In this document: piece by piece, positions 1 to 64,000 of the stretch
How positions within the stretch are numbered: position 1 is the stretch's first letter
Layout of the letters: each line of letters begins with the position of its first letter
Source: Indolivaga alginatilytica
GTDB taxonomy: Bacteria; Bacteroidota; Bacteroidia; Bacteroidales; Dysgonomonadaceae
Length of the DNA stretch: 64,000 nt
Assembly: GCF_003201355.1 (NCBI RefSeq)
Contig: NZ_QICL01000001.1
Location: 248,001 to 312,000 of the forward strand
Direction of reading: 5' to 3'
Notes under the pieces: generated by a model
What the model was told of the DNA's origin: nothing
Seen by the model: the letters and a program-made list of their open reading frames with translations, nothing else
Database searches by the model: none
Made by a program: the position numbers and the translations under genes

Positions 1-112
1 TTTTTTGTTATGTACAGATTTCAAACAGACAATAGCGTCCTTCGTACCTTTGCGGTTAATAAGTATTGCAGAAAACAGATAGTGTTTTGCAATGCCAATC
101 GACATTAATATT

Positions 113-349
113 TCATTCAAGCACATCCGCTATATATATTTCGGCAATTTCCAGATTTATTTCAGTAGTCAGTTTTGCATATTGCACAATCAACGGAATA
201 TTTAGGTAATCCTCATCAGTTTGCGGCTCCATACTTTTCAGGTATTCTAATTTTGCTGCAATGCTTTCTACCTTTTGGCGAAACAACAAAATTTCGGGAG
301 TTTCTTTCGTCCTGTAAAGTTTATTTAAAATATTCTCCAGCATTTTCAT
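113..349 (-). CDS. Small hypothetical protein, 78 aa
   Basis: I do not recognise the family. The reading frame is 78 codons, begins MKMLENIL (a second Met two codons later is an equally good start) and is rich in Leu, Glu, Ile and Lys. It looks helical and cytoplasmic, with no signal peptide or membrane segment. It stands alone, divergent from the XRE regulator gene at 516. The overlapping plus-strand frame at 175-399 is a shadow. The call rests on plausible composition only, so confidence is moderate. Confidence 0.5.
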   Translation of the reverse strand: MKMLENILNKLYRTKETPEILLFRQKVESIAAKLEYLKSMEPQTDEDYLNIPLIVQYAKLTTEINLEIAEIYIADVLE

Positions 350-467
350 TCTGTTATGTTAATTTTGAAACAAAAATAAAAGAGTATCAGCACGTATAAA
401 AACACTGCTGATTGTAAAGCACAAAATTAGGGGAGTAAAATACGCTCCGTGATTTAGGTTATTTTTG

Positions 468-475
468 TATATTTG
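468..475 (+). promoter_or_regulatory. Candidate -7 box for the XRE gene
   Basis: TATATTTG matches the Bacteroidetes -7 consensus TAnnTTTG and lies about 40 nt before the ATG at 516. No clean -33 TTTG is seen at the usual spacing. Just upstream, GGAG...CTCC (near 432-447) forms a short imperfect dyad that could be an operator. Confidence 0.4.
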
Positions 476-515
476 AAAAATAAAAAATTAGAAAAAACAG
501 CTATAGATATAGAAT

Positions 516-935
516 ATGAATACATCTTTCGAAACGAAAAAGAGAAATGACGGATATAGCGTCAAGCGCCTACGTGAAATACTAGGTGTGAAGCAAGAAG
601 ATTTAGCCGATAAACTGCAAGTATCACAACAGACAATTTCAAAGATCGAGCAAAAAGATATTTTGGAAGATGAACTTTTAAACAATATCGCAAAAGCTCT
701 AAATGTTTCTGTAGAAGCAATTAAAAACTTTAGCGATGAGGCTGCTATTAATATTATAGCAAATACATTTCAAGATGAAGCCGTAAGCTATGCCATTCAT
801 TACAAGTGTACCTTTAATCCTTTGGATAAAGTTATAGAACTATACGATGGAAAAATTGAACTACTTGAACGTATGCTGAAAGCAGAACAAGAAAAAGTGA
901 ATATCTTGGAACAGATGCTCAAAGACAAAAAATGA
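516..935 (+). CDS. XRE-family helix-turn-helix regulator with C-terminal coiled coil
   Basis: This 139-aa protein has a Cro/CI-type helix-turn-helix at about residues 19-70: it contains LREILGVKQEDLADKL, then QQTISKIEQ as the recognition helix, and a closing helix IAKALNVSVEAI. The last 35 residues (KVIELYDGKIELLERML...) are predicted to form a coiled coil, probably for dimerisation. XRE proteins bind palindromic operators, and the target here is unknown. The same layout (HTH, spacer, coiled coil of about 35 residues) is seen in the protein at 40078-40563, so the two may be distant paralogues. It is a stand-alone gene preceding a non-coding repeat island. Confidence 0.85.
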   Translation: MNTSFETKKRNDGYSVKRLREILGVKQEDLADKLQVSQQTISKIEQKDILEDELLNNIAKALNVSVEAIKNFSDEAAINIIANTFQDEAVSYAIHYKCTFNPLDKVIELYDGKIELLERMLKAEQEKVNILEQMLKDKK

Positions 936-1004
936 TGCTCATACACATTAACTAATAATGCGAATCAGTAATTGGATTATATAAAACGCTCTTTTTTTAC
1001 TGAC

Positions 1005-1400
1005 GCACCTCTATCGAGGTTTGTCTTTCATTTTGCCTTGATGCAAAACGAAACAAAAGATCAAGACTGTGCCTCTTGCCCGACCCGATAGGTGTTTGAA
1101 AGCGAAAACAAAAAACTACTTTTGACTTTGATTTCTTTTTGTTTTTTACGCTTTCCTCCCACATCGGGTACCCCGTGCAACCGTCAAGGTCGGAGAGCCT
1201 GACGGGCGTAAGCAAAGCCGACGTTTACTTCGGGGGTGAGGTATCCGTTCAACGAAGCTGTCGTTAAGAATAAAATACAAAAGTCCGACAGGACGGCTTA
1301 TTTTATTCCGATGGCAAGTTGCTAACGGATCACCACCGTAAGTGGTCGGCAAAAGACTTTTTGGTTCCTTTTGCGGCTTTGGGCAAAAGGAACACAAACA
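1005..1400. repeat. GC-rich intergenic repeat island, copy A
   Basis: The segment is clearly richer in G+C than its surroundings. Both strands carry overlapping open frames with Arg/Pro/Cys-rich, low-plausibility translations (997-1215 and 1146-1397), which I reject as genes. The block TTTTGCCTTGATGCAAAA at 1031-1048, followed by a GATCAAG word, recurs in inverted orientation at 58691-58708. The flanking TCGAGGTTTGTC also has a counterpart there. I infer a dispersed non-coding repeat family of unknown function. The rest of the 936-1494 gap holds nothing recognisable. Confidence 0.55.
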
Positions 1401-1494
1401 ATCTTTGATTGTGCGTAGGAAATTAATAGCTTAAAAGAGAGTTCATTACTGACAATTCAACTACTGATTCCAATTAATCACATATACCGACCAC

Positions 1495-1962
1495 ATGCCA
1501 CTAACCGTTAATACAAATAGGCTCAGATCATTAATCTGCGCTCTATTCTTTTGCTTTATCCTCCTGCCAGCCTATTCTCAGGAAGCAGATCAGTTCGATA
1601 TCAATTCTCTGGAAAGTATTTTATTAGAATCATTACCTACACAAGACAGAGTTATTGATGATCCCGAAGATTTTGAACTTTTATATGACGATTTACATAT
1701 TGCCGAGATATTCACAACCAACGATCTGAAAGACCTTATTGATACTCAACTCGATAAAGTATTGGAAATGGAAAAAGAAATATGTACTCAAATGTTAGAA
1801 AGCGAAGAACTGACAGCCACCATATCCACAGGAACATACTCCGTTTCTTTTGAAGATGCAGAATGGATAAAAAAAGGTATCTATTTCACCGTAGCAGGAC
1901 TAGTCCGTACCATGATCGATCTCACTCAGGAAAAAGATAAGGAAACATCGGAAGAGATATAA
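1495..1962 (+). CDS. Secreted hypothetical protein, 155 aa
   Basis: A Sec signal peptide is visible (Arg10, hydrophobic ICALFFCFILLP, cleavage near AYSQ at about residue 29). The mature part of about 125 residues is acidic, with repeated Leu/Asp/Glu-rich helices and no cysteine pattern or known motif. It should be periplasmic or surface-exposed. The family is not recognised. It is monocistronic and followed directly by a terminator-like hairpin. Confidence 0.7.
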   Translation: MPLTVNTNRLRSLICALFFCFILLPAYSQEADQFDINSLESILLESLPTQDRVIDDPEDFELLYDDLHIAEIFTTNDLKDLIDTQLDKVLEMEKEICTQMLESEELTATISTGTYSVSFEDAEWIKKGIYFTVAGLVRTMIDLTQEKDKETSEEI

Positions 1963-1980
1963 TCGAAAAAAGAAACCACA

Positions 1981-2023
1981 AAAAGCAGGATATGGGAATA
2001 CAAGCCAAATTCTGCTTTTTTTT
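1981..2023 (+). terminator. Rho-independent terminator after the 1495-1962 gene
   Basis: AAAAGCAGGA at the 5' side pairs with TTCTGCTTTT, followed by a run of T residues, 18 nt downstream of the stop codon. Confidence 0.65.
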
Positions 2024-2085
2024 ATTTTAATGAAGGAAAAAGACCGGAAACAGCAAAAGGCGTTACATAATCAAAAGAATAAAAT

Positions 2086-2093
2086 TATCTTTG
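2086..2093 (+). promoter_or_regulatory. -7 box upstream of porQ
   Basis: TATCTTTG is an exact TAnnTTTG -7 element. It lies 80 nt before the porQ start and would drive the porQ-cmk-ispH group. A core copy of the palindromic repeat (2139-2152) lies in the resulting 5' UTR. Confidence 0.6.
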
Positions 2094-2138
2094 CAAAGTA
2101 CAATAAAACAACTGTAAGTATTTAAAGCAATATTATTT

Positions 2139-2152
2139 AAGGTCTAAGACCT
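2139..2152 (+). repeat. Palindromic repeat, core-only copy
   Basis: AAGGTCTAAGACCT is the core palindrome of the dispersed family described in the findings. It lacks the usual TTTATTRCTTTGG tail and lies 20 nt before the porQ start codon, so it would fold in the mRNA leader. Confidence 0.7.
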
Positions 2153-2172
2153 CAAAATCAGCAGGATCGTTC

Positions 2173-3174
2173 ATGAACAGAATAAAGGCTTGTATAGCAA
2201 GCATTATTTGTACAATAGCCATATTTCAGTCTTTCGCCCAAGAGGGTGAAAGAGCCTTTAGTTTCCTTGGGCTGCCTACCTCAACACGGGCAAATGCACT
2301 GGGCGGAACAAATATTTCGGTCATAGAAAACGACATTTCACTCGTTTTTCTCAATCCCGCAGCACTAGGCCCCGAAATGAACATGAATGCCAATGTCAAT
2401 TTCCTTTCATACATATCGGACATAAAGGTGGGAAGTGCCATTTTCGGTAAATCCATTCGTGAAAATAATTCGTTTGCCGTAGGCGTAAATTATATAGATT
2501 ACGGAGATTTTAAAGAGGCAATTAACGGCGAAGTTATCGGAAGTTTCTCTGGTAAAGACATAGCCGTAAACGGAGTATACAGCCATATGCTGACCAACAG
2601 GTTAAGAGGAGGTGTTACAGCAAAGTTTATAACATCAAACTATGAGGATTATTCATCTACAGCCATCGGATTCGATGTCGGTCTGAGTTATTATAATGAA
2701 GATCGCGAATTTTCTGCGGGTTTGGTACTCAAAAACATGGGTAGCCAGATATCGTCCTACGACGACAAGCGTGTGGGCTTGCCCTGGGACGTACAACTGG
2801 GCATAAGTAAAAAGCTGAACAACGCCCCTATCCGCCTTTCGCTTACTGCGGTATACCTCACTCAATGGGACTTTGCCAGAGTAAACGAGGCTAACGGTAT
2901 AGATACAAGTGACGACGGTTTTCTTAAAACCGCATTCAAGCACACCATATTGGGAGTAGACATTATTCCTTCCGAAAACTTCTGGATAAGCGCAGGCTTC
3001 AATCCCAAGGTACATTACGATATGGCATTGGAGGATGGGAACAAATTCGGAGGCTTCAACGGAGGTGCAGGTATACGTATCCAAAAATTCAGTATCGGTT
3101 TTTCACTGGCTAAATTTCACCCGGCGGCTACCACCTATCATTTCAGCTTAGCCGTTGATATCTCCAAATTCTAA
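2173..3174 (+). CDS. porQ: Type IX secretion system protein PorQ
   Basis: This 333-aa protein starts with a signal peptide (cut near SFAQ, about residue 22). It continues with FLGLPTSTRANALGG, the N-terminal signature of PorQ/PorV-like outer-membrane barrels of the FadL fold. Alternating Gly/aromatic strands run to the C-terminus, which ends in a hydrophobic strand closing with Phe. In Porphyromonas, PorQ partners PorU, PorV and PorZ in the attachment complex that processes T9SS cargo at the cell surface. The porQ-cmk-ispH neighbourhood is, to my knowledge, common in Bacteroidales. Another T9SS trace in this window is the orphan sorting tail near 57.7 kb. Confidence 0.85.
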   Translation: MNRIKACIASIICTIAIFQSFAQEGERAFSFLGLPTSTRANALGGTNISVIENDISLVFLNPAALGPEMNMNANVNFLSYISDIKVGSAIFGKSIRENNSFAVGVNYIDYGDFKEAINGEVIGSFSGKDIAVNGVYSHMLTNRLRGGVTAKFITSNYEDYSSTAIGFDVGLSYYNEDREFSAGLVLKNMGSQISSYDDKRVGLPWDVQLGISKKLNNAPIRLSLTAVYLTQWDFARVNEANGIDTSDDGFLKTAFKHTILGVDIIPSENFWISAGFNPKVHYDMALEDGNKFGGFNGGAGIRIQKFSIGFSLAKFHPAATTYHFSLAVDISKF

Positions 3175-3254
3175 AAGAAAAGAGAGGCCTGTGACCTCTG
3201 CATCCGAATTCAACGAACATTTTAAACATACTATTGTTGTAAATATAGCAAATA

Positions 3255-3947
3255 ATGAAAACGATTACAATTGCAATTGACGGGTTTTCGTCATGTGGAA
3301 AAAGTACTATGGCTAAAGATTTAGCTAAACAAATAGGGTATATATACATCGACAGCGGAGCCATGTACAGAGCTATTACTCTGTACTGTATCCAAAATAA
3401 CCTGTTCGACGGAGATGTATTAAATGAAGAGAAATTGAGTCAACATATAAAAGATATACATATAAGTTTCAAGCTGAATAAGGAAACAGCCACACCCGAA
3501 ACATATCTCAATGGCGTAAATGTAGAGAAGGAAATCCGCACAATGGAAGTTTCCAACAAAGTAAGCTACGCCAGTGCAGTAGGTTTTGTACGCAGGGCGA
3601 TGGTTCTGCAACAACAGGAAATGGGTAAAATGAAAGGTATCGTCATGGATGGCAGAGACATAGGCACTGTCGTTTTCCCCGATGCCGAGCTTAAATTTTT
3701 CGTAACAGCAAGTCCCGATATCAGAGCACAACGCCGTCTGGACGAGCTTCATGCTAAAGGAGATACCGAAACAACGTTTAACGAGGTTTTAGACAATATA
3801 AGACAAAGAGATTACATTGATCAGCACCGCGAAGAAAGCCCTCTGACGCAAGCCGGGGACGCTCTGGTGCTCGACAATTCAACACTAACCAAGGAGCAAC
3901 AAATGCAATGGCTCCTTGATAAATTCAATCATATCACATCACAATGA
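3255..3947 (+). CDS. cmk: (d)CMP kinase
   Basis: Cytidylate kinase phosphorylates CMP and dCMP with ATP in the cytoplasm, feeding CTP and dCTP synthesis. The 230-aa length is normal. The P-loop GFSSCGKST lies at residues 10-18, DSGAMYRA is the nucleotide-monophosphate binding motif, and [12 protein letters not shown] is the conserved segment of the NMP-binding region. The C-terminal LID region contains ARRRLDEL-like basic residues (seen as AQRRLDEL). Its stop overlaps the start of ispH by 4 nt (ATGA), so the two are translationally coupled. Confidence 0.95.
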
Positions 3948-4822
3948 ATACAATAGAAATAGATTCAAAATCGGGCTTCTGCTTCGGGGTAGTAAATGCT
4001 ATAAAGAAAGCGGAAGAAGAATTGGACAAAGGTGGTATACTATACTGTCTGGGCGATATTGTACACAATAATCTGGAAGTAGAACGCTTAGAAAAGTTAG
4101 GACTAAAAACCATCAATCACGAACAATTTGCAGAGTTGAAGAATGCAAGAGTGTTGCTTCGTGCACATGGTGAGCCACCCAGCACTTACGAGATTGCAAA
4201 AGAGAACAATATCGAAATTATTGATGCCTCATGTCCTGTGGTACTTCGCCTTCAAAGACGAATCAAAGATAAACACAAGACGGAGATAGATAACGACACT
4301 CAAATCGTCATCTACGGAGAGAAAGGTCATGCCGAGGTAAACGGACTAATGGGACAAACGGATGCCCGTGCCATTGTTATCGAGAAAAAAGAAGAACTGG
4401 ACAAATTAGACTTCACCAGAAATATTTGTCTGTTCTCGCAAACCACTAAACCTCTTGACGGATTCAGGGAAGTGATCGACATCATCGAATCGAGAATGCA
4501 AAACGGCGCTCAATTTGAGTATGTAGATACCATATGCCGACAAGTTTCGAACAGAATACCCAACATCAAGGAATTCGCAACTAAGCATGATATTATACTT
4601 TTTGTGGCGGGACAAAAAAGTTCTAACGGAAAAGTGCTTTTTTCTGAGTGTAAAAAATACAATACAAATTCTTATTTCGTATCTTCGCCAGACGAAATTG
4701 ACCCGTCCATTATAAAGAAAGGACTTTCCATAGGTGTATGCGGAGCCACTTCGACTCCTAAATGGCAAATGGAAGAAGTTGAAAAAAGAATAGACGAAAT
4801 TTCATCGCATCTGGAAGAATAA
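3944..4822 (+). CDS. ispH: 4-hydroxy-3-methylbut-2-enyl diphosphate reductase
   Basis: IspH is the last enzyme of the MEP isoprenoid pathway and reduces HMBPP to IPP and DMAPP using a [4Fe-4S] cluster. The three cluster cysteines are in place at Cys13 (GFCFGV), Cys97 (DASCPVV) and Cys198 (DTICRQ), matching the spacing of the E. coli enzyme. The conserved His (RAHGEPP) and the C-terminal GATSTP motif are also present. The length of 292 aa is typical. The start ATG overlaps the cmk stop. The stop is followed 2 nt later by a full-length copy of the dispersed palindromic repeat. Confidence 0.96.
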
Positions 4823-4824
4823 GT

Positions 4825-4950
4825 AAGGTCGCAGACCTTTTTATTACTTGGATGTAGGGGCAGACCTATGTGTTCGCCTGAATAGGACAGACACAAAGGT
4901 CTGCCCCTACTAGTGGAAAACATATCATTAAATAGATTCACTACTTAAAA
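4825..4950 (+). repeat. Palindromic repeat, long-type full copy
   Basis: The core AAGGTCGCAGACCTT is followed by TTTATTACTTGG. Then comes an inverted pair, TAGGGGCAGACCT and AGGTCTGCCCCTA, enclosing a GTTCGCCTGAATAGGACAGAC spacer-like block. It ends with the ATATCATTAAATA...TTCACTACTTA tail shared with other copies. It lies between ispH and pfkA and may act as a terminator. Confidence 0.8.
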
Positions 4951-4970
4951 TATATATAGTCTTAAGAATT

Positions 4971-5951
4971 ATGGCAAATATTAAATGTATTGGCGTTTTG
5001 ACCTCGGGAGGCGATGCCCCTGGAATGAATGCAGCAATCCGCGCTGTCACTCGTGCTGCTATATACAATAACATCGAAGTTAAAGGTATTATGAGAGGGT
5101 ACAGAGGTCTTATATTTGATGAGATCATCCCTTTCAGAAGCAACAGTGTCAGTAATATTATACAACAAGGGGGTACAATCCTCAAAACAGCCCGTTGCAA
5201 AGAATTTATGAGCGTCGAAGGACGTCAGATAGCATACGAGGCAATGCAACGCGAAGGTATAGACGCCTTAGTTGTAATTGGAGGAGACGGATCTTTGACA
5301 GGTGCACGCATTCTTGCTCAGGAACATAACATTCCGATCGTAGGTTTACCCGGTACAATAGACAATGACCTTAACGGAACCGATATGACTATCGGTTACG
5401 ACACAGCTCTGAATACGATAATGGAAGCTGTGGATAAAATCAGAGATACTGCCAGTTCACACGAACGCCTGTTCTTCATCGAAGTGATGGGACGCGAATG
5501 CGGTTATCTGGCTCTTAACGGAGCTATTGCAACCGGAGCAGAGGCAGCCATCATTCCCGAGAGAATGTACGGTACCGACCAGTTGGGCGAATTAATTTCA
5601 CAGGGATTCAGAAAAAGCAAAAACAGTAGTCTCGTTCTTGTCACCGAAGGCGATATTACAGGTGGCGCTATGGCTATGGCTGAACGTGTAAAAAAAGAAT
5701 ACCCGCAGTACGATGTACGTGTAACCATTCTGGGACACCTTCAACGAGGAGGTTCTCCAACGGCTACAGACCGTATACTTGCCAGCCGTATGGGAGCAGC
5801 AGCTATCGATGCATTACTTGACGATCAGCGCAATGTAATGATCGGTATACAAAACGATCAGCTGGTATATGTGCCATTCTCAAAAGCAATCAAGAAGAAT
5901 AAGCCTATCAACGAAAATCTGGTTAATACCCTAAAAATACTATCTATCTAA
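4971..5951 (+). CDS. pfkA: ATP-dependent 6-phosphofructokinase
   Basis: The enzyme phosphorylates fructose-6-phosphate to fructose-1,6-bisphosphate in glycolysis. The 326-aa protein has the usual PfkA motifs: [10 protein letters not shown] near residues 11-20, [10 protein letters not shown] in the ATP site, PGTIDND with the catalytic Asp, and [11 protein letters not shown] Gly (not Asp) after GGD, and Gly rather than Lys in PGTIDND, point to ATP rather than pyrophosphate as donor. The stop codon TAA is shared with the first bases of a palindromic repeat. Confidence 0.95.
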
Positions 5952-5985
5952 GGTCTCAGATCTGTTTATTGCGTCGGTAGACGCT
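5950..5985 (+). repeat. Palindromic repeat overlapping the pfkA stop
   Basis: AAGGTCTCAGATCT followed by GTTTATTGCGTCGG. The first two bases are the last two bases of the pfkA TAA. The tail decays after about 25 nt. Confidence 0.65.
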
Positions 5986-6186
5986 ATTACAGTAAAAGAT
6001 ATTTAGATATTTAAAAATAACCACTTTACCTTACAGGTATATTGATAATTACAAGAAAGGAAATCATTGAAAAATGGTTTCCTTTTTACATTGGTAAAAC
6101 ATGAAAAGAAAAACATTTAATAGATTTTCACACTTCCATCATTCAAAATTGATTATTTTTGTAACTTTCGTAAATAAAATAAAATA

Positions 6187-6786
6187 ATGAAAAAGGCTAT
6201 TATCATCATACTCCTAACCGTTCTAACATTCGGAAGTGCTCATTCTCAATATCGTCTGGGATTCAGAGGTAGTTTCAACATATCTTCGTTGAGTACCGGT
6301 AGTTCAAAGAGTAGAGCAGGTTTCAGTGCAGGAGCTATGTACAGTAAAGAGATTGCCGATCATTGGTATTTTCAACCAGCACTTTTATATAATCTCGAAG
6401 GAAGTAAATCGGTAAGCCGCTTCAAACCTGCTTATTCGGCATATACATACAATCTCGAAGTTCCTCTGATTATGTCCCGTAGAATGGGAGACGAAGATAT
6501 AAGCTTCGGTCTCGATTTCGGCCCCTTCTTCAAATACGGTCTACACGGAGGATATTGGGTAGACGATCTTACGACAGGAGAAAGAACCAGACCTAATATT
6601 TTTGATCACAAAAAAAGATTTGATGTTGGTCCGCAAGTAGGATTCAGCGTTATTGTTTACAGTCTCTATATCGGATATTCCTTTCAGTTTGGGATGATAA
6701 GAGCATGGGACGATGCAAGTAACAGAAGAGGCAATTATTACAACTCCTGTATGACTTTCGGGTACCTGTTTCAGATGGGAAATTAA
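6187..6786 (+). CDS. Outer-membrane beta-barrel protein (PorT-like), 199 aa
   Basis: The signal peptide (MKKAIIIILLTVLTFGSAHS, cut before QYRLG) is followed by strands beginning GFRGSFNISSL and alternating hydrophobic/aromatic residues up to the C-terminal CMTFGYLFQMGN. This is the pattern of the small Bacteroidetes OMP_b-brl family, probably an eight-stranded barrel. No catalytic motif is seen and the substrate is unknown. A weak promoter TAACTTTC at 6162-6169 lies just upstream. The gene is monocistronic and is followed by a long-type palindromic repeat. Confidence 0.75.
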   Translation: MKKAIIIILLTVLTFGSAHSQYRLGFRGSFNISSLSTGSSKSRAGFSAGAMYSKEIADHWYFQPALLYNLEGSKSVSRFKPAYSAYTYNLEVPLIMSRRMGDEDISFGLDFGPFFKYGLHGGYWVDDLTTGERTRPNIFDHKKRFDVGPQVGFSVIVYSLYIGYSFQFGMIRAWDDASNRRGNYYNSCMTFGYLFQMGN

Positions 6787-6827
6787 AAACTATTATAGCA
6801 GATATATCTTTAGTTGATAGAAAAAGC

Positions 6828-6955
6828 AAGGTCTGCGACCTTTTCATTGCTTTGGTGTAGGGAAGAACCTACATATTCGCCCAAAGAAGACAGACACACA
6901 TATCTGCCCGTACAAATTGAATTATATCATTAAATAATTTCATTTACATATAAAA
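6828..6955 (+). repeat. Palindromic repeat, long-type copy
   Basis: AAGGTCTGCGACCTT followed by TTCATTGCTTTGG. The internal inverted block is degenerate (GTAGGGAAGAACCTACAT...CATATCTGCCCGTAC) and the conserved ATATCATTAAATAATTTCATTTAC tail closes it. It is about 87% the layout of the 4825 copy by eye. Confidence 0.75.
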
Positions 6956-6997
6956 TTTTAATGTAATAATAATTTAGCTAATTAAAAATAGTTTTAT

Positions 6998-7465
<468 letters not shown>

Positions 7466-8284
7466 ATGAAAAAGAATTTAATATTAATCTTTAGCTTATT
7501 CTCAATCGGATGGTGTAATGCACAGGTGGGAATCAATACCGAAAACCCATCAGGAATTTTTCATATAGACCCTAAGGCAGATACACAACTCAATGGCAGC
7601 GGAGATGCAGATGATATCATCGTCACCAAAGATGGCTATGTCGGTATCGGAACTAGTACTCCATCGACCTACTTGCATATAAAAACAGCGACAGCAGGTA
7701 CAGATACTTCGACTCCTGTATATGGTTTAAGGCTGGTTGACGGAAATCAGGCGGACAAACGTGCATTGGTTTCCAATGCCGTCGGCTTAGCTACGTGGGC
7801 AAATATTATCCCTGAAGGGGGGATATCGGGTGTCAAAAGTACAACAGGCATTACACAACCGGCAGTAACCGGCAATACTCTTTATAATTCGGGTACTACT
7901 TTGACCCTACCTCAAGGAAAATGGTTTGTACAAGTGGCTATGTATATCGTCATGGCCGGTTCTCCAACAGCACAATTTAACGACCGTATAGCTCTCAGCA
8001 GTACTTTTTCGGAAACAAATCTATCTCAAACTACAACCGACGTAGCTTCTGCACATATCGAAGGGGCAAAGTACGTTTCGGGTATATTCTGGAAATACGG
8101 ATCGGCGGGCATCCTCTACGGTACCTTTATCATCAACAATCCTCTGACAAGTACAACCTACTATTATTATATGGGCAGAACCACTGTTTACGGCACATCC
8201 GACTCTTCTGTTCTATATGCTCAAATAGGAGGCACAAAAGGCGAAGACAATATAATTGCTTACCGATTGCCACAAAATTTATAA
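7466..8284 (+). CDS. Secreted VGINT-family paralogue 1, 272 aa
   Basis: The signal peptide (MKKNLILIFSLFSIGWCNA) is followed by QVGINTENPSGIFHIDPK, then DDIIVTKDGYVGIGTSTP and YLHIKTA, and a LVDGNQADKRALVSNAVG block. The VGINT...LHI and GIGT..P...L.I repeats resemble the short beta-repeats of trimeric fibres and S74-type tail proteins, but no S74 catalytic domain is present. The C-terminal half (LPQGKWFVQVAMYIV and then YYYYMGR) is a predicted beta-rich domain conserved in all paralogues. I infer a surface or secreted structural protein of unknown function. It is the first gene of a three-gene array spaced 28 and 71 nt apart. Confidence 0.75.
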   Translation: MKKNLILIFSLFSIGWCNAQVGINTENPSGIFHIDPKADTQLNGSGDADDIIVTKDGYVGIGTSTPSTYLHIKTATAGTDTSTPVYGLRLVDGNQADKRALVSNAVGLATWANIIPEGGISGVKSTTGITQPAVTGNTLYNSGTTLTLPQGKWFVQVAMYIVMAGSPTAQFNDRIALSSTFSETNLSQTTTDVASAHIEGAKYVSGIFWKYGSAGILYGTFIINNPLTSTTYYYYMGRTTVYGTSDSSVLYAQIGGTKGEDNIIAYRLPQNL

Positions 8285-8312
8285 AACATACTAAAAAACT
8301 TAAGACTTAAAT

Positions 8313-9188
8313 ATGAAACCAGTTTATAAATGGATGTTATTTTTTTTGTGTATCACAATATCCTCATCGGCACAAGTGGGTATAAATACCTCAAACCCAC
8401 AATCGGGGGCTCTGCATATAGATCCTAAAAACGATAATAATGTGACAGGAGCTCCTGCAAGCACTCAGACAGTGGATGATGTAATAATCTCATCGGCGGG
8501 CAATATTGGCATCGGGCATATTGCACCTACATATAAACTCGACATCTGGGTCAGACCCTCGGGAACTTCAAAGCCAGCATTTCGCCTTGAGGACGGCACC
8601 GAAGGAGATTCCAAAATATTATTATCGGACGCCTCGGGAAATGCATCATGGGGATATCCCGGAGAAATTTCTATTATACGGGGAGTATATACAAAAACTA
8701 CAAATTATACTATTCCCAGTATATCGCCCTCGTTAGTATATGCAAATATGTATGCAAATGCTTATATCAAATTACCCAAAGGGCGTTGGGTGGTTATGGT
8801 AGACCATCGGGTAGACCCCGCTTCGGGAAGTTACGGCACTTCGTATTTGGAGAGGTCTTTCTTCAGGCTTACTTTTTCCGACAATAATCTGTCGGGAGAT
8901 GGAACTCTCTATCCTGCAAACGGTGCAGGGGTATCGAAAGATATCGAAGGATCGGCCAATGGAACTGCATCTATCGGATCATTGATCTCTGCCAATGTCA
9001 ATTTCAGAACAGCAACTATAATTTCGGGATTTGTTATCATTAATAATAAGACGAGTAGCACCAAAACTTATTATTTGAAAATTGTAAATTCCGCTTATCC
9101 TACTCACCTCAATCTCACAGGCAGGATACTAACAAGTGCTAACCCTGCACATACCGAAAACCGTATTATAGCTATGCCTCTGCAATAG
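8313..9188 (+). CDS. Secreted VGINT-family paralogue 2, 291 aa
   Basis: Domain order is as in the preceding gene: a signal peptide ending ISSSA, QVGINTSNPQSGALHIDPK, DDVIISSAGNIGIGHIAP, LEDGTEGDSKILLSDASG, then LPKGRWVVMVDHRV and a C-terminal beta-rich domain ending ENRIIAMPLQ. It begins 28 nt after the previous stop and is probably co-transcribed. The N-terminal third is far more conserved among paralogues than the central segment between the W (ASWGYPG) and the LPKGRW motif, suggesting a constant stalk and a variable head. Confidence 0.75.
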   Translation: MKPVYKWMLFFLCITISSSAQVGINTSNPQSGALHIDPKNDNNVTGAPASTQTVDDVIISSAGNIGIGHIAPTYKLDIWVRPSGTSKPAFRLEDGTEGDSKILLSDASGNASWGYPGEISIIRGVYTKTTNYTIPSISPSLVYANMYANAYIKLPKGRWVVMVDHRVDPASGSYGTSYLERSFFRLTFSDNNLSGDGTLYPANGAGVSKDIEGSANGTASIGSLISANVNFRTATIISGFVIINNKTSSTKTYYLKIVNSAYPTHLNLTGRILTSANPAHTENRIIAMPLQ

Positions 9189-9259
9189 ATTATCAAGAAC
9201 CGTAAAAAAACTACAAAATCATTCAAGATAGTATTCTAAGACAACCATTAAATAAAAAA

Positions 9260-10072
9260 ATGAAAATGAAATATTTAACTTTATTGATATCATTAATAAT
9301 AATTCCTTTGGAGGGATTTTCGCAGATTGGTATAAATACCGATAATATAACTTCGTCGAATATATTACTCCATATCGATCCGGCAAAAGACAATGCTGCA
9401 TCGGGTACGCCAACTACCGCCCAAACAAAGGAAGATATTGTTATTGACAAATCGGGTAATCTGGGTGTAGGTACAAGCACTCCCACCGTTAAGCTGGATA
9501 TTGTGACAGCTGGTACTTCGGCATCTCCCGTGAAAGGATTTTCGATCAGAGACGGGTATCAGGCCGATAAATATGTTTTGACCAGCGACAACAGCGGAAC
9601 TGCATATTGGCAGGTTTATGTACCGGGAACAGAAAAAGGTGTGATGGGCAGTGGCATTAATATATCCAATACATATACTAATTATGTAAATACAAATACA
9701 AAAATATCACTATATCCGGGAAAATGGGTTGTTTTTGTATCGCTGAATATACTTGGGAATGGAACTAATCCCGATTTTTCGTGGATGAACTTTGGTTTTG
9801 CCGATGCCTCTACACTAGCGTCATTAACATTATCTGCCGATGAGCAAGGAACTATATCGGCAGCCTTATTTAATGATATCAAAGCCTCACCGGGATCAAG
9901 TGTAAATGGAAAGATATTTATCACCAATAAATCGTCAGGAAAAAAAGATTATTATTTACTGGCCGGTAAAGTGGTTCGTAATGCAACGTCACCCAACAGT
10001 GCAACCTTTCAGGCTGTAGGAAGTACGGGTAATTTATATGCTTTTAGGGTAAATGACATTACTCCACCTTAA
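9260..10072 (+). CDS. Secreted VGINT-family paralogue 3, 270 aa
   Basis: The signal peptide (cut near GFSQ) is followed by QIGINTDNITSSNILLHIDPAK, DIVIDKSGNLGVGTSTPTVK, SIRDGYQADKYVLTSDNSG, LYPGKWVVFVSLNI and a C-terminus with KKDYYLLAGKV. It is the last gene of array one, followed by a strong bidirectional hairpin. It is closest in layout to paralogue 6 at 12792 (both have LxHIDPxK with an inserted residue stretch and a YxPG...G spacer), so the two arrays may be duplicated blocks. Confidence 0.75.
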   Translation: MKMKYLTLLISLIIIPLEGFSQIGINTDNITSSNILLHIDPAKDNAASGTPTTAQTKEDIVIDKSGNLGVGTSTPTVKLDIVTAGTSASPVKGFSIRDGYQADKYVLTSDNSGTAYWQVYVPGTEKGVMGSGINISNTYTNYVNTNTKISLYPGKWVVFVSLNILGNGTNPDFSWMNFGFADASTLASLTLSADEQGTISAALFNDIKASPGSSVNGKIFITNKSSGKKDYYLLAGKVVRNATSPNSATFQAVGSTGNLYAFRVNDITPP

Positions 10073-10092
10073 GCGGATTTTCTCTAAAACAA

Positions 10093-10142
10093 AAAAATCT
10101 AAGAAATCATTCCCCTTCATATCGAATAATTTCTTAGATTTT
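10093..10142. terminator. Bidirectional terminator between convergent genes
   Basis: AAATCTAAGAAAT pairs with the complementary AATTTCTTAGATTT arm, with A/T runs on both sides. It lies between convergent genes ending at 10072 (+) and 10166 (-). Confidence 0.75.
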
Positions 10143-10165
10143 AAATCAATGGACACCGAATCTTA

Positions 10166-10384
10166 CTACGACTCATGAGATTCATGATGATGTCCTCTAA
10201 GCAATCCAAACAGGACGAATACTGAGCCTAACACGATTGCCAATATTCCAAATAGCCTATAAAGACTCGCTTGCACCACACTCAGCTGTTCACTCGCGCC
10301 AATCTGTAAAAAAAAGAATAAAGAGGAAACAGCCACACAAATACCAATAATGGTATAAATTCTGCGTTTTTTCTTGCCTTCCAT
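10166..10384 (-). CDS. Small membrane protein with His-rich tail, 72 aa
   Basis: A basic N-terminus (MEGKKKRR) is followed by two hydrophobic helices (about residues 9-27 and 41-62). The tail is GLLRGHHHESHES, with four His and two Glu within 13 residues. It is probably an inner-membrane protein with both ends cytoplasmic. The tail could bind a metal (inference). Family not recognised. The gene stands alone and is convergent with array one. Confidence 0.6.
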   Translation of the reverse strand: MEGKKKRRIYTIIGICVAVSSLFFFLQIGASEQLSVVQASLYRLFGILAIVLGSVFVLFGLLRGHHHESHES

Positions 10385-10623
10385 AATAACATTTTTTTAA
10401 AGATCTATATAATATAAACACACGAGTTCAGAAAACGTTCATAAAAAAGAGTGTTTATTCAGTTAAAAATCAGACTTTAACTTATCATAAAACGACATCA
10501 AATTTGGGCTAAATACCTGTTCAAATTTTCTCTGGATATTTTCAAAAGAATAAATTAACCGTAAAATAGCCCTAAAAATTAGAATGAGTAGAATTTAAAC
10601 AAGCTCTAAATATATTTTTTTAT

Positions 10624-11041
10624 TATCTTTGCGCCTGTAAAGTGATTCTTTACAGTAACGATGACAACAAATTAATAGATAAATTTTTCAAGTAACAGCT
10701 TGATTTCATTTATTTAATTAATTATGTGCGTCAAAATACGAACTAAAAAACACGTTACCGCTAAAAATATCTTAGACGAGATTTACCGTCTTTCTTTTTC
10801 GTTTCTTCCAAAAGACGCATCTTATTCGTCTTGTAAATATATCCTAAATAAAAATATTGATAGTTGTCTGGGTACACGTTTTCGTGTTGCAGATTTGTTT
10901 TGTTATTGTCGTTCAAAATCGGCACGAAACATCCGTTTACCTATGTCACAACTATGTCCGGTAGCAGTGTGTAGCGATTACATTTTGCTGCTTCGCTATT
11001 TCCATTCATCAAATGATAATAACTAACATATATAAACTAAT
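10624..11041 (+). promoter_or_regulatory. Promoter and long leader B of the second VGINT array
   Basis: TATCTTTG (10624-10631) is an exact -7 box. The leader begins with a short hairpin (GTAAAG...CTTTAC) and then matches leader A over most of its length. It carries an open frame of 100 codons (10724-11026, starting MCVKIR) that ends 15 nt before the ATG of the next gene in the same frame. Its C-terminal part (FCYCRSKSAR, LPMSQL, SDYILLL) resembles the corresponding frame of leader A. I cannot tell whether it is a translated leader peptide or a structured RNA. The 10385-10623 stretch before it holds nothing recognisable. Confidence 0.6.
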
Positions 11042-11863
11042 ATGAAAATGAAAAAAAAGTTTCTAATATTATTCGGCATTTTTTGCATAGGCCTGCTCAA
11101 TGCGCAAGTCGGAATAAATACCAGAGACCCAAAAGGCATGTTACATATCGACGCCAAGAGTGACACGCAACCAAATGGGAGTAATGCTTCGGATGATGTT
11201 ATAGTAACTGATGATGGCAAATTAGGCATCGGCACAATTAACCCTGACGCTCTTTTGCATATAAAAACAAATGGAACGGCTACTAATCCGATAACAGCTT
11301 TTCGCTTGGAAGATGGTAATGAGGGCAACGACAAAATACTCAGTATAATCAATAACAACGGGTTGGCTACCTGGCAGGCACTAACCACATTTGATGCTAT
11401 TTATTACAGAGGATCAGCTGATTGCCCCAATCTGTCGACATCTACACCTAACTACTATCATACAAATGCGACTATCGATCTGGCTCCGGGAAGGTGGATT
11501 GTTATGATAGTGATGTACTTACTAACAGAAGTGTCTGACCCAAAAGGAATATGCTGGATAAATTCAACACTGGCCGATGCTTCCACAATTGGCAACAATG
11601 GTCAGCTTCTGAGCAATGTACTATCGCCGGATATAGAGGGAGCCAATTTAGTATCGAGCATGAGTTGGACAGACGGTATGGACGGAGGTACTCTCACAGG
11701 GTCTCTTGTGGTAAATAATACGAGTACGCAAACTAAGAGATATTATTACATGATGGGAGGTACAAAGCCATATAATACCGAGAAGATAACTGTTTTCAGA
11801 AATCCCGGTGGTTATTGGGGTGAAGATTCTATGGTAGCATTCCGTATCCCCTCAGACATTTAA
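11042..11863 (+). CDS. Secreted VGINT-family paralogue 4, 273 aa
   Basis: The signal peptide (cut near LLNA) is followed by QVGINTRDPKGMLHIDAKSD, DDVIVTDDGKLGIGTINP, LHIKTNGTAT, RLEDGNEGNDKILSI, LAPGRWIVMIVMYLL and a C-terminal KRYYYMMGG block. It is the sister of paralogue 1: both lead an array, share the leader and have the TQPNGS/TQLNGS insertion after HID. Its TAA stop is the beginning of a palindromic repeat. Function unknown; a secreted structural protein is inferred. Confidence 0.75.
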   Translation: MKMKKKFLILFGIFCIGLLNAQVGINTRDPKGMLHIDAKSDTQPNGSNASDDVIVTDDGKLGIGTINPDALLHIKTNGTATNPITAFRLEDGNEGNDKILSIINNNGLATWQALTTFDAIYYRGSADCPNLSTSTPNYYHTNATIDLAPGRWIVMIVMYLLTEVSDPKGICWINSTLADASTIGNNGQLLSNVLSPDIEGANLVSSMSWTDGMDGGTLTGSLVVNNTSTQTKRYYYMMGGTKPYNTEKITVFRNPGGYWGEDSMVAFRIPSDI

Positions 11864-11940
11864 GGTCTCAAGACCTTTTTATGGCTTTGGCAAGTATAAT
11901 GACTAAAGATTGCTACAGTCATAATTAGTTGAAACTACTC
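11862..11940 (+). repeat. Palindromic repeat overlapping a stop codon
   Basis: AAGGTCTCAAGACCTT followed by TTTATGGCTTTGGCAAGTATAA. The first two bases are the end of the upstream TAA. The copy lies inside array two, between paralogues 4 and 5. Confidence 0.75.
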
Positions 11941-11956
11941 AAATAAAAAATAAATT

Positions 11957-12754
11957 ATGCGCTATATATTATATATTACACTAAGTGCTTTGAGTATAAT
12001 TGCAAATGCACAGGTATCCATCAACACAACTAACCCGCTAAGAGGCACTCTGCATATAGATGCCAAGGGGAACAATTCGACAGGATCATTAAATGACGCA
12101 GAACCTGACGACGATCTATATATCAATTCGGAAGGAAATATAGCATTAGGACACACCAATCCTATAAGTAAAGTACATCTGAAATCGCATATTACAACCA
12201 GAGGAGCCATTAAAATAGAAGATGGTTCTCAGGGCAATACTAAAATATTAAAATCCGATGAATCAGGTAATGCCAGTTGGGGGCATGCAGGTGAGATACT
12301 AACTGTCATAGGAAATTTTGGAAATGGAATTAATCCGGTAATATATGATTATTCAATATACCCCTCCTATCTTTATACCGGAACCACATTGACATTACCT
12401 CCCGGACAATGGCTCGTGACAATAACTCTCAACCTAACCATTGCGGGTGCTCCATCTACCGATTATACAGGCAGAGCATGGATCAGAAGCACTTTTTCGG
12501 ATAATACCTCCGGCGGATTTTCTCCTGATATAATGGGAGCACATCTTATGTCCGGATTAGTATATAGTACCGGATATGGAACTTTAGATGGCTTTATAAT
12601 TCTAAATAACAGAACTAATCAATCTAAAACTTATTACTATATGCTATCACATTGCGGGTTAATAAATCTACCTCAGACAACCAGCCTTCTAAATTTTGCC
12701 GGCAGTTCATCTATAGAAAACAGGATGATAGCTATGAAAATGAAGAATAACTAA
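11957..12754 (+). CDS. Secreted VGINT-family paralogue 5, 265 aa
   Basis: The signal peptide (MRYILYITLSALSIIANA) is followed by QVSINTTNPLRGTLHIDAKG, DDDLYINSEGNIALGHTNP, IEDGSQGNTKILKSDESG, LPPGQWLVTITLNL and a C-terminus ending ENRMIAMKMKNN. It corresponds to paralogue 2 of array one (same ASWG.AGE junction and ENR.IAM ending). In both repeats one core Gly is replaced: VSINT instead of VGINT, and IALGH instead of IGIGT. Confidence 0.75.
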   Translation: MRYILYITLSALSIIANAQVSINTTNPLRGTLHIDAKGNNSTGSLNDAEPDDDLYINSEGNIALGHTNPISKVHLKSHITTRGAIKIEDGSQGNTKILKSDESGNASWGHAGEILTVIGNFGNGINPVIYDYSIYPSYLYTGTTLTLPPGQWLVTITLNLTIAGAPSTDYTGRAWIRSTFSDNTSGGFSPDIMGAHLMSGLVYSTGYGTLDGFIILNNRTNQSKTYYYMLSHCGLINLPQTTSLLNFAGSSSIENRMIAMKMKNN

Positions 12755-12791
12755 ACAGTGGATTTCAATCATTTATTAAACTTTATCAATT

Positions 12792-13625
12792 ATGCGAAAT
12801 AACATTATCAAACAAATACTTGTCCCTATATTTCTAACAACATTTTCGACACATACGGTTGTTGCTCAAATAGGGATAAACACACAAAATCCGCAGGCTA
12901 ATATTTTGGTACATATCGACCCAAAAAAAAATAATTCTGAAACAGGAACTACTACAAGCGACCAAACAGGTGACGATATAGTAATTACTACTATCGTCAA
13001 TATAGGAACAGGAACAATCGCTCCTACAACCAAATTACATATAGCAACAGGAGGAACATCAATATCGCCTAACCCTCAGCTTACGATAGAAGACGGCTAT
13101 CAAGGTGTCAATAAGGTATTAACCTCCAACGCCAACGGATTTGCTCATTGGGAAGATTATGTACCCGGAGCTGTACTAGGCACATTTGATGTGGACGGTG
13201 TAGATATTATGGGAGATGAAACCCTATACAAAAACACGAGGGCTAAAATGACATTAGACCCCGGCAAGTGGATTATTATATATGCCTTTACAGTCAATTG
13301 CAACCGTGTAAGTGCCCCACCCCATTATAGAATCTGGGTTCGTTCGACAATAGGAGATCAAACAACACTCGATGCTAACTCCACTTATGGAACACCCTCG
13401 CCGGACATCTTGGGAAGAACAGAAGACAGCAACAGCGTTTGGGCTGATATTAAAGGAGTATTAACGAGCCGATACATCATAGATAACACCAGTGGAATTG
13501 CCAAAGACTACTATTTTTTAGCAGGTAATGTTATTAATTCTGCTGCTATTAATGGCATTAATATGCCCAATGTCGGGAAAAACACCGGAGATTGCAGTTT
13601 CTATGCATTCAGAATCATTGAATAA
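12792..13625 (+). CDS. Secreted VGINT-family paralogue 6, 277 aa
   Basis: The signal peptide (cut near VVAQ) is followed by IGINTQNPQANILVHIDPKK, DDIVITTIVNIGTGTIAP, TIEDGYQGVNKVLTSNANG, LDPGKWIIIYAFTV and a C-terminus with KDYYFLAGNV. It corresponds to paralogue 3 of array one. It ends array two and is followed by a perfect bidirectional terminator shared with the fumarase gene. Confidence 0.75.
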   Translation: MRNNIIKQILVPIFLTTFSTHTVVAQIGINTQNPQANILVHIDPKKNNSETGTTTSDQTGDDIVITTIVNIGTGTIAPTTKLHIATGGTSISPNPQLTIEDGYQGVNKVLTSNANGFAHWEDYVPGAVLGTFDVDGVDIMGDETLYKNTRAKMTLDPGKWIIIYAFTVNCNRVSAPPHYRIWVRSTIGDQTTLDANSTYGTPSPDILGRTEDSNSVWADIKGVLTSRYIIDNTSGIAKDYYFLAGNVINSAAINGINMPNVGKNTGDCSFYAFRIIE

Positions 13626-13654
13626 TAATAAATATACTTAATCCTCTTAATAAC

Positions 13655-13688
13655 AAAGAGCAGCAAGGGTTATCCTTGCTGCTCTTTT
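13655..13688. terminator. Bidirectional terminator
   Basis: AAAGAGCAGCAAGG pairs perfectly with CCTTGCTGCTCTTT around a short loop, with A and T runs on both flanks. It serves both the VGINT array (+) and the fumarase gene (-). Confidence 0.85.
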
Positions 13689-13713
13689 GCTTTATAAATA
13701 TATCGATATATTC

Positions 13714-15357
13714 TTACATTGAGCTGCAACCTGTATTTGGTTTCAGTTGTTGAAAAAAGTCATTTCCTTTATCATCCACAAGAATGAAAGCAGGGAAATC
13801 TTCCACTTCAATTTTCCAGATAGCCTCCATACCCAATTCAGGGTATTCAACGCATTCCAGACTCTTGATATTGGTTTGAGCCAATATGGCAGCAGGTCCA
13901 CCGATACTTCCCAAATAGAAGCCTCCATGTTTGTGACAAGCATCTGTTACCTGTTTACTACGGTTACCCTTAGCAATCATTATAAGACTGCCTCCTGCCG
14001 CTTGGAAAGCATCCACATACGAATCCATACGACCCGCAGTAGTTGGTCCCATCGAACCACTAGCATATCCCTTAGGCGTTTTAGCAGGCCCTGCATAATA
14101 GATCGGGTGATCTTTGATATACTGAGGCATACCTTCTCCCTTATCCAGACGCTCTTGAAGTTTTGCATGAGCAATATCACGTCCTACGATAATAGTTCCC
14201 GTAAGAGATAAACGTGTAGATACAGGATATTTACTAAGTTCAGCCAATATCTCTGGCATTGGACGGTTCAGATCGATTTTCACGCCACCCGCTTCACCTT
14301 CTTTTTGAAATTCAGCAGGAATCAAACGTGAAGGATTATCCTCCATTTTCTCTAACCAGATACCATCTTTATTGATCTTACCTTTGATGTTACGGTCTGC
14401 CGAACAAGAAACTCCCATACCCACAGGGCAAGAAGCGCCGTGGCGTGGCAAACGGATTACACGCACATCGTGAGCAAAATATTTACCGCCGAATTGTGCT
14501 CCTAAACCAAGTTCCTGAGCAGCTTTCAACAATTTAGCTTCCATTTCCAGATCACGGAAAGCCTGTCCACCTTCGTTACCCTCGGTTGGCAGGTTATCGT
14601 AATATTTAGTAGAAGCCAGTTTTACGGTTTTCAGGTTACTTTCTGCTGACGTTCCACCTATCGCAAATGCAATGTGATAAGGAGGACAAGCTGCTGTACC
14701 TAATGATTTCATTTTCTCGATCAGAAAAGTCTCCAGTTTTCCGGGAGTAAGTAATGCTTTTGTTTCCTGATACAAATATGTTTTGTTGGCAGAACCTCCA
14801 CCTTTGGCTATGAATAAGAATTTATATTCACTTCCTTTAGTAGCATACAAGTCGATCTGAGCCGGCAGATTACAACCCGTATTTATCTCATCATACATAT
14901 TAAGAGCTGCATTCTGAGAATATCTCAAATTGTCTTCCACAAATGTATTGTACACACCTTTCGACAACGCCTCTTCATCATTGCTACCAGTCCATACATT
15001 TTGTCCTTTTTTGCCTACAATAATAGCCGTGCCTGTATCCTGACAGAAAGGAAGGATACCACGTGCCGAAATTTCGGCATTACGAAGAAAAGTGAGTGCT
15101 ACAAATTTATCATTATCACTAGCCTGAGGGTCTGATAAAATTTTCGCCACCTGCGCCTGATGCTCGGGACGTAACAAAAATTCAACATCATGAAATGCGT
15201 GTTGAGCCAAGAGAGTCAAACCTTCGGGAGCGACTTTCAAAACTTCCTGACCTTCAAAGGTAGCGGTAGAAACATAATCTTTAGATAGCAGATAATACTC
15301 GGTAGTATCTTTACCCATTGGAAATGTTTCCTGATACTTAAATGATGGAGTTGCCAT
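13714..15357 (-). CDS. fumA: Class I fumarate hydratase
   Basis: This iron-sulfur fumarase interconverts fumarate and L-malate in the reductive/oxidative TCA branch. At 547 aa it matches the single-chain FumA/FumB length, with the N-terminal [4Fe-4S] domain and C-terminal beta domain fused. Visible motifs are PFCQDTGTA (cluster Cys), [11 protein letters not shown] (second Cys), [37 protein letters not shown] (written in parts; third Cys) and the C-terminal GPTTAGRMD. The start at [10 protein letters not shown] is the natural one. It is monocistronic, and the upstream region carries two reversed palindromic repeats. The gene letter (A or B) cannot be decided from sequence. Confidence 0.93.
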
Positions 15358-15736
15358 GTTAATCAGTTTATAATTAAATAAATAATATCATATGTATATG
15401 CTGTATCCTTCAAGAATAATCAGCTGTCACACTTGCATCTACCAAAGCAATAGGAAGGTCTGAGACCTTTCGTTTATCTTCAACAAAAAATAGAAGAATA
15501 AATAGCCTTAAATATGTATTGACAGGCTTCATCGCAATAATTGGATATTTCTATTATACTTACCAAAGCAATAAGAAGTCCTGCGACCTTAGTTCTTTTT
15601 TTGATCCCTACAAAAATAACAAAAATAATCCGAAGCAAAGGAATCTTAATCACAAAGAATCCGTCACCTAAAATATCTACAAAAACACTAAGGATTCACA
15701 AAGTAAGCCTGAAGAACCTTAAATTTTTATCTAAAT
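15358..15736. repeat. Non-coding gap with two reversed palindromic repeats
   Basis: Two minus-strand repeat copies lie here. One at 15441-15470 reads ACCAAAGCAATAGGAAGGTCTGAGACCTT in two joined blocks; one at 15561-15591 has a core with an extra base (AAGTCCTGCGACCTT). The open frame 15541-15744 on the plus strand is built from the repeat plus low-complexity sequence and is not accepted as a gene. Nothing else is recognised. Confidence 0.7.
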
Positions 15737-17221
15737 TTACTTAGAGGAAGAATAGCCATCTGGATTTAGAGTAATTATTCTACCATCACTTGTAAAATAT
15801 ACAATTTGATTCTCTTTATTTCTTATTGCAAAAATTCCACTTGGATAATTATAATACCCTACCGAATTTGAGATCTCTCCATTTGAACGAATATCGGCAA
15901 AAATAATTCCTCTATCATCATGTATCATACAAAAGAAAGTTCCATCATCATTCAAAGTCGCGAGGTTTATTTTAGGAAAATACCCTCCTGCTGAAAAACT
16001 ATTCTCTCTATACCATAAACCTCTATTATTATCTATTTTTATTGTCAAAGTTATTGTATTACGCCTAGTAGAACTATAATCGCTGGCAGTACCTAATATA
16101 TAAAAAGAGTTATTCTCTACAGGAAAGATATTATTTATATCGAAAATATAATATGGTATTTTTTCTATATCATACGTGATATCGGAAATTAAATTCCCAT
16201 CTAAGTCACATTCAACTAATGCCAATGTGGCACTCCCTTGATAAGCCATTCCATCATTCCAAGTAGCTCCAGCTATAACTATATTATTATTCGGCGATAA
16301 TTTCATTGCAGTCAATATATACATATCAGTATATGTCCTGCTAGGTCCATATATCTCCCATAAAACATTTCCTTCTTTTGATAATTTTGTAATATAATAC
16401 CTGTTAGTCGGACCATAACTAAATAAAGATCCTACCAAAACAGAACATCCATCAGGAAGGGTTAAACATTTATTAAACAAAAGATCCTCTTTACTATTCG
16501 ACTCTTTAATTTCTTTACTCCAAATCTGATTCCCCTCTTTATCTATCTGGGTAGCACCTTTACTATGCATTAACAAGAATGAGCCATTTGAAAACTCTTT
16601 TACATCAATAACTGCTGTACCTTCATCTGTATTATCTTTTTCTTTAAGCCAGCTGATATTATAATCCGAATCAAGTTTTAATAATATGATTTTCTGTTTT
16701 CCAAAAACGAAAGCATTGCCAATTAGTAGATAACCTTTATCCTGAACTGGTATACAATGCCCAAAACCTACTCTATCATATTTGTATTTATCCAAAATAA
16801 CATTTAAAACATTAGCAATAGTCTCTTTATGAGTTCTAGTTGTACCTGAAGCTAATTTTATATTCAAATCTTTACTTATAGCTCTTATTGATAATTTATA
16901 GTCTGTATCTGGTTCTAAGTTTGTTAGCCTAAAAGAATAATAGTTATTATTATTTTCTTTTACTATATTTTCCGATACAGTCATTGTGTCATTTACAAGA
17001 ATTTCATATTTATCAGCATTAGCTACAGGATACCATTTTAGGAAAATATCGTGATCTGTTCTTGATAAAATCTCAACAGTAAAATCTCCTGTAATAAAAG
17101 ATTCGTCTGGATTTGCTATAACAGGCTCTTTTGCTGAAACAAATACTTCTTCTTTCTCACAAGCTGAAAAAATTAGGATCACAAAGAATAAATATGTTAT
17201 ATAATAATAACTTAACCTCAT
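15737..17221 (-). CDS. Surface lipoprotein with Fn3 domain and propeller-like repeats, 494 aa
   Basis: The lipobox is IFSAC (Cys20 or so), followed by EKEE, an acidic stretch of the kind that sends Bacteroidetes lipoproteins to the surface. Residues about 45-130 form a fibronectin type III-like domain (FLKWYPVANADKYEI, LEPDTDYKLSIRAI). The rest has repeated blades of the PQQ/delta-propeller kind (GYLLIGNA, KLDSDYNISWLKE, GSFLLMHS, DKEGNQIWSKE, KLSKEGNVLWEI). It lies 9 nt downstream of the kelch lipoprotein gene and is co-transcribed with it. Both genes look more AT-rich than their neighbours. Function unknown. Confidence 0.75.
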   Translation of the reverse strand: MRLSYYYITYLFFVILIFSACEKEEVFVSAKEPVIANPDESFITGDFTVEILSRTDHDIFLKWYPVANADKYEILVNDTMTVSENIVKENNNNYYSFRLTNLEPDTDYKLSIRAISKDLNIKLASGTTRTHKETIANVLNVILDKYKYDRVGFGHCIPVQDKGYLLIGNAFVFGKQKIILLKLDSDYNISWLKEKDNTDEGTAVIDVKEFSNGSFLLMHSKGATQIDKEGNQIWSKEIKESNSKEDLLFNKCLTLPDGCSVLVGSLFSYGPTNRYYITKLSKEGNVLWEIYGPSRTYTDMYILTAMKLSPNNNIVIAGATWNDGMAYQGSATLALVECDLDGNLISDITYDIEKIPYYIFDINNIFPVENNSFYILGTASDYSSTRRNTITLTIKIDNNRGLWYRENSFSAGGYFPKINLATLNDDGTFFCMIHDDRGIIFADIRSNGEISNSVGYYNYPSGIFAIRNKENQIVYFTSDGRIITLNPDGYSSSK

Positions 17222-17230
17222 AATAGAATG

Positions 17231-18913
17231 CTATTTCGTTTTAACTTTGTAAAAAAATTCTTTATCATCATACATCAGCGCACCATAACCAATATATAAG
17301 ATATCATTAAAAAAGAATGATGGAATATCCAATCCCCAGGTTGTACCAAATACATTTTCTTGAATATCAACTAAGCTCCAAACATTTGAGTTCAAATCAT
17401 ATTCCCAGACATCTCTTAACCCAATATTATCTTTTGATGTTCGCCCTCCGACTAAATACAATTTATTTTTATAATATAATAAATTACTAGATATACGATC
17501 ATATGGCCCACCTCTTAATGTTTCAAGTTTACTCCACTGATCATTTTGAGAATTATATTTCCACAAATCCCTGAAGTGAGTAAAAGTAAAAACATCATGA
17601 CCATTCACGCAAGTAGAGTTTACATAGATATCATATCCGGTACTATCATAAGGCACATTTCCAAGTCTTTTCCATGTCTTATTTTTTATATTGTATATCC
17701 AAAAATCAGTGACCGATTTTTGAGAAATAAATGCTCCATACTCATTATAAACGTTTTTCACTCCTCCTCCCATATAGATATTATCACCAACAATAAAAGC
17801 AATGTATCCGCTTTCTCCTAATCCCGGATAAGTAGTAATTCGACTCCAAGAATCATTCACTTCTATATATTCCCATAATGTCATAGAGTCATAATCATAT
17901 GATCCTTTCGTCGACATTCGAAATAAAAAATAGTGGTTATTATTAGAAGATATTCGCTGTGGTTGAATATTAAAATATTGGTCTGAATAGTTCAATGGAA
18001 TATCTCGCATTTTTTTCCATTTTAGGGTATTGAGATCAAAAGACAATACAGTATAAGGGGCTATAAGATTATGAATATAATAGGCTTTATTATCTGTAAC
18101 AAAATAATTAGTAATATCTCCAATATACGACTCTTTATCAGGTCTTGGATCAATATAAAACCGTTCGCTACTACCTGGCAAAATTCTAATTTTATACTCT
18201 AATATATATTCGACCTCATCCATATAAACATGAATGGTATATATACCGGGAACAATATCTTCCGGTAAATATCCTATACCTGAAACCTCTCCATCCTCCA
18301 TCCAGCCTGAATATTCTATCGAAGTTCTGATGGGGATATTTCCATTAAGTTTTATTTCAGTTTTAGTGTTTTGTGAAGGTAATTTTGAATAATAAATATT
18401 AAATAAAAAGAGTTCTCCTTTTTTCAGATTCTTTCCTATTTTATTTATCTCATCTACATAAAAGTAATCTCTCTCATTATCACCTAAATAGAGATTAATA
18501 TAATTGATCCCATTTTGTATTAATATATCGCTAAATCTTATGATTTTCGGAGAGCTAACATATTCATTATTATCCGACCGAAGTATTGCTCTTATTTTAT
18601 AATCATGCTTATCTTTCAGTGCTTTTACTATTACTTTATGTATTTGCTCTCTATCTTGCGTCAATTCTATTTTATAATCTTCAGACTGAGTAGAGTCACT
18701 AGTTACGTCCCAAACTTTAAGGTATGCATTTTTAATAGTAACCCCGACTCCGATGTTTATCTTAAGTTCTATCTCACAGACATCTTTAGATTCTATATCA
18801 GTTGATAAAATTTCAATTGTCGGTTTCTCAAATTCTTCATAAATGTATTCTTTTTTATCACATCCTGTAAAAGCCAAAGACATGATAAACAATACACACA
18901 AATATATTTTCAT
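17231..18913 (-). CDS. Lipoprotein with kelch-like propeller repeats, 560 aa
   Basis: The signal peptide ends AFTGC-DKKE (lipobox). The N-terminal half (residues 25-270) has predicted immunoglobulin-like strands (TIEILSTD, GIYTIHVYMD). The C-terminal half carries kelch-type blades with diagnostic aromatic turns: DLNTLKWKKMRDIP, YIEVNDSWSRITTYPG, YNIKNKTWKRLGNVP, YNSQNDQWSKLETL and YDLNSNVWSLVDI, with GG doublets in IYMGGG and LYLVGGR. That makes at least five blades. It is the first gene of a two-gene lipoprotein operon and probably binds a surface ligand or partner protein (inference). Confidence 0.78.
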   Translation of the reverse strand: MKIYLCVLFIMSLAFTGCDKKEYIYEEFEKPTIEILSTDIESKDVCEIELKINIGVGVTIKNAYLKVWDVTSDSTQSEDYKIELTQDREQIHKVIVKALKDKHDYKIRAILRSDNNEYVSSPKIIRFSDILIQNGINYINLYLGDNERDYFYVDEINKIGKNLKKGELFLFNIYYSKLPSQNTKTEIKLNGNIPIRTSIEYSGWMEDGEVSGIGYLPEDIVPGIYTIHVYMDEVEYILEYKIRILPGSSERFYIDPRPDKESYIGDITNYFVTDNKAYYIHNLIAPYTVLSFDLNTLKWKKMRDIPLNYSDQYFNIQPQRISSNNNHYFLFRMSTKGSYDYDSMTLWEYIEVNDSWSRITTYPGLGESGYIAFIVGDNIYMGGGVKNVYNEYGAFISQKSVTDFWIYNIKNKTWKRLGNVPYDSTGYDIYVNSTCVNGHDVFTFTHFRDLWKYNSQNDQWSKLETLRGGPYDRISSNLLYYKNKLYLVGGRTSKDNIGLRDVWEYDLNSNVWSLVDIQENVFGTTWGLDIPSFFFNDILYIGYGALMYDDKEFFYKVKTK

Positions 18914-19028
18914 ACACTATTAGAGTTAAAGTATTTGTATTTTCCTATACAAATTTAATGAAAATTAAATAAAAACACAACGATTTAAAGAACTTTAGTC
19001 ATCTCAAAAAAAGCACATTTACAAATTC

Positions 19029-20051
19029 TTAAATTTTGAAATTATCTAACAGATCCGCAGGATATACAACACCCAATTGCTTTCTTATTTCATCAACAAT
19101 TTCGATAGTTATCAACGAATTTTCATAGCTGTTTATCTCAGACTCTCTCCTGCCCGATTGTATAAGATCTATAAATTCGGCAATTTCATAATAATACTCG
19201 TTCTTCTGATCACGATGACTTATTTCCAATTCATCTTTTTGTCTGAAGCAAAGTTTTACCTGCTCAATCGTATTGATCTTATCAAGGGATATTAAACCTT
19301 TCTCGCCCTGTATTTCGGTAGGTAAATGTGAATCGGCAATCTTCGAATAAAGTACCGTGGCATTCATCCCTTCATATTCGAAATTTACAGCTCCCTGCCC
19401 GTCAGCACCTGTAGACAAGATAAATCCTGTTGCACTTATCTTCTTCGGACGTCCGAAAAGTACCACCATCGGGTAAATAGTATACACACCCAAATCCATA
19501 ACCGATCCGTTCGAAAAAGCAGGATTAAAAGCATTCAAAACAATACCCTCTTTCAACTTATCGTATCTGGATGAATACTGGCAATAACTTGCAAAATAGC
19601 GTCTTATTGTACCCAAAGCACTTATATTCTCCATCACCGCTTTAAAGTTAGGCGTAAGAGTCGATTTCATTGCCTCCATCAAAGTCACATTGTATTCTTT
19701 AGCAGCGGCAATCATAGCCTTACATTCTGTAACATTGGATGCAAATGGCTTTTCACACAATACATGCTTACCATGCTTCATAAACTGAATACTTTGCGAC
19801 GAATGCAAGAAGTTGGGAGAAGCAATATACACAGCATCAATCAATGGGCTTTGTGCCATATCTTCGAGCGAAACAAACGTATGAGGTATTTGATGCTTTT
19901 GGGCAAATACATTAGCCGATTCCTGAGTGCGCGAATATATAGCCGTCAATTCGAAACGGGGATCGAGCCGTGCTGCTTCCAGCACAGTATCCACTATAAA
20001 ATTGGTTCCAACGATACCAAAGCGAATTTTAGATGGAGATATGGTTGACAT
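19029..20051 (-). CDS. Gfo/Idh/MocA-family NAD(P)-dependent oxidoreductase
   Basis: The Rossmann fold begins RFGIVGTNFIVDTVLEAA (Gly-x-x-Gly variant), and the family signature HVLCEKPFASN is near residue 95. Members oxidise or reduce sugars, inositols or related polyols; the substrate cannot be predicted. I place the start at MSTISPSK (20051), giving 340 aa. An upstream in-frame ATG at 20123 would add 24 residues encoded by the palindromic repeat at 20070 and is unlikely. It is monocistronic. Confidence 0.88.
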   Translation of the reverse strand: MSTISPSKIRFGIVGTNFIVDTVLEAARLDPRFELTAIYSRTQESANVFAQKHQIPHTFVSLEDMAQSPLIDAVYIASPNFLHSSQSIQFMKHGKHVLCEKPFASNVTECKAMIAAAKEYNVTLMEAMKSTLTPNFKAVMENISALGTIRRYFASYCQYSSRYDKLKEGIVLNAFNPAFSNGSVMDLGVYTIYPMVVLFGRPKKISATGFILSTGADGQGAVNFEYEGMNATVLYSKIADSHLPTEIQGEKGLISLDKINTIEQVKLCFRQKDELEISHRDQKNEYYYEIAEFIDLIQSGRRESEINSYENSLITIEIVDEIRKQLGVVYPADLLDNFKI

Positions 20052-20069
20052 AATAATTTGTTTTTTGTG

Positions 20070-20112
20070 AAGGTCGAAGACCTCTTGGTTTATTTGATAA
20101 ATATAACAACCA
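20070..20112 (+). repeat. Palindromic repeat 5' of the oxidoreductase gene
   Basis: AAGGTCGAAGACCT followed by a degenerate tail (CTTGGTTTATTTGATAAATATAACAACCAAAG). It lies in the 5' leader of the oxidoreductase gene and creates a spurious in-frame upstream extension. Confidence 0.6.
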
Positions 20113-20165
20113 AAGGCACTCAACGATTCGTTAAATGCCTTTATTTTATCTAAATAGATGTTACC

Positions 20166-20741
20166 TTACTCTGCTGTTGCAACAGGCTGAGCTAAAACTC
20201 CACTGATATACTTTTTCAAAGAATCGTCTTTAACCATCTTAGCGTATTTTTCCACCTCTTTACTCTTGGCTAACGATTTGCGGTTTCTTTCATAGAATTT
20301 CACCACATTAGTAACGGCAGCAGTAGTACAGTCGACAGGATCAGCCGAATAGTTATGCTCCAAAGAATATTTAGTCCATCCCATCATGTAAGCCATCAAT
20401 AACCAAGGCTGTGCCCCTTGAAAGGTTACAATACGGTCGTCCATACCAATTTTCACGGTTGGCGATCCTGACATCCACATCAGAACGAAACGGTTTTTAT
20501 CGTCACGCAAAGGTATATCCTGATCCAGTGGTGAATAATTCAACCAATCGATATCAGCCAAAACCTGAGGCTCGAGTTGTATATATGCCGCCGAAATATG
20601 ATGTTCCGTAGAATCAGTTTGTTCTACAAACACCTCTTCGCCTTCCCATGTTCCGATAACAGGTTCAGCTTGATTCTGAACTTGAGCAAAAAGATTTGCT
20701 GATAGACAAACCATGATTGCCAATGATAGAATTTTTCCCAT
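20166..20741 (-). CDS. Secreted hypothetical protein, 191 aa
   Basis: The signal peptide (MGKILSLAIMVCLSANLFA) is followed by a mature domain of about 170 residues starting GTWEGEEVFVEQ, a lipocalin-like opening, then Trp-rich segments (DIDWLNYSPLDQD, MAYMMGWTKYSLEHNY) and a charged helical C-terminus. Family not recognised. The 20742-21101 stretch upstream (360 nt) holds no gene or repeat that I can see. Confidence 0.65.
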   Translation of the reverse strand: MGKILSLAIMVCLSANLFAQVQNQAEPVIGTWEGEEVFVEQTDSTEHHISAAYIQLEPQVLADIDWLNYSPLDQDIPLRDDKNRFVLMWMSGSPTVKIGMDDRIVTFQGAQPWLLMAYMMGWTKYSLEHNYSADPVDCTTAAVTNVVKFYERNRKSLAKSKEVEKYAKMVKDDSLKKYISGVLAQPVATAE

Positions 20742-21101
20742 ATACTTTTAAATCTTTATTTTTGATTAATATTTGAGTGTTCAGGCTTCCCCATTATTTG
20801 GGTAAGCATAAGTTTAACAGGCGATTATAGTTAAATAATATCCAAATAGACACCTTAGATTATTTAAATATATATCAAAGATAGTATAGTTTTGTGAAAT
20901 TATAAATTTTCCCAAATAGAAATTAACCTTCACGATATTAAACAGTTCATATATCTTGACCTTATTAGTTACTGAATTGCGTAAAGTTTATCTTATAAAA
21001 AACTCAATACCTAACACAGTGCTCTATTATACAAATGGTTTAAAACAGAATACAAATACAGTATTATAGAAAAATAAGACACAAGAGCAAAAACCTCGAT
21101 T

Positions 21102-21914
21102 TCAACTAATTATTACACCGCCTGTAATTAAACGTCCTGACTGAATGCCCTGTCTGCGAGCCGAAAAGAACTGGTCTCCATGAGCATAAGTACACATTCC
21201 GGCTACCTCAATACTCTCAAAAGGAATACCCGATTGCGTTAATAAAAGCTCATTTGCAAACCAAAGATCAACATGAAATTTAGTTGTATTAAAATCATAA
21301 TAACCAATATCGTCAATTAAGAAGCCGGCTTTTACAAATTCTTCAACAACCTCAACACCTACTTCAAAATAATCAGGTGAGATAGAAGGAGCTATTCCCG
21401 CTACAAGTTTGGCTGGATCACTATTATAAGTGGCTTTCATAATAGTAACAACCTTAGACGCAAGTTTAGCAACCGTACCTCTCCATCCGGCATGTATGGC
21501 TGCCAATACTTTATTTTCAGGATCATATATAAGAATGGGCACACAATCGGCTGTACCTATTCCTATACAGATATTTTTCTGATTGGTTATTACAGCATCA
21601 ATGCCATGTAACAATTGCATTTGTTCATCGTTGCCTTTAGACAAGAACTCGTTATCGATAATGCAAACATCATCGCCATGAGTCTGATATGGAAATATTA
21701 GATTCTCTGAAAATATATTTAACATCGACGCCAAACGCCTCCTGTTTTCTATCACATTATCCACATTATCACCCGAATATAACCCTAAATTGAAGGAGGT
21801 ATAATTACCGTTACTGACCCCACCATCGATGGTGGTAGAGAAATGCAAAAGAGAGTCAAAAGAATTGAGACTCTCAAATTGCAATAAATTCGAATATAGC
21901 TTATGATCTATCAT
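21102..21914 (-). CDS. pgeF: Peptidoglycan editing factor PgeF / YfiH-LACC1 family
   Basis: The family is known both as multicopper-like 'polyphenol oxidase' and as purine nucleoside phosphorylase/adenosine deaminase, with an editing role against mis-incorporated residues in peptidoglycan precursors in E. coli. The 270-aa protein has YTSFNLGLYSGD, QTHGDDV (active-site His), GIGTADCVPIL (active-site Cys), AAIHAGWRGT (His) and a C-terminal FFSARRQGIQSGR. In many Bacteroidales the gene follows hpt-adk-obgE. Here the hxlR/NTF2-like pair sits between it and obgE. Confidence 0.9.
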   Translation of the reverse strand: MIDHKLYSNLLQFESLNSFDSLLHFSTTIDGGVSNGNYTSFNLGLYSGDNVDNVIENRRRLASMLNIFSENLIFPYQTHGDDVCIIDNEFLSKGNDEQMQLLHGIDAVITNQKNICIGIGTADCVPILIYDPENKVLAAIHAGWRGTVAKLASKVVTIMKATYNSDPAKLVAGIAPSISPDYFEVGVEVVEEFVKAGFLIDDIGYYDFNTTKFHVDLWFANELLLTQSGIPFESIEVAGMCTYAHGDQFFSARRQGIQSGRLITGGVIIS

Positions 21915-21975
21915 TTAAGTAATAGTAAATATTCATTGTTACATTTTACAGTTATAACTATCTCTCATTATTACA

Positions 21976-22008
21976 CTTACCAAAGTAACAAATAGGTCTG
22001 AGACATTG
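21976..22008 (-). repeat. Palindromic repeat, reversed copy
   Basis: Read on the minus strand: a core AATGTCTCAGACCT followed by ATTTGTTACTTTGGTAAG. It lies upstream of pgeF. The rest of 21915-22190 shows no gene. Confidence 0.55.
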
Positions 22009-22190
22009 ATAAATAAAATATCACATTTCGTTTGTATACAAAACAGAACTTCTCAAGGCCAGTTTTCACCCAAACCCCATACATTACAAAACAAATATAA
22101 TCATTCCTTGTTTTCAAAGTATCTCATATTTTCAGTTTTATAAACAAAAAATAAGAAACGCACCGAATACCAATAACCGCATCGGCATAG

Positions 22191-22502
22191 CTACGATATT
22201 ATTTCGAGTTGACGAAAAACCGGCACTAATGACTTACTTTTTTCAGACAAATTATATTCTATATGCAAGGGCTTCAACTTAATCACAACTTTCTCCAGAA
22301 AGCCCTGTTCTTCCAGTTCTTTTAATGCCAAAGCGATCGATTGCTTGTTAGAACCTTCGATCTGTCGTAGCAATGAATTAAAACGAATAGGTCCCAAAAA
22401 TGCCAGACGCAATATCTGCAGCTTCCACTTACCTGAGAGCATCTTTACAAGAACCTCCGCAGGACAGGCTTTATCATCTTCCATTTTATTATCTGTAGTC
22501 AT
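22191..22502 (-). CDS. HxlR-family transcriptional regulator
   Basis: This 103-aa winged-helix protein has the family's N-terminal Cys (ACPAEVLVKML), the SGKWKLQILRLAF helix, FNSLLRQIEG, and LKELEEQGFLEK in the recognition region. HxlR/YodB-type regulators often sense electrophiles or disulfide stress through that Cys and repress a divergent gene. The divergent neighbour at 22589 is the obvious target. The intergenic region of 86 nt holds its -7 box. Confidence 0.9.
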   Translation of the reverse strand: MTTDNKMEDDKACPAEVLVKMLSGKWKLQILRLAFLGPIRFNSLLRQIEGSNKQSIALALKELEEQGFLEKVVIKLKPLHIEYNLSEKSKSLVPVFRQLEIIS

Positions 22503-22539
22503 ATTTTTCTGACTAATTGACTGGCTTTTACACTTTATA

Positions 22540-22547
22540 TAGCTTTG
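22540..22547 (+). promoter_or_regulatory. -7 box of the NTF2-like gene
   Basis: TAGCTTTG matches TAnnTTTG and lies 42 nt before the ATG at 22589, within reach of repression by the divergent HxlR protein. Confidence 0.6.
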
Positions 22548-22588
22548 CAGTAAAGTTACAAATTAATAACAATCAAAACATTAAAATT

Positions 22589-23071
22589 ATGTTGGTAAGA
22601 TTAAAAAAAACAGCGATTATCGTTTTAGCGGCACTTAGTTTAACAGCCACAAACGCATATTCACAAAATACCTCTAAGGAAACAGATGTAGTAAACAATA
22701 TGCTTAAAGCATTCGGAGCGGGAGACATGGAAGCTTTAAAAGCTACGATTTCAGACTCTTCCGTTTGGATTTACGAAGGAAGTAGCGACATTCCCTATAC
22801 AGGAGTCTATAAGGGAAAAGAAGGAGCGGTTCAATTCATCACGGATATTGTATCGAATGTAGATGTTCTTGATTTTCAGGTAAAACAACTTCTCGCCCAT
22901 GGTAATACTGTTGTTGTGCTTGGCTCCGAAAAACAAAAGATCAAAAAGAACGGGCAGATTCTTGAGCAAAACTGGGTACAGGTATATACTGTAGAGGGTG
23001 GATTGATCACCAAAATGGAAGAATTCGCAAATACTTCACACGCTGAAAAGCTGTTCAACACAAAAGAATAA
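22589..23071 (+). CDS. Secreted SnoaL/NTF2-like protein
   Basis: This 160-aa protein has a signal peptide cut near NAYSQ. The NTF2-like fold then follows: VVNNMLKAFGAGDMEALKATISD, VWIYEGSSDIPYTGVYKGKEGAVQFI and a final sheet EQNWVQVYTVEGGLITKMEEF. Most family members are small-ligand binding proteins or isomerases. The upstream Met at 22517 is rejected because it would place the signal peptide internally. It is probably regulated by the divergent HxlR protein. Confidence 0.8.
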   Translation: MLVRLKKTAIIVLAALSLTATNAYSQNTSKETDVVNNMLKAFGAGDMEALKATISDSSVWIYEGSSDIPYTGVYKGKEGAVQFITDIVSNVDVLDFQVKQLLAHGNTVVVLGSEKQKIKKNGQILEQNWVQVYTVEGGLITKMEEFANTSHAEKLFNTKE

Positions 23072-23138
23072 ACACCTATCACTTCCTACAATATCTCAAC
23101 TTAACATTAGCAGAAATCTCTCTGCGATTTCTAAAAAA

Positions 23139-23170
23139 ACGAGATAATAGTTTTAGCTATTATCTCGTTT
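23139..23170. terminator. Bidirectional terminator
   Basis: AACGAGATAATAG and CTATTATCTCGTT form a perfect stem with A and T flanks, between the convergent NTF2-like and obgE genes. Confidence 0.8.
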
Positions 23171-23211
23171 TATATTTATAGACTGAGGTTTACCTATCAG
23201 TAGGCCCAGAA

Positions 23212-24405
23212 TCATTTAACGGTATCGTCCTCTTCTCCTTCTCTGTAATAGAAGTCGGCATCAAAATCGGGATCTTCATCATCGTCCCAGTCTTCTTCGA
23301 TATCCTCTTCTTCATCATCAAAGTCAAAATCATCGTCTTCATCATCCAATTCAATCGCTTTAATATCAAGTTTTCTATGAACAATAACATTGTCGGCAGC
23401 TTTAATATATTCACCGTCTTTATTAAGTTCAGACCAAAGTAAATCTTTTAGTTTTTGGAGATTTAAGCTTGTGAATGAAGATATAAAGACATGAGGAATA
23501 TCGGGCAGATCGGCACTTAGAGCTTCGGTCAACTCCTCATCCAGCATATCCGCTTTAGAGATAGCCAACACACGACGCTTATCTAACAATTCGGGGTTAT
23601 ATTTTGCTAATTCATTCAACAAAATACGGTATTCTTCGTGAATATCATCTGCATCGGCTGCAATAAGGAAAAGCAACAACGAGTTACGCTCGATATGTCG
23701 TAAGAAGCGAAGTCCCAATCCTTTACCATCACTGGCTCCCTCTATAATACCGGGAATATCTGCCATCACAAACGAGCGATGATCACGATAACTTACAATA
23801 CCCAGATTAGGTTCAAGCGTAGTAAATGCATAATTCGCGATCTTCGGTTTAGCGGTTGTCATTACAGACAAAAGTGTAGATTTTCCGGCATTCGGAAATC
23901 CAACCAATCCAACATCGGCAAGTACTTTCAGCTCCAATACAATACGGCGTTCCTGAAACGGTTCGCCCGGTTGTGCATAACGTGGAGCCTGATTGGTAGG
24001 AGTCTTAAAATGGTTATTACCACGACCTCCCTTACCACCTTTCAACAAGATTATCTCTTGTCCGTCTTCCGTAATATCGCACATATATTCGCCCGTCTCT
24101 GCATCATAGGCAACAGTTCCGCAAGGCACATCTATAATTACAGTTTCACCTTTTTTGCCGGAACATAATTTACCCGATCCGCCGCCACCGTGTCCGGCAA
24201 GCAGGTGTCGTTTAAATTTTAAGTGTAACAACGTCCAGTAGTTACGATTGCCTCGGAGAATTATGTGTCCTCCATCGCCACCGTCGCCACCGTCGGGACC
24301 TCCCATCGGTATGTATTTTTCACGTCGAAAGTGAGTAGAACCTCTTCCACCCTTTCCCGAGCGACAGTATATTTTTACGTAATCTACGAAATTTGTATCA
24401 GACAT
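23212..24405 (-). CDS. obgE: GTPase Obg
   Basis: Obg is an essential GTPase that associates with the 50S ribosomal subunit and acts in its maturation. The 397-aa protein opens with the Gly-rich Obg fold ([25 protein letters not shown]), then the G domain: G1 [11 protein letters not shown]3 DIPGIIEGA and G4-like SKADM. The extra C-terminus is extremely acidic (a run of Asp/Glu over about 40 residues). It belongs to the hpt-adk-obgE group, separated from adk by 180 nt containing a palindromic repeat. Confidence 0.95.
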
Positions 24406-24420
24406 ATTATCCTTTCTTCT

Positions 24421-24461
24421 AAGGTCTAAGACCTATTTATTACTTTGGCAAATATAAGTAA
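24421..24461 (+). repeat. Palindromic repeat between obgE and adk
   Basis: AAGGTCTAAGACCT followed by ATTTATTACTTTGGCAAATATAAG: a clean short-type 5' half, oriented against the flanking minus-strand genes, 16 nt upstream of the obgE start. Confidence 0.75.
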
Positions 24462-24588
24462 AACAAACATTTATATTGAAATAAAGTGGTATTAATTACT
24501 TACTGTTGCTTAAAACCCTGAAACCAAGAACCGAGTTTGACAATAGATTCAAAACTCAATTCCTGGCCTCAAAAATGTTATTTATATC

Positions 24589-25170
24589 TTAATTTACGCT
24601 ATCAATCACAGTCGAAATACGAGCAAAAATATCTTCTACAGAACCAACTCCTTCTACAGAATACAATTTGCCGTCTTTCTCATAAAGCTCTTTAAGTGGT
24701 GTGGTTTGATTGTAATACACATCCAACCGAGCTTTTATAGTTTCATAATTATCATCGTTACGACCGGTAAGTTTACCTCTGTTCAAAAGGCGTTCGATCA
24801 GTTCTTCTTCGGGAACGTCAAGACTTACAACGGCTGATATTTTTTGTCCTCTTTTTTCTAACATTTCATTCAAAGCGACTCCTTGAGGAATGGTACGTGG
24901 AAATCCGTCAAAGATTACACCTTTACATTCTCCGCTTTTTGTCTTTTGATCGAATACGCTTGCCAGTATATCAATCATCAGTTCGTCGGGTATCAACTGA
25001 CCTTTCGACATATAACTGTCAGCCAGCTTACCAAGATCGGTTCCGGCAGCTTTTTCGGCACGCAATACATCGCCTGTCGAAATGTGTGCCAGTTTATACT
25101 TCTCTATAAGATTTGTGCTTTGTGTGCCTTTTCCTGAGCCGGGAGCTCCAAAAATTACAATATTCAACAT
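24589..25170 (-). CDS. adk: Adenylate kinase
   Basis: Catalyses ATP + AMP to 2 ADP. The 193-aa form lacks the long zinc-type LID. Present are the P-loop GAPGSGKGTQ at residues 8-17, STGDVLR, the AMP-binding FDGFPRT and the GRNDDN LID remnant. It is transcribed with hpt upstream (gap of 80 nt) and obgE downstream. The gap to hpt contains a short TTATCAG/CTGATAA-type repeat. Confidence 0.96.
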   Translation of the reverse strand: MLNIVIFGAPGSGKGTQSTNLIEKYKLAHISTGDVLRAEKAAGTDLGKLADSYMSKGQLIPDELMIDILASVFDQKTKSGECKGVIFDGFPRTIPQGVALNEMLEKRGQKISAVVSLDVPEEELIERLLNRGKLTGRNDDNYETIKARLDVYYNQTTPLKELYEKDGKLYSVEGVGSVEDIFARISTVIDSVN

Positions 25171-25250
25171 TACTCTTTGTTTATGGTTATCAGAAATCAG
25201 TTATCAGTCAACAATTATCAGTGTTGTTTACTTGTAACTTAATTACTTGT

Positions 25251-25784
25251 TTACTTAATTTTATAAATATCAGGCAAGTTACGACCATATCCGTCATAAT
25301 CCAGACCAAAACCGACAATAAAATCGCTGGGTATTTCCAAGGCAACATAGTCGATTTTAACATCACATTTCAAAGCTTCGGGTTTGAACAGTAAAGTAGC
25401 TACTTTGATATCTTCGGGTTCGCCGCAAGCCAACTGATCTAATATGAGCGACATGGTATACCCTGTATCTACTATATCTTCGATAATCACCACAGTACGA
25501 CCTTTTATATCTTCTTCAAGTCCGTAGATTTCTTTTATTTTACCCGACGATTTGGTTCCCTGATACGATGCCATACGCACAAACGAAATCTCGCTGGGTA
25601 CGTTTACACGTTTCATCAATTCGGACGCAAACATAAAAGAGCCGTTCAACACACATACGAACAGTGGATCTTTACCATCCAGATCTTTATTCATCTGCTC
25701 TGCAATTCTGTCTACAGCCTGTAATATTTCTGTTTCTGAGATAAACAGTTCAAATTCCTTATCTCTTACCTTTACGCTTTTCAT
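25251..25784 (-). CDS. hpt: Hypoxanthine phosphoribosyltransferase
   Basis: The purine salvage enzyme converts hypoxanthine (and often guanine) with PRPP to IMP/GMP. The start is set at MKSVKVRDKEF (25784), giving 177 aa, because the 36-residue upstream extension to 25892 is Cys/Ser-rich and unlike the family. Motifs are VCVLNGSFMFASEL, the PRPP loop VVIIEDIVDTGYT, and the C-terminal DFIVGFGLDYDG. Confidence 0.94.
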   Translation of the reverse strand: MKSVKVRDKEFELFISETEILQAVDRIAEQMNKDLDGKDPLFVCVLNGSFMFASELMKRVNVPSEISFVRMASYQGTKSSGKIKEIYGLEEDIKGRTVVIIEDIVDTGYTMSLILDQLACGEPEDIKVATLLFKPEALKCDVKIDYVALEIPSDFIVGFGLDYDGYGRNLPDIYKIK

Positions 25785-25934
25785 ACTGTGAATGCTTAAA
25801 ACTTTTAAGCTTACAAAAGTACTACAATTAGATGAATGATAGCAATAAGTGTTCCCTTTTTTTTCAGAGACACCTAATTTAGCCTCTATCAAACAAATGC
25901 TAAGGTAGAAGACGTATCTGAGATTACCTGATAT

Positions 25935-26723
25935 TTAGTTGGATTTCTTCTTATAGAAAACAGGAGCTATGAAAGGAATAGTCTTCCACTTTCCGGTCAT
26001 CGGATTAAGCTCTCTCATGACTCCTCCCTGAATACCGATTCTGTCGGTGAGTTTAAACTCTCCTCCGGCACCATAATGTGTTTGAGGCATCATCCATCCA
26101 TTATCGCCCCCTACCTTATTTATATTGGCTCTGGCTGAATATTGCCCGAAAGCCAGAACGGCAAATCGATTGCTTAATTCATATCTTAAGGAAGAATTTA
26201 CACCAAAATCGTAATTTATATCCATCAGGTGAAAATATCGGGTACCATATGTTCCTGCCGATCCCCTTAACCGATCGGAAAACTGATAGTTATAATTGAT
26301 ACCGATAAGGCTCATCGACCCCAATGAAGGATAAGTGGTATGTGAACTTGTGGTCGAAAGCCAGTCCCTGCCTGTGATTCTATAAGCAGCGTCGTATCTG
26401 TAATCATCAGCAAAAGGATTACCTATAGGATTCGCCAGATATTCATGCATCGGTCCTTGATATTTTTTATGAATCGCAATGCTTATATCTGAAGCTTCCG
26501 GTTGCCTATTTAAACTACTTTCCATATTTACCCTGTAGTTCAGGGAAGTATTTTCATCTAGTGGCGACCTCTTTTCCAAATCATTCGTACCCTGCTGTAA
26601 CTTGTAATTTAACAGTTGCTCGTTTTTCTCCTTAATGAGTCTTAAACTATCATTTTCAGATACAGCCTGCCCGTTACATAGGCTGGAGAACAGCGTAAAT
26701 ATTGCAATCAGTTGTACTTTCAT
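25935..26723 (-). CDS. Secreted hypothetical protein, possible outer-membrane barrel
   Basis: This 262-aa protein has a signal peptide (cut near LCNGQ). Residues 20-95 are hydrophilic and may be disordered. The C-terminal 150 residues have alternating beta strands ending in aromatic turns (IGINYNYQFSDRLRGS, INYDFGVNSSLRYEL, TDRIGIQGGVMREL). A barrel or beta-solenoid is inferred. Family not recognised. It lies upstream of hpt on the same strand with a 150-nt gap. Confidence 0.6.
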   Translation of the reverse strand: MKVQLIAIFTLFSSLCNGQAVSENDSLRLIKEKNEQLLNYKLQQGTNDLEKRSPLDENTSLNYRVNMESSLNRQPEASDISIAIHKKYQGPMHEYLANPIGNPFADDYRYDAAYRITGRDWLSTTSSHTTYPSLGSMSLIGINYNYQFSDRLRGSAGTYGTRYFHLMDINYDFGVNSSLRYELSNRFAVLAFGQYSARANINKVGGDNGWMMPQTHYGAGGEFKLTDRIGIQGGVMRELNPMTGKWKTIPFIAPVFYKKKSN

Positions 26724-27150
26724 AATAATATTGCTTTAGTGAAAAGTTTGATAAGTCAAAATTAGTAAAAACAGTGAATTATGAATCCTCTTTTTCACCG
26801 GAACCATCAATTATAACATAAAGATAACATTGCTGTGAATTATCCGAACGGTAGCATAATACAATATCCGACTAATTAATAGTCACAAGTTGGCACCACC
26901 ACTAAAAGAGAAAATCTTTTTATCACAGTAAAGATCAATTTCATCCTTCAATCTCTACACTTCGTCAAAACACATCGTTAAAAATCACTAAAAAAGTAGC
27001 AAAAAGCAATGTTTTAGACTTAACTTTGGAGTAATAAGCTGTAGGAAAAGCCCCATATGCCTGTCTTATTCAGGCAAAGACACAGGTTCGACCCTGCACC
27101 CGAACAATAAGAAGGTCTGAGACCTTAATTAATTAAAAGCCAGTTCTATT
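26724..27150. other. Intergenic gap with mscS promoter
   Basis: No gene is seen. An exact -7 element TAACTTTG lies at 27021-27028 on the plus strand and would give the channel gene a 5' leader of about 115 nt. A reversed long-type palindromic repeat (27033-27126) fills that leader. Confidence 0.55.
27033..27126 (-). repeat. Palindromic repeat, long-type, reversed
   Basis: Read on the minus strand: AAGGTCTCAGACCTT, CTTATTGTTCGG, then a degenerate inverted block (TGCAGGGTCGAACC...GCATATGGGGCT) around TTTGCCTGAATAAGACAG. That block matches the long-type copy at 4825. Confidence 0.65.
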
Positions 27151-28476
27151 ATGGATCATATTATTGAAGATTCGGAAATAAAAACTTCAGCAAATCTTGT
27201 AACAGACTTCATCCACGATTTGCTCGAAAGAATAGGAGTATCAGAAAGATGGATCGACTTCCTTAATCTGATAATCATGCTGGTTGCAGCCTTTATCATA
27301 GTGTATCTACTCCAAAAAGTAGTACGTATAGGACTTACCTATGCTTTCAAGAAGATAGAAAAAGTAACCGGTCTTTCGATTTTTAAACATGCGGAGAAAA
27401 ACAGACTGCCTCACTTCTTAGCATTGGTGATACCGTATACCTTTATTATAAATACTGTACCCATTATATTTGCCAACTATCCAACATTTATAAAGCCTAC
27501 GCTCAAAATTGCGGAAATATATATGGTATTTATGGTTATCTGGACTATTATGTCTATTGTAAAATCGATGGCAAATGTGCTGCAAGAGAAACCTGCATTC
27601 CATAACAAACCGATGAAAAGTTATCTGCAAGTAATTCAGATCATCTTTTATATTTTTGGAGCAGTAGCCATTTATTCGATACTCACAGGTAAATCGGCAA
27701 CCGCATTTTTCACGGCAATGGGAGCAGCATCCGCAGTATTAATGCTGATGTTCAAAGATACTATCATGGGCTTTGTGAGCAGCATCCAGATATCGACCAA
27801 TCAGATGGTAATGATCGGCGACTGGATTACCATGAACAAGTATGGTGCGGATGGCGATGTTATGGAAATAAATCTGACGACGGTAAAAGTCCGCAACTTC
27901 GACAAAACCATTACAACCATACCTACATACGCACTTATATCCGATTCGTTCCAGAACTGGAGAGGAATGCAAGACAGTGGAGGACGCCGTATAAAACGGG
28001 CATTTACCATTAAGCAAACCGATATACGACCTCTTACCGATAAGGAACTGGACGAATTTGAGAAAGTTACTCCATTGAGTTCTTATATAAAAAGTAAGCG
28101 TAAACAATATGCCAATCAGAACGAAGCTCTCAAGATAGATTCCGGTTCGATCCTTAAAGGGTTTCAGATAACCAATTGCGATTTGTTTATGCGTTATGCA
28201 ACATGGTATTTGCGTAACAACCCCGAGATACATCAGGAGATGACACTCATCGTTCGCCAGTTGGCACCCTCTACACAGGGATTACCTATTGAGGTCTACG
28301 CTTTTACGAATACAACCGCATGGTCGGAATACGAACGTATTATGAGCGAAGTGTTTAATCACCTCATTTCAAGTGTAAGCATATTCGGACTGACTGTTTT
28401 TGAAGTAACTGCCGGAACGGATGGTTATGACGTAAAAATAGAACAGAGTCCAAAAGAAAATAAAATCACTAATTAA
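27151..28476 (+). CDS. MscS-family mechanosensitive channel, YbdG type
   Basis: This 441-aa inner-membrane channel gates under membrane tension and protects against osmotic downshock. It has hydrophobic segments near residues 37-58, 87-110, 119-140 and 158-180. The pore-lining helix GKSATAFFTAMGAASAVLML is followed by FKDTIMGFVSSIQ. The cytoplasmic cage carries GDWITMNKYGADGDV, TTVKVRNFDKTITTIPT and SGGRRIKR, an almost word-for-word match to E. coli YbdG. The C-terminal region (VRQLAPSTQGLPIEVYAFTN) also fits. It is followed 13 nt later by the PepSY-like gene, probably on the same transcript. Confidence 0.92.
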   Translation: MDHIIEDSEIKTSANLVTDFIHDLLERIGVSERWIDFLNLIIMLVAAFIIVYLLQKVVRIGLTYAFKKIEKVTGLSIFKHAEKNRLPHFLALVIPYTFIINTVPIIFANYPTFIKPTLKIAEIYMVFMVIWTIMSIVKSMANVLQEKPAFHNKPMKSYLQVIQIIFYIFGAVAIYSILTGKSATAFFTAMGAASAVLMLMFKDTIMGFVSSIQISTNQMVMIGDWITMNKYGADGDVMEINLTTVKVRNFDKTITTIPTYALISDSFQNWRGMQDSGGRRIKRAFTIKQTDIRPLTDKELDEFEKVTPLSSYIKSKRKQYANQNEALKIDSGSILKGFQITNCDLFMRYATWYLRNNPEIHQEMTLIVRQLAPSTQGLPIEVYAFTNTTAWSEYERIMSEVFNHLISSVSIFGLTVFEVTAGTDGYDVKIEQSPKENKITN

Positions 28477-28489
28477 ACATTTTACGAAC

Positions 28490-28939
28490 ATGAAAAAGAT
28501 TCTTATTTTAGTAATGATGGCCGTAGCCTCATTTTCGACACAGGCAAAAGACATTTTACCTGAAAACGTCCCTGCTAAAGTGAAGTCATACGTTTCGAAA
28601 CATTACTCGAAAGTAAACAGCATCGAGTGGGAAGATAAGTCAAAAAAGGGTTATTACGAAGCCGAATTCAGATACCAAGGCAGAGAAGTAGAATTGAAAA
28701 TTGCCGATAATGGAACTCTGATAGCTTCGAAAGAGGATATTCTGATAAAAGATATTCCTTCTTTTGCGACCGATTACATCAAAAAAAATTACAAAGATGC
28801 ACAGATTTTAGGTGCTAATAAAAAGTACGAAAACGGATCGACAACCTACTCGGTAGGCATAAAATTCGAAAACGACAGGGGTCGCGACCGTCACCGCAAT
28901 ATTGTATTTGACAACAAAGGCAATGTTATAAAAAGATAA
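28490..28939 (+). CDS. Periplasmic PepSY-like protein
   Basis: This 149-aa protein has a signal peptide (cut near TQAKD). Two tandem PepSY-like units follow: VPAKVKSYVSKHYSKV...EWEDKSKKGYYEAEF, then IPSFATDYIKKNYKDAQI...TTYSVGIKF. This matches the Bacteroidetes putative beta-lactamase-inhibitor-like PepSY group (Pfam family of BLIP-like proteins). Its role is unclear, possibly binding or inhibition in the periplasm. The start is 13 nt after the channel gene. Confidence 0.8.
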   Translation: MKKILILVMMAVASFSTQAKDILPENVPAKVKSYVSKHYSKVNSIEWEDKSKKGYYEAEFRYQGREVELKIADNGTLIASKEDILIKDIPSFATDYIKKNYKDAQILGANKKYENGSTTYSVGIKFENDRGRDRHRNIVFDNKGNVIKR

Positions 28940-28970
28940 CAAGGCACCGAATCCTAAAATTCGGATAATA

Positions 28971-29134
28971 AAAGAGGGTGTACCAAAAGGCTAAATAGAA
29001 CACAGATTACACCGAAATAACAGAAAAATACAGTTTTAATTTTTCAACTCCCTATTTATCAGAAATTTATAAAACACAAAATTCTGTGATGTCTGTGTAT
29101 TCTGTGTGCTGAATCTCTTTTGACACACCCTCTT
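28971..29134. repeat. Long imperfect inverted repeat, about 160 nt
   Basis: The ends AAAGAGGGTGTACCAAAAG and CTTTTGACACACCCTCTT are inverted copies, and the inner arms (ACACAGATTACACC... and ...TGATGTCTGTGT) continue the dyad around an AT-rich centre. It could fold as a long hairpin and end the mscS-PepSY transcript, or be a MITE-like element (no transposase seen). Confidence 0.65.
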
Positions 29135-29226
29135 CCCTATCTTATGTACATATCGGCACCAAAAATATCGGAGCCTAAAATAATTTTATTAGATTTGTAT
29201 TTCGTACAAAATCAGAAAATACAGAT

Positions 29227-30312
29227 ATGAAACGATATTATATAGGACTATTATCACTGCTATTAGCCGGTGCCTTACCTGCACAAAACACCGTAAAAAT
29301 GAGTGCTGTAAAAAGCAACGATTTCGGGGTATCATACACTTTACCAAAAACTACGATAGTTATAAAAGCCGATGCGACCAAAACAACACGCAAGGCGGGC
29401 GACTTTTACGAATATGCGGAGCGATACCTCAACATTTCGAACCCGATCACTCAGGACGAAACCATATATACCATAAATGCTCTGACGGCAACCACAGGAG
29501 CAGTACCCGACAAAGAGAAAAGCTATCTGGTTGAATTCAGAAGCGGCACCACTGCCCCTTTTGTAACCCTCACCAAAGATGGTCTTATTTGTGCAATAAA
29601 TGCCGATGCTCAATTTTCGCCTGTAGAGCAAGCCGCTAACACTGCTGCAGAAGAAGCAGCCAAAGCATTACCCAATCCCAATTCGTTTCTTTCGGAAGAA
29701 ACTTTGCGTGCAGGTTCAAAAGCCAAGCAAGCAGAATTGATTTCAAAACAAATATTTCTGCTTCGCGAAACCCGAAACAATATCCTGACGGGCGAAGCTG
29801 ACAATATGCCTCCCGATGGAAATGCCTACAAACTGGTAATGGAGCGTTTAGATTTACAGGAAAAAGCTTTAACTTCTATGTTTTCGGGAAACGAATCGGT
29901 AGAAAGTCTCAGCAAATCATATACGGTAATACCTACAACGAAGGATATCAGCAATCAGATAGTATTCCGATTCTCTAAAAAATTGGGTTTTGTAGAAAGC
30001 GAAAATATGGCAGGCGCTCCCGTAACCTTAACCCTTATCAACAAAGAACCTGCGGGCGAACCTCCCGTACTTAGTCCTAAAGACCAGAAGGCTTGGGACG
30101 ACAAGTTTGCAAAAGGCATCATCTACAACATACCTGCCAAAGCTTCGATGAAGGTGGACTTTGACAATAAAACATGGGTAAATAAAGAAATAGACGTTGT
30201 ACAATACGGCAAACAGGAAGTGCTTATTCCCAAAATGTTCGAAAACAACAAACAACCTGTCAAAGTAATATTCTTCCCCGAAATGGGAGCCATAAAACAA
30301 ATTATACAGTAA
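29227..30312 (+). CDS. DUF4831-family secreted protein
   Basis: This 361-aa protein has a signal peptide cut near ALPAQ and then the DUF4831 opening: VSYTLPKTTIVIKADATKTTRKAGDF in pieces, YEYAERYLNISNPI, and FRSGTTAPFVTLTKDGLICAIN. The C-terminal region ends in KKLGFVESENMAGAPV and a PAKASMKVDFDNKT beta block. The biochemical function of the family is not known. It is 17 nt upstream of the CYTH gene and forms a three-gene run with it and the 490-aa membrane protein. Confidence 0.82.
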   Translation: MKRYYIGLLSLLLAGALPAQNTVKMSAVKSNDFGVSYTLPKTTIVIKADATKTTRKAGDFYEYAERYLNISNPITQDETIYTINALTATTGAVPDKEKSYLVEFRSGTTAPFVTLTKDGLICAINADAQFSPVEQAANTAAEEAAKALPNPNSFLSEETLRAGSKAKQAELISKQIFLLRETRNNILTGEADNMPPDGNAYKLVMERLDLQEKALTSMFSGNESVESLSKSYTVIPTTKDISNQIVFRFSKKLGFVESENMAGAPVTLTLINKEPAGEPPVLSPKDQKAWDDKFAKGIIYNIPAKASMKVDFDNKTWVNKEIDVVQYGKQEVLIPKMFENNKQPVKVIFFPEMGAIKQIIQ

Positions 30313-30329
30313 GGATTACAGACCCTTTT

Positions 30330-30848
30330 ATGGGTTTAAAAAATAAAAATTTCAATCACTTGGGTTCAGAAAATATCGAAATAGAGCGTAAATTTCTCAT
30401 TGCAGGCGATTTTAAATCACATGCTTACAGATCCGACAGAGTTGTACAAGGCTACATGGCATCGAGTACAGGAGGCAGAAGTGTACGAATCCGCATAAAA
30501 GGCGACAAAGGCTACATTACCATAAAAGGCGGAAGCACCGATTCGGGGCTGAGCCGTTTCGAGTGGGAGAAGGAAATCTCGTTACAAGATGCAGAACAAC
30601 TGTTGCAGTTATGCGACCCCGGAGTTATCGACAAGGTACGCTATCTCATCAAAGCAGGAAAACATACCTACGAGGTAGATGTATTTCATGGAGAGAACGA
30701 AGGTCTGGTGGTTGCCGAGATAGAGCTTGATTCGGAAGACGAACCTTTCGAAAAACCATCGTGGCTGGGAGAAGAAGTCACAGGAGACAAACGATACTAC
30801 AATTCGCACTTAGTAAAAAGCCCCTATAAAACGTGGAAATCTGAATGA
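30330..30848 (+). CDS. CYTH-domain protein (triphosphate tunnel metalloenzyme)
   Basis: Members of the CYTH family hydrolyse inorganic triphosphate or nucleoside/thiamine triphosphates in an eight-stranded tunnel. The signature EIERKFL is at residues 17-23 or so, followed by the basic strands VRIRIKGDKGYITIKGG and SRFEWEKEI, and acidic VAEIELDSEDE. The start is uncertain: the ATG at 30330 lies within a degenerate palindromic repeat, and TTG at 30360 would start closer to EIERKF as in most homologues. Its stop overlaps the next start (ATGA), so the two are coupled. Confidence 0.88.
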   Translation: MGLKNKNFNHLGSENIEIERKFLIAGDFKSHAYRSDRVVQGYMASSTGGRSVRIRIKGDKGYITIKGGSTDSGLSRFEWEKEISLQDAEQLLQLCDPGVIDKVRYLIKAGKHTYEVDVFHGENEGLVVAEIELDSEDEPFEKPSWLGEEVTGDKRYYNSHLVKSPYKTWKSE

Positions 30849-32317
30849 TCGATATAAAGGTAAAGATACATGACAAGTTTTCTTTCGAATTCAAAATATC
30901 ATTTATTGCCACCCGTAAATCGATAGAAAATGATATAAACGAATTCAGTATCAACACATGGATGTTTGTACCCAATAGTTTGGATATAAACCGATCTACC
31001 TATTCCAAAGAACAGTTTTATAAGGATACCCAGTCTAACGTCAGGCTCATCACCCCTATTTATGGGCTGAAAGATATTTATGCTTCGGAGAACAGCCCGT
31101 TGAGCAGACTCCAAAAAGCTTTCGAGAACCAAATAAACAACCCCGATTCGGAAGAGAACATATCAGACTATACCTTCCAGATCAAAATGTTTTCGGCTAT
31201 ATTCAAGAGTGCATCCCGAGACAGAGCTTATCATATAATAGAGGAAAAAGACGATAATAAAGTAGCCGAAATGGTGCGTGACTATATTCATGATATGACT
31301 GAAATAGCACGCCACTACCGCAAATTCGAAACGATAAAAGACGTACCTTCCATTAGCGAAGATTTGCAGCAGTACTTTTCGTTCGGTGATGATTTTATAG
31401 GCAACATTATCCAGCAACAATCTTTCAGGATAATGAGAGGGATCGAAAATCGATCCGCATATCAGAAAGTAAAAGCCCAGCTTCTGGATTTAATCAAATC
31501 GGAAAACGAATATAAACGAAAGAAAAACTATTCGTTACTCGACACTACCGATCCTTCGAACAATTATCTGGTAGTTATGCGAAGGGGAATACTTAAGAAA
31601 TTCATCGAAAGCGATTTATTTCTTTACACCAAAAAGACCAAAGACGGAGCATTAGCCGAACAGTTTTATTATGGAATAGCGGCAGCTACTTCTATGATTT
31701 TTGCGACAGTAGTATCATTTTCGGCACAATTGCATTACGGTAATTTTACAACTCCCTTGTTTTTTGCACTGGTAATCAGCTACGTGTTTAAAGACCGTAT
31801 CAAAGACCTGATGAGATACTATTTCAGTACTCAACTGGGCAAAAAATACTACGACACAAAACGTGAACTCGAAATACAGGACAAAAAAATAGGATGGACA
31901 AAGGAAGCATTCGACTTTGCCCCCGAATCGAAAGTGCCTGCCGAAATAATGAATATCCGCAAAAGGACGCCTCTCGTGGAAGCCGAAAACAGGATTTATA
32001 ACGAGCAGATTATCCTCTATAAAAAACTGGTAAATCTGTCTTCATCCGCCATTAAAAGATACAAAGGTTATCAGTTTGCAGGCATAAACGATGTCACACG
32101 ATTCAATCTTACCCACTTTATCCAGAAAATGGATAACGAGTACATACCCATCTATGTACCCGATGAACAGGATGGTTATATAAAAATGACCAGCGAGAAA
32201 GTATATGCCCTTCACTTCATACTCCGCTGTCAGGGACACGAGAACTTATACTTCCGCAAATTCCGCCTGCTTTTTAATCGGGGAGGTATAAAAGAGATTA
32301 CCGAGATTTACGATTAA
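30845..32317 (+). CDS. Hypothetical membrane protein coupled to CYTH protein, 490 aa
   Basis: I do not recognise the family. The N-terminal 270 residues are soluble and helix-rich with many charged residues. Two close hydrophobic segments (about 278-297 and 300-318: FYYGIAAATSMIFATVVSFS and TPLFFALVISYVF) form a hairpin in the membrane. A basic cytoplasmic-looking stretch follows (KDRIKDLMRYYF) and then a 150-residue C-terminal domain ending in beta strands. The 4-nt overlap with the CYTH gene suggests a functional pair. Its TAA stop runs into a palindromic repeat. Confidence 0.75.
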   Translation: MIDIKVKIHDKFSFEFKISFIATRKSIENDINEFSINTWMFVPNSLDINRSTYSKEQFYKDTQSNVRLITPIYGLKDIYASENSPLSRLQKAFENQINNPDSEENISDYTFQIKMFSAIFKSASRDRAYHIIEEKDDNKVAEMVRDYIHDMTEIARHYRKFETIKDVPSISEDLQQYFSFGDDFIGNIIQQQSFRIMRGIENRSAYQKVKAQLLDLIKSENEYKRKKNYSLLDTTDPSNNYLVVMRRGILKKFIESDLFLYTKKTKDGALAEQFYYGIAAATSMIFATVVSFSAQLHYGNFTTPLFFALVISYVFKDRIKDLMRYYFSTQLGKKYYDTKRELEIQDKKIGWTKEAFDFAPESKVPAEIMNIRKRTPLVEAENRIYNEQIILYKKLVNLSSSAIKRYKGYQFAGINDVTRFNLTHFIQKMDNEYIPIYVPDEQDGYIKMTSEKVYALHFILRCQGHENLYFRKFRLLFNRGGIKEITEIYD

Positions 32318-32345
32318 GGTCTCAAACCTCTTTATTACTTTAAGA
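32316..32345 (+). repeat. Palindromic repeat overlapping a stop codon
   Basis: AAGGTCTCAAACCT followed by CTTTATTACTTTAAG. The first two bases belong to the TAA of the upstream gene. It lies between convergent genes and may terminate transcription. Confidence 0.65.
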
Positions 32346-33239
32346 AGAGGCAGCTTCTGTTTTTATACTCATTACCTCTTTCAACAATAGAGGCAGCGAA
32401 TAATTATCTTTCACCTCAACATAATGCGTCAGTACACAACTCAGGTACTTGCCTCTCACTTTTTGTGTAATATAATATACAGCCAGCACATTACGTCCTC
32501 CCGACAGGAGTTTGGATGTATTTATTTTGTATGTTATCCGTTTGGCCAGAGTGGGAACGCCTTCGAAGATAACATTGAGATTCTCTTCATTCATTATTTT
32601 ATATCTGCCCGAATTATTATTGTTGGCAATCTGAATCAACGTATTCAATTCCGCTTCTTTCTGAGTCTTAAAAACCGACCACCCCATCTGACCAAAACTC
32701 GCACAATGCACATTCTGCGGTGATACCCACTGACAGACATCTCCCAACATTATTTCCCGACCCGCAAAATCTATTTTTTCGGCAACCCAGCTATCCATCG
32801 TGTATTGTGCTAATTGCCTCGAAAAGACCGCATCCATAAAGGCCTTTTCTACTAAAGTATCTCTGCCGTTAGCCGATTGAAGAAGTACAACCATCATCCG
32901 GTTGTCTGTTTCGGGTAAGAGGTAGCATCGTTGAAAACCCTTTACTTCGGGTAAGCCTTTTACCGTTGTGCTGCTTTCTATTACCCAATTTTCCCATTTT
33001 ATATTTTTATCTGAATATTCTCTTTCTATATTTTCCAGATTATACTTCTTTTTAATTTTTTGAATACCTTTTTTATCCAGAGAGGCTTTCTCTTTCTGAA
33101 TGGTCATAATATATCCTTCCAATTCAAAAATCATATCGCCTTTCAGAGATAACCCTTGCATATCGCTCAAAATATCCTTTTGGGAATATCCCATCAGAGG
33201 AATAAGCAATAACAAGAAACATATTCGTATTTTACTCAT
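32340..33239 (-). CDS. Secreted hypothetical protein, 299 aa
   Basis: The signal peptide starts at MSKIRICFLLLLIPLMGYSQ (33239). An upstream in-frame Met at 33269 is rejected because it precedes this signal. The mature part contains DKKGIQKIKKKYNL and a CQWVSPQNVHCASFGQMGW segment with two Cys. A C-terminal beta-rich half (KRITYKINTSKLLSGGRNV) resembles a conserved Bacteroidetes secreted family, but I cannot name it. Convergent with the CYTH operon. Confidence 0.65.
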   Translation of the reverse strand: MSKIRICFLLLLIPLMGYSQKDILSDMQGLSLKGDMIFELEGYIMTIQKEKASLDKKGIQKIKKKYNLENIEREYSDKNIKWENWVIESSTTVKGLPEVKGFQRCYLLPETDNRMMVVLLQSANGRDTLVEKAFMDAVFSRQLAQYTMDSWVAEKIDFAGREIMLGDVCQWVSPQNVHCASFGQMGWSVFKTQKEAELNTLIQIANNNNSGRYKIMNEENLNVIFEGVPTLAKRITYKINTSKLLSGGRNVLAVYYITQKVRGKYLSCVLTHYVEVKDNYSLPLLLKEVMSIKTEAASS

Positions 33240-33358
33240 ATTTGAAGAAACAATAAATATCATATTCATTTTGTAGAAACAGAATACAATGATAGTTTAT
33301 TTTCTTGAGACAAACCTTGTCCTATTTATAAAAGAGATTATCATCCTTTATTCTTTGT

Positions 33359-33390
33359 TTTGTATTATCCTCATCTATTTACTACTTTTA
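33359..33390 (+). promoter_or_regulatory. queC promoter (-33/-7)
   Basis: TTTG (33359-33362) and TACTTTTA (33383-33390; one mismatch to TAnnTTTG) are spaced by 20 nt, the standard Bacteroidetes arrangement. Transcription would begin close to the hairpin at 33396. Confidence 0.6.
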
Positions 33391-33395
33391 CAGTC

Positions 33396-33455
33396 GAGAA
33401 GAATGGTTCTTCTCCGTGTAGCTTAGGAAATAACCACGTAAAAAACAAAGTAATT
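33396..33455 (+). promoter_or_regulatory. Candidate preQ1 riboswitch upstream of queC
   Basis: A perfect hairpin (GAGAAGAA/TTCTTCTC) is followed at 33415 by CGTG-TAGCTTAGGAAATAAC-CACG and the A-rich tail TAAAAAACAAAG. The order (short stem, loop ending in ATAAC just before the 3' strand, then an A-rich tail that could pair back with CUU in the loop) resembles preQ1 class I aptamers. The element ends a few nt before the queC ATG, consistent with translational control. The queC-queF gene content is the classic preQ1 regulon. Known: preQ1-I folds into an H-type pseudoknot. Inferred: this one does too. Confidence 0.5.
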
Positions 33456-33458
33456 TAA

Positions 33459-34127
33459 ATGAAATCAACAGAATCTGCGCTAGTCCTGTTTTCGGGTGGT
33501 CAGGACTCCACCACATGCCTCTTTTGGGCATTGAAACATTTTTCTTCCGTACGCACATTGTGCTTTACCTACGGACAACGTCATTCACAAGAAGTAGAAA
33601 TTGCCGAAGGCATTGCCCAACGTGCAGGAGTACCTTTCCAGAAGTTGGATGCTTCGATCATCAGTCACTTATCGACTAATTCATTAACCGACAATACGGT
33701 GGTAATGGATAAAGAAAAGCCTGCCGATGCATATCCCAATACGTTTGTACCGGGACGTAATCTTTTGTTTCTGACCTTTGCGGCAGTTATTGCCCGCAGT
33801 CATGGTATCCGTCATATTGTAACGGGAGTTTCGGAAGCCGATTACAGCGGCTATCCCGATTGCAGGGACACCTTTATCATGTCGGCAAACACAAGTATCA
33901 ATCTGGCAATGGACGAACATTTCCAAATACATACCCCCCTGATGTGGAGAGACAAAACAGCAGTATGGCAATTATCAGACCAGCTGGGTGTTTTCGACCT
34001 CATCAGAAACGAAACCCTTACCTGCTATAACGGAATACCTGCCGATGGTTGCGGCGAATGTCCGTCGTGCCAATTACGGAAACAAGGTTTAGAAAATTAT
34101 TTAAAAATACGGAAACAAAATCACTGA
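33459..34127 (+). CDS. queC: 7-cyano-7-deazaguanine synthase
   Basis: QueC makes preQ0 from carboxy-deazaguanine with ATP and ammonia in queuosine synthesis. The 222-aa protein has the PP-loop motif [10 protein letters not shown] at residues 10-19. The zinc site is near the C-terminus ([19 protein letters not shown]: four Cys), and TYGQRHSQE and TFVPGRN are also present. It is the first gene of queC-hypothetical-queF and lies behind a candidate preQ1 riboswitch. Confidence 0.96.
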
Positions 34128-34147
34128 TTTTTATGTTTCTTTGAGGT

Positions 34148-34170
34148 CGAGGTCCCAGACCTTTTTATTA
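34148..34170 (+). repeat. Palindromic repeat between queC and the next gene
   Basis: GAGGTCCCAGACCTTTTTATTA, the core with a partial tail, 20 nt after the queC stop and 15 nt before the next ATG. Confidence 0.6.
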
Positions 34171-34184
34171 AAATATTTATATAA

Positions 34185-34907
34185 ATGAAAAAAATTCTGC
34201 TCGCATTCGGTATATTCTGCTTCAGTATTACTGGTATGGCACAAAGTACTAAAACAGACCAAATATTCGATGCTCTGAATCTTAAATTTTCACCCAAAGC
34301 ACTCGCAGATGCAAAACGCGATTACGATCTGGCTAATGATACCATCAAAGCGATCATGCTGAAAGTTTATTCGATGCCTATGAGCAGCAAAGCAGAACTC
34401 ATACAAAACTATGAGGAAAGATCTGTCGAAATAGAAAATCTTAAGGACGAATTCAATCGCTCGATACCCAAAGATTTTATTGTATCTCTGGAGATAAGGA
34501 CAAAGGGAGACCTTCTCCACACGGTGGAAGGGATAGACCTCCAAATCTTCAAGAAAGATCCGAAAGGCGAACTTAAACTGATCGATGGTGATTGGGATAT
34601 TAAATACGATTCGGATGAATTATATACTCTTCTTAAAATTATAGGATGGGATCCGATGACATTCAGCGGTATCAAGAATATGATGCAAATGGCAAACTGC
34701 ATATCGCTTCAAAACGGTGATCAGACCGAAGTAGGTTTTGCACGAAGCGGATTGGGTAAATATTCGTACCTGATTTTCCCGACTCCATTGTTGACCGTCC
34801 CTCAGATTAAGGACTTTAACGACGGATGTCAATACGTTTATTACAAAAAGAACGTGGTTTTAAAATACACAGGCGGAATGGCAGGCCCTCAATGCTTTAC
34901 AGACTGA
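34185..34907 (+). CDS. Secreted hypothetical protein inside the queuosine operon, 240 aa
   Basis: The signal peptide ([20 protein letters not shown]) is followed by a helical domain to about residue 100 ([34 protein letters not shown]) and a mixed domain with [20 protein letters not shown] and [14 protein letters not shown]. Family not recognised. It lies between queC (57 nt) and queF (35 nt) on one strand, but being exported it is unlikely to take part in queuosine chemistry. It may simply be a passenger. Confidence 0.65.
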
Positions 34908-34942
34908 TAACTGTTTACCCGCAACTCAATAAAAATAAAATT

Positions 34943-35425
34943 ATGCAACAAGATAAACAATTGGAAAACCTTTCGCTATTGGGAGGTAAAACAGAATATA
35001 AAGATAATTATGCTCCCGAAGTACTGGAGGCATTCACCAATAAGCACCCCGAAAACGACTATTGGGTGGCGTTCAATTGCCCCGAATTTACAAGCCTCTG
35101 TCCTATCACAGGGCAACCCGATTTTGCAACGATACACATCAACTATATTCCTGAAATAAATATGGTGGAAAGCAAAAGCCTGAAGTTATACCTTTTCAGC
35201 TTTCGCAATCACGGAGCATTTCATGAAGATTGCATGAATATCATCATGAAAGACCTCATTAAGCTGATGGATCCCCGATACATTGAGGTGATCGGCGTAT
35301 TTACTCCCCGAGGAGGTATAAGCATCTATCCGTATGCAAATTATGGTCGTCTCGGTACTCAATATGAGCAAATGGCCAAGACCCGTCTTTGGGACAGAAA
35401 TCCTCAACAGGAATACACCCGATAA
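34943..35425 (+). CDS. queF: NADPH-dependent 7-cyano-7-deazaguanine reductase
   Basis: QueF reduces the nitrile of preQ0 to the amine of preQ1. The start at [14 protein letters not shown] (34943) gives 160 aa, typical of the short unimodular form. A longer frame to 34826 overlaps the upstream gene and is rejected. The catalytic Cys and Asp are in [13 protein letters not shown], the substrate-binding Glu in [11 protein letters not shown], and [10 protein letters not shown] follows. Co-located with queC, so the pathway step before and after preQ0 is encoded here. Confidence 0.95.
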
Positions 35426-35483
35426 AAGACAAAGCATAACAACATCTCAGACCTATACTTGATTTTAATTATAAAAATATTAT

Positions 35484-35519
35484 AAAAAAGGAGCATTTAA
35501 CAAAGATGCTCCTTTTTTT
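35484..35519 (+). terminator. Terminator of the queC-queF transcript
   Basis: AAAAAAGGAGCAT pairs with ATGCTCCTTTTTTT around a 9-nt loop. Between here and 35720 no gene is recognised. Confidence 0.85.
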
Positions 35520-35720
35520 ATAATATTCATTCTCCTTCTCTGTTAAACAAGGCTCTTCGATACAGAGGAACGGATTATTTAACTTTACTTTATAAAACAG
35601 ATTTAATACTTGTATAAACAATACTTAAGATTAGTCTCTAAAATTAAAACATTACAAACTCTGACTGTATAAGATTAACATACAATCATTATTTTTTGAC
35701 GTATCAAAACTATTTTCTTT

Positions 35721-36860
35721 ATGAAAATAACCGGCACACACCAACATTTACTATATCTACTGATCGGAATCACTCTGCTTTCGTGTCAGAACGATAAGTC
35801 GTTGGAACTGGTACGCAAAGCTCAGAATAGTTTGATTATGGAACAACCTGCTGTTGCACGTTATCTGCTTGCTTCTGTCTCAAATCCTGAAAATCTGGAT
35901 GAATACAATCATATGTTATATATTGTGACCTATGTGGGAGCAAAATATGAAACTAAAGAGGACATTAGGAATGATACTCTGATTCTCGAAGCTCAAAAAT
36001 ATTTCAACAAAAAAGGAGATACCGGTGAGTCGACTCTCGCAAACTACTATGCAGCGCAAGTGTATGACGTTAATTCTAATTTCCCGAAAGCTTTAGAAGC
36101 TTATATGCATGCCGTTTATAATGCTAAAGAATCAGGTAATCACCTGATAGCGGGCAAAAGCCTTAATAATATCGGATATATTTATTTTGAACAGAATCTT
36201 TTCGACAGTGCTACAGTTAATTTTCGGAGAGCCTTGCTCCATTATGATAAAACAGAAAATGCAGATCAAAGAAAACTAAGAACATTTACGAATCTAGGTC
36301 GATCTTATGACTGTATAAAAAAGCCGGATAGTGCCTATTTGTATTTTAACAAAGCTCTGGATAATGCAGTTAAGACAAAAAACGAAAAATATCAGAGTTT
36401 TTCTTTACAAAATCTCGGAGTAGTTTGTTTTGATATGGAAGAGTACGACAAGGCCATCGGATACTTTCAGTCTGCACTGGCTATGGATGCTACGGATAAT
36501 GTACAAACAAGGCAAATCCACCTCTGTGCACTCAGAATCTACAATAAAAAACAAGATTTAAAATCAGCAGAGCGATATGCAGAGTTGGTAACAGCAAACC
36601 TTGCAGAAGTAACATATATTTACACGATAAAAGAAATGTATGCTGCCCTGAGCGAATATTACGGGCAATCAGGTGACTATCAACAAGCCTTACATTATAG
36701 CGATTTGGAGAAAGCAACTAAAAAACAAATCGAACAGGAAACAAATACTTCGGCACTACTGGATGCTGACAAAAATTTCTACTTAACTCAAAAGAATAAA
36801 AAAATCGACCAATTACAGATATACAAACATTATATCCGCTATTTTGAAGAATTATTTTAA
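35721..36860 (+). CDS. TPR lipoprotein, C-terminally truncated paralogue, 379 aa
   Basis: The lipobox is LLSC-QNDKS. TPR-like helices fill residues 30-350, with clear units such as AGKSLNNIGYIYFEQNLFDS, RTFTNLGRSYDCIKKPDSAY and SLQNLGVVCFDMEEYDKAI. It is a close paralogue of the 37191 protein (shared MYAALSEYYGQSGDYQQALHYSDLEK, cited in part). It ends right after QIYKHYIRYFEELF, where the paralogue enters its transmembrane helix, so it lacks the membrane anchor and cytoplasmic tail. Start of a three-gene run with the small lipoprotein and the full-length TPR gene. Confidence 0.82.
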   Translation: MKITGTHQHLLYLLIGITLLSCQNDKSLELVRKAQNSLIMEQPAVARYLLASVSNPENLDEYNHMLYIVTYVGAKYETKEDIRNDTLILEAQKYFNKKGDTGESTLANYYAAQVYDVNSNFPKALEAYMHAVYNAKESGNHLIAGKSLNNIGYIYFEQNLFDSATVNFRRALLHYDKTENADQRKLRTFTNLGRSYDCIKKPDSAYLYFNKALDNAVKTKNEKYQSFSLQNLGVVCFDMEEYDKAIGYFQSALAMDATDNVQTRQIHLCALRIYNKKQDLKSAERYAELVTANLAEVTYIYTIKEMYAALSEYYGQSGDYQQALHYSDLEKATKKQIEQETNTSALLDADKNFYLTQKNKKIDQLQIYKHYIRYFEELF

Positions 36861-36896
36861 AAATCTAATATTTAAGAAAATAAAATTAGAACTAAC

Positions 36897-37148
36897 ATGA
36901 GAATTAAAACATTATTAATTGCAATTAGCTGCACAACATTATTATTTACATCCTGCGAAAAAGAAGAAATGCGTCAAGGAGGATTTGCCGGGGGAGGAAA
37001 TGATATCGTAAATGTTCATTCAAGACCATTGGATAAAGAAGGAATATCCTTACCCGATGAAAAAGACACTACTGTCATCAGGGATAACGAAATAAGCTAT
37101 AACGATAGCATATTACACAACTCCGCTAAACTTCCGGATATTAAATAA
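36897..37148 (+). CDS. Small lipoprotein, 83 aa
   Basis: The signal MRIKTLLIAISCTTLLFTSC ends in a lipobox. The mature 64 residues (EKEEMRQGGFAGGGND... DTTVIRDNEISYNDSILHN) are polar, Gly/Asp-rich and without predicted structure. The signal sequence is nearly the same as in the two small lipoproteins at 59 kb, which also precede a TPR lipoprotein gene. Probably a partner or ligand of the TPR protein (inference). Confidence 0.75.
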   Translation: MRIKTLLIAISCTTLLFTSCEKEEMRQGGFAGGGNDIVNVHSRPLDKEGISLPDEKDTTVIRDNEISYNDSILHNSAKLPDIK

Positions 37149-37190
37149 CTTTATGCACATCTCTTTTTTGACACTTCAAACTTCTCCTTT

Positions 37191-38543
37191 ATGAAATTAC
37201 TTAAGCTACCCAAATATTTACTTTTCCTATTGATAGGCATCTCCTTATTTTCTTGTCAAGAAGACAAGTCTGAAGAGAAGTTATTGCATAAAGCGCAAAG
37301 TCGTTTGGCTATGGATAAATCTGATGTTGCGCTTGATTTACTGGCCTCTATCCAGAACCCTCAGAACATGGACAAATACAGTTATATGCAGTATATTGTA
37401 ACCTCTGTAGGGGCAAAATATGAAGTTGGAGAAGACATGAAAAATGACACATTGATCTTTGAGGCGCAAAGATATTTTTCGAAAAAAGGAAATGTTCTCG
37501 ATCGAACATTAGCTAATTTCTATGCAGCACAGTTATACAATGCGAATAATTTATATCCGCAAGCTTTGAAGTTATTCATGCAAACGATTCATGAAGCTAA
37601 AGAATCGGATGATAAAATACTTACAGGTCGCAGTTTTAATAACATCGGATATATTTATTATAAACAAGAACTTTTTGACAGTGCCATAGTAAACTATCAA
37701 AAAGCCTTATCGTATTATGACAAAATAGAAAATGCAGATCAAAGAAAATTGAAAACATTCACCAATATTGGCTTTGCATATAGTATTAAAAACGAGTTAG
37801 ACAGTGCTTTCCTGTATTTTCAAAAAGGGTTAAATCTTGCAAAAAAAACAGACAATAAGTTAGAAGAAAGTCAACTTAATCAGAATTTAGGAATAACCTG
37901 CTATTACAAAGGAGAGTATCAAAAGGCTATCGAATACTTCCAATCTTCATTAGATATGGATATTACAAGTGTAGAACAAATCAGACAAATAAACCTCTAT
38001 TTGCTAAACACTTACAACAAGAAACAAGATATAAAAGCAGCCAAGCAATATGCTGATTTCGTCATAAAAAACCTTCCCGAGGTTACCTACACCTACACTG
38101 TAAAAGAAATGTACGCCGCCCTTTCCGAATACTATAGGCAATCGGGCGATTACAAACAGGCATTGCAATATAGTGATTTGGAAAAAGTAACTAAAGAACA
38201 AATCGAGAAGGAAACCAATGCTCCTGCTTTACTGGAGGCTGACAAAGATTTCTATTTAGCACAAAAAGATAAAGAAGCCGGCCAACTGTACACACATATC
38301 TTTCTGTATTTGTCTATTGGAGCGATTCTTTTCTTTATTGTATTAATATTTGTATTCTTCGTTTGGAAGAACCACAAAAAGGACAAAGAAGAAATCAGAT
38401 TACATGTTGAAAAATATGAAATACTAAGAGGTATGTTACATTCGGTAAATAGAAGATATCCAAACATCGAAGCCGAAATTAAAGCAATGTTGGAGGATAA
38501 CGAAGAAGACGAAAAGGAAAATAACAGGTTGTTCAGTAATTAG
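37191..38543 (+). CDS. TPR lipoprotein with transmembrane helix and coiled-coil tail, 450 aa
   Basis: The lipobox is LFSC-QEDKS. TPR units run from about residue 30 to 350, with a transmembrane helix near 369-391 (IFLYLSIGAILFFIVLIFVF) and a cytoplasmic tail of about 55 residues (KDKEEIRLHVEKYEILRGML... IEAEIKAMLEDNEED) predicted as coiled coil. Many Bacteroidetes TPR regulators have the same topology but with a histidine kinase or LuxR domain after the helix. Here no output domain follows, so signalling would need a partner. Its stop is shared with a palindromic repeat variant. Confidence 0.82.
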   Translation: MKLLKLPKYLLFLLIGISLFSCQEDKSEEKLLHKAQSRLAMDKSDVALDLLASIQNPQNMDKYSYMQYIVTSVGAKYEVGEDMKNDTLIFEAQRYFSKKGNVLDRTLANFYAAQLYNANNLYPQALKLFMQTIHEAKESDDKILTGRSFNNIGYIYYKQELFDSAIVNYQKALSYYDKIENADQRKLKTFTNIGFAYSIKNELDSAFLYFQKGLNLAKKTDNKLEESQLNQNLGITCYYKGEYQKAIEYFQSSLDMDITSVEQIRQINLYLLNTYNKKQDIKAAKQYADFVIKNLPEVTYTYTVKEMYAALSEYYRQSGDYKQALQYSDLEKVTKEQIEKETNAPALLEADKDFYLAQKDKEAGQLYTHIFLYLSIGAILFFIVLIFVFFVWKNHKKDKEEIRLHVEKYEILRGMLHSVNRRYPNIEAEIKAMLEDNEEDEKENNRLFSN

Positions 38544-38640
38544 GCTCGCAGAGCTGTTTATTGCTTTGGAAATACAATAACCAAAGCTGGTTATATTTGT
38601 AAAATGTATCACTAAATACGTTTAATTACTTAGTAATAAT
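38543..38640 (+). repeat. Palindromic repeat, short-type, GCTC/GAGC variant
   Basis: GGCTCGCAGAGCT then GTTTATTGCTTTGG, an inner dyad (ATAACCAAAGCTGGTTAT) and the tail GTATCACTAAATACGTTTAATTACTTA in two joined blocks. The stem has changed on both sides relative to the main core (covariation). Starts inside the TAG stop. Confidence 0.75.
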
Positions 38641-38643
38641 TGT

Positions 38644-38683
38644 AAAGCCCGAATTAGAAATTAATTATTCTATTCGGGCTTTC
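38644..38683 (+). terminator. Terminator after the TPR gene
   Basis: AAAGCCCGAATTAGAA pairs with TTCTATTCGGGCTTT (one mismatch) directly after the repeat. Confidence 0.75.
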
Positions 38684-38791
38684 TGCATTTTTGGAATTGA
38701 AATACCATAAGTTAAATGATAATAACAGGAAAATTGTATATTTGAATTATCATCGATAAGATTTCGAAGATGAACCTTATGCTGTTTCATT

Positions 38792-40003
38792 ATGATAAAA
38801 TCTGTTTTACACTTCCTTCTTTTCATGCTAGTGCTAATGGGCGGAGTATCCTGTAATAAAACCCCATCAAACCACTTTATATTAAATGGTTATATAGAGG
38901 GTGCCGACAATACTGAAATTATCAGATTAAATTATATGTACTTGAAAGACAACAAATGGCATGAAATATCCGATAGTACAAAATTAATAGAAGGCAAATT
39001 CTCTTTTGAAGGGAATATGGATGAAGTAACGGGCGCATACTTAAGCATTGACCAGACTTCCGTTCAGATATATCTGGAACCTACAAAAATGAAACTGACA
39101 ATCGACAAAAGCCGACCGTATACCTACGAACTCTCGGGGACAAGTGTAGAAAAAGAAAGTATTGAATTGCGAAATCTGCTATCCGATTATCTGATAATCT
39201 CTGACTCAACAGGAGATAGCATACAGGATATATTCAAACAGATTGACTTACATAACAATGAACCGGCTTTAGTAGACAGTCTGATGCAAAGGGCATATTA
39301 TTTTAAGGATAAAGCCACCATTAATGCCCAAAAGTCAGACAGTATAAAGCTCGATTTTATAGTAAAGCATACTACATACCAAATAATACCTCATTTGCTG
39401 TATACACTTTCAAGAAATAATCTCATTAGTATTGATACTATAACCTCTATTTATAACAACTTACCCGAACACTCCAAAGTAACGTTATCAGGTAAATTAG
39501 CTTCAGCACAAATGAAGGAGACCCAATTATCATTGAATATAAAAGATCTTTCAACGGGTGAGACGGCTCCCGATTTTTCGAAGGAAAATATACAGGGTGA
39601 GACCATTAAACTATCCGATTTTAGAACTAAGAATTATGTCTTATTAGATTTCTGGGCGAGTTGGTGCGGTCCTTGTGTAAAACAAATTCCTCAACTAAAA
39701 AAAATACAGGATACGTATGCTGACAAAGGCTTGAAAATTATTGGAGTGTCTTTGGATGGCGATGAAAAAGAATGGCGTAACGCAGTCGAAAAACATCAGG
39801 TAGGAACATGGATTCAGGTTTCAGGTTATAGTGATCCGGATGATTATTTCAGTAAAGCAGGTGATATTTCTGTGATATATAATATAAAGGCTATTCCTGT
39901 ATATATTTTAATCGATAAGCAGGGGAAAATTCTTAAAAAATGGCAACATATCGGTGACCAAGAACTTGAATTTATAGATAATATTCTAAAACAGGAGACG
40001 TAA
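38792..40003 (+). CDS. TlpA-like thiol-disulfide lipoprotein with DUF4369 domain
   Basis: This 403-aa protein has a lipobox GVSC-NKTP and then a DUF4369-type N-terminal domain (residues 25-130: FILNGYIEGADNTEI, FSFEGNMDEVTGAYL). The C-terminal thioredoxin fold starts GETAPDFSKENIQG with the active site ASWCGPCVKQIPQL. Conserved cis-Pro is in IKAIPVYILID. It probably reduces disulfides in the periplasm or on the outer membrane. It is a common Bacteroidetes type and ends with its own terminator. Confidence 0.92.
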   Translation: MIKSVLHFLLFMLVLMGGVSCNKTPSNHFILNGYIEGADNTEIIRLNYMYLKDNKWHEISDSTKLIEGKFSFEGNMDEVTGAYLSIDQTSVQIYLEPTKMKLTIDKSRPYTYELSGTSVEKESIELRNLLSDYLIISDSTGDSIQDIFKQIDLHNNEPALVDSLMQRAYYFKDKATINAQKSDSIKLDFIVKHTTYQIIPHLLYTLSRNNLISIDTITSIYNNLPEHSKVTLSGKLASAQMKETQLSLNIKDLSTGETAPDFSKENIQGETIKLSDFRTKNYVLLDFWASWCGPCVKQIPQLKKIQDTYADKGLKIIGVSLDGDEKEWRNAVEKHQVGTWIQVSGYSDPDDYFSKAGDISVIYNIKAIPVYILIDKQGKILKKWQHIGDQELEFIDNILKQET

Positions 40004-40024
40004 TAAACAGGCAAGAGAGATAAA

Positions 40025-40057
40025 AAATAAGGGTGCAAAAGATTGCACCCTTATTTA
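40025..40057. terminator. Bidirectional terminator
   Basis: AAATAAGGGTGCAA pairs with TTGCACCCTTATTT around AAGA, between the convergent TlpA-like and XRE genes. Confidence 0.85.
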
Positions 40058-40077
40058 ATTTCATCAGATTCAATCCG

Positions 40078-40563
40078 TTAAGACTTTTTGATATTTTTTA
40101 ATTCCTGATTTTCTTTCTTGAGATCTTTCAACTGACCTTTCAGTTGAGCATTTTCAACCTCCGATTTCAATAATCTTTCGTATAGACTAATAAAATCGTC
40201 GTCATTAGTAATATTATAGTTTATCTGCTCTCCTTGAATTTGAGTTGTATTTTGAACATCTCTCGAATTTTCAGCTCCCGTTTGCGTTTGTGAATGAACA
40301 GGAGAATCATTTATAGTATTATTAGTTGCTCCCAGAGGCGAATGGTCTTCTTTGAGATAATCCATATCCACATTCAAAGCCAGTGCAACTTTTTCGAGTA
40401 TTTCATCATCAATGGTCTGTTGCCTTTCGAGCTTCGATACTCTATCCTGCGAACAGTCCAGCATATCGGCAAGTGCAACCTGCGACATCTTGTTCCATGT
40501 TCTCACCATTCGTATATTATGTCCCTGATGTACGTTTGAGGCTTCCTCTGTTTGCGTCTTCAT
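40078..40563 (-). CDS. XRE-family regulator with C-terminal coiled coil
   Basis: From MKTQTEEASN (40563) this is 161 aa. An upstream frame start at 40614 lies in a degenerate repeat and is rejected. The HTH spans about residues 14-70 (MVRTWNKMSQVALADML, CSQDRVSKLERQ, LEKVALALNVDMDYL). A Gln/Asn/Thr-rich linker follows, then a coiled coil (LLKSEVENAQLKGQLKDLKK, ENQELKN). The organisation is the same as the 516-935 protein. DNA target unknown; no adjacent gene is obviously regulated. Confidence 0.87.
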   Translation of the reverse strand: MKTQTEEASNVHQGHNIRMVRTWNKMSQVALADMLDCSQDRVSKLERQQTIDDEILEKVALALNVDMDYLKEDHSPLGATNNTINDSPVHSQTQTGAENSRDVQNTTQIQGEQINYNITNDDDFISLYERLLKSEVENAQLKGQLKDLKKENQELKNIKKS

Positions 40564-40889
40564 AAATGGTCTGTTTTTCTGCGGATTTATACTTTTTATT
40601 ACTTTGGTAAGCAAAACAATAACTGATAGTTATGATTCTGAAATACGGGATTAAATCTTTTCTATTACTTAAAAACAAAGATACTAAATTAATTCATTTG
40701 CTTTAAATACCAATATCTTTTTTGGAAAAATCGACAACAGTGCGAAACCTTAACAGCCTTCGGTCAGATGGCACTATATTAAGAGAAGTATTTTTTCTCA
40801 CAGGTATTTTTATAAAAAGAGAAGTATTCAAAAAAGAGAAAAAGCAGTAACTTAGTTCCTCTAAACAAAAACAATCAAGTTTATACCTC
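40564..40889. other. Intergenic gap with degenerate repeat end
   Basis: At 40586-40625 ACTTTTTATTACTTTGGTAAGC plus AACAATAACTGATAG matches the tail of the palindromic repeat, but the core is lost. The rest has no recognisable gene or site. Confidence 0.4.
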
Positions 40890-41357
40890 ATGAATACTAT
40901 TCGCATAGAATTATACGCCCCTGAATACAAAGACGATTTTGTCCGTCTTAATAAAGAATGGATTACTACCTACTTTCGCCTTGAAGAATCTGATTTACAT
41001 ACACTAAACCATGTTGAAGAATATATTTTGGATAACGGCGGACAAGTTTTCATAGCACTGGTTGATAACAGAGCCGTAGGTTGCTGTGCCCTGATAGCGC
41101 ATCGCGAAACACAAACATTCGAAATGGCTAAGATGGCGGTCAGTCCGCAAGCTCAGGGATTGGGTTTAGGACGTAAATTAGGGGAAGCACTCATCTCATA
41201 CGCCAAAGAAAAAGGTATTAAACAGCTTTTTCTCGAAGGAAATACCCTTCTCGAACCTTCCATGATTCTCTATCGTAAACTGGGTTTTAAGAAAGTGCCT
41301 GTAAGCAACTCAGCTTACCAACGATGCAATATTATGATGATGCTCGATATAGAGTAA
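40890..41357 (+). CDS. GNAT-family N-acetyltransferase
   Basis: This 155-aa protein shows the acetyl-CoA binding motif A, MAVSPQAQGLGLGRKLGEAL (Q-x-x-G-x-G/A), preceded by the AVGCCALIAHRETQTFEMAK strand pair and followed by LILYRKLGFKKV-like motif B (seen as MILYRKLGFKKV). Substrate unknown. It is convergent with the GH5 gene, whose stop lies 2 nt away, and no terminator separates them. Confidence 0.9.
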   Translation: MNTIRIELYAPEYKDDFVRLNKEWITTYFRLEESDLHTLNHVEEYILDNGGQVFIALVDNRAVGCCALIAHRETQTFEMAKMAVSPQAQGLGLGRKLGEALISYAKEKGIKQLFLEGNTLLEPSMILYRKLGFKKVPVSNSAYQRCNIMMMLDIE

Positions 41358-41359
41358 TC

Positions 41360-43123
41360 TTACCGCTTTATCTCAATTTTACTCATTTTGAAACCTCCAT
41401 TTACGAAATGAACCTTAATGGTGTTGATTCCCTTTTTAAGGTTCACATTCTTCACCTCTAAAACATTCCAGTCGGTGGTACTATCAGAGGTTTTGAATAG
41501 TTGTGTCTTGCGTCCGTTAACCGTAAGATAAAGCATACCTGCTCCATCAACAGCCTTGGTGGAGATATTTATTTTACAATTACCCTGTTTTCTTACACTG
41601 ATTGTATATTGCACCCATTCATCAGGTTCGATACTGAATATACAATATCCATTCGACAGGGCATCATCCGAAGGCATAATATCCACACCATCATTTCTAT
41701 ACACACGCCCTTTATTACCATACCCTTTTACACCCGTCGATACTCTATAATCGGCAGTATCTTTATCGAAATAAGCATAGCCGTTGCGACCTAAATCGAA
41801 ATCGGAAGCATTGATTACCAGAGATGTTCGTTCTTTCAGTAAGTAATTATAAAAAGGTTTGGTTGCAGTTGTCTTTACCTGCCTGAACAGGGCATCTGTA
41901 AAATCTCTTTTGAAAAGAGTATTCTCCACTTTATAATAGTTCGCTAATTGCATCACCCCCTTATAGGCTTCGTCCTCAGAGGGTCTTGTGCCCTCCCCTT
42001 TCCAATACGCCTTGATCTTTTCGTATTCGGGATTAGTCGGTATTTCCATCACACAGTTGAATCCCATTTTCTTGTATGTCCACCAACACCACCCAATATC
42101 GTTATACTCGAACAACTTGATTGCATTGGTATGCCATGTATTCGAGTTTTCGCCCGATTCGCTCATCCACAAAGGTGCATTGTACTGCTTACGGTATTCA
42201 AGGAACTTGGCTATCGACTGATCATCGTTATGATTCCAATACTTGTGAAAGCTTATCACCATATTATCGTCCCAAAGTGGAAATATCCCGTTATAGTTAT
42301 TGCCCCACGCATTGCCGGATATCACAACGAAGTGCTTCTGATCTACTTCCCGAATGGCTTTTGTAATATCCACATATAACTGACGCAAAGGTGCATTGAG
42401 CTGCTCCTTATTACCGTTCATATCCTCTGAGTCTTGAAAGCCCCAATTAGGTTCATTTAAGATATCATAACCCCCAATCCATTCTTCGTCTTTGTAACGT
42501 TCGGCAAGCTTACGCCACAACGCCACTGTTTTTGTTTTGTTTTGAGCGCTGTTCCACAATTTCACGTCCGAAGCATCGGATATCGCCAGATCGTTGCCCT
42601 GTCCGCCCGGAGCCGCATGTAAATCGAGTATCAGATAGATCTCATTGGCTTTACACCAACTGAGAATAGAGTCAGTAAGAAAAAAGCCGCTTTCGAGCCA
42701 TGTGTTTTCGTTTTTCTTAGGCTCTTTTTCGATCGGAAGGGTATACAAATTATAGTGCATCGGTAAACGGATACTGTTAAATCCCCATTTGGCAAGCGAA
42801 TCAATATCTGCTTTCTGAACACCGTTCCGTATCCATGCAGCATAAAATTCGGAGGTTTTCTCCTCTCCTATCAGATCCGAAATACGGCGTCTTATATCTG
42901 TCTGGTTTTTAGCAACTCCCGACAGTTGCAGCATATAAGGTTCCTGCAACACCCATCCGCCAAGCCCTATTCCGCGAAGAAGCACTTCACCGTTGTCATT
43001 TACAATCTTTGTTCCGTCGGTTCTCAGAAATCCTTTCGCTTGAATGGGACTTATCGAAAAAATAATGCACATCGAAAATAAAAGACACCACCGTGTATAT
43101 TTGAAAATTATATTTTTAATCAT
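41360..43123 (-). CDS. GH5-family glycoside hydrolase with C-terminal carbohydrate-binding module
   Basis: This 587-aa protein has a signal peptide to about residue 29. The (beta/alpha)8 catalytic domain has GIGLGGW, NSIRLPMHY, LDLHAAPGGQG, the acid/base Glu224 in DILNEPNW, ISFHKYW, and the nucleophile Glu322 in WMSESGEN. From about residue 440 a CBM6-like beta-sandwich follows (NGYCIFSIEPDEWVQYTISV, GAGMLYLTVNG, FVNGGFKMSKIEIK). GH5 enzymes of this LHAAPGGQ subtype are exo-/endo-beta-1,3- or 1,4-glucanases; the exact substrate is not determinable. There is no SusCD pair nearby. Confidence 0.9.
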   Translation of the reverse strand: MIKNIIFKYTRWCLLFSMCIIFSISPIQAKGFLRTDGTKIVNDNGEVLLRGIGLGGWVLQEPYMLQLSGVAKNQTDIRRRISDLIGEEKTSEFYAAWIRNGVQKADIDSLAKWGFNSIRLPMHYNLYTLPIEKEPKKNENTWLESGFFLTDSILSWCKANEIYLILDLHAAPGGQGNDLAISDASDVKLWNSAQNKTKTVALWRKLAERYKDEEWIGGYDILNEPNWGFQDSEDMNGNKEQLNAPLRQLYVDITKAIREVDQKHFVVISGNAWGNNYNGIFPLWDDNMVISFHKYWNHNDDQSIAKFLEYRKQYNAPLWMSESGENSNTWHTNAIKLFEYNDIGWCWWTYKKMGFNCVMEIPTNPEYEKIKAYWKGEGTRPSEDEAYKGVMQLANYYKVENTLFKRDFTDALFRQVKTTATKPFYNYLLKERTSLVINASDFDLGRNGYAYFDKDTADYRVSTGVKGYGNKGRVYRNDGVDIMPSDDALSNGYCIFSIEPDEWVQYTISVRKQGNCKINISTKAVDGAGMLYLTVNGRKTQLFKTSDSTTDWNVLEVKNVNLKKGINTIKVHFVNGGFKMSKIEIKR

Positions 43124-43315
43124 ATTGTCCTATTTTATTTAACCCTGTCTCATACAGAAACATAGAAAGGGTATAAGAATGTAATAAACCACATTAATGT
43201 TGATTGGGCATAGATGCTAAGCCGCTACCAAATAAGTATGTGATCATAAATTTTCTACTAAGTTAAAATAAAACTTGGAAATAATATATTATTGTAGTAT
43301 TTTCGCATCCGATTT

Positions 43316-43390
43316 CGGGATGTAGCTCAGCCCGGTTAGAGTACACGTCTGGGGGGCGTGTGGTCGCACGTTCGAATCGTGTCATCCCGA
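43316..43390 (+). tRNA. tRNA-Pro (anticodon GGG)
   Basis: A 75-nt cloverleaf: acceptor CGGGATG/CATCCCG, D-stem GCTC/GAGT, anticodon stem CACGT/GCGTG with loop CTGGGGG (anticodon GGG, G37 as usual for Pro), T-arm GCACG-TTCGAAT-CGTGT and discriminator A. CCA is not encoded. The preceding 43124-43315 has only a weak promoter-like TATTTTCG at 43298. Confidence 0.93.
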
Positions 43391-43398
43391 CTGAAATC

Positions 43399-43442
43399 AA
43401 AGCCTTTATAATTAGCAAATTAGCTATTATGAAGGCTTTCTT
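43399..43442 (+). terminator. Terminator after tRNA-Pro
   Basis: AAAGCCTTTATAAT pairs with ATTATGAAGGCTTT (one mismatch) followed by TCTTTATTCT, 9 nt after the tRNA. The 43443-43827 stretch beyond it holds no recognisable feature. Confidence 0.7.
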
Positions 43443-43827
43443 TATTCTCTATAAGATTGAAATTTAATCATGAAATGGAAGCTGCGAATATGGTGACAAA
43501 TCGGGATTAATAATCAACTCAATTAAAGCAACTTAACTACAAAATTCATTAACATCTCGATTTGTAATTCTTTGTAATTATATCTTTTTATGAGTCCTTC
43601 GAATAAATTAAAGAAAACTCATCCTTATTCTCAGAATATTCGATGCTTTCAGTTTGCTCTATCCTATATCCTATCTAGTTAATAAACAATACAGGTCTAA
43701 ATAAATTAAATTACATTTTGTTAAGTATTTTTCGGCTAACAGATTTTTTTTAAGAAAAAGATACCCAGATAAGTATGATTATCAAGTGTTAATCCGATAA
43801 CAAGCAAAGCCCTGTCTCGGGTCGTTG

Positions 43828-43857
43828 TTTGTTATGTATGTTTTTTTCATAGCTTTG
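43828..43857 (+). promoter_or_regulatory. Promoter of the 43889 lipoprotein gene
   Basis: TTTG (43828-43831) and an exact -7 TAGCTTTG (43850-43857), 18 nt apart, 31 nt before the ATG. Confidence 0.65.
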
Positions 43858-43888
43858 CACGGAATTTATTAATTGATAATTTATATTT

Positions 43889-44632
43889 ATGAAAAAAAGT
43901 ATTTTGTTGTTTTTAGCTTTTCCTCTATTTTTAGTTTCGTGTGGTTCGGATGACGATAACAATTCTATTACATTAAAAGAATCCGAAAAAAGCCTAAATA
44001 ACACTCAAACCTATCAGATTGAAGCCACTTCTGATACTAAATTAAGCTATTTATCGGAAAACGAATATATAGCAAAAGTTTCTGAATCGGGACTGGTTAC
44101 GGCTGGAAAAGTGGGTGAAGCTAATATCTTGGTAAGCGATGCCTCAAGCTCTAAAAAAGTGAAGATAACTGTTACTCCTAAAAGTACTCTGTATCCCGAA
44201 CCTAATATTGAATTTGGAATATCTAAAAGTGATTTAATTAAAAAACTAGGTAAACCAGACACAGATACCAGCGATGGTATAGCTTATTCGAATTATTCGA
44301 CCAATGCTCCCATAGCTCTGTATATATTTGATACTAATAATAAGCTTAAAAGTTCGGCTGTTATGGTGAAAACATCATTTGGCGTAGAATTAGAGAAGTT
44401 TCTCACTGAGAGATACGTACTTGCTAATGAATCGACTGATATGGCCGTATTTATAAATGCTTTGGCTATAAAAAAAGCTACAATGTTAATTGGTGTTCAG
44501 GTATATGAGTCAACATATTATATGACGTTATATACTCCCTACACAGATACTGTAAAATCAGCAACAGCTTCTACCTCAGCAAGCACTTCTGATACAGAAT
44601 CATTTAAAAGATTATTGAAAACACTTAACTAA
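43889..44632 (+). CDS. Lipoprotein with Ig-like (BIG2-type) domain, 247 aa
   Basis: The signal peptide ends LVSC, and the mature protein starts CGSDDDNN, a textbook Bacteroidetes surface lipoprotein export signal. Residues 30-100 form a BIG2-like domain (ESGLVTAGKVGEANILVSD, KKVKITVTP). The C-terminal 140 residues begin with NIEFGISKSDLIKKLGKPDT, a SmpA/BamE-like opening, and end with a Ser/Thr-rich segment. Function unknown. It is convergent with a broken protease gene. Confidence 0.78.
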   Translation: MKKSILLFLAFPLFLVSCGSDDDNNSITLKESEKSLNNTQTYQIEATSDTKLSYLSENEYIAKVSESGLVTAGKVGEANILVSDASSSKKVKITVTPKSTLYPEPNIEFGISKSDLIKKLGKPDTDTSDGIAYSNYSTNAPIALYIFDTNNKLKSSAVMVKTSFGVELEKFLTERYVLANESTDMAVFINALAIKKATMLIGVQVYESTYYMTLYTPYTDTVKSATASTSASTSDTESFKRLLKTLN

Positions 44633-44640
44633 GTAACAAT

Positions 44641-44680
44641 AAAACAATAAAGGCAGCCTGATCGCTGCCTTTATTGTTTT
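44641..44680. terminator. Bidirectional terminator
   Basis: AAAACAATAAAGGCAGC pairs with GCTGCCTTTATTGTTTT around CTGATC, a 17-bp stem. Confidence 0.88.
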
Positions 44681-44693
44681 ATTGTGTATCATA

Positions 44694-45542
44694 TCATGTT
44701 TTTATATTTATAAAACCGCCATCAATAACAGCTGTATCAATGCCTGCCCCTTTGAATCCTTTTTCATGCAGAATTTGTCCGTTGTTCATATTTATATTAA
44801 CCCACGCAGTTCCATATTCGGATAATGGCTCATCCGCCTCATCCGATTGTGTCTTCACCTTTAAAGATGCTTCATCATATCTTTTTCCTTGCCAGACTAC
44901 AACAGCATCCGCTACAAAAGGCAATTCTTTATACTTATACATCATCAATTCTTGCGTAACGTGTACAGTCACCGTATTGAGCCACTTACTCTGAGCCACA
45001 ACAACGCCTCCCAATTCTTCTGTTTTTTTAATATAATAGGCAGAGATAGACAAATCGCTATTATCGATGGGGATATTTCGTTTCTTTCTTCTTTCTATTG
45101 CTTTTGGTGAAAGGAATTCTTCGGGCTTATTTATTGAGAAAGAGGATGTGCCTTTATCTCTTAAAGTCAATCGGAATTTATAGTTATTATCATCGGAAAC
45201 CACAACCTTACATTTTGCAGCACCTTTTCCATTACGTAGAGTTCCTGTAATCTCAGTTTCTCCGGCTGCCACACCTGTCACAATTCCTGCTTTGTCTACA
45301 GTAGCAATTCTCTCATCACCGGTACTCCAGTCTACCTCAGCAGCTCTCCAGTCTACATCGCCAACTTTAAGAGTCAACCTATATCCTATGAATGTGCTTT
45401 TAGGGATAGTTATAGAAGAGGGGTCGATTGTAACAACTGACTCAACTTCGGGTTCGGGTGTATCATCACTACACGCCGGAAAAAGAGATGTAAACAAAAG
45501 TAGTATTGCGAACTATGTATTTGTGTTCAAAGTTATAAACAT
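44694..45542 (-). pseudogene. Broken subtilisin-like (S8) protease lipoprotein
   Basis: Reading from the ATG at 45542, codon 10 is TAG (45515-45513), inside an otherwise good lipoprotein signal (FAILLLLFTSLFPAC-SDD). The frame then continues through a BIG2-like domain (TVDKAGIVTGVAAGETEITG) and the propeptide typical of Bacteroidetes S8 proteases (FLSPKAIERRKKRNIPIDNSD, in part; SKWLNTVTVHVT). It stops just after the first catalytic motif, GAGIDTAVIDGGF (Asp). The His and Ser parts of the catalytic domain are absent, and a terminator follows at once. It therefore has a nonsense codon and a 3' deletion; TTG at 45497 could only restart a truncated product. Confidence 0.82.
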
Positions 45543-45625
45543 TATACTATAGCTCCAATTACAAATCAGTTAACTAATTAAAAACTAAAATCATAACAAA
45601 GATCTGCAATCCTGAATTATATTAC

Positions 45626-46948
45626 TTACTCCATGCCTTCCTTCCATATTTTGCGCAAAGGCATAAAGAAACGTTCCAATAACGACATATCTTCGGTTAT
45701 TATATCTGCCTGAGCTTCCATTTCGGGCAGATAAGGCAGTTCTTTTTTATAGGTGGTTTTCAGCCCGTCGGGCAAGTCTATTTCAACTACATAATTGTTT
45801 TTGTCTTCGGCATTCTGAGAAGGAATAGTCGATATGCTTCTTACAAAGCCTTTAACCATACCAAACTCATTGTCGGGAAAACTGGGAAAACGAATATTTA
45901 CACTTTGTCCCGGTTTTACTTTACCCGAACGTGTCATTGCCATAGAAGCCTTTCCTATTAATTTACCTGATTTATCGGGTATGACATTAAAGACATTTTC
46001 TCCGGCTACCACATTCTGATTTTCAGTCCAATAGTTTGTAAAAGTAACTTTTCCGTCGATCGGTGTAACGAATACATAATTCTGCTCCCATACCTGAATT
46101 TCGGTCAATAGCTGAGCCATATATGTTTTTAGTTGTGCTTCGAGTGTATTCTTTTTATCGATATATTGATACTCGGTATCCAAGAGGCTTTCTTGCATTC
46201 TTGCAATTTCTATTTGAGTATTCTGCAAAGTACCATTCATGTTTTCGAGTGACAGATACCCTTGCAGGTATTTATTTTTTGTAGCCTCTAAATCCTCCTG
46301 AGAGATGACTCCTCTTTTATTCAGTATCGAATCTCTTGAATATTGGCTTCTGCCGAGCTTCATCTGCTCGTCCACAATATTCTTTTGATGAAGCAGCTGT
46401 TTGTAATACTCCTGATACTGAGCGATCCGCTCCCTCATAAAATCAATTTTCTGGATGTAATAATTCAAACGCTTAAATTCGTGGTATTCGAATGAGGTTA
46501 TATAAAAAGACGAGTACAGGGATTGCATACTACCCAGATTCAAATCTTTGGGAGGTATAGATATAATCGCACTGTCGATATTTACATTCAGGTGAAACAG
46601 GTAGTCTTTAAGCTTGAGGATATCTTGGGTCTTGGCAGGATTCTCGATGACCGCCAGATAGTCTCCTGTTTTTACGATCTGCTCGTCTGTGATATTCAAT
46701 TCTTTTAATTTACCCGACGTTTTAGCTACGATTGGCGCCTGAGGTGTTGTGCCTGTAAGAACCATAGTGGTAACCACAGTATCGGGATATTTAAATACAG
46801 CACTTCCTACAAGGATAATCAGTACAATGACAGCTACAACTGTTATCCCCCTACGTAATATCCAGGAGGGTACGCTACCCAGTACTTCCTGAAACTCTTC
46901 GCTTCTTAATTCTATTTCTTTTTCTATCTCTTTTTCTTGCATATACAT
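45626..46948 (-). CDS. HlyD-family membrane fusion protein of the RiPP exporter
   Basis: I start at MYMQEKEIEKEIEL (46948; MQEKE at 46942 is also possible), giving 440 aa. The longer frame to 47011 reads through a palindromic repeat. A transmembrane helix lies at about residues 34-53, followed by a lipoyl/barrel half (APIVAKTSGKLKELNI, VKTGDYLAVIENP), a long coiled-coil hairpin to about residue 310, and the second half (FVTPIDGKVTFTNYWTENQNV, KPGQSVNIRFPSFPDNEFGMV). It bridges the ABC exporter to an outer-membrane channel (not encoded here). It is the last gene of the cassette. Confidence 0.9.
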   Translation of the reverse strand: MYMQEKEIEKEIELRSEEFQEVLGSVPSWILRRGITVVAVIVLIILVGSAVFKYPDTVVTTMVLTGTTPQAPIVAKTSGKLKELNITDEQIVKTGDYLAVIENPAKTQDILKLKDYLFHLNVNIDSAIISIPPKDLNLGSMQSLYSSFYITSFEYHEFKRLNYYIQKIDFMRERIAQYQEYYKQLLHQKNIVDEQMKLGRSQYSRDSILNKRGVISQEDLEATKNKYLQGYLSLENMNGTLQNTQIEIARMQESLLDTEYQYIDKKNTLEAQLKTYMAQLLTEIQVWEQNYVFVTPIDGKVTFTNYWTENQNVVAGENVFNVIPDKSGKLIGKASMAMTRSGKVKPGQSVNIRFPSFPDNEFGMVKGFVRSISTIPSQNAEDKNNYVVEIDLPDGLKTTYKKELPYLPEMEAQADIITEDMSLLERFFMPLRKIWKEGME

Positions 46949-46976
46949 AATTATTAAGAAACAAGAAGTATCTGAT

Positions 46977-47075
46977 AAGGTCTTAGACCTTTTTATTGCT
47001 TTGGTAAGCATAACAACAATAGTCTGTTATAATCCGAAAGTATATCATTAAATACTTTCATTTACTTACAACATT
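46977..47075 (+). repeat. Palindromic repeat, short-type full copy
   Basis: AAGGTCTTAGACCTT, TTTATTGCTTTGGTAAGCATAA, then ATAGTCTGTTATAATC, and the tail ATATCATTAAATACTTTCATTTACTTA in two blocks. It lies between the exporter and adaptor genes, oriented against them. Confidence 0.8.
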
Positions 47076-47135
47076 ATTTAATTGTAACGATCCCTTGTAT
47101 TTATACCTTATAAAACCATAAAAAGATATGAGACC

Positions 47136-49352
47136 TTAAGAACCCAGTTCCAGTTGATTCTTGACTAACGTATAATACTCCCCTTTTTTATCGGTCAATT
47201 CCTTATGAGTACCTTCTTCTATGATCTTGCCCTTATCCATTACTACAATATGATCGGCGTTCTGTACGGTACTTAAACGATGAGCTACTATTATTACCGT
47301 CTTGCCTTTATAAAACTCATTGAGGTTGTCCAATATCTGCCTTTCATTGTTGGCATCCAAAGCATTGGTTGCCTCATCAAAAAACAAAAAATCGGGATTT
47401 TTATATACAGCACGGGCTATCAGAAGACGCTGCCTTTGTCCCTGACTTACTCCATTACCCTCCATACCTATCTTGGTATTGTATTTCAAAGGAAGCGATT
47501 CTATAAAGTCCTTTATATTAGCTATCCGAACTGCTTCCATAAGCCGTTTTTTATCTACAATATCCTCCCCCACTGCTATATTATTGGCAATGGTATCTGA
47601 AAATATAAATCCGTCCTGCATCACTGCTCCCGACTTTTGACGCCACAGGTGCGGGTTGACATCTTCAATCGAAATATTATCTACTTTTATATCTCCTTTG
47701 TTCGGTTTATAGAAAGCCAACAAGAGTTTTATAAGAGTTGTTTTTCCGCTTCCGCTGGCTCCTACCACTGCCGTTATTTTATTTTCGGGAATTACCAAGT
47801 TGATGCCATTCAGCACATAATCCCTGTCGGCACCATCGTAACTGAAATAAACATCGTCAACACTCAACCTTTTAGAAGAAGGTATTTCGTTAATCTTAGA
47901 ACCTATAGTTTGCTCTTCGTCTTCACGGCTGTGTATTTCGTTTAACCGCTCCAAACTAATCTTGGCATCCTGAGCTGCTTGTACAAAACCTATTACCTGA
48001 CCGATGGGGCCCGACAGTTGCCCGAGTATATAACTGATAGACATCATCATACCGAGTGTTATATCTCCTTCGATAACAGCTCTTGCCGCAATAAACGAAA
48101 TGAAGAGAGAGGTGGTCTGGCTAAAGAATACGGATCCTAATTGTTGATACTGCCCTAACGCCAGTCCTTTTATACTGATTTTAAAAAGTTTGACCTGTAT
48201 ACGCTCCCATTTCCAGCGTTGTTGTTTTTCGCAATTATTAAGCTTTATTTCCTGCATGCCTGTTACAATCTGCACCAGATTACTTTGTACTGCGGAGGCT
48301 TGTGCGAACCGGCTCATATCCAGTTTTCGGCGATACCTGAGAAACAGAAGTATCCATAAGATATATAAAGTATTACCGACCACAAATATGAGCAGAATGG
48401 TGAGGTTATAATAAGCCAGAATAATAGCAAAAATTACAAAATTGGCAAATGAGAAGAGCGTTGTTAATGTCGATCCGGTGAGAAACGACTTGATACGCTC
48501 GTTATCTCCGATACGCTGCATAATATCCCCGATATTTTTCGAATCGAAGAAACGCAAAGGCAGCTTCATCAGCTTAGACAGGAAGTCGGAGATAAGGGCA
48601 ATACTTATTCGTGTATTTACATGGAGGGTTATCCAGTTTCGTATAAACTCAACCGCCAGCTGTGTTACAAATAACACTAATTGAGCGATAAGAATGAGGG
48701 TTATAAAACTCAGGTTACTATTACCGATCCCCTGATCGACAACCGCTTGTGTGAGGAACGGAAATATTAAAGCCAATACACTGCTTACAAGCAAGCCAAT
48801 AATCAGTTGAATTACCTGTGACTTATAGGGTCGCAGATAGCGAAAAAAGTATCTTAGGCTCTTTTGATTGCCATCGTCTTCGGTATCCGATGTATAAAAA
48901 TCGGGGGTAGGCTCCAATAGCAAGGCTGTTCCCACATCTTCGCCTTCGGATCTGGTGCTGATCCAACATTTAATAAATTGCTCTTTGGTTAATATGTATT
49001 TTTCGCCTACCGGATCGGATATTTTGATATCATATTCACCTTTCCGTTTCTTTTTTATCCCGTAACAAACAACAAAATGATTTTGATTCCAATGAAGAAT
49101 ACAAGGAAGCGGAGCATCTTCGACCAATTGCTCAAAGGTTATTTTAACGCCATTGGTGTGAAGTCCTATACTTTCGGCAGCATCGCTGATACCGAGCATA
49201 GATACACCTTCGCGAGTAATAAAAGCTTTTTCCCTCAGGTTCTGAATACTATAACTTCGTCCATAATATTTAGCTATCATCCGTAGACACGTAGGACCGC
49301 AATCCATGGCATCAAGCTGTCTGTAATTGGGAAAGGGGTTAAGCATTGTCAT
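47136..49352 (-). CDS. Peptidase-containing ABC transporter (C39 protease, TMD, NBD)
   Basis: A 738-aa bacteriocin-type exporter that cleaves leader peptides after Gly-Gly and exports the core. The C39 peptidase domain has Cys18 (AMDCGPTCL), His92 (QNHFVV) and Asp113 (ISDPVGEKY), so the catalytic triad is intact. Six transmembrane helices lie at about residues 165-440. The NBD has Walker A GASGSGKTT, signature VSQGQRQRL, Walker B FLFFDEATNALD and the H-loop VAHRLS. Its start lies 3 nt from the end of the hydrolase pseudogene, so it is in the same operon as the precursor and maturase. Confidence 0.95.
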   Translation of the reverse strand: MTMLNPFPNYRQLDAMDCGPTCLRMIAKYYGRSYSIQNLREKAFITREGVSMLGISDAAESIGLHTNGVKITFEQLVEDAPLPCILHWNQNHFVVCYGIKKKRKGEYDIKISDPVGEKYILTKEQFIKCWISTRSEGEDVGTALLLEPTPDFYTSDTEDDGNQKSLRYFFRYLRPYKSQVIQLIIGLLVSSVLALIFPFLTQAVVDQGIGNSNLSFITLILIAQLVLFVTQLAVEFIRNWITLHVNTRISIALISDFLSKLMKLPLRFFDSKNIGDIMQRIGDNERIKSFLTGSTLTTLFSFANFVIFAIILAYYNLTILLIFVVGNTLYILWILLFLRYRRKLDMSRFAQASAVQSNLVQIVTGMQEIKLNNCEKQQRWKWERIQVKLFKISIKGLALGQYQQLGSVFFSQTTSLFISFIAARAVIEGDITLGMMMSISYILGQLSGPIGQVIGFVQAAQDAKISLERLNEIHSREDEEQTIGSKINEIPSSKRLSVDDVYFSYDGADRDYVLNGINLVIPENKITAVVGASGSGKTTLIKLLLAFYKPNKGDIKVDNISIEDVNPHLWRQKSGAVMQDGFIFSDTIANNIAVGEDIVDKKRLMEAVRIANIKDFIESLPLKYNTKIGMEGNGVSQGQRQRLLIARAVYKNPDFLFFDEATNALDANNERQILDNLNEFYKGKTVIIVAHRLSTVQNADHIVVMDKGKIIEEGTHKELTDKKGEYYTLVKNQLELGS

Positions 49353-49355
49353 TTA

Positions 49356-50400
49356 TTAATTTACTCGTTCTGTTATTTGTAAATTTTCAGTCCAAAGTAT
49401 AAAGATCTGAATAATATCTTTAAAAATAATATCATTATAGTCCGATTTTCCATTTACTACTTTCTGGAAACTATGCCCACGATCTACATAAGGTGTTAAC
49501 TCATAATTTTTTTTACCATATAACTCAAAATATATGGGAAGGAGATCGCAACTTTCAGAAGATGGATCAGCAGTTCCATACGCTATGTATATAGGCATCT
49601 TTAAGTGAACAATATCTTCTCTATACGGAGTAGAAAAGCTTCTCCATGCCTGGATTGGATCCCCTTTCATGTTTTAAAACTTTGATTATCAGGATTTATT
49701 CCGCATATAATCTCCCATTGTTTGTACAATTCATCAATATTCTCTTGAGCTTGTTTCATTGTCTGTTTACCTAATTTTGCATCATTTCGTTCCTTTCTTA
49801 TATATTCTGAATAGCGACCATCAGTATCTCCGCTCAAATATCCCACTGCATAAATATCCGGTTTTTTTTAACCAGTGACACCGCAATTTGAGCTCCTTGA
49901 GATATGCCAATGACACTAATTTTTTCCTTGTCAACCCAAGCTTGTTTCCTTAAAAAGTTGATAACAGTACTTCCACGATCAACAAATTTTGTTTTATAAT
50001 AATCCTTTAGATACTTTTCATCGAATTTATTCGGTTCTAAAATATCAGGGACATATATTTTTCGATTGTATAACAGATTTTCAGCAACTATGAGAGGAGT
50101 ATGTGGATGTGAAATCATCACAATATTATAATCTTCATAGAATTCTTCATAAAGACTATCCAAATTATTGATATAGATCGTACTATCGTTTTCAATTATT
50201 AGTGGTATAGGCTGTGATCCTTGACAATATATAATGACCGGTTTTTTTATAGAATCTTTGCTCATTCATATAAAATCAATAGTATCTTTATCGTGATGTA
50301 TAGAATATATCCTGATTTTTTCATCAATCTTAATTTGCGATTTTATATCAGCAGTTGTTAAGAAAAAAAATATTGATAAAAATAGAAATATTGTTTTCAT
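49356..50400 (-). pseudogene. Decayed secreted alpha/beta hydrolase of the RiPP cassette
   Basis: The ATG at 50400 begins a signal peptide (MKTIFLFLSIFFFLTT). Codon 45 is TGA (50268-50266), then the frame continues (MSKDSIKKPVIIYCQG) through the nucleophile elbow VIGISQGAQ. After an eight-A run (T8 at 49862-49869 on the plus strand) the protein shifts frame: adding one base restores KKKPDIYAVGYLSGDTDGRYS and a further 50 residues. A second shift near 49672 restores the C-terminal part with the catalytic Asp (AYGTADPSSE) and His (DRGHSF). There are therefore three lesions in one gene of about 348 codons. It starts 1 nt after the maturase stop and ends 3 nt before the exporter start. Confidence 0.82.
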
Positions 50401-50401
50401 C

Positions 50402-51538
50402 TCACGCAAAATCTTCAATGGTAAGTAATTCAACTTCTATATTTTTTAAGTCTTTGAGATCTGTAAATATCTTGTTTTGTATGCATATAAATAATTCAAT
50501 AAGATCATCGCAATATACAGAAGGATTAGCGAATCCATTACTCGTGGAATATCTTGTTGCTAAATGAAAGCCGCCACATACTTCTTTAGCAATGCACAAT
50601 TGGCATTTATCACACAGTACTTCATCCTGATGGGAATAATAGAATGTTTTCATTAGAGGATGCTCTGCAACATCTTCAAATTTGTTATTGACAATATTTA
50701 AGCCTGTTTTGACAAATCCATCCCCACATATTTTTAAAGAATCAATAACCTCTATTGCTCCGTCTGTCTTGATTGCTACTATGCGATTAAATTTTCGACC
50801 AAGACCTTCATTTCCTCTATCCAATCCTAAAAACAGACTTGATATAATATCGAAAATTCTTATTCTAGGCTTATTTTTATCATTATCCTTATACCAAATT
50901 TCGAACATTTCTGATAACCATTTTCCCACTTTACCTATAGCAATATCCCTCTTTTCATAAGTAGACTCAGGTATTAATAAATCTAGACTAGCAATTTTAA
51001 GGCTCTTATAATGTGCGTAAAGTATTTCTGGAGCCTCTTCTATGTTAATAACCGTCAATATACCTGGTCTTTCGACGAGCTCTATCCCTCTAATTATTTC
51101 ATTATAAGCAGGTAATCTATTGTTTCTATAAATTCTATTTCTAGTAGCTTTTTCGGTTCCATCTAAACTAATACCAAAATGAATATTCAGATTTTTTAAA
51201 AATTCTATCCAAATTTTATCTAGCAAAGTACCATTTGTTTGTAAATTATAATACTTTTCGATATGAGGGAGCAATGTATTGGCAAGGTTTATAAACTCTG
51301 TATAAAAATCTTTTCCAGCAAGAAGCGGTTCACCTCCATGAAAAATAATTACGATGTTATCAATCTCTTTACTTATACAATAATCATTTATTTTTTGCAA
51401 GCTAATTTTCACCAAATCAAGACTTATGATTGGAGGATCCTTTTTAAAAGAGGTATCACCTTGATTAAAAACATAGCAATAAGAGCAATCTAAGTTACAA
51501 ATGCTCGTCGTCTTAAATACAAATTCTTGAAATTTCAT
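50402..51538 (-). CDS. FxsB-like radical SAM/SPASM peptide maturase
   Basis: This 378-aa protein has the radical SAM cluster motif CNLDCSYC (Cys14, Cys18, Cys21) directly after KFQEFVFKTTSI. It continues with IIFHGGEPLLAG, LQTNGTLLD and FGISLDGTE. The C-terminal SPASM part has six or more Cys: CDKCQLC, CGGFHLATRY and VYCDDL. The flow VIDSLKICGDG, FANPSVYCDDLIEL closely follows FxsB-type maturases, which in characterised cases form three-residue cyclophanes on precursor peptides. I infer crosslinking of the peptide at 51622-51777. It is preceded by a strong hairpin after the precursor gene. Confidence 0.9.
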   Translation of the reverse strand: MKFQEFVFKTTSICNLDCSYCYVFNQGDTSFKKDPPIISLDLVKISLQKINDYCISKEIDNIVIIFHGGEPLLAGKDFYTEFINLANTLLPHIEKYYNLQTNGTLLDKIWIEFLKNLNIHFGISLDGTEKATRNRIYRNNRLPAYNEIIRGIELVERPGILTVINIEEAPEILYAHYKSLKIASLDLLIPESTYEKRDIAIGKVGKWLSEMFEIWYKDNDKNKPRIRIFDIISSLFLGLDRGNEGLGRKFNRIVAIKTDGAIEVIDSLKICGDGFVKTGLNIVNNKFEDVAEHPLMKTFYYSHQDEVLCDKCQLCIAKEVCGGFHLATRYSTSNGFANPSVYCDDLIELFICIQNKIFTDLKDLKNIEVELLTIEDFA

Positions 51539-51571
51539 ATGATTTATATTTTACATTATAAAAAACATAAA

Positions 51572-51607
51572 TAATAGTGGACTACCTAGTCTAGATAGTC
51601 CACTATT
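51572..51607 (-). terminator. Hairpin/attenuator between precursor and maturase genes
   Basis: AATAGTGGACTA and TAGTCCACTATT form a perfect 12-bp stem with an 11-nt loop, 15 nt after the precursor stop. On the minus strand it is followed by a weak T-rich stretch. Such partial terminators commonly keep precursor peptide mRNA in excess of enzyme mRNA. Confidence 0.72.
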
Positions 51608-51621
51608 TAGCTCCTCTAAAT

Positions 51622-51777
51622 TTAAGTAGTTTGAGTATGCGATACTTGTGCATGAGTTTGGCTATGACCTTCTGCATAACCTCCTCCTAATAACTTAGAT
51701 TGCATAAATTCATCTAAAACCTCAAAATTTGCTTTCTGATCTAGACTGTCCAGCGAAATCTTCTTTGATTTTTTCAT
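51622..51777 (-). CDS. RiPP precursor peptide with three His-Xaa-Gln triplets, 51 aa
   Basis: Translated by hand: it starts MKKSKKISLDSLDQKANFEV and the leader ends LLGGG at residues 29-33. The remaining 18 residues are YAEGHSQTHAQVSHTQTT. The core holds three H-x-Q triplets (His38-Ser-Gln40, His42-Ala-Gln44, His47-Thr-Gln49) and no Cys, so lanthionine or sactionine bridges are excluded. The double-Gly end fits the C39 peptidase of the exporter gene downstream, and the Lys/Leu-rich leader fits Bacteroidetes GG-type leaders. It is the first gene of the cassette. Confidence 0.85.
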   Translation of the reverse strand: MKKSKKISLDSLDQKANFEVLDEFMQSKLLGGGYAEGHSQTHAQVSHTQTT

Positions 51778-51921
51778 AATTTAATTTGATTTAAAATTTG
51801 CTTACTCTATAACCTTTTCAGCTTCCGGTATTTTAATATAGTTTTCCTTAGTATATGCCAAAACAATTATAAGTGATATTAGGTGTATTATATTTAAACA
51901 ACTGTCGAATTCCAAATACAC

Positions 51922-52139
51922 TGATCAGATTGCTCTTTTATTTTTAAGACACCGGCTAATCCATTTTTCACATTAAGAGCAGTACAGTTTGAACATCATC
52001 CAAAAGGTTCTCTATAGTAGCTTTATATTCTTGATTATTGCATTTATGGCTTACTATATAAGTAATAACCCATCTTTCCGGTAGCTAAATTAAGATTATT
52101 GTTAAGATTTAAAGATATTATAAGTTTTGTATTGAGATA
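51922..52139 (-). pseudogene. Frameshifted fragment resembling a LanC-like cyclase N-terminus
   Basis: Three minus-strand frames in succession read NNNLNLATGKMGYYLYSKP, then HKCNNQEYKATIENLLDDVQT, then CTALNVKNGLAGVLKIKEQ. Joined, they give GKMG...(Y/F)...YxxxxENLLDDV...LxVKNGLAGV, the order found in Bacteroidetes lanthionine synthetase C-like proteins (GKMG..., LLD.I..., GLAGIGWGIEYL). After GLAGV the similarity stops. At least two frameshifts and a deletion are needed. I infer a dead LanC-like gene next to the live-looking cassette. Confidence 0.5.
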
Positions 52140-52170
52140 TTTGTATTGAGATATTTGTATTGAGATATTT
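52129..52170. repeat. Tandem repeat, 14 bp x 3
   Basis: GTATTGAGATATTT is repeated three times without change, then a partial GTAT. It abuts the LanC-like remnant. Confidence 0.85.
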
Positions 52171-52229
52171 GTATCTATCGTCTTTCCAGTGTTAAAGGGA
52201 TGGATAAATTTCGTTTGCAATATATATAT

Positions 52230-52463
52230 TAATATTTGAAGTTAAATAAATTATTTCTATTAAAATTTATCATTTCGACAAAAAAATCATCAACCCATTG
52301 ACTATCAAAACATTTAGCCCATCCGAGTATCTGCTTGAAGTTCGTGCCGTAAAGATCCTCAAGTTCCCTGCTCAGCTTACCTTTAGTCAACTGAAGAATA
52401 ACATCCCCTGTTGAATATCAGAAATAATAAAGCCGAAAATATTACTGCACGTATTGTACTCAT
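52230..52463 (-). pseudogene. Gene debris: lipoprotein signal fragment and DUF1016-like fragment
   Basis: The ATG at 52463 begins a 26-codon frame with a lipoprotein-like signal (IRAVIFSALLFLIFNRGC-YSS) that stops at 52383. A second frame over the same area reads LTKGKLSRELEDLYGTNF, which faintly resembles the N-terminal region of DUF1016/YhcG proteins. Neither is a complete gene. The rest of 51778-52593 holds no intact gene; the cassette promoter should lie here, but I see no clear -7 box. Confidence 0.3.
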
Positions 52464-52593
52464 AAGCAGTATAACCGAATCTCCTACCCCATTCAAAATG
52501 AGAGCGAATAAGCTTTAATTACACGAAATAGTATAGCTGAAATAAAAAAATATTTGTATATTTAGAGCATAATAATCTCTTAAATTATCACAC

Positions 52594-52902
52594 ATGGACT
52601 TTGAAGAACTTTCTAAACATTATATGGAAAAGTATAATGAATTAACCGAGAAGCGAGATAAATCGGGTATTATAACAACTGTTGATGACATCAACGAAGC
52701 CATCCGAGGGTTTAATATGGATAGAGTGAATGATGATTATTGTAAAATACTCGACTGGAATTTCTATGTTGCAAATATTGAGGGTGCCCGACTGGCTTTG
52801 AATGCTCAATTTCCGTATCTGCGCTTACCGTCTGCCACCATTTTTTCCATTGCCTTTGACCAAAGTGAGAAGAAATGGAAATTTAGCGGGGAGATCGATT
52901 AA
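52594..52902 (+). CDS. Small hypothetical protein, 102 aa
   Basis: Residues 1-45 form an acidic/basic helix pair (FEELSKHYMEKYNELTEKRD, VDDINEAIRGFNMDRV). The C-terminal half has CKILDWNFYVANIEGARLAL and ends in a beta strand KKWKFSGEID. No signal peptide. Family not recognised. It is divergent from the RiPP cassette, and an immunity role is possible but unsupported. A TATATTTA element near 52555 may be its -7 box. Confidence 0.6.
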   Translation: MDFEELSKHYMEKYNELTEKRDKSGIITTVDDINEAIRGFNMDRVNDDYCKILDWNFYVANIEGARLALNAQFPYLRLPSATIFSIAFDQSEKKWKFSGEID

Positions 52903-52930
52903 AGAAGATTAGTAGCCTACAATTAATAAA

Positions 52931-52970
52931 ACAATAAAAGCCTATCAAAATATCGACAGGCTTTTATTGT
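52931..52970. terminator. Bidirectional terminator
   Basis: ACAATAAAAGCCT pairs with AGGCTTTTATTGT, between the convergent 102-aa gene and the truncated hemoglobin gene. Confidence 0.8.
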
Positions 52971-52993
52971 ATATGCTCACTTAAAATCTACTT

Positions 52994-53404
52994 TCATTTA
53001 TGGGGATCATTACCCGATCTTCGATGAATATATTCCAGCTTACCCTGAAACACATCTGCAATCTTATAGGCTCTCGATTTGGCTTCGTTGGCAATATCTC
53101 CTGCAAAAAGCTTGTCGACCGTCTCTGTAAAAAGAGACAACCATCGGTCGAAATGTTCCTTATCGATTGGTAGTTGTGCGTGTGGCGGAAAAGGATGCCC
53201 TGTATATGTTCTTTCATTCAATAAAATACTTTGCCAGAAAGAATGTAATTTCGATAGATGTTCGTCCCAATGTTCTCCTATCTTTTCAATAAATATAGGT
53301 CCCAACAAGTCATCTTTTCGCACTTTGGCATAAAATGTATTGACCATTTTCTTAATGTCCTCTAAACTCTCAATGTCTTTTATCGGTTTTATCTCTTTCT
53401 CCAT
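52994..53404 (-). CDS. Group III truncated hemoglobin
   Basis: A 136-aa heme protein of the two-over-two globin fold. Features: MVNTFYAKVRKDDLLGPIF, the B/E-helix aromatic pattern HWDEHLSKLHSFWQSILL, GHPFPPHAQLPIDKEHFDRWL with the proximal His, and a helical C-terminus. Group III members are thought to handle nitric oxide, hydrogen peroxide or oxygen under low-oxygen conditions. The 250 nt upstream contain a weak Leu-rich frame (53411-53617) that I do not accept as a gene. Confidence 0.92.
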   Translation of the reverse strand: MEKEIKPIKDIESLEDIKKMVNTFYAKVRKDDLLGPIFIEKIGEHWDEHLSKLHSFWQSILLNERTYTGHPFPPHAQLPIDKEHFDRWLSLFTETVDKLFAGDIANEAKSRAYKIADVFQGKLEYIHRRSGNDPHK

Positions 53405-53656
53405 ATCACATTATTTATCTTGTACCAATACAATCAGTATCATCATTCTCAAAGGTAATAAAAAGATAGCACCTGTCTTTGAGATTGTAAGAAGAAGCAG
53501 TCTTGGTATCTCCAATGGCTTTATTCTCTTTACCATCTCTCTCGTCTTCTGATCTTTATACAAGATAGGTCTAAAATGAATAACAGATTGATTATTACTA
53601 TAAGTAAAGCCCCCCATTTACTGAGAGGCTTGTATTTTGATTAAAATAGTAGTTGG

Positions 53657-54064
53657 TTATAGCGGAATTTTGATTTCCAGTTCCTTAGATTCATTTCTTT
53701 TTACTGTAACCCCTTCGGTACCTGCAACCGCAGTTTTATCTGCAAGAGTATAGAAAACAGCAAAATAAAGGTTGGTTTGGGATTCAAGAATATTCAATTC
53801 CGTAAGATTCAAACTGAACTTGGCAATTCCATTATCATCTGTTACAGCCATTTTTTTAGCATCACCGGGTACAGTCGCTTCCGTTACGGGACTATCTTTA
53901 TACATATAAACCGTTTTACCTGACTGAACAACACCTAATGCATTAGTCACCTTTACTGTTACATTAGCTCCTAGAAAGCTGGGATCATCATCGTCGCCAC
54001 AAGAACTAAATCCGAACGCAGCTGCTACAACGAGAAATAAACTTAAAAACAATATTTTCTTCAT
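53657..54064 (-). CDS. Surface lipoprotein, 135 aa
   Basis: The start at MKKILFLSLF (54064) puts the lipobox FSSC at a normal distance (an upstream Met at 54097 is rejected). The mature end CGDDDDPS is an acidic export signal. The rest is one Ig-like/CNA-B-like beta domain (VTVKVTNALGVVQSGKTVYMY, DDNGIAKFSLNL). Function unknown; probably surface-exposed. Confidence 0.78.
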   Translation of the reverse strand: MKKILFLSLFLVVAAAFGFSSCGDDDDPSFLGANVTVKVTNALGVVQSGKTVYMYKDSPVTEATVPGDAKKMAVTDDNGIAKFSLNLTELNILESQTNLYFAVFYTLADKTAVAGTEGVTVKRNESKELEIKIPL

Positions 54065-54271
54065 AAAGTAACTATTTAGTAAAGCCGATCGTTTCATGAA
54101 TATGCCTGTTCGGCAATCTGCACATATTCATTTTATACCCCTAAGCAAATAGTATTTGACTTATCGATATTTGTTATAAACAATCAGACTTTATAATAAG
54201 TTCCCGTTTTAGGCTTTCCTCACTTTTAATAACATTTCGGACAGAAGCATCTGATATACCTGCTTTTATAA

Positions 54272-54309
54272 AAAAAGCTCCGGACGATTATTAAATCAAC
54301 CGAAGCTTT
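54272..54309. terminator. Imperfect hairpin between divergent promoters and GNAT gene
   Basis: AAAAAAGCTCCGG and CCGAAGCTTTC form an imperfect stem downstream of the GNAT gene (minus strand). Confidence 0.5.
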
Positions 54310-54350
54310 CGTGTATAAAACAATTGTAGTCTATTATACCATATCTGTTA

Positions 54351-55184
54351 TTAAACAAAACCCATTCTGTAATAGGATATTTCTTTTACATTTTCGAATC
54401 CCAGTTTTTGAGCCAATAGATACGAACCTACATTGTCTTTTCGGCAAGCCCAAACCGGTTCATATCCGTTTTCCAAACAATAGTCTATTAGCGCCGAACA
54501 GGCTTTGCAAGCCAGCCCTTTTCCTTTGAAGTCTTCGTATGTTTCGATTCCCAATTCCAATTTATCATCATGTACATAAGCCGAAAAAGCGGTGGATGCC
54601 AATTTGCCGTTATAAAAAAGACTGAAAGCAACTCCTTTATTCACAAAATCATCCGCATTATTCCAAAAGTGAAGAGGTACAACCGTTCCCTTCATCGCTT
54701 CAAAAATATCCTTATCGGTTCTCACAATGCTAATGTTAGGATCAACCGTTTCGTATTCACGTTTTGCATTCAGATATTTCTCTTTATTGAGCTTAAAATT
54801 CACTCTTACATTTAACTCGATGGTATCCGAAGAGGTATGCTGATAAGCAGGTTCTACCAGATTGTCATGCAACAAATCGGCCAGAACCGCATCCCAATCG
54901 GAGGGAAATACCTGCATCCACTCCACACGATGCCTGTTACCATTTTCATTTAAAGCATACTTTTTAAACGCCTCATTAAATGCGGCATTATTGGGATCTC
55001 CAAAAAGCAACGACATTCCATAAGGATGCACTATAAAGTATGTAGCCGGATTGTCTGCGTCATCGACATAAATTTCCCCATCAACTATCTTCTCGACTAC
55101 CGAACGGGCAAAAAGATTATTTGTAGTAACTGATTTTAATGGCTCTGATAACTTATTATACTGTTCTTTACCTAAAACTTTCAT
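54351..55184 (-). CDS. GNAT-family acetyltransferase (two-domain type)
   Basis: From the ATG at 55184 (MKVLGKEQYNKL) it is 277 aa; a TTG two codons earlier is less likely. The N-terminal half (PATYFIVHPYGMSLLFGDPN, HRVEWMQVFPSDWDAVL) and the C-terminal GNAT core (LELGIETYEDFKGKGLACKA, CSALIDYCLENGYEPVWACR, NVGSYLLAQKLGF) match the GNAT_acetyltr_2 (PF12746-like) group. The substrate is unknown. Monocistronic. Confidence 0.85.
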   Translation of the reverse strand: MKVLGKEQYNKLSEPLKSVTTNNLFARSVVEKIVDGEIYVDDADNPATYFIVHPYGMSLLFGDPNNAAFNEAFKKYALNENGNRHRVEWMQVFPSDWDAVLADLLHDNLVEPAYQHTSSDTIELNVRVNFKLNKEKYLNAKREYETVDPNISIVRTDKDIFEAMKGTVVPLHFWNNADDFVNKGVAFSLFYNGKLASTAFSAYVHDDKLELGIETYEDFKGKGLACKACSALIDYCLENGYEPVWACRKDNVGSYLLAQKLGFENVKEISYYRMGFV

Positions 55185-55374
55185 GCGCAAAATATCTTTT
55201 TTAAGTTATACATCGTATGTCCGATTTTCAAAGGTAAAAATAAGTCTTAAAAAAAGAAAGCAATAAATTTTAAACAGACTCTAAGAGTAATACAATCAAA
55301 ATTCACTAATTTTGAATTGTTAGTAATGCTTGGACTTGTTTCCATGTAATTGACTTATTTAAATAAAAAAGATC

Positions 55375-55560
55375 GTGACCAGAAAAGACTTAGAAAATAT
55401 AAACAAAGACAAAGAGATTATCGAATTACGGATGCAGTCGGAAGACCTTATCAACAATGTTGAATCACTCAGTGATGAAGATTTCAGAAACGAAGCTCTA
55501 CGTATTGAAAAGGAAATAGACGACCGTATTTCTGTCCTCTATCAGAAAATGAAAGACTAA
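55375..55560 (+). CDS. Small coiled-coil protein, 61 aa
   Basis: It starts with GTG and reads TRKDLENINKDKEI...EIDDRISVLYQKMKD, one continuous charged helix predicted as coiled coil. No known family. It ends 1 nt before the next gene, so the two are coupled and the small protein may bind the cytoplasmic part of its neighbour (inference). Confidence 0.6.
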   Translation: MTRKDLENINKDKEIIELRMQSEDLINNVESLSDEDFRNEALRIEKEIDDRISVLYQKMKD

Positions 55561-55561
55561 A

Positions 55562-56140
55562 ATGGATATTCGCAAGAAAGGGGCTATCTGTATGTTTATT
55601 TATAATGTGATCGGAACATTGGCGATATGCTCTGCCTATCCAAGTGACCCCTTATATAGCGATGAGCTATCATTTATTGGAGGATTTACCTTTCCGATTA
55701 CAATTATCAGCTTTGCTTTTCGCTATGCAGCGTCAGAACCTATCTATCCCGTTTTTATTATTCAGTTTATAGTGCTTATCGCTTCAATATTTATACTTGA
55801 TTTGATATTGAGAAATTATTCACCTGCATATATTCAAAAGAGGGATGAAAAATATTTGGCTGAGAGAGAAAAAGCATTTAATCAGTTGATAACAGAACAA
55901 CAGGTCGCCATCTATTTAAAATATGCAAAAGACATAGATGGTTTTGCCAGGGTGGGAACTCCCGAAGACAGAGCAACCCTATCGGTAGAACAGTGGTATA
56001 CAATAGATAATCTGGCACACGATATTTTTCTTATCAAAAGAAAATTAGTTTCGGCAAGCACAAAAGATTCGATCGAAAAACGAATTAAAGACAAATTGAA
56101 AGATCAAGCTGCTATGGATCTATTATTCTCGGCAGAGTAA
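55562..56140 (+). CDS. Hypothetical membrane protein, 192 aa
   Basis: Three to four hydrophobic segments lie in the first 85 residues (AICMFIYNVIGTLAICSAY, FIGGFTFPITIISFAF, YPVFIIQFIVLIASIFILDL). A cytoplasmic helical domain of about 105 residues follows (YIQKRDEKYLAEREKAFNQL, SIEKRIKDKLKDQAAMDLLF). Family not recognised. It is co-transcribed with the 61-aa coiled-coil gene and convergent with the DnaC-like gene 13 nt away. Confidence 0.65.
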   Translation: MDIRKKGAICMFIYNVIGTLAICSAYPSDPLYSDELSFIGGFTFPITIISFAFRYAASEPIYPVFIIQFIVLIASIFILDLILRNYSPAYIQKRDEKYLAEREKAFNQLITEQQVAIYLKYAKDIDGFARVGTPEDRATLSVEQWYTIDNLAHDIFLIKRKLVSASTKDSIEKRIKDKLKDQAAMDLLFSAE

Positions 56141-56153
56141 AGTATAAAAAACC

Positions 56154-56780
56154 TCATTGCCTTCTCGACCTTCCTTCCACCAGAATCACATTGAACATTT
56201 CGCGAATGCGGTCACGGATAAAATCGCCGTACAAAGATTCAATCTGAGAAGGATCGCAATTGGTTGTAACAAAAGTCTTTAATCGGGAAGATTGCCACAA
56301 CGAATAACGGACGTGAAGAATGTGTTGCATGACATTCAGCTTTGTCCCGAAATGATTGGCAGGAATAGTTTCCCTACCCAATTCATCGAAGCACATCCAA
56401 ACAGGCTCGCCGATATACCCGTTTTGATTGTAAGTGTACACATCCAAATCGCCCGATCCGCTGTAAGCATTAGCCACTCCATTGCAGATATGAAGTTTAA
56501 AGCCATTAAATTCCAACTTCATGTATTCCGAAAACACCCTCATCAAAGAACTTTTACCAGTGCCTATATCTCCATACATCCACAAACCCTTGTCGGGATT
56601 GTATTTCCCCCCGATGCCGTTGAAGTAGCTAAAGAGATCGGTTATCAATTGTCGGTTGGAACTGTCGATCGTAAATTCGGGAATAACGGACACAGCTACC
56701 CGAAGAAACTTTCGCTTTCGCTCCGTAATCTCATGATCAGACAATTTACATGCCGATCGAATAATCTGCCTCTTTTCCAT
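56154..56780 (-). CDS. DnaC-like AAA+ ATPase (phage-type helicase loader)
   Basis: From the ATG at 56780 (MEKRQIIRSACK) it is 208 aa; a GTG at 56810 would add 10. Walker A is GDIGTGKSSLM, Walker B-like is WMCFDELGRE, and sensor 1 is TFVTTNCDP, followed by the arginine finger region IRDRIREMF. Proteins of this kind load the replicative helicase for phages and plasmids. The gene overlaps the upstream DnaD-like gene by 35 nt, so the two act as a pair. Confidence 0.85.
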   Translation of the reverse strand: MEKRQIIRSACKLSDHEITERKRKFLRVAVSVIPEFTIDSSNRQLITDLFSYFNGIGGKYNPDKGLWMYGDIGTGKSSLMRVFSEYMKLEFNGFKLHICNGVANAYSGSGDLDVYTYNQNGYIGEPVWMCFDELGRETIPANHFGTKLNVMQHILHVRYSLWQSSRLKTFVTTNCDPSQIESLYGDFIRDRIREMFNVILVEGRSRRQ

Positions 56781-57567
56781 CACTTCCCTTAACTTGCTTA
56801 TTTCCTGCACCGTTTTGTTCTTTTAGTTCAAATAAACCATTCCAATTATTAGCCATCGATTGTTCGATTATCTCCACCGCCGTTTTGAAATTCCCTCCCG
56901 ATTTATCATTCAATCTCTTGTAGCACAACTCAATAGATTTTCGGTTTTTATACCTCTGCCCTTTGTCAGTCTTGTAATCGAGCCACTGAAAGAAGTATTC
57001 CCTTAGTTCGAAATCAAGAAAGTCGAAGTTAACCTTCTCATATCCCTTTGGGGGATTATAGGGGGAATAAGTATTTCTTTCTTCCTCTTTCTTTTCTTTC
57101 TTTAAGTTTGGGTTGTCGCTGGGCGACCCGTGGGTTGTTTGCTGAGCCGTCAGCTGGGCTTTCAACCCATTCAACTCTCTCATTACCAAATCGATAGATG
57201 AGTCGTCCACTGGGTTATTTGCTGGGTTTATATCATTATACACATCGTACTTGCAGAGGGTTATCACGTTCATACCCTGCGACTTGTCGACCGTTATCAT
57301 ACTTTCGGCTTTCAGCCTTCCCAAAAACGCTTTCACCTTATGCTCTCCCCACTTCCACTTTTGGGCTAAATAGCGATTCGATGCCGGATACTGCCCTCTT
57401 CCACAACGTATTTCTCTACCTCCGATACGCTCAATTTGCTCAGTTGCCCCAAATCGTGCCGACTGTATCAAGTCGATCCACGCTTCGCACTCTGAAAACG
57501 TACGGGCTGCTTCCCACATTTTATGAGAGAAAAACTTCCGGTTAAGTTTAATAAATCCTTTATCCAT
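56746..57567 (-). CDS. Phage-type replication initiation protein (DnaD/DnaB-II-like)
   Basis: A 273-aa protein with an N-terminal winged-helix region (GFIKLNRKFFSHKMWEAA, SECEAWIDLIQSARFG, RYLAQKWKWGEHKVKAFLGR). A polar linker (Lys/Glu-rich around KKEKKEEERN) leads to a C-terminal helical domain (FDFLDFELREYFFQWLDYKT, GGNFKTAVEIIEQSMANNWN, WNGLFEL) typical of phage replisome organisers. Together with the DnaC-like ATPase it is a two-gene replication module. No integrase, capsid or other phage gene is present nearby. Confidence 0.82.
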   Translation of the reverse strand: MDKGFIKLNRKFFSHKMWEAARTFSECEAWIDLIQSARFGATEQIERIGGREIRCGRGQYPASNRYLAQKWKWGEHKVKAFLGRLKAESMITVDKSQGMNVITLCKYDVYNDINPANNPVDDSSIDLVMRELNGLKAQLTAQQTTHGSPSDNPNLKKEKKEEERNTYSPYNPPKGYEKVNFDFLDFELREYFFQWLDYKTDKGQRYKNRKSIELCYKRLNDKSGGNFKTAVEIIEQSMANNWNGLFELKEQNGAGNKQVKGSDGKEADYSIGM

Positions 57568-57581
57568 ATATCAATTTTAGA

Positions 57582-57596
57582 AAGGTCGCCGACCTG
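57582..57596 (+). repeat. Palindromic repeat core
   Basis: AAAGGTCGCCGACCTGTT, core only, 15 nt 5' of the DnaD-like gene start. Confidence 0.55.
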
Positions 57597-57631
57597 TTAA
57601 CTATACATTCAAACTATAGATAAATTTTGTC

Positions 57632-57922
57632 TTTAAACAACTGCACCTATGTGGAGGCGGATAATGCTCCGGCTATGATACTGAGGGAAAAAAGGGTCTG
57701 CATGTGTCCATATATCCGAACCCTGTAACAGATATTCTGTATGTTAATTCTCAACAGGCAATTCTAAGTTTCGACATTTACAATATTGCAGGTAGTTTAA
57801 TGAAAAAAGCCGACTATTCGGGTAATAATGCTATTAATGTTCAGAGCCTGCCTTCGGGAATATATGTGCTGATATTAAAATCGGCTGAAGGGCAATTGAG
57901 CTTCAAATTCTCGAAGAAATAA
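57632..57922 (+). pseudogene. Orphan T9SS type A sorting domain fragment
   Basis: The open frame reads CSGYDTEGKKGLHVSIYPNP, then VTDILYVNSQ, FDIYNIAGSLMKK, SLPSGIYVLILKS and FKFSKK, the complete T9SS C-terminal sorting module (about 72 residues). It is preceded by an in-frame TAA at 57650 or so and no signal peptide or catalytic domain. The 5' remainder (reading CTYVEADNAPAM in another frame) shows it is the 3' end of a lost secreted protein gene. Confidence 0.75.
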
Positions 57923-57949
57923 AGATACACACATCATTTTCTAATAAAT

Positions 57950-57988
57950 ACAGTAAAAGGCTATCCCCGAGAGGATAGCCTTTACTGT
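57950..57988 (+). terminator. Terminator after the sorting-domain fragment
   Basis: ACAGTAAAAGGCTATCC pairs with GGATAGCCTTTACTGT around CCGAGA; it probably ended the lost gene. Confidence 0.8.
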
Positions 57989-59078
57989 TTACTAAATGTA
58001 GATTATAAAGTTAATATGCTTAATTAAGTGTAACTTTACACGAATTTCGATTATTGAGACTGCAAGATAAGCAAAAACTCTATTTTAACAAATTATGTCA
58101 ACAGATACTTATCAACAATAGGTCTCTTTATACTTTCAATAAAGTAAAAGAAAGCATTTAATGATCTGTTCTTAAATAGAATATAAAACAACATAATTTA
58201 CTATGCTAAACAAAATATTAAAGTATCGTAATTATCATAGTACATGGCAAAATTATCTGAAGTATAAGTGAGCAGGCATCAACCTTTAGTTATATATTGA
58301 TTATTTGTATCTATTCAACTTTTTTCTTGATAAAAAAGTTGCAAAAAATCAAGGCTGCAACCCTCGCAGACCCACCAACTGCTTGAGGGCTAAACAAAAT
58401 AAACTTGCCTGTCGGCTTCGAACAGAATTTTGTTCTGCGCCCTCTTCGCACGGTGTGTCCCCTGCTGCGGGTTAAGTGCCGTCAACGCATAGCGACGTTT
58501 TTTTCGACCGCAGGCAGACGGCATCTATTCCGCAGGCGGGGCACCCAATCCGAAACGAAGGGCGCGGAGCAAAAACGTGTTTGAGCTTATCTGACTTTCG
58601 CAACTTATCCGTATCTACGAGCGAGTTTTTTTGCTCAGCCCTGAGTTCGGTTTTGGGTCGCCGAGGGGTAAAGCCTTGATCTTTTCGTTCTTTTGCATCA
58701 AGGCAAAAGGACAAATCGAGATTAGAGCCATACATATAATTCTGATTTTGATAAGTATCGTAGTATTATTTTATTCTGTTGATGTCACTTTTTCGATAAG
58801 ATAAAAAGCCGACTTAAGTCTCATACCTTTTTTCTGAACTTGGTGTAAGGGCGAACCTGCGTATCCGCTCAAAGAGAGAGTGTGTGTCTTTTGTAGAACT
58901 CCCTTTTTTGAGTCTTTTCCATTTAAATCTCTTTATTTTCATCAAAATATTTTTTTCTAAAACAAAACCCATCTTTTTTCTAATAATTCTTCATCTTTAA
59001 GTTAAATCAGTTATTATACTGTAAACTAACAGATATTTTAATTTAATTTAAACAAAATTTTTCAAAACATATATCGCT
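57989..59078. other. Long non-coding stretch with GC-rich island and degenerate repeat
   Basis: No gene is seen over about 1.1 kb. It contains the GC-rich repeat island (58300-58735) and a degenerate long-type palindromic repeat (58808-58895: ATACCTTTTTTCTGAACTTGG, GTGTAAGGGCGAACCTGCGT, CGCTCAAAGAGAG). The promoter of the small lipoprotein genes should lie near its end, but no exact -7 box is found. Confidence 0.6.
58300..58735. repeat. GC-rich intergenic repeat island, copy B
   Basis: It is inverted relative to copy A (1005-1400): TTTTGCATCAAGGCAAAA at 58691-58708 is the reverse complement of the block at 1031-1048, and the neighbouring CTTGATC word and GACAAATCGAG word also match. The interior has short inverted words (GTTTTTTTCGACC, GCAGGCAGACGG) and spurious frames on both strands (58476-58679, 58472-58735) that I reject. 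Confidence 0.55.
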
Positions 59079-59291
59079 ATGAAAATCAAAACAGTACTGA
59101 TTGCAATCTCAGTTATAGGTTTTTTATCATTCTTATTCACTTCCTGCTCACAAGAAGGAGAGATGGGAGTTGGTGAAACTGTAGGAGAGAACACTCCTGA
59201 TGGTAATGCACCATCAAAAGTAATAGTCGATTCAATTCCATTTTCGAAAGATAATACTATTACAAACTCTAACTTTCCGAATAAACAATAA
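59079..59291 (+). CDS. Small lipoprotein 1 of the TPR locus, 70 aa
   Basis: Signal MKIKTVLIAISVIGFLSFLFTSC (cited in part) with lipobox FTSC, then a mature peptide of about 45 residues, SQEGEMGVGE, ENTPDGNAPSK and DSIPFSKDNTITNSNFPN. It is nearly identical in layout to the next gene, with a duplicated intergenic region (TTTTTCAAAACATATA). Presumed secreted partner of the TPR lipoprotein downstream. Confidence 0.75.
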   Translation: MKIKTVLIAISVIGFLSFLFTSCSQEGEMGVGETVGENTPDGNAPSKVIVDSIPFSKDNTITNSNFPNKQ

Positions 59292-59329
59292 ACATTTACT
59301 CCAAGTAATTTTTCAAAACATATACTGCC

Positions 59330-59536
59330 ATGAAAATCAAAACATTGCTAATTTCACTCTCGGTTATAGGCTTTTTATCATTCTTACTTACTTCATGCTC
59401 AGAAGAGGGAGAAATGGGAGTTGGTGGTTCAGCAGGGGAGAACACTCCTGATGGGAATGCATCATCAAAGGTACTCGATTCAATACCATTTCCGAAAGAT
59501 GATACCGTTACAAACTCTAACTTTCCGAAAGACTAA
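59330..59536 (+). CDS. Small lipoprotein 2 of the TPR locus, 68 aa
   Basis: A tandem duplicate of the preceding gene: same signal (MKIKTLLISLSVIGFLSF), lipobox LTSC, then SEEGEMGVGGSAGENTPDGN, SSKVLDSIPFPKDDTVTNS. About three quarters of residues match copy 1 by eye. Polar, without Cys beyond the lipobox. Confidence 0.75.
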   Translation: MKIKTLLISLSVIGFLSFLLTSCSEEGEMGVGGSAGENTPDGNASSKVLDSIPFPKDDTVTNSNFPKD

Positions 59537-59570
59537 TTATTGATTTGAGTTTCAAACAAACTTTACTACT

Positions 59571-60887
59571 ATGAAGATCTCCACAAACTTCCTGCTACTA
59601 TTATTACCATGTATATTATTCTCATGTAAACAAAATAATGCCTCAACTGATTTATTAAGACAAGCACAGAATATAGTTGAAGATAAGCCGAATGAAGCTT
59701 TAGCATTACTCGATTCGATACAAAATACCGAAGATATGGATGCGGACAGCTACATGCAACATATAGTAACAAGGATACATGCGAAATATAAAACAAAACA
59801 AGAAATATTAGGCGACACATTGGTTTTTGAAGCACAAGAATATTTTGACGGTAGTAAAAATTCGGAACAAGCCGCACTGGCTAACTATTACGCAGGTATT
59901 ATAAACCGTAAGATGAACAGGTACGACAAATCTCTTATCAGCTTCTTAAAAGCAGGTGTCAATGCCACTAAAACAGGAGACAATAAGTTGAGTGGGAGAA
60001 TATCTGACTACATAGGTGCTGTATATTTTGAGCAAGGTGCTATGGACAGTGCTGCTCTTAATTATCGAAAAGCACTGCATTGCTATAGTTTAGAAAAAGA
60101 TTCTATTTCAATGATGAGAGCAACCAATCAAATAGGTCGCTGTTATGAAGATTTAGGTAAGCTAGATAGTGCCTATGTTTATTTTAATAATGCATTACAA
60201 ATTGCGAAGAATATAAATGGTGAGAAATATAAAAACAACATCACTCAAAATTTGGGCGTAATTACATACAAGATGGGCGAATACGATAAGGCTATCGAGT
60301 ATTATCAGTCGGTCTTAGATATGAAAATTACAGATGACAATCAAAGACATCGTGCTTATCTGTCGCTACTTAAAATCTATAATCTAAAACAAGACAAGAA
60401 CTTAGCAAAAGAATTTGCACTTAAAGTAGAAGCTAGCCTACCCGATGTAACAGATATTAAAACGAAAAAAGAAATGTATGCCGCCCTAACCAATTATTAT
60501 AAATTGACAGGCGATTACAAACAGGCATTGAATTACAGCGAATTAAAGAACGAAACTATCCTACAGATTGCCAAAGAAGAGCAACCTGCGGAAATGATAA
60601 AAGCCGATACCAATTTCCGTATAGAGCAAAAAGACAGGTTTTACGGAGAATTACAATCCGACTTCTACCTGTATCTGACAGTTGGAATAGTTGTACTTCT
60701 GACCTTAGTGGTATTCATTTCGCTTGCCCTCAGACAGCGCAAAAAGGATAAAGAAGAATTCAGACTAGAGGCAGAAAAGTACGAAAGAGCCAGACGATAT
60801 CTTGAGGCTTCAAACAAAGATTATGCACGTATCGAAGCCGAAATAAAAGAAATGCTGGAAGATACAGAAGATACAGAAAATAAATAA
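59571..60887 (+). CDS. TPR lipoprotein with transmembrane helix and coiled-coil tail, 438 aa
   Basis: The third member of the family. Lipobox is LFSC-KQNN. TPR units run from about residue 25 to 345 (LSGRISDYIGAVYFEQGAMD, RATNQIGRCYEDLGKLDSAY, NITQNLGVITYKMGEYDKAI). A transmembrane helix lies at about 364-386 (LYLTVGIVVLLTLVVFISLA). A tail KDKEEFRLEAEKYERARRYL...ARIEAEIKEMLED matches the 37191 protein. It lacks any kinase or DNA-binding domain. 34 nt downstream of the tandem small lipoproteins. Confidence 0.82.
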   Translation: MKISTNFLLLLLPCILFSCKQNNASTDLLRQAQNIVEDKPNEALALLDSIQNTEDMDADSYMQHIVTRIHAKYKTKQEILGDTLVFEAQEYFDGSKNSEQAALANYYAGIINRKMNRYDKSLISFLKAGVNATKTGDNKLSGRISDYIGAVYFEQGAMDSAALNYRKALHCYSLEKDSISMMRATNQIGRCYEDLGKLDSAYVYFNNALQIAKNINGEKYKNNITQNLGVITYKMGEYDKAIEYYQSVLDMKITDDNQRHRAYLSLLKIYNLKQDKNLAKEFALKVEASLPDVTDIKTKKEMYAALTNYYKLTGDYKQALNYSELKNETILQIAKEEQPAEMIKADTNFRIEQKDRFYGELQSDFYLYLTVGIVVLLTLVVFISLALRQRKKDKEEFRLEAEKYERARRYLEASNKDYARIEAEIKEMLEDTEDTENK

Positions 60888-60924
60888 TAGAGAGGGAGAA
60901 AAAGTTTGTATTCTATTATTCAAC

Positions 60925-60960
60925 AGATCACAGATAGCAGCCGACTGCTATCTGTGATCT
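60925..60960. terminator. Perfect 16-bp hairpin between convergent genes
   Basis: AGATCACAGATAGCAG and CTGCTATCTGTGATCT enclose CCGA. No T run follows, so it may act as a mRNA 3' end stabiliser or rho-independent terminator on either strand. Confidence 0.65.
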
Positions 60961-61097
60961 ATTCTCGAAAGGCATTATCTATAAAATAAAAAGCCTATCC
61001 TAAGGGGACAGACTAAACTTAAAAATAACGGATAATCATCTGATTACATAAAAGTTACAAATACACAAAGATAGTGTTGACTGATAACTGATAACTG

Positions 61098-61673
61098 TTA
61101 TTTAGAGACAAACCACTTTTCGTTCTTCAAAGGAACATAAGTTTTCATTTGCAGTAACAAATCATCAATATCGCTGCTTACAATCAGCAGATCAAGATAA
61201 TCATCCTTTAAGAAACCATCGCGATTCATCACTTTTATAAATTGAAGCAAGGCATCGTAATATCCGTTTACATTAAGAAGTGCCACCGGCTTTTTATGCA
61301 GCGAAAGCTGAGCCCATGTCAATACTTCGAACAGTTCTTCCATAGTGCCAAAACCACCGGGAAGCGCTATAAAGCCATCCGAAAGGTCTGCCATTTTGAA
61401 TTTACGCTCGTGCATTGTATCCACCAAATAGATTTCGGTAAGCGACTTATGCTCCAGCTCCTTTTCTGCCAGAAAGTTGGGCAGTACTCCGATTGCCTTT
61501 CCACCGTGTTTGAGTGCTCCATCGGCAACCGCACCCATCAAGCCTACTTTGGCACCGCCGTATACCAATTCGATATTATTTTTGGCAAGGGATTTTCCCA
61601 AAGTTTCGGCTTTTATTTTAAAAATATCGTTCGAACCTGAACTCGAACCACAATAAACTGCTATTCTTTTCAT
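61098..61673 (-). CDS. LOG-family (TIGR00730) Rossmann-fold protein
   Basis: A 191-aa protein whose family (LOG) includes cytokinin riboside 5'-phosphate phosphoribohydrolases and pyrimidine/purine nucleotide 5'-monophosphate nucleosidases. Motifs: YCGSSSGSND at the N-terminus, LVYGGAKVGLMGAVADGAL, and the signature ALPGGFGTMEELFEVLTW (PGGxGTxxE). The catalytic role in bacteria is nucleotide salvage or signalling. It is monocistronic. Confidence 0.92.
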   Translation of the reverse strand: MKRIAVYCGSSSGSNDIFKIKAETLGKSLAKNNIELVYGGAKVGLMGAVADGALKHGGKAIGVLPNFLAEKELEHKSLTEIYLVDTMHERKFKMADLSDGFIALPGGFGTMEELFEVLTWAQLSLHKKPVALLNVNGYYDALLQFIKVMNRDGFLKDDYLDLLIVSSDIDDLLLQMKTYVPLKNEKWFVSK

Positions 61674-61762
61674 TTTTTTTTGTTTAATTTGTTATTGCAA
61701 ATATAAAACGTTTTTTGCCGATTTCGGTTAAAATGCGGCAACATATCTGTTACGAATTTATT

Positions 61763-61790
61763 AAGAGTCTGCAACTCTTTTTATTACTTG
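61763..61790 (+). repeat. Palindromic repeat, AGAGT/ACTCT variant
   Basis: AAGAGTCTGCAACTCTTTTTATTACTTG: the stem carries a compensated base change (AGAGT...ACTCT instead of AGGTC...GACCT). Confidence 0.6.
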
Positions 61791-61835
61791 CACAGGTATG
61801 ATATATCAGTTTATAGTTGACTTATTTTCGAAATT

Positions 61836-61925
61836 AAGCTCGCAGAGCTATTTATTGCTTTGGCAAATATAACAGCCAAAGCTAGTTATGCTTATGAAAT
61901 ATATCATTAAATACTTACAATTACT
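61836..61925 (+). repeat. Palindromic repeat, short-type, GCTC/GAGC variant
   Basis: AAGCTCGCAGAGCT, ATTTATTGCTTTGGCAAATATAA (two joined blocks), the inner dyad AACAGCCAAAGCTAGTT and the tail ATATCATTAAATACTTACAATTACTTA in parts. It closely matches the 38543 copy. Confidence 0.75.
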
Positions 61926-61947
61926 TAGTATAAAAAAAATTCCTCAA

Positions 61948-62403
61948 ATGAAACAAGTATTCGTTCTTATCATCTCAATATTAGCCCCTCTTTTGGTATG
62001 TGGACAGAATGGGTGGAAGGATCTGGCAGTAACCGAAAATTCGGAATTCTACATAGATTCCACAAACGTAAAAATGATAGACGGGCGTATTTATGCCACC
62101 GTTAAGACGGTATATACCACTGCCGAAAGCAGGCAAACTTATGTAGACAAAATAAAGAGAGTTTTCAGGAAGAATGCCGAAAAAAAGATCCGGAAATGGG
62201 ATAACTTTAGCTACTCCGTTACTTACGGTTTGTACGATTGCACACGCAAACGATTCAAAATACTGGAGGTAAAGGATTACACGGGCGATGATAAGCTGAT
62301 TATACAGACAAAATCGAAAGAGGAAAAATCGCCGTGGTTATTGGTCGATAGCGAAACCGTGGGCGACTTTGTACTGTTTTTCATTTGCGACCAGAATATA
62401 TAA
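61948..62403 (+). CDS. Secreted hypothetical protein, 151 aa
   Basis: The start is set at MKQVFVLIISILAPLLVCGQ (61948), where the signal peptide begins; the upstream frame from 61888 reads through the palindromic repeat. The mature domain of about 130 residues has a beta-rich pattern (NSEFYIDSTNVKMIDGRIYAT, in part; FSYSVTYGLYDCTRKRFKIL) resembling surface-adhesin E-type proteins with two Cys. The stop TAA overlaps a long-type repeat. Confidence 0.7.
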   Translation: MKQVFVLIISILAPLLVCGQNGWKDLAVTENSEFYIDSTNVKMIDGRIYATVKTVYTTAESRQTYVDKIKRVFRKNAEKKIRKWDNFSYSVTYGLYDCTRKRFKILEVKDYTGDDKLIIQTKSKEEKSPWLLVDSETVGDFVLFFICDQNI

Positions 62404-62525
62404 GCTCACAGAGCTATTTGCATTTTAGTTGTAGGTGCAAATCTATGCATCCACCAACATAGGACAGACACATAGGTCTGCCCCTACAACTAAAATGCAT
62501 CATTAATTACTTTCAATTACTTAAC
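62402..62525 (+). repeat. Palindromic repeat, long-type full copy, GCTC/GAGC variant
   Basis: AAGCTCACAGAGCT, then an inverted block (TTTTAGTTGTAGGTGCAAAT...AGGTCTGCCCCTACAACTAA, in parts) around CACCAACATAGGACAGAC and the tail ATGCATCATTAATTACTTTC. Starts inside the TAA of the upstream gene. Confidence 0.75.
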
Positions 62526-62551
62526 AGAATACTAAACAACAAATTATTTGT

Positions 62552-63229
62552 ATGAAAAATATAATCGAATTTCTCTCTCAACTGAAAGAGAACAATAACA
62601 GGGAATGGTTCACGGCAAACAAGTCATTATATAAGGAGGTGGAAAAGGAGTTCAACGCATTTGCGGAAAAGCTGATCGAGGGCATTGCTAAATTCGATTC
62701 TTCTATAAAAAATCTGACTGCAAAGGATTGTACGTTCCGTATTTACAGGGATGTACGTTTTTCGCCCAACAAAGAGCCGTACAAAACACATATGGCAGCT
62801 TATATTTGCCCGAATGGTAAAAAATCGGGGTTGGCAGGATATTATTTTCATGTGGAAGCTCCCGGAGCCAATTTCATCGGAGGACATTTACTGGCAACGG
62901 GTGTACATAATCCCGAGCCGAAGGTATTACAAAGTATAAGGGAAGAGATTCTAGATAATGGTGATGCTTTTCTGAAAGCGATTAAGCATGCCAAAGGTTT
63001 TGAACTGGACGAAAGCTCGAAACTAAAGAAAGTTCCCAAAGATTTCCCTCAGGATTATAAGCATGCCGAATATTTGAAGCTTAAAAATTATTCTCTGATG
63101 AAGTTTGTATCCGATGATTTCCTGATGAGTGACAATCTTCTGGAAAACTGTTTAACGGAATTCAGAAAGAGCCTTGAGTTTAATCATATATTGAATCGTG
63201 CGGCACATTTTGCTTTTGAAGAAATATAA
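62552..63229 (+). CDS. DUF2461-family protein (TIGR02453)
   Basis: A 225-aa cytoplasmic protein. Features: FLSQLKENNNREWFTANKSL, CTFRIYRDVRFSPNKEPYKT, HMAAYICPNGKKSGLAGYYF, GAFIGGHLLATGVHNPEP-like text (seen as ANFIGGHLLATGVHNPEP) and DFLMSDNLL. This is the DUF2461 family, of unknown function and widespread in bacteria. Between the preceding palindromic repeat and a strong terminator. No partner gene is evident. Confidence 0.9.
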   Translation: MKNIIEFLSQLKENNNREWFTANKSLYKEVEKEFNAFAEKLIEGIAKFDSSIKNLTAKDCTFRIYRDVRFSPNKEPYKTHMAAYICPNGKKSGLAGYYFHVEAPGANFIGGHLLATGVHNPEPKVLQSIREEILDNGDAFLKAIKHAKGFELDESSKLKKVPKDFPQDYKHAEYLKLKNYSLMKFVSDDFLMSDNLLENCLTEFRKSLEFNHILNRAAHFAFEEI

Positions 63230-63247
63230 TCTGTTTTGACTCCAAAA

Positions 63248-63287
63248 ATTAAGCCTCGACTTTTACGAGATAAAGTCGAGGCTTAAT
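63248..63287. terminator. Bidirectional terminator
   Basis: ATTAAGCCTCGACTTT pairs perfectly with AAAGTCGAGGCTTAAT, between convergent genes. Confidence 0.88.
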
Positions 63288-63309
63288 GATTCTTATATCT
63301 GTCATTGCA

Positions 63310-64000
63310 TTAAATAGAGTACAAAATCACCTGAGGCATAAGATCGGGACGTGCTGCATTATTGATAAGCTCCCATTGAAGAGCGCCCGCAGTTCCGTCA
63401 GTTCCGATTGCAGGTCTTACCAGAATTTCAATTACCTCATTTGCCACTCTGTCACCCAAATACAAAGAAGTTGTAAATGTAAGAACATCATTAATAGTCC
63501 CATTCATATAATACTCGATCTGATCGAGGTAGACTGTTCCTGCCCCCTGTTTCCTTACAAAAATATATCCGCTGAGAATATGCCGTGAAGCGACATCCAA
63601 TCTATTATACCCCCACCAACGCAGAGTAAGCAGATACTTGCCGTTTTGAGGGATAACAATAGGCTGATCCATTGTTAACACGGCTATTGTAGCGTAATAA
63701 AATTTCTGCCCTCCTGCCGAAGCTCTGTATGACTTGGCATACGATGGCGGTTGCTCCGTCCAACCGGCTACCCCATTAGCATCGGATTCCAATACCTTAG
63801 CCGTCATAGTCGAACCGTCTACAATCCGCAGAGGAGAAGACGCCCCCTTTACAATCTCCAATCTTACGGAAGGGGTGACCGTTCCCACACCGATATTGCC
63901 TGCCGAAGTGACCACTACATCATTCAGTATCTGAGCTGCTGTAGGCGATGCCAGATTATCCATTGCCCCGTCGATATGGAACATTGCCGAAGGGTTCTCG
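63310..64000 (-). CDS. VGINT-family paralogue 7 (5' end beyond the window)
   Basis: The frame runs off the right edge; the first residues visible are ENPSAMFHIDGAMDN, matching the family signature right after VGINT. It continues with VVVTSAGNIGVGTVTPSVRLEIVKG, ASSPLRIVDGSTMTAKVLES and a C-terminal domain (IPQNGKYLLTLRWWG, SGYIFVRKQGAGTVYLD). The ends differ from the six at 7-13 kb: no YYYYMG motif, and the C-terminus is closer to a jelly-roll-like domain. It shows the family is also present outside the two arrays. Start and signal peptide not seen. Confidence 0.75.
   Translation of the reverse strand, partial: ENPSAMFHIDGAMDNLASPTAAQILNDVVVTSAGNIGVGTVTPSVRLEIVKGASSPLRIVDGSTMTAKVLESDANGVAGWTEQPPSYAKSYRASAGGQKFYYATIAVLTMDQPIVIPQNGKYLLTLRWWGYNRLDVASRHILSGYIFVRKQGAGTVYLDQIEYYMNGTINDVLTFTTSLYLGDRVANEVIEILVRPAIGTDGTAGALQWELINNAARPDLMPQVILYSI

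Follow-up and report, generated by a model that had tools for sequence, protein, structure and literature searches.

A probable triceptide-type RiPP cassette with a His-x-Gln-rich precursor in Indolivaga alginatilytica

We analyzed a 64,000-nucleotide stretch of the Indolivaga alginatilytica genome (hereafter 'the window') and found, at positions 45626-51777, a probable triceptide-type RiPP cassette whose H-x-Q motif goes beyond chance. Its genes lie on the minus strand in the order precursor, maturase, disrupted alpha/beta-hydrolase, C39 exporter, and HlyD-type adaptor. In the following list, L123 denotes the locus of a near relative.

51622..51777, minus strand: precursor gene, 51 aa (stop counted in the coordinates)
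51679..51777, minus strand: leader of the precursor, residues 1-33, double-glycine type, ending LLGGG
51670..51678, minus strand: triplet Y34-A35-E36, predicted ring 1, at the position of Y-G-E in L123; Y-x-E is recurrent among relatives
51658..51666, minus strand: triplet H38-S39-Q40, predicted ring 2, shifted by one residue relative to W-G-N of L123
51646..51654, minus strand: triplet H42-A43-Q44, predicted ring 3, at the position of Y-A-E in L123
51631..51639, minus strand: triplet H47-T48-Q49, predicted ring 4, at the position of Y-V-R in L123
51573..51607, minus strand: terminator-like hairpin of 16 pairs in the gap between precursor and maturase
50402..51538, minus strand: radical SAM/SPASM maturase, 378 aa, with Cys 14/18/21, SPASM-region Cys 271, 312, 315, 321 and 343, and Phe324
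about 49356..50400, minus strand: disrupted alpha/beta-hydrolase gene, with an in-frame TGA at 50266-50268 and two frame changes
47136..49352, minus strand: C39-peptidase ABC exporter, 738 aa, with peptidase Cys/His/Asp present
45626..47011, minus strand: HlyD-family adaptor, 461 aa as listed, with alternative in-frame ATG starts possible at 46948 and 46942

GC content is 0.35 in the precursor gene, 0.31 in the maturase, 0.30 in the hydrolase, 0.40 in the exporter and 0.39 in the adaptor, against 0.37 for the window. The gap between precursor and maturase measures 83 nt, one fewer than the 84 nt given in an earlier note on this DNA. The hairpin in this gap would fit a precursor output above that of the enzyme. 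A scan of the region returned four terminator-like sites against 3.3 in shuffles, which is not significant on its own, and the corresponding gaps of the five nearest relatives also fold into stems in a comparison without shuffled control. Downstream of the adaptor gene, a frame at 44694-45497 carries a bacterial Ig-like domain (Big_2); it looks short and may be truncated. Elsewhere in the same genome, a second C39 exporter, 49% identical to that of the window, lies near a 461-aa radical SAM frame (G000:C37:12094-14286 and 15079-15519; L205, L003) – probably another double-glycine RiPP cassette.

The precursor core, YAEGHSQTHAQVSHTQTT, contains histidines at residues 38, 42 and 47, each with a glutamine at +2, and lacks cysteine. 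The earlier note's description of a 51-aa precursor at 51622-51777 with an LLGGG end, three core His-x-Gln triplets and no Cys was thus borne out. Glutamine accompanies core histidines in 3/3 cases at +2 and in 0/3 at +1, +3, +4 and +5 (shuffle p 0.0007), and the window contains 198 frames of 30-90 aa that start with ATG, of which the precursor alone has at least two H-x-Q. The three triplets that the note had counted are all H-x-Q, but a fourth, Y-A-E, had been missed; with it, and with His as a ring residue, the core holds four aromatic-or-His-x-polar triplets (shuffle p 0.0002). When His is taken as the ring residue, the precursor displays the aromatic-x-x core of triceptides.

Double-glycine leaders are described, in the part of PMC10885120 that treats them, as having hydrophobic residues at -4, -7 and -12 besides the GG. 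The window leader has the GG, and a count by eye that starts at the second Gly puts Leu at -4 and -12 and Gln at -7; it aligns with the leaders of relatives and has three residues fewer before the GG. The exporter fuses a C39 peptidase domain (PF03412, 111.4 bits) to an ABC transporter, as expected for double-glycine export, and the peptidase Cys, His and Asp, which we take to be the catalytic residues, align with those of relatives. The note's account of a C39 exporter with Cys/His/Asp and an HlyD adaptor encoded on one strand is upheld. No exporter was seen in the 14-16 kb around the related loci L123, L131 and L141, so export must differ at L123. In the cluster of L123 (L160:8498-9391), a DUF6734 protein (PF20508, 330 bits) comes after the hydrolase.

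Judged by profile scores, the maturase is kin to cyclophane-forming enzymes and lies inside neither of the two curated families nearest to it. Its best NCBIfam models are YhhB (7e-78, 262 bits) and FxsB (2e-75, 253.9 bits), and its three best-matching families all form cyclophanes, giving it the kinship to three-residue cyclophane formers that marks triceptide enzymes. Assignment to YhhB (NF041707) was rejected, with the score falling below the cut-off of 445 (control Vibrio YhhB, 521.8), as was assignment to the FxsB family (TIGR04269; cut-off 370, controls 452.8 and 420.5) and to XyeB (TIGR04496; 166.5 bits against 450). The label 'FxsB-like' in the earlier note therefore holds as kinship to the second-best model, but not as family membership. 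Maturases of five scanned relatives likewise score 299-346 bits for YhhB and 276-340 for FxsB, below both cut-offs. Two further candidate systems were discarded: the GG-Bacteroidales rSAM system (TIGR04148/TIGR04149), for which the maturase scored 66 bits against 300 and the precursor 12 against 25, and the His-Xaa-Ser system (HxsB, TIGR03978), at 51.3 bits against 370. Among solved structures, ChlB comes nearest by sequence (3e-45), and the modelled maturase fold (mean pLDDT 76.6) matches ChlB with peptide (9gmc/9gm3) at E 7e-31 and TM 0.86.

A search of 150 genomes returned one close homologue besides the window's own, L005 at 44% identity, with some match (E 0.001) in 105; scanning named genomes, from which 80 loci were kept, added Hallella multisaccharivorax (L036), H. 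mizrahii (L037) and a Bacteroidota MAG (L038) at 44-46%. Profile searches were run on overlapping genome sets. At 1e-60 they found relatives in 3/393 genomes of the order (those with the window, L005 and L123), in 8/395 genomes of the phylum, own counted, in 1/3 genomes of L123's family, and in 5/121 genomes of one genus of another order; for that genus a search at 1e-90 gave 19/398 genomes, and for two families, also at 1e-90, 4/259 and 22/246. Within the window's genus, four of the five remaining genomes have distant matches only (2e-46 to 1e-41) and the fifth has none at 1e-40, which makes it probable that the cassette was acquired from elsewhere. Among viral contigs, the A1 profile picked up five relatives, most of them distant, and the L146 maturase described below picked up none. 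On plasmids, relatives appeared only below 60% identity (23 records in one search, 22 in another), and four small genes read there, two from Spirosoma and two from Calothrix, contain no H-x-Q. In a tree of 42 rows, the window maturase has the Hallella pair, L038 and L123 as its nearest companions (5 rows, 100/94), and this group sits in a 13-row clade (99/93) of Y-x-E-type systems.

The hydrolase gene introduces a complication that the earlier note had overlooked, as it had other signs of decay and, separately, the 16-pair hairpin. Pieces of the window gene match L038 residues 35-186, 188-236 and 258-346 in three frames, with a TGA in the first, and the genome yielded no other copy. Sequencing error may account for this, but three disruptions within one kilobase favour a dead gene. 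The hydrolase is open and in the same place in L038, L005, L123 and L124, where the sequences were compared (GHSQG or GHSEG), and also in L131, L132 and L141, judged by place and look. In L125 (461-1505) it was seen in two overlapping frames, so its loss may have occurred more than once and need not imply loss of the peptide. Candidate roles for the hydrolase are trimming, immunity or another step.

Given this broken gene, it is conceivable, if rather doubtful, that the whole cassette is decaying, that the peptide is matured poorly or no longer, and that the H-x-Q tail reflects drift. The shortened leader points the same way, as does the maturase itself: Phe324 occupies a site that is Gly in 39/39 aligned maturases, and the enzyme deviates at 4/53 conserved columns, compared with 1-2 for its clade mates (remoter enzymes reach 11). 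Yet precursor, maturase, exporter and adaptor are all open, the cluster cysteines of the maturase are kept, and the regular H-x-Q spacing is unlike drift and recurs in L146; the L125 hydrolase likewise weakens the step from a lost hydrolase to a lost peptide. The window copy may nonetheless be weak or dead, which makes the L146 pair, whose maturase keeps the Gly, the better test of H-x-Q.

We compared the precursor with those of its relatives. L038, L123, L005, L036, L037, L124 and L131 share the precursor-maturase pair, and L038, L005 and L124 have all five genes in identical order; where the window has H-x-Q, these relatives have W-x-N and Y-x-E/D/N triplets (H-A-E in L131). Among the five nearest, the tail after the GG reads YGEWGNSNYAESTYVRR in L123 and NVAPEWGNSNYAESTYVRKP in L038, and ends in ...KWGNTNYAESTRPIGR in L037, ...DWGNTNYCESTRPVRR in L036 and ...KYDNVAYPDTTYVRK in L005. 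Their triplets are W-G-N, Y-A-E, Y-C-E, Y-D-N or Y-P-D, and H-x-Q is absent from all five. This absence, and the occurrence of Y-x-E in most near relatives, would suit an arrangement in which only the conserved Tyr-Ala-Glu is crosslinked and the H-x-Q tail stays unmodified, as a metal-binding segment or a spacer.

Three comparisons make that arrangement unlikely. Without gaps, triplets start at core positions 1, 5, 9 and 14 in the window and 1, 4, 9 and 14 in L123, placing H-A-Q on Y-A-E and H-T-Q on Y-V-R, so that two of the three His triplets can be read directly on Tyr triplet positions of this one near relative. At least three coinciding starts arise in 0.0002 of shuffles, a value uncorrected for the choice of L123 as the best match among five near relatives; each of the remaining four shares only two triplet positions with the window. 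In the sister clade, L131 has R-T-H-A-E-S-T at the site that reads R-T-Y-T-E-S-T in L125, L141 and L142 and R-T-Y-A-E-S-T in L124, L132 and L143. Finally, L146 encodes two precursors, ...VHGQTFSESGGHGQTHSQSGHSQTHSQTRN and ...KPHSQTHSQSGSGHSQTHSQSTR, followed by a maturase, a C39 exporter and an HlyD-like frame; Gln stands at +2 of His in 5/5 and 4/4 cases, making nine H-x-Q triplets, and neither core contains Tyr. The earlier note had counted an absence of H-x-Q from every homologous precursor against its own reading, and L146 supplies the pattern that the five nearest relatives lack. The L146 maturase falls outside the 13-row clade and is without a firm partner in the tree, implying that H-x-Q arose more than once or travelled with the precursor.

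That the triplets are instead modified by some other chemistry – at other atoms, or by hydroxylation, epimerisation or a His-containing ether – is improbable: radical SAM/SPASM enzymes are versatile and this maturase lies outside the cut-offs of characterised families, but its three best families form cyclophanes, its top structures are ChlB, and three-residue rings agree with the spacing from i to i+2.

Among the loci collected, His follows the triplet rule in some members at most. Across 6,619 ATG-started frames of 30-110 aa from 207 loci (overlapping loci counted), six different peptides have at least three H-x-Q/E. These are the precursor of the window, both precursors of L146, and one peptide each from L007, L052 and L058, where the spacing is irregular. 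For N/D/E/Q near possible ring residues, we used 39 precursors picked by hand, one to several per type, and 56 candidate strings picked by tags, three of them stray (L051, L099 and the second peptide of L143). Trp has such a residue at +2 in 25/31 cases in the 39 precursors (3/31 at +1, 2/31 at +3) and in 31/42 in the 56 strings (6/43 at +1, 3/42 at +3). For Tyr the counts at +2 are 31/57 and 31/77, or 42/57 and 48/77 with Arg included, and for His 15/27 and 15/32. The window and L146 supply 12 of the 15 positive His cases, leaving by subtraction 3/15 in the 39 set or 3/20 in the 56 set, too few to make His a general rule. Left out of the 39 were repeated types (L144, L145, L153, L156, L175, L182, L184-L188, L190-L195, L200), L198, the plasmid YhhA, XyeA, HaaA, FxsB-side and Calothrix peptides, the re-fetched L171, L172 and L177, and, for want of a clear candidate, L128, L147/L155 and L174; the L180 peptide is that of L199.

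Beside related maturases, repeat precursors carry W-x-E (L173), Y-x-Q/E (L179, L151) or W-x-N (L181-L183), and some relatives' precursors have no clear triplet pattern. The repeat precursors of L173, L179 and L181-L183 form a natural series of triplet variants. Upstream of the maturase in L128/L163, a precursor-like frame has a stop before a W-P-E-S-T stretch resembling Y-A-E-S-T.

Several known systems resemble the cassette in part. YhhA/YhhB (NF041705, NF041707) provides the best maturase model and has the same layout of Y-x-Z followed by H-x-Z; YhhA of a Vibrio plasmid contains YDRTHNRHNR (Y-D-R, H-N-R, H-N-R), and the window has Glu or Gln in place of Arg. Unlike that system, the window combines a double-glycine leader with a C39 exporter, and its precursor gives no match to the YhhA model NF041705 at E <= 1 (control Vibrio YhhA 61.1 against 36). 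An enzyme beside a haaA gene also scores to the FxsB family (TIGR04269), the second-best model, but in two FxsB-family plasmid clusters that we viewed, precursors and accessory genes differ from those of the window. XyeA/XyeB of a Xenorhabdus plasmid (L169) shares the double-glycine leader, C39 exporter, HlyD protein and cyclophane-forming enzyme; its core has WVN, FAR and WDK, and XyeB is 25% identical to the window maturase. ChlB (PDB 9gm3, 9gmc), titled a multiple cyclophane synthase, is 28% identical; the portion of PMC12636437 that describes it gives its radical SAM domain a fused HEXXH hydroxylase, and the window has no such hydroxylase.

Cyclophanes on histidine are themselves established. 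In the sections of PMC11002830 that cover these enzymes, the rings made by HaaB and ScaB run from His C2 to C-beta of Ala, with ScaB taking Tyr for His; those made by YhhB start at Tyr C3 or His C2 and end at C-beta of Arg; and other rings link Trp or Phe to Asn, Asp, Arg or Ser, or Tyr to Asp (YxdB). The earlier note's reading of a His-containing triceptide cassette thus stands on the kinship of the maturase to YhhB and FxsB, the ChlB fold, the triplet precursors beside related maturases, and L146, but His cyclophanes were already published. With the triceptide class and His rings known, what appears new here is the H-x-Q substrate pattern. In the literature searched we found neither a Gln- or Glu-closed ring nor this maturase group; two papers outside that search (JACS 2022, 144, 11580 and the JACS 2025 ChlB paper) may list H-x-Q. 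No paper found there joined H-x-Q wordings with 'cyclophane', and among the titles listed for cyclophanes with Bacteroidota names, none concerned this group. The main text of a Bacteroidales RiPP survey (PMC10352776) has zero mentions of cyclophane, triceptide or FxsB.

Taken together, the locus is probably a triceptide-type RiPP cassette whose substrate is rich in His and has four predicted rings, and H-x-Q very probably represents a variation, in the substrate, on the aromatic-x-polar motif of triceptides. By analogy with characterised cyclophane formers, we infer that the triplets are crosslinked and which atoms take part. The maturase would bind the leader, and a deoxyadenosyl radical would take hydrogen from the beta carbon of each triplet's third residue; that carbon would then join the ring of the first residue. 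The predicted rings are Tyr34-Glu36, His38-Gln40, His42-Gln44 and His47-Gln49, with 2 H lost at each of the four. The C39 exporter would cut after the glycines, and the peptide would be secreted with the help of the HlyD protein as a product bearing one phenol and three imidazole rings. Our guess is that its role is metal-binding or antagonistic.

More broadly, we propose tentatively, with the odds slightly against us, that radical SAM enzymes of Bacteroidota make serial His-Gln cyclophanes, so that the secreted peptide would carry crosslinks on three imidazoles and on one tyrosine, and that Tyr-x-Glu was swapped for His-x-Gln/Glu on two or three branches (the window, L131 and L146). If so, these swaps offer ready-made pairs in which to look for the determinants of the ring residue. 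The family pairs its enzymes with W-x-N, W-x-E, Y-x-E, Y-x-Q, H-x-E and H-x-Q substrates, which makes substrate choice directly testable. The His cyclophanes described in the relevant sections of the review end at Ala or Arg (PMC11002830), and closure at Gln or Glu would widen this chemistry. A small secreted peptide that holds several imidazoles in place would make a natural metal-binding scaffold.
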